A DNA stretch of 6,283 nt from Planctomycetota bacterium (GTDB taxonomy: Bacteria; Planctomycetota; Phycisphaerae; WQYP01), in assembly GCA_021852225.1 (NCBI GenBank), contig JAJZOA010000139.1, positions 1-6,283 on the forward strand, in the 5' to 3' direction. Shown piece after piece: positions 1 to 6,283 of the stretch. The notes under the pieces were generated by a model. That model did not search any database, was not told where the DNA came from, and was given only the letters and a program-made list of their open reading frames with translations. The translations under genes and the position numbers were made by a program. Within the stretch, counting starts at the first letter, position 1; every line of letters starts with the position of its first letter.

Positions 1-1
1 C

Positions 2-127
2 CAGTGGCGCCTTCTGCGCAACGAACCCGTGGGGCTGGTCGGTTCGTCGGAGTGCCTGACCATCGCTTCCAGCCTGCCGCACGGCCATGTGGCGGCGGTG
101 CTTGGTACGGTGCGGAACGGGAAGTGA
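2..127 (+). pseudogene. IS1634-type transposase remnant (N-terminal region fragment)
   Basis: The frame is open from the window edge and stops at TGA 125-127, giving 41 visible residues. It contains WRLLRNEPVGLVG followed by SLPHGHVAAVLGTVR. From memory of the family, the SLPHGHVAAVLGT block is characteristic of the N-terminal part of IS1634-type (IS4 superfamily, DDE) transposases, where it is normally followed by a leucine/glycine-rich stretch such as RxLGLxxLL and several hundred more residues. Here the match ends after GTVR, and NGK plus a stop follow, so the catalytic domain is absent. This points to a broken insertion sequence whose edge lies near base 115-127. The upstream part is outside the window. 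The family call rests on one motif, so confidence is moderate. Confidence 0.55.
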
Positions 128-138
128 CAAAATGAATC

Positions 139-150
139 CCGGCGCGCCGG
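139..150. repeat. 12-base perfect palindrome between the IS remnant and the enolase gene
   Basis: CCGGCGCGCCGG is self-complementary, and the flanking bases add a U-G and a U-A pair when read on the minus strand. It lies about 95 bases past the enolase stop. On the minus strand it is followed by the moderately T-rich TTCATTTTGTC, so it could act as a weak terminator for the minus-strand operon. It has almost no loop and no true T-run, so it could equally be a chance GC palindrome or mark the edge of the transposon remnant. The rest of 128-243 shows only a short direct repeat (GGGCTAAA at 179 and 211) and a 6-base inverted repeat (200-205 with 222-227). Confidence 0.3.
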
Positions 151-243
151 AACTCCGCAAGGGTTTTATCATTTTTGTGGGCTAAACTCCGGCTTAAGTA
201 AACCGTATTGGGGCTAAAGGTCGGTTTTTGTATCAGTTCATCG

Positions 244-1548
244 TCACTTCTGAGCCATGCCAGAGCGCAGGAGTGACGAGGCGCTGCGGAAGTTCACCTT
301 TGAACCCAGAAAATTGCTTATCCGTAGAAGTTCATTCCATTTGACCATGCGCTCACTGCGGGCGAAGGACCCTACCTTAAGAATTGGTGCGTTGGTGGCC
401 ACGGCAAGATGGGCGATAAAAGCGTCTTCCGTTTCGCCGGAGCGGGCGGAGACCACTGGTAGCCAGTCGGCATCGTGCGTGAGCTTAATGGCGTTCAAAG
501 TTTCACTGACGGTGCCGATCTGATTGAGTTTTATCAGCACGGCATTGGCGAGATTATCTTTTATTCCCTGCCGTATGCGAGCGGCGTTGGTGACGAACAA
601 ATCATCGCCAATAATCGTTACGGTTTTTCCCAATTCATGCTGAATCATGGCCCAACCCGCAAGATCAATATCGGCGGCGGGGTCTTCGAGGGCTACAATA
701 GGATAACGATGACACCAATCGGTCATCATTGCACAGAATCCGGCGGAGTCGAAGGTGCGGCTTTCCAGTTTGAACTGGTAGCATTTATTTTTTTCATCGT
801 AAAGATCACTGGCTGCAATATCCAGTGACAGCGCGGCTTCCACGCCGGGGGTGTAGCCCGCCCTTTCAATTCCCGCGAGGCATAATTCCAGCGCCTGCGC
901 ATTGGTTTTAACGTGCGGCCAGAAGCCTCCTTCATCGGCGATTCCGCAGCGCTGTTTGCGTTCGGTCAGCAGATCACCAGTGGCGTGGTATATATTATGC
1001 GTTATTTCAAGCGCTTCCTCATAGCTGCGGGCACCGATGGCCATGACCATGATGTCTTGTATGTCGATGGCGCGGTTGGCGTGCAATCCGCCGCCGATAA
1101 TTTGAATTTCCGGTAATGGGAGCGTTACGGATTGTCCGGCGGCAAGGTATTCAAAAATGGGTAGAGCACGGCACCGGGCAGCGGCATCCACGGCGGCCAG
1201 GGAAACGCCGAGAATGGCATTGGCACCGAGACGGGATTTGTTTTCGGTTCCATCCAAAGCAATCAAGGCTTTATCAAGTTCACGCTGGGCGAAGACATCA
1301 TGTCCACGCAAGTGAGGGGCGATTTCGCCGGTGACATTGGCGATGGCGTGGAAAACGGATTTTCCCCGATATTTCGCGGGATCGCCATCGCGCAATTCCA
1401 AGGCCTCAAACTGGCCGGTGGATGCTCCGGACGGAACCAGGCCGTGGCCCTGGATGCCGTTTTCAAGCGTTACCTGGACCTCCAGCGTCGGGTTGCCGCG
1501 GGAATCAAAAATCTGATACGCCATGATGTCAGTTATTTCCACCGGCAT
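244..1548 (-). CDS. Divergent enolase paralog (enolase-family lyase, substrate uncertain)
   Basis: The 434-residue protein has the usual enolase length and architecture: an N-terminal capping domain with DSRGNPT (15-21) and the mobile loop PSGAST (39-44), then a TIM-barrel domain. Enolase family members abstract an alpha proton from a carboxylate bound to Mg2+ and eliminate water. Mg2+ ligands D243, E288 and D315 are present, as are E206 in ADEGG and the general-base lysine K340 in the family signature LIKLNQIG, plus K391 in LKVGS. Key positions differ from true enolases. QEFM is QDIM, so D165 replaces Glu168 of yeast. SHRSGETED is SARSGETED, so A368 replaces His373. INGGEHADN is IGGGLHANR around H156. 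It therefore probably does not serve as the main glycolytic enolase. M1 is preferred over M9 because it covers the first beta strand (ITDIMAYQIFDSRG) and has AAAGGA upstream. The start overlaps the kinase stop by 20 bases, suggesting translational coupling. The enolase superfamily assignment is very secure; the reaction is not. Confidence 0.9.
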   Translation of the reverse strand: MPVEITDIMAYQIFDSRGNPTLEVQVTLENGIQGHGLVPSGASTGQFEALELRDGDPAKYRGKSVFHAIANVTGEIAPHLRGHDVFAQRELDKALIALDGTENKSRLGANAILGVSLAAVDAAARCRALPIFEYLAAGQSVTLPLPEIQIIGGGLHANRAIDIQDIMVMAIGARSYEEALEITHNIYHATGDLLTERKQRCGIADEGGFWPHVKTNAQALELCLAGIERAGYTPGVEAALSLDIAASDLYDEKNKCYQFKLESRTFDSAGFCAMMTDWCHRYPIVALEDPAADIDLAGWAMIQHELGKTVTIIGDDLFVTNAARIRQGIKDNLANAVLIKLNQIGTVSETLNAIKLTHDADWLPVVSARSGETEDAFIAHLAVATNAPILKVGSFARSERMVKWNELLRISNFLGSKVNFRSASSLLRSGMAQK

Positions 1549-2560
1549 GATCCTTTAAAAAATCGCTGAATACCGAGCATAAGTCTTCCGTCGTGGGCCG
1601 AGGGGATAAGATGGTGTTAAGAGCGAAACGCCGAACCAGTTCCTTGTCGCTTTCACGGTTCAGATATTCCACGGGTGATTTACCATCGATACGGGCCAGC
1701 AGCAGCAGGGGCAACAATGTTGGTACCGTTGGCGCGATGAACTTGAATTTTTCCATGCCGAGATTTTCAGCATAAGCCCGCCACGCAACCTGTGCCAAAT
1801 GCACAAACTGTTGCGCCTGCGGTTGGCGATGGATGGCTTTGAGCAGCAGATGATTCAACAGAAACGCAATATCAAACGCGGGGTCGCCGAACCAGGCGAC
1901 TTCCCAGTCCAACACCACCAGTTGGGAATCGCAAAATAACATATTTTTAGGGCTGTAATCACCATGCACGAGACTTTTGTGTGGACTATGACGCAAATGA
2001 CCAATCTGTACCGCCACGGCGTTGGCGATGGTCGGATGTTTACTTGCCAGCACCTCAAAATAGGGGGAGACGCGCAACTGTCTGAAATCTTCCCATTTTC
2101 CCAATGTTTCGGTTAACTCCGTCATGGCCCATGTTCGGCGATGCAGCACCCCCAGCGTGCCGCCCGCAATCCGGGCATGACTTTCGCCGCATTGGCCATT
2201 CAACAGCAGGTGCTTCCAATTAACAAATCGCTCGTCCATGAATTCCATGATGAAATAGCCTTGGTCGCCATGCGCGGCAAGCAGGCGGGGGGCGACATTC
2301 GAGAGCAGATGTCCCATTAAACGCAGCGCTTCGATTTCCACCCGATTGCGGGAAATATCGGCTGTCCACTCTTCCTTCACGCGCAACTTTCCCAATGCCC
2401 GCTTGGCCACCAGGCGTTTGTCGCCATCCTCCACCAGATAAATATCACTGGACACGCCGCCAGCCAAAGGCATCAAACGGGCGTTTGGATTGCTGATAAC
2501 TCCGTCCCGAAAGAGCTGCTGGCGAAATTGGTCGCGGGCCGGTATCTCATCATTTTGCAT
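1529..2560 (-). CDS. APH/methylthioribose-kinase-fold small-molecule kinase
   Basis: This 343-residue cytoplasmic kinase belongs to the aminoglycoside-phosphotransferase superfamily, which also includes choline, homoserine and 5-methylthioribose kinases. Visible landmarks are the nucleotide loop GGVSSDIYLVE (34-44), a candidate ATP lysine K53 in LVAKRAL, the catalytic loop HGDYSPKN (199-206, base D201, Mg ligand N206) and the metal-binding LDWE (217-220, D218) followed by WFGDPAFD. The GGVSSDIY loop and the DWE...GDPAFD segment recall methylthioribose kinase, but no mtn genes are nearby. In this setting a sugar or sugar-derivative kinase is more likely than antibiotic resistance. The frame stays open up to an ATG at 2684-2686, but that start would overlap the isomerase gene by 100 bases and add 42 residues with no kinase features. 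The ATG at 2558-2560, 26 bases past the isomerase stop, is preferred although its Shine-Dalgarno (TTGAG) is weak. The 3' end overlaps the enolase gene by 20 bases. The substrate is unknown. Confidence 0.85.
   Translation of the reverse strand: MQNDEIPARDQFRQQLFRDGVISNPNARLMPLAGGVSSDIYLVEDGDKRLVAKRALGKLRVKEEWTADISRNRVEIEALRLMGHLLSNVAPRLLAAHGDQGYFIMEFMDERFVNWKHLLLNGQCGESHARIAGGTLGVLHRRTWAMTELTETLGKWEDFRQLRVSPYFEVLASKHPTIANAVAVQIGHLRHSPHKSLVHGDYSPKNMLFCDSQLVVLDWEVAWFGDPAFDIAFLLNHLLLKAIHRQPQAQQFVHLAQVAWRAYAENLGMEKFKFIAPTVPTLLPLLLLARIDGKSPVEYLNRESDKELVRRFALNTILSPRPTTEDLCSVFSDFLKDHAGGNN
1551..1556 (-). promoter_or_regulatory. Ribosome binding site of the enolase paralog
   Basis: AAAGGA on the minus strand lies only two bases from the ATG at 1546-1548 and inside the 3' end of the kinase gene. 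The spacing is short for a Shine-Dalgarno site, but no better site precedes M1 and the gene overlap favours re-initiation. M9 at 1522-1524 would remove the first beta strand of the fold, so M1 is kept. Confidence 0.45.
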
Positions 2561-2586
2561 ATTACACTCAAAATTCGCGCACTGTG

Positions 2587-4131
2587 TTAAGCCGACCGGC
2601 TTAGTCCGGACAATTCGGCGGGATGTTCCGATGTCAACTCCGTCACACCCAGCCAGTGGTTTAGCAACTGCAGGCTGGGTTTCCAATGACCGAATCCCAA
2701 AGACCAGTGATGATCCAGACCTTTTGCGATGATCGTTCCGATCAAATCAGTTGCGGTCCATGGCGCGGTGGGTTGCATTTCGCCGTAAACGCCGCGGAAG
2801 GGCATCTGGCAATCCATCATTTCTCCTTCAAAGGTGAAGCAACGTCCGGCGGCGGGCGATTGATACCTTACGACCGTAGCGGGTCCGGTTGTCAGTAGAA
2901 ATTCCACCATCAGACCGACAGCGGTCGTGGCATCGGCGTTTTCCAGTATGGAATGTCGCCGCGCTTCAAACTTGGTGCCCGGCTTCAGGAGTCTGGTGGG
3001 GCTGGCACCGCAATGCCACAAAGCGATGCGATTGGCGATCGAATCGACCCCGGATATATCCATCATGGTGGGAACCGCGCGTCCGTCCGACAACAGGTAC
3101 ATGGCCAGTGATGAAATCAGGCCGTGCATATCCCCTTCTTCGGCGGTACATAAACCAGCGTCATTGAGCATGGACACTGCGCCATCAGCGGCGCAGCCAT
3201 ACTGGTCGAAGAGTTCGGGCCAGCTTTTAATCGTACAGCCGATGTAGTTATGTTTCACAGCCATATCCATAATGGCCAGTCCCAGCCGCAGCGTTTGAAA
3301 AATCTGCACATCAGGCACCTCGCGCCGTGCGCACCGAGGTGAGCCGACCAGAGAATCCGCCAAGCGTTTCACTATCGTATCACTAAAAGTGCGGGCGTGT
3401 TGAAATACCGCCTCCAGATCCACACGGTCAAACCGCAGGCCAAAGCGCCGCATCACGGCCAGTTCGTCGGTTTCACCGTCATAAAAAGCCGTTACACGCG
3501 TTCCGCCAACATGCAGAAGTTTTCCGTAGCGCAGTCGCTGGCGGGCGCGGACGCTGCGGCAAAACGTCCACAAGATCGGTGGCGGTCCTTCTTGAGTCTT
3601 CTGATGTGCCCAGGCATAGCGGACGCCGAACCGCGTGAGCATATTGAGAATAAAATTCTGGCAGCAGAGACTGTTCGCGGTCAGGCGCTCGCTGTGCGGA
3701 TCGGGGAATGACCAACTCAACAGGGGCAGCGGATGATCCGTAAGCCACCGGCCCAGATAGGAGCCGATTTCACCGGCGGTGTAGGCTGCATGAAACAGAA
3801 TAATTCCGGCGAGATCGGTAGCATTCTCATTGAGCCACCGCACCAGCTCATCAGGATTCTCAAACGGCTCCGAAGCGCGGATTAGTTCAAAGGATGTTGG
3901 ATCCAGGGCAGCGCGGGCAGCCACAAATGCCCGGTCATAGCTGGCGCAGGTTTTATCCCATGGAAAGTGTATTTTTACCCCGCAACCCAGAAAGGCGATG
4001 CGTGTCGGTTTCGCAGCAGCCGGAGCGGGGATAATTTCCCGGAGACTTGCCGTGGTCAAACCCAGTTGCGGCAATTCTGGGATTGTCTGTATGGGGTCTT
4101 GAGGGTTAGCGGGTTGGAGGTTCATATTCAT
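2587..4131 (-). CDS. L-fucose/L-arabinose isomerase-fold sugar isomerase
   Basis: This 514-residue protein resembles the L-fucose isomerase-related group (COG2407 type), which interconverts aldoses and ketoses with a divalent metal. After a Pro/Ala-rich tail (1-42) comes a Rossmann-like start RIAFLGCGVKIHFPWD (44-59). The C-terminal half carries the active-site pattern: IKSWPE (301-306), AEEGDMHG (330-337, E332 matching the catalytic Glu337 of E. coli FucI), MMDISGVD (356-363, D358 matching Asp361), ALWHCGASP (370-378), and GLDHHWSLGFGHW (471-483, with a His corresponding to metal ligand His528). All three expected metal ligands therefore appear present, so it is probably an active enzyme. 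It is shorter than FucI (about 590 residues), as are other FucI-related isomerases acting on other sugars. Start M1 is supported by AAAAGGA seven bases upstream; M3 is less well placed. It is the first gene of the isomerase-kinase-enolase operon. The substrate cannot be read from the sequence. Confidence 0.85.
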   Translation of the reverse strand: MNMNLQPANPQDPIQTIPELPQLGLTTASLREIIPAPAAAKPTRIAFLGCGVKIHFPWDKTCASYDRAFVAARAALDPTSFELIRASEPFENPDELVRWLNENATDLAGIILFHAAYTAGEIGSYLGRWLTDHPLPLLSWSFPDPHSERLTANSLCCQNFILNMLTRFGVRYAWAHQKTQEGPPPILWTFCRSVRARQRLRYGKLLHVGGTRVTAFYDGETDELAVMRRFGLRFDRVDLEAVFQHARTFSDTIVKRLADSLVGSPRCARREVPDVQIFQTLRLGLAIMDMAVKHNYIGCTIKSWPELFDQYGCAADGAVSMLNDAGLCTAEEGDMHGLISSLAMYLLSDGRAVPTMMDISGVDSIANRIALWHCGASPTRLLKPGTKFEARRHSILENADATTAVGLMVEFLLTTGPATVVRYQSPAAGRCFTFEGEMMDCQMPFRGVYGEMQPTAPWTATDLIGTIIAKGLDHHWSLGFGHWKPSLQLLNHWLGVTELTSEHPAELSGLSRSA

Positions 4132-4276
4132 GAGTATATCCTTTTAAATTACTGTGTAGTTGCCCGCCGACGCCAACGGGCGAGATTATGGGTGTGGAGT
4201 TTAAAGCGGCCACAGGCGGCGTGTCTATATGATTTTTCAACGTAAGTAATACTTTTTTTCCACTTTGGCAGGCGCG
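4132..4276 (-). promoter_or_regulatory. Leader and probable promoter region of the isomerase operon
   Basis: The 145 bases between the regulator stop and the isomerase start hold no gene. Read on the minus strand they contain GTGGAAAAAAAGTATTA (from 4263) and, 22 bases later, GTTGAAAAATCATATA (from 4241). These are two similar A-tract half-sites at about two helical turns, the spacing AraC-family dimers often use. Nearer the start, GCCCG and CGGGC (4162-4166 and 4177-4181) form a 5-base inverted repeat with a 10-base loop. I see no convincing sigma70 -35/-10 pair, and no hairpin with a T-run that would terminate the regulator transcript, so read-through from the regulator gene is possible. 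Confidence 0.4.
4139..4145 (-). promoter_or_regulatory. Ribosome binding site of the isomerase gene
   Basis: AAAAGGA on the minus strand ends seven bases before the ATG at 4129-4131. This is an ideal spacing and supports M1 rather than M3 (4123-4125). Confidence 0.75.
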
Positions 4277-5167
4277 TTATCCGCCGGCCTGGTTATACAT
4301 GGCGCGATATTGCCGTGGGGTAATGCCTTTTGCGAGTTTGAAGCGGCGGTTGAAGTTGGAAAGGTTGGCAAAGCCGGAGTCCAGCGCGATGGCGGTAATG
4401 GTCTGCTCCGTTTCCCCCAAAAGTCGGCAGACATGCGCAATACGCCAATCGCCAAGATACTGGACATAGGGTTTGCCCATTTGCCGCTTAAAAAAGCGGC
4501 TGAATCCCGCCGGTGACAAACCGGCGTTGTGCGCCATTTGCGCCTGCGTCGGCGCGTTGGTCGGTGCGGTACGCAGACGCTCGATTATCTCCTCCAGCAA
4601 TTGATTATTTCGCACGGCGGGCCGGATATCGGGAGTGGCAGTACCCAGCGGTCGACATTCACTGCTCATGCCACCAGCGGCCAGCAATGCCAGAATCTCA
4701 AGGAGTTTTGCAATGCGCAATGCGGAACCGGTCGGGGCTTCATACAAATCCATAAAAATATCCCGCACGCGGGATCGCGTTTTGCCACGAATGTGTAGGC
4801 CGCGCTGAGCCACTCTTAACAGCTCGGCGATGGGCCGCATTTCCGGCAATTCCGTAAATTCTTTACCCCAGAGATTGGAACTGAATTGCGCCACCAGAGA
4901 TCGCACATGGCCCTTTTGGATTTCGGAACTCCAAGTGTGCGGCGTATCGGATCCCAACAGACATAAATCTCCTTCGGCAAATGGTTCAATGGTGTCCAGC
5001 ACAAAACGCAAGCCGCGGCCACGCAGGATCAGCGTTAATTCCACTTCCGGATGGCGGTGCCAGCGGAATTCGAAATTCTTAAGCCGAAAATCACGCACGG
5101 CAAAAGAAGTCCGCGCATCCATGGGGATGGCTTCGTCCCGAATCTGCCGTCGTCGATGGATTTGCAT
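4277..5167 (-). CDS. AraC-family transcriptional regulator with N-terminal cupin domain
   Basis: The 296-residue protein has the standard AraC/XylS layout. An N-terminal cupin sensor carries RWHRHPEVELTLILRGRG (35-52) and EGDLCLLGSDTPHTW (65-79), with histidines 37, 39 and 77 in the usual pocket or metal positions. A C-terminal domain carries two helix-turn-helix units: QAQMAHNAGLSPAGFSRFFKR (208-228), and ITAIALDSGFANLSNFNRRF (257-276) followed by KLAKGITPRQYR, which matches the family signature closely. Such proteins usually bind a sugar and activate neighbouring catabolic genes. Here it sits between the isomerase operon and a divergent sugar porter, so it probably controls both and possibly itself. 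M1 has GGCGGA six bases upstream. M16 (5120-5122) is an alternative that leaves the cupin intact; the first 15 residues (QIHRRRQIRDE) are basic and unlike the domain. The family is certain; the ligand is unknown. Confidence 0.93.
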   Translation of the reverse strand: MQIHRRRQIRDEAIPMDARTSFAVRDFRLKNFEFRWHRHPEVELTLILRGRGLRFVLDTIEPFAEGDLCLLGSDTPHTWSSEIQKGHVRSLVAQFSSNLWGKEFTELPEMRPIAELLRVAQRGLHIRGKTRSRVRDIFMDLYEAPTGSALRIAKLLEILALLAAGGMSSECRPLGTATPDIRPAVRNNQLLEEIIERLRTAPTNAPTQAQMAHNAGLSPAGFSRFFKRQMGKPYVQYLGDWRIAHVCRLLGETEQTITAIALDSGFANLSNFNRRFKLAKGITPRQYRAMYNQAGG

Positions 5168-5358
5168 AAGCGTTCCGCCGTTAAAAAAGCGATCACCAAT
5201 ATCTAAAGGGTAAAAAAAGTATCAGTTCTTTGCAACAAGCGGGAGGTGAAAGCCGGCATGCGATTACATAATCAGCAGGGCTGGCTGGACGCTCTCACGC
5301 GTTTCATGGTTTTGCGGCGGCGGGTGTTCACTGACGGCTCGGAAAGGAGAACGCGACT
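5168..5358. promoter_or_regulatory. Divergent regulatory region between the AraC gene and the sugar porter
   Basis: These 191 bases separate two divergent starts and should hold both promoters. The AraC-proximal half is A-rich and contains two related sites in the same direction: GTTAAAAAAGCGATCA (5180-5195) and GGTAAAAAAAGTATCA (5209-5224), offset by 29-30 bases or about three helical turns. The second shares AAAAAAAGTAT with a site upstream of the isomerase operon. I could not define a convincing -35/-10 pair for either direction. Minus-strand TTGCAA (5231-5236) is one possible -35 for the regulator, with a poor -10. The porter-proximal half (5240-5340) is GC-rich and includes a second strong Shine-Dalgarno, GGGAGGTG (5240-5247). 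Confidence 0.45.
5343..5350 (+). promoter_or_regulatory. Ribosome binding site of the sugar porter
   Basis: AAAGGAGA ends eight bases before the ATG at 5359-5361. This is a near-consensus Shine-Dalgarno at optimal spacing and fixes the start of the porter. Confidence 0.8.
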
Positions 5359-6261
5359 ATGTCCACTACTTCGGAAAACACTGTCGGGGTGCCCTTGGCG
5401 GAACCGTCACCTGGCATCGGTCCGACTGTTTTTGCCGTAGCTGCGGCGGCCTTGGCGGGTTTGCTGTTCGGCTATGACACGGGCGTAGCCTCGGGTGTTC
5501 AAAGCTATCTGCAGACCTACTTTCACCTAACCAATACGGAACTAGGCTTCGCCATTGCCAGTTTGGAACTCGGTTGCATTCCCGGTGCCATGTTCGCGGG
5601 CCCCCTGTCTGATCGCTTTGGCCGCAAGAAGTTGCTGATTATTTGCGCCGTAATTTTTGCCGTATCGGGGGTTCTTTCCGCCATTCCACGCTCCCTGACC
5701 GAACTGGTTCTGGCCCGGATAATCGGAGGTCTGGCAGTCGGGGCTTCTTCCATGGTCGCCCCGGTGTATATTGCGGAAATATCGCCGGAAAGGCACCGTG
5801 GCCGGTTGGGGTCGTTGTTCCAACTGGGCATTGTCGTCGGTATCGCGTTGGTCTATTGGGTCAACTATATTATTCTCCGCGCCGGGCACCATATCAATAC
5901 CGGTCCGCATGTGCAGGCAATGAATTGGAATCAGGCGATGGGCTGGCGCTGGATGCTGGGTTCGGAGATATTTCCCGCCATGGTGTTTCTGCTGATGATT
6001 CTGACGGTACCGGAAAGCCCGCGCTGGCTGGTGATCAACAACCGCGAAGCGCAGGGGCGGAAAATTTTATATCGTCTTGTGGGCTCCGCCCGAGCGGAAC
6101 GAGAAATTAAGGCAATCAAAGAAGCTGCCGCTCAGGAGGTGGGTGGTTTTTCGGAACTTTTTACCCCCCGCTACCGATTGCCGCTAAGGGCCAGTGCAAA
6201 AACAACTTCGTGTTTTCATGGGCCGCTGGCAGTGGGTGTGGATCGTGGCCGGATGATGTAG
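5359..6261 (+). CDS. MFS sugar porter (sugar:H+ symporter type), truncated to its N-terminal half
   Basis: The frame encodes 300 residues, whereas sugar porters of the MFS (XylE/GLUT type) have about 450-500 residues and 12 membrane segments. The visible part is typical: TM1 ending in LLFGYDTGVASG (35-46), the loop 2-3 motif GPLSDRFGRKK (81-91), ARIIGGLAVGASSMVAPVYIAE around TM4 (119-140), ISPERHRGRLGS (141-152), GWRWMLG at TM6 (195-201), and VPESPRWL (217-224) leading into the cytoplasmic loop. Homology runs to SELFTPRYRLP (265-275), just before TM7. Residues 277-300 (RASAKTTSCF and on) are not membrane-like and not family-like. The substitute tail starts at about base 6184-6187. The protein thus lacks TM7-12 and is almost certainly non-functional for transport, unless the last 100 bases are an assembly artefact. 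No other frame after 6184 restores family sequence. It probably imported the sugar handled by the adjacent isomerase and kinase. Confidence 0.85.
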   Translation: MSTTSENTVGVPLAEPSPGIGPTVFAVAAAALAGLLFGYDTGVASGVQSYLQTYFHLTNTELGFAIASLELGCIPGAMFAGPLSDRFGRKKLLIICAVIFAVSGVLSAIPRSLTELVLARIIGGLAVGASSMVAPVYIAEISPERHRGRLGSLFQLGIVVGIALVYWVNYIILRAGHHINTGPHVQAMNWNQAMGWRWMLGSEIFPAMVFLLMILTVPESPRWLVINNREAQGRKILYRLVGSARAEREIKAIKEAAAQEVGGFSELFTPRYRLPLRASAKTTSCFHGPLAVGVDRGRMM

Positions 6262-6283
6262 CTCCATTCAGGGCAGATGGGCA
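6184..6283. other. Foreign-looking sequence after the break in the porter (possible mobile-element end)
   Basis: The porter reading frame loses family similarity here within one or two codons. The new sequence begins CTAAGGGCCAGTGCAAAAAC. A start of this kind (GGGCC followed by an A-rich stretch) could be the end of an insertion sequence. I cannot identify the element, no transposase motif is visible in the 100 bases left, and no matching inverted end exists in the window. One minus-strand frame is open throughout but shows nothing recognisable. Confidence 0.25.

What the first reader, a model, noticed from the sequence alone, without database searches (positions are those of the whole stretch)
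244..1548. Enolase paralog with a remodelled active site
Aligned by eye with bacterial and yeast enolases, all Mg2+ ligands (D243, E288, D315), E206 and the lysines K340 and K391 are kept. The catalytic Glu168 equivalent is Asp165, the His373 equivalent is Ala368 and the INGGEHADN loop reads IGGGLHANR. In yeast enolase, Glu168 and His373 contribute to catalysis and substrate binding, and such changes lower activity. Keeping the enolisation machinery while changing the phosphate/leaving-group side is what one expects of an enolase recruited to a different substrate, as in carboxyphosphoenolpyruvate synthase of phosphinothricin biosynthesis. I infer a different phosphorylated acid substrate.
Basis: partly seen in the sequence, partly recalled or inferred. 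Interest (0 to 1): 0.72.

Follow-up and report, generated by a model that had tools for sequence, protein, structure and literature searches.

The report
Kinase-paired enolase with altered active site
Next to a sugar isomerase and a kinase gene lies an enolase-like enzyme of a separate, widespread family that seems to make the central metabolite PEP (or a close analogue) from an unusual phosphorylated acid, although databases label it ordinary glycolytic enolase.

Summary
The ORF at 244-1548 (minus strand, 434 aa) is an enolase that keeps its Mg ligands, both lysines, E206 and R369/S370, but has D165 and A368 where ordinary enolases have Glu and His. This is a family trait: Q149, G152, D165, A204, W210, A368 and W404 are in 125 of 125 rows of the nearest set, the ordinary residue in 77-78 of 78 other enolases. 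In a 36+36-row tree one branch (100/99) separates the two kinds. All 8 genomes tested that carry a specialised copy also carry an ordinary enolase; the window's own genome is not held. New: an APH-type kinase lies near the specialised enolase in 22 of 23 loci, near the ordinary one in 0 of 83. One locus adds isomerase, PfkB-type kinase, aldolase and ALDH. I read the pair as kinase then lyase: a 2-hydroxyacid is 2-phosphorylated, then the enolase-like enzyme eliminates to PEP or an analogue. The acid is probably not D-glycerate; which one is open (L-glycerate or a 3-substituted lactate favoured). No activity is shown.

The parts
244..1548 (-). specialised enolase paralog, 434 aa
1054..1056 (-). 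codon of Asp165 (Glu in 78/78 other enolases)
445..447 (-). codon of Ala368 (His in 78/78 other enolases)
1529..2560 (-). APH-type small-molecule kinase, 343 aa from the internal ATG; its end overlaps the enolase start by 20 bases
   Evidence: PF01636 59.5 bits; length as in homologue P0121; relative near 22 of 23 specialised enolases, 0 of 83 ordinary ones
2587..4131 (-). sugar isomerase, L-fucose-isomerase-like; the only NCBIfam match is the sulfoquinovose isomerase SftI model, below its cut-off
   Evidence: NF048012 113.5 bits, cut-off 700; homologues named L-fucose isomerase-like; with a PfkB-type kinase in 5 other loci
4277..5167 (-). AraC-type regulator
   Evidence: PF12833; near full-length relatives (28-35% identity) in 5 of 5 other isomerase loci
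5359..6261 (+). MFS sugar porter, N-terminal part only (300 aa), divergent
   Evidence: PF00083 201 bits, profile 3-248 of 452

Best explanation
It is a dedicated catabolic lyase of the enolase fold that works as the second half of a kinase-lyase pair. The APH-type kinase puts phosphate on the 2-hydroxyl of a short 2-hydroxyacid; the enolase-like protein then holds the carboxylate with two Mg ions and the phosphate with R369/S370, takes a proton (K340, or on the other face E206/D165 if the substrate is the L enantiomer) and expels the group on C3, giving PEP or a PEP analogue. In the window the acid would come from a sugar: isomerase, a ketose kinase and aldolase (outside the window), aldehyde dehydrogenase, then the pair. 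The acid is most likely not D-glycerate, because ordinary enolase already handles its 2-phosphate. The trimmed leaving-group side (His to Ala, Glu to Asp, Asn to Gly) fits L-glycerate or a 3-substituted lactate. Shown: family split, kinase pairing, second enolase in relatives, pathway genes in relatives. Inferred: order of steps, phosphorylated position, product; residue roles come from recalled work on ordinary enolase. Unknown: the exact acid.
For: Active-site differences, 125/125 against 78/78. One branch 100/99 separates the kinds. D165, A368, A204 with G or S at 152 also hold in kinase-linked copies from Rhizobium, Rhodococcus, Sphingobium, Methylobacterium, Paracoccus, Roseibium and haloarchaea (L132-L135; the Enterobacter copy L112 is an outlier). 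Kinase in 22 of 23 specialised loci and 0 of 83 ordinary ones, also with the window kinase as the only query; among the 14 loci listed by enolase searches, 13, the exception being a contig end (two of the 14, L103 and L104, were chosen for reading after a kinase search had listed them). Ordinary enolase in 8 of 8 genomes that hold a specialised copy. Isomerase, PfkB-type kinase, class II aldolase, ALDH, kinase and enolase in one Persicobacter locus; lyxose-isomerase-like protein, PfkB-type hit, ALDH, kinase and enolase in an Acidobacteriota-sample locus. ALDH next to the kinase also in L093, L094. PEP carboxylase in the same gene run as the kinase in Rhizobium L103, L104. AlphaFold model with enolase fold, TM 0.91 to 4z17.
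Against: No activity data. The window shows no PfkB, aldolase or ALDH. PEP carboxylase was found in 2 of 3 Rhizobium loci (not in L109), as a partial hit at the edge of L133, and in 1 of 78 ordinary loci. Several kinase-linked clusters (FAH, CtBP, HpaD-like VOC) look unlike the sugar chain, and the distant kinase-linked copies lack part of the window-type signature, so the family may have several substrates. CtBP-type dehydrogenases usually make D acids (recalled), which sits badly with L-glycerate. The tree is unrooted and the place of L112 in it is unsure. In L112 the enolase-like protein is very diverged, has lost E206 and has Gly at 368, and lies in a biosynthetic-looking cluster.
Confidence: 0.6

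Rival explanations
1. L-glycerate funnel: L-hexoses (for example L-galactose) give L-glyceraldehyde, L-glycerate, 2-phospho-L-glycerate, and the enolase-like enzyme makes achiral PEP, with base and acid roles swapped between the two faces.
For: The chain isomerase, PfkB-type kinase, aldolase, ALDH mirrors the L-fucose pathway (recalled); isomerase loci without the enolase hold GH2-type glycosidases (L122, L123, L125); a GntP-like and a galactonate-transporter-like permease, both under their cut-offs, lie beside the enolase in L097 and L002; LUD and MR/MLE genes in haloarchaea.
Against: CtBP and a GlcD-type FAD enzyme point to D acids in some clusters (recalled); K340 is kept as in ordinary enolase.
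Confidence: 0.3
2. D-configured 2-phospho-3-X-lactate with a leaving group larger than OH (alkoxy, sulfonate, amine or heterocycle); the pocket vacated by the His takes X, and PEP plus XH are released. The sulfite version would join sulfoquinovose breakdown to PEP.
For: The walls around the leaving group are what changed, while base, Mg and phosphate ligands stay (roles recalled); the one NCBIfam match of the isomerase is SftI; CtBP partner in 9 of 26 loci.
Against: E206 and D165 remain acidic, poor for a sulfonate; no Arg of the 158-160 loop is invariant (Persicobacter has none); no gene named for sulfite handling is in the annotated stretches, but their gene table is incomplete and no systematic search was made; Roseibium L111 has a sulfatase-like gene, which leaves sulfated substrates open.
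Confidence: 0.25
3. A larger 2,3-dihydroxyacid (C4 or more) is the substrate and the product is a 2-keto-3-deoxyacid enol phosphate, later cleaved by an HpcH/HpaI-type aldolase.
For: HpaI/GarL-like aldolase two genes from the kinase in L001, and an aldolase/citrate lyase family gene beside the kinase in L115 and L135; His to Ala makes room on C3.
Against: Present in 3 of 26 loci of the tally, two of them from sister strains; PEP carboxylase in Rhizobium points to PEP itself.
Confidence: 0.2
4. It is an ordinary phosphopyruvate hydratase with tolerated substitutions, serving the lower non-phosphorylative branch glyceraldehyde, D-glycerate, 2PG, PEP.
For: Scores 528 bits against the TIGR01060 cut-off of 300; ALDH, kinase, enolase is also the order of that branch; CtBP could make D-glycerate (recalled).
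Against: 26 columns differ at the 95% level, several at the catalytic face; a normal enolase is already present in 8 of 8 genomes.
Confidence: 0.12

Closest known systems
Phosphopyruvate hydratase (enolase, EC 4.2.1.11; TIGR01060)
   Same: two-domain fold, Mg ligands, K340, K391, E206, H156, Q164, R369, S370
   Different: Asp for Glu at 165, Ala for His at 368, Gln/Gly for two loop Asn, Trp210; split off in the tree; kinase partner
Carboxyphosphoenolpyruvate synthase of phosphinothricin biosynthesis (recalled, not tested)
   Same: an enolase-fold paralog recruited to another phosphorylated substrate
   Different: the copies here lie mostly in catabolic-looking gene runs with an APH-type kinase; I noticed no phosphonate genes in the stretches read, without a dedicated search
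L-fucose / sulfo-EMP type sugar breakdown (recalled pathways)
   Same: isomerase, ketose kinase, aldolase, aldehyde dehydrogenase (Persicobacter locus)
   Different: ends in an extra kinase plus enolase-like lyase; isomerase only distantly like SftI
Methylthioribose kinase / APH family
   Same: PF01636 domain; best PDB match 2olc, E 8.6e-08
   Different: 51.5 bits against the MTRK cut-off of 275; partner is an enolase

Membership tests
phosphopyruvate hydratase | Enolase_N and Enolase_C domains, TIGR01060 score above cut-off | tested here: met
   (528 against 300)
phosphopyruvate hydratase | Mg ligands, catalytic Lys pair, E206, phosphate-binding Arg/Ser (roles recalled) | tested here: met
phosphopyruvate hydratase | Glu168 and His373 (yeast numbers, recalled) present | tested here: not met
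   D165, A368; 0 of 125 rows of the nearest set have Glu/His, 78 of 78 others do
phosphopyruvate hydratase | groups with housekeeping enolases in a tree | tested here: not met
   split 100/99, unrooted, 36+36 rows
phosphopyruvate hydratase | dehydrates D-2-phosphoglycerate | not testable with these tools
   needs assay
MR/MLE acid-sugar dehydratases | PF13378 above cut-off | tested here: not met
   22.2 bits against 29.4
carboxyphosphoenolpyruvate synthase | sequence grouping with known CPEP synthases | not tested
   no such sequence at hand
sulfoquinovose isomerase SftI (neighbour gene) | NF048012 score above cut-off | tested here: not met
   113.5 bits against 700
methylthioribose kinase (neighbour gene) | TIGR01767 score above cut-off | tested here: not met
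   51.5 bits against 275

The most novel reading that the evidence does not exclude
A family of enolases that eliminates something other than the hydroxide of D-2-phosphoglycerate: after a 2-hydroxyacid kinase, 2-phospho-3-X-lactates lose X (sulfite, methanol, a heterocycle) to give PEP, a general phosphorylation-driven way to strip C3 substituents and enter central metabolism.
Probability: 0.2. Interest if true: 0.85.

Novelty: new variant of a known kind. Interest (0 to 1): 0.62.

Why it matters
Enolase is treated as a highly conserved, single-function enzyme, and public annotation names these proteins 'phosphopyruvate hydratase'. If they act on another substrate, glycolysis reconstructions and enolase phylogenies that include them are wrong, and a carbohydrate or hydroxyacid route in Planctomycetota-like bacteria, Verrucomicrobiota, Acidobacteriota, rhizobia, Rhodococcus and haloarchaea has been overlooked. 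The kinase pairing makes the substrate question testable with two purified proteins.

Tried and rejected
Sulfolactate as the favoured substrate was my first idea, from the SftI-like isomerase; lowered because acidic E206/D165 remain, no cationic loop residue is invariant, and no gene named for sulfite handling stood among the annotated neighbours (not searched for systematically). A mimosine-type (heterocycle-alanine) route for the Rhizobium clusters was considered; the paper search listed 4 papers, none with the word enolase. An agar or L-galactose link of the isomerase was considered from GH2 neighbours and names of homologues; it stays a guess. Contig-length coincidences between homologue lists (enolase-kinase 9 shared lengths against a mean of 0.87 after shifting; enolase-isomerase 5 against 0.68) support linkage but are indirect. 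Literature: ten searches. Searches listed nothing; some searches listed 1, 4, 1 and 15 (of 112) papers. Only asked for enolase with aminoglycoside phosphotransferase, together with two further terms, all four required. I saw listings and abstract starts only, except four passages of PMC13302981, none on CPEP synthase itself.

Full report
What is there. The ORF at 244-1548 on the minus strand encodes a 434-aa enolase. It is the last gene of a run on that strand: AraC regulator (4277-5167), sugar isomerase (2587-4131), APH-type kinase (1529-2560, starting at the internal ATG, the length of its nearest homologue P0121), enolase (starting 20 bases inside the kinase gene). A divergent MFS sugar porter starts at 5359 and is seen only in part. 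No genome is held for the window; the nearest named homologues are Phycisphaerae MAG proteins.

The active site. An AlphaFold model (mean pLDDT 85.1) has the enolase fold (TM 0.91 to enolase 4z17). In an alignment of 203 rows, the 125 nearest (window, best 120 of 8000 scored homologues, L001, L002 and their duplicates L081, L082) and 78 other enolases (80 other loci, L033 and L046 dropped by a length/stop filter) differ cleanly. Nearest set / others: 149 Q/N, 152 G/N, 165 D/E, 204 A/G, 368 A/H, 404 W/Y are 125/125 against 78/78; 210 W against A is 125/125 and 77/78; 392 V against T is 125/125 and 77/78. In all, 26 columns differ at the 95% level. Conserved in both: S43, H156, Q164, E206, D243, E288, D315, K340, R369, S370; K391 is 124/125 and 78/78. 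In the model D165 opens a strand, A368 follows one and V392 lies in one; that these strand ends form the catalytic face, and that 165 and 368 match yeast Glu168 and His373, is recalled. More distant kinase-linked copies (Rhodococcus, Methylobacterium, Sphingobium, haloarchaea) keep D165, A204 and A368 with Ser at 152, but have Asn149, Ser or Ala at 210, Asp380 and Tyr404, as ordinary enolases do at 149, 380 and 404.

Paralog, not housekeeping. A maximum-likelihood tree of 36 specialised and 36 ordinary rows (one ordinary sequence, L083, entered twice) separates the two by one branch, support 100/99, one change; the tree is unrooted and the long row L112 is of unsure place. Eight genomes with a specialised copy were searched; all 8 also hold an enolase with the ordinary residues. 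The specialised kind is rare and patchy: 2 of 288 genomes drawn from the phylum of G001 (Verrucomicrobiaceae MAG), 2 of 396 and 2 of 392 from the phyla of G291 and G292 (records titled Acidobacteria and Blastopirellula), 3 of 150 from the family of G614, two of these three already counted; E cut-offs 1e-128 to 1e-130. These cut-offs would miss the haloarchaeal and Rhodococcus types.

The kinase partner. Seven kinase queries, all from specialised loci, were run against the loci held then: a match lies near the enolase in 22 of 23 specialised loci, none in 83 ordinary loci. With the window kinase as the only query the counts are the same. Ordinary loci average 17 kb; 8 of 83 are under 8 kb. Nine of the 23 (L105, L110-L117) came in through the kinase or a relative found that way. 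Of the 14 listed by enolase searches 13 have the kinase; L098, the exception, has the enolase at a contig end; L103 and L104 were picked for reading after a kinase search had listed their records, and without them it is 11 of 12. In 15 of the 22 the two matches are on one strand and under 100 bases apart; in L001, L097 and L116 on one strand and 0.3-1.5 kb apart; in three Rhizobium loci about 4.5 kb apart and in L112 0.5 kb apart, on opposite strands. L132-L135, read later, also hold both.

The pathway. The richest locus is on a Persicobacter plasmid (L102): class II aldolase, isomerase, PfkB-type kinase, AraC, ALDH, APH-type kinase, enolase, then GH3- and GH2-like genes. A locus of the Acidobacteriota sample (L100) holds a lyxose-isomerase-family protein, a PfkB-type hit (31% to the Persicobacter one), an unassigned protein 57% like one beside the isomerase in L123 (my guess: an aldolase; no Pfam or NCBIfam match for the L123 copy), ALDH, kinase, enolase. 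L093 and L094 have ALDH, kinase, enolase in a row. Four stretches without any enolase match (L122-L125) show the isomerase with a PfkB-type gene, L122 and L125 also an aldolase-like match. This reads as aldose, ketose, ketose phosphate, triose phosphate plus aldehyde, acid, 2-phospho acid, PEP. In Pseudomonadota and Rhodococcus the partners differ. Anywhere in the fetched stretch, FAH is in 11 of 26 specialised loci, CtBP in 9 plus one weak hit (L002), HpaD-like VOC in 7; each is in 0 of 78 ordinary loci (the queries came from these loci, and many loci are from close relatives, so they are not independent). ALDH was in 2, PEP carboxylase in 1 and SDR in 1 of the 78 ordinary loci. PEP carboxylase stands two genes from the kinase in L103 and L104, not in L109. 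It is the only direct hint that PEP is the product.

What the substrate is. The retained parts bind a 2-phosphocarboxylate and start enolisation; the changed parts face the leaving group (roles recalled). That excludes little, but makes D-2-phosphoglycerate an odd choice when an ordinary enolase is present. L-glycerate explains the sugar chain and the achiral product. A bulky leaving group explains the emptied pocket. Sulfite is attractive because the isomerase's one NCBIfam match is sulfoquinovose isomerase (113.5 bits, cut-off 700; 159.3 bits for the Persicobacter protein), yet the two acidic residues and the lack of sulfite genes among annotated neighbours speak against it. I could not decide between these.

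Names. Public annotation calls the copies 'phosphopyruvate hydratase', and the window protein passes the TIGR01060 cut-off. The ten paper searches listed no paper that I recognised as describing an enolase-APH kinase pair, but only asked for one; subscription journals are mostly outside that library.

Noticed in passing
window 1-127: A short plus-strand ORF end (SLPHGHVAAVLGT...) looks like the C-terminal end of a transposase (recalled resemblance, not searched).
   Followed up: no
window 5359-6261: The MFS sugar porter ORF stops at 300 aa, with the matching profile ending at position 248 of 452; frame shift, truncation or assembly error; I saw no continuation in the other two frames to the window end.
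   Followed up: partly
L112 (Enterobacter plasmid) 7280-8488: A very diverged enolase-like 'hypothetical protein' (31% identity) divergent from an APH-type kinase, in a cluster with U32 peptidase, aminotransferase, M14 peptidase and MFS genes; looks biosynthetic.
   Followed up: no
L115, L117, L135 (haloarchaeal plasmids): Kinase-enolase-cupin beside a ketol-acid reductoisomerase homologue and several MR/MLE genes: an unexplained sugar-acid cluster.
   Followed up: partly
L123 5940-6995, L124 12660-13715, L100 12256-12999: A protein family with no Pfam or NCBIfam match (L123 copy tested), recurrent beside the isomerase or enolase; my guess is a new aldolase.
   Followed up: no
L107 (Azospirillum brasilense plasmid) 10001-11287: Specialised enolase with a stop in the matched frame, next to a kinase, with TRAP-transporter-like and PhyH-like genes nearby (names recalled); possibly a pseudogene or sequencing error.
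   Followed up: no
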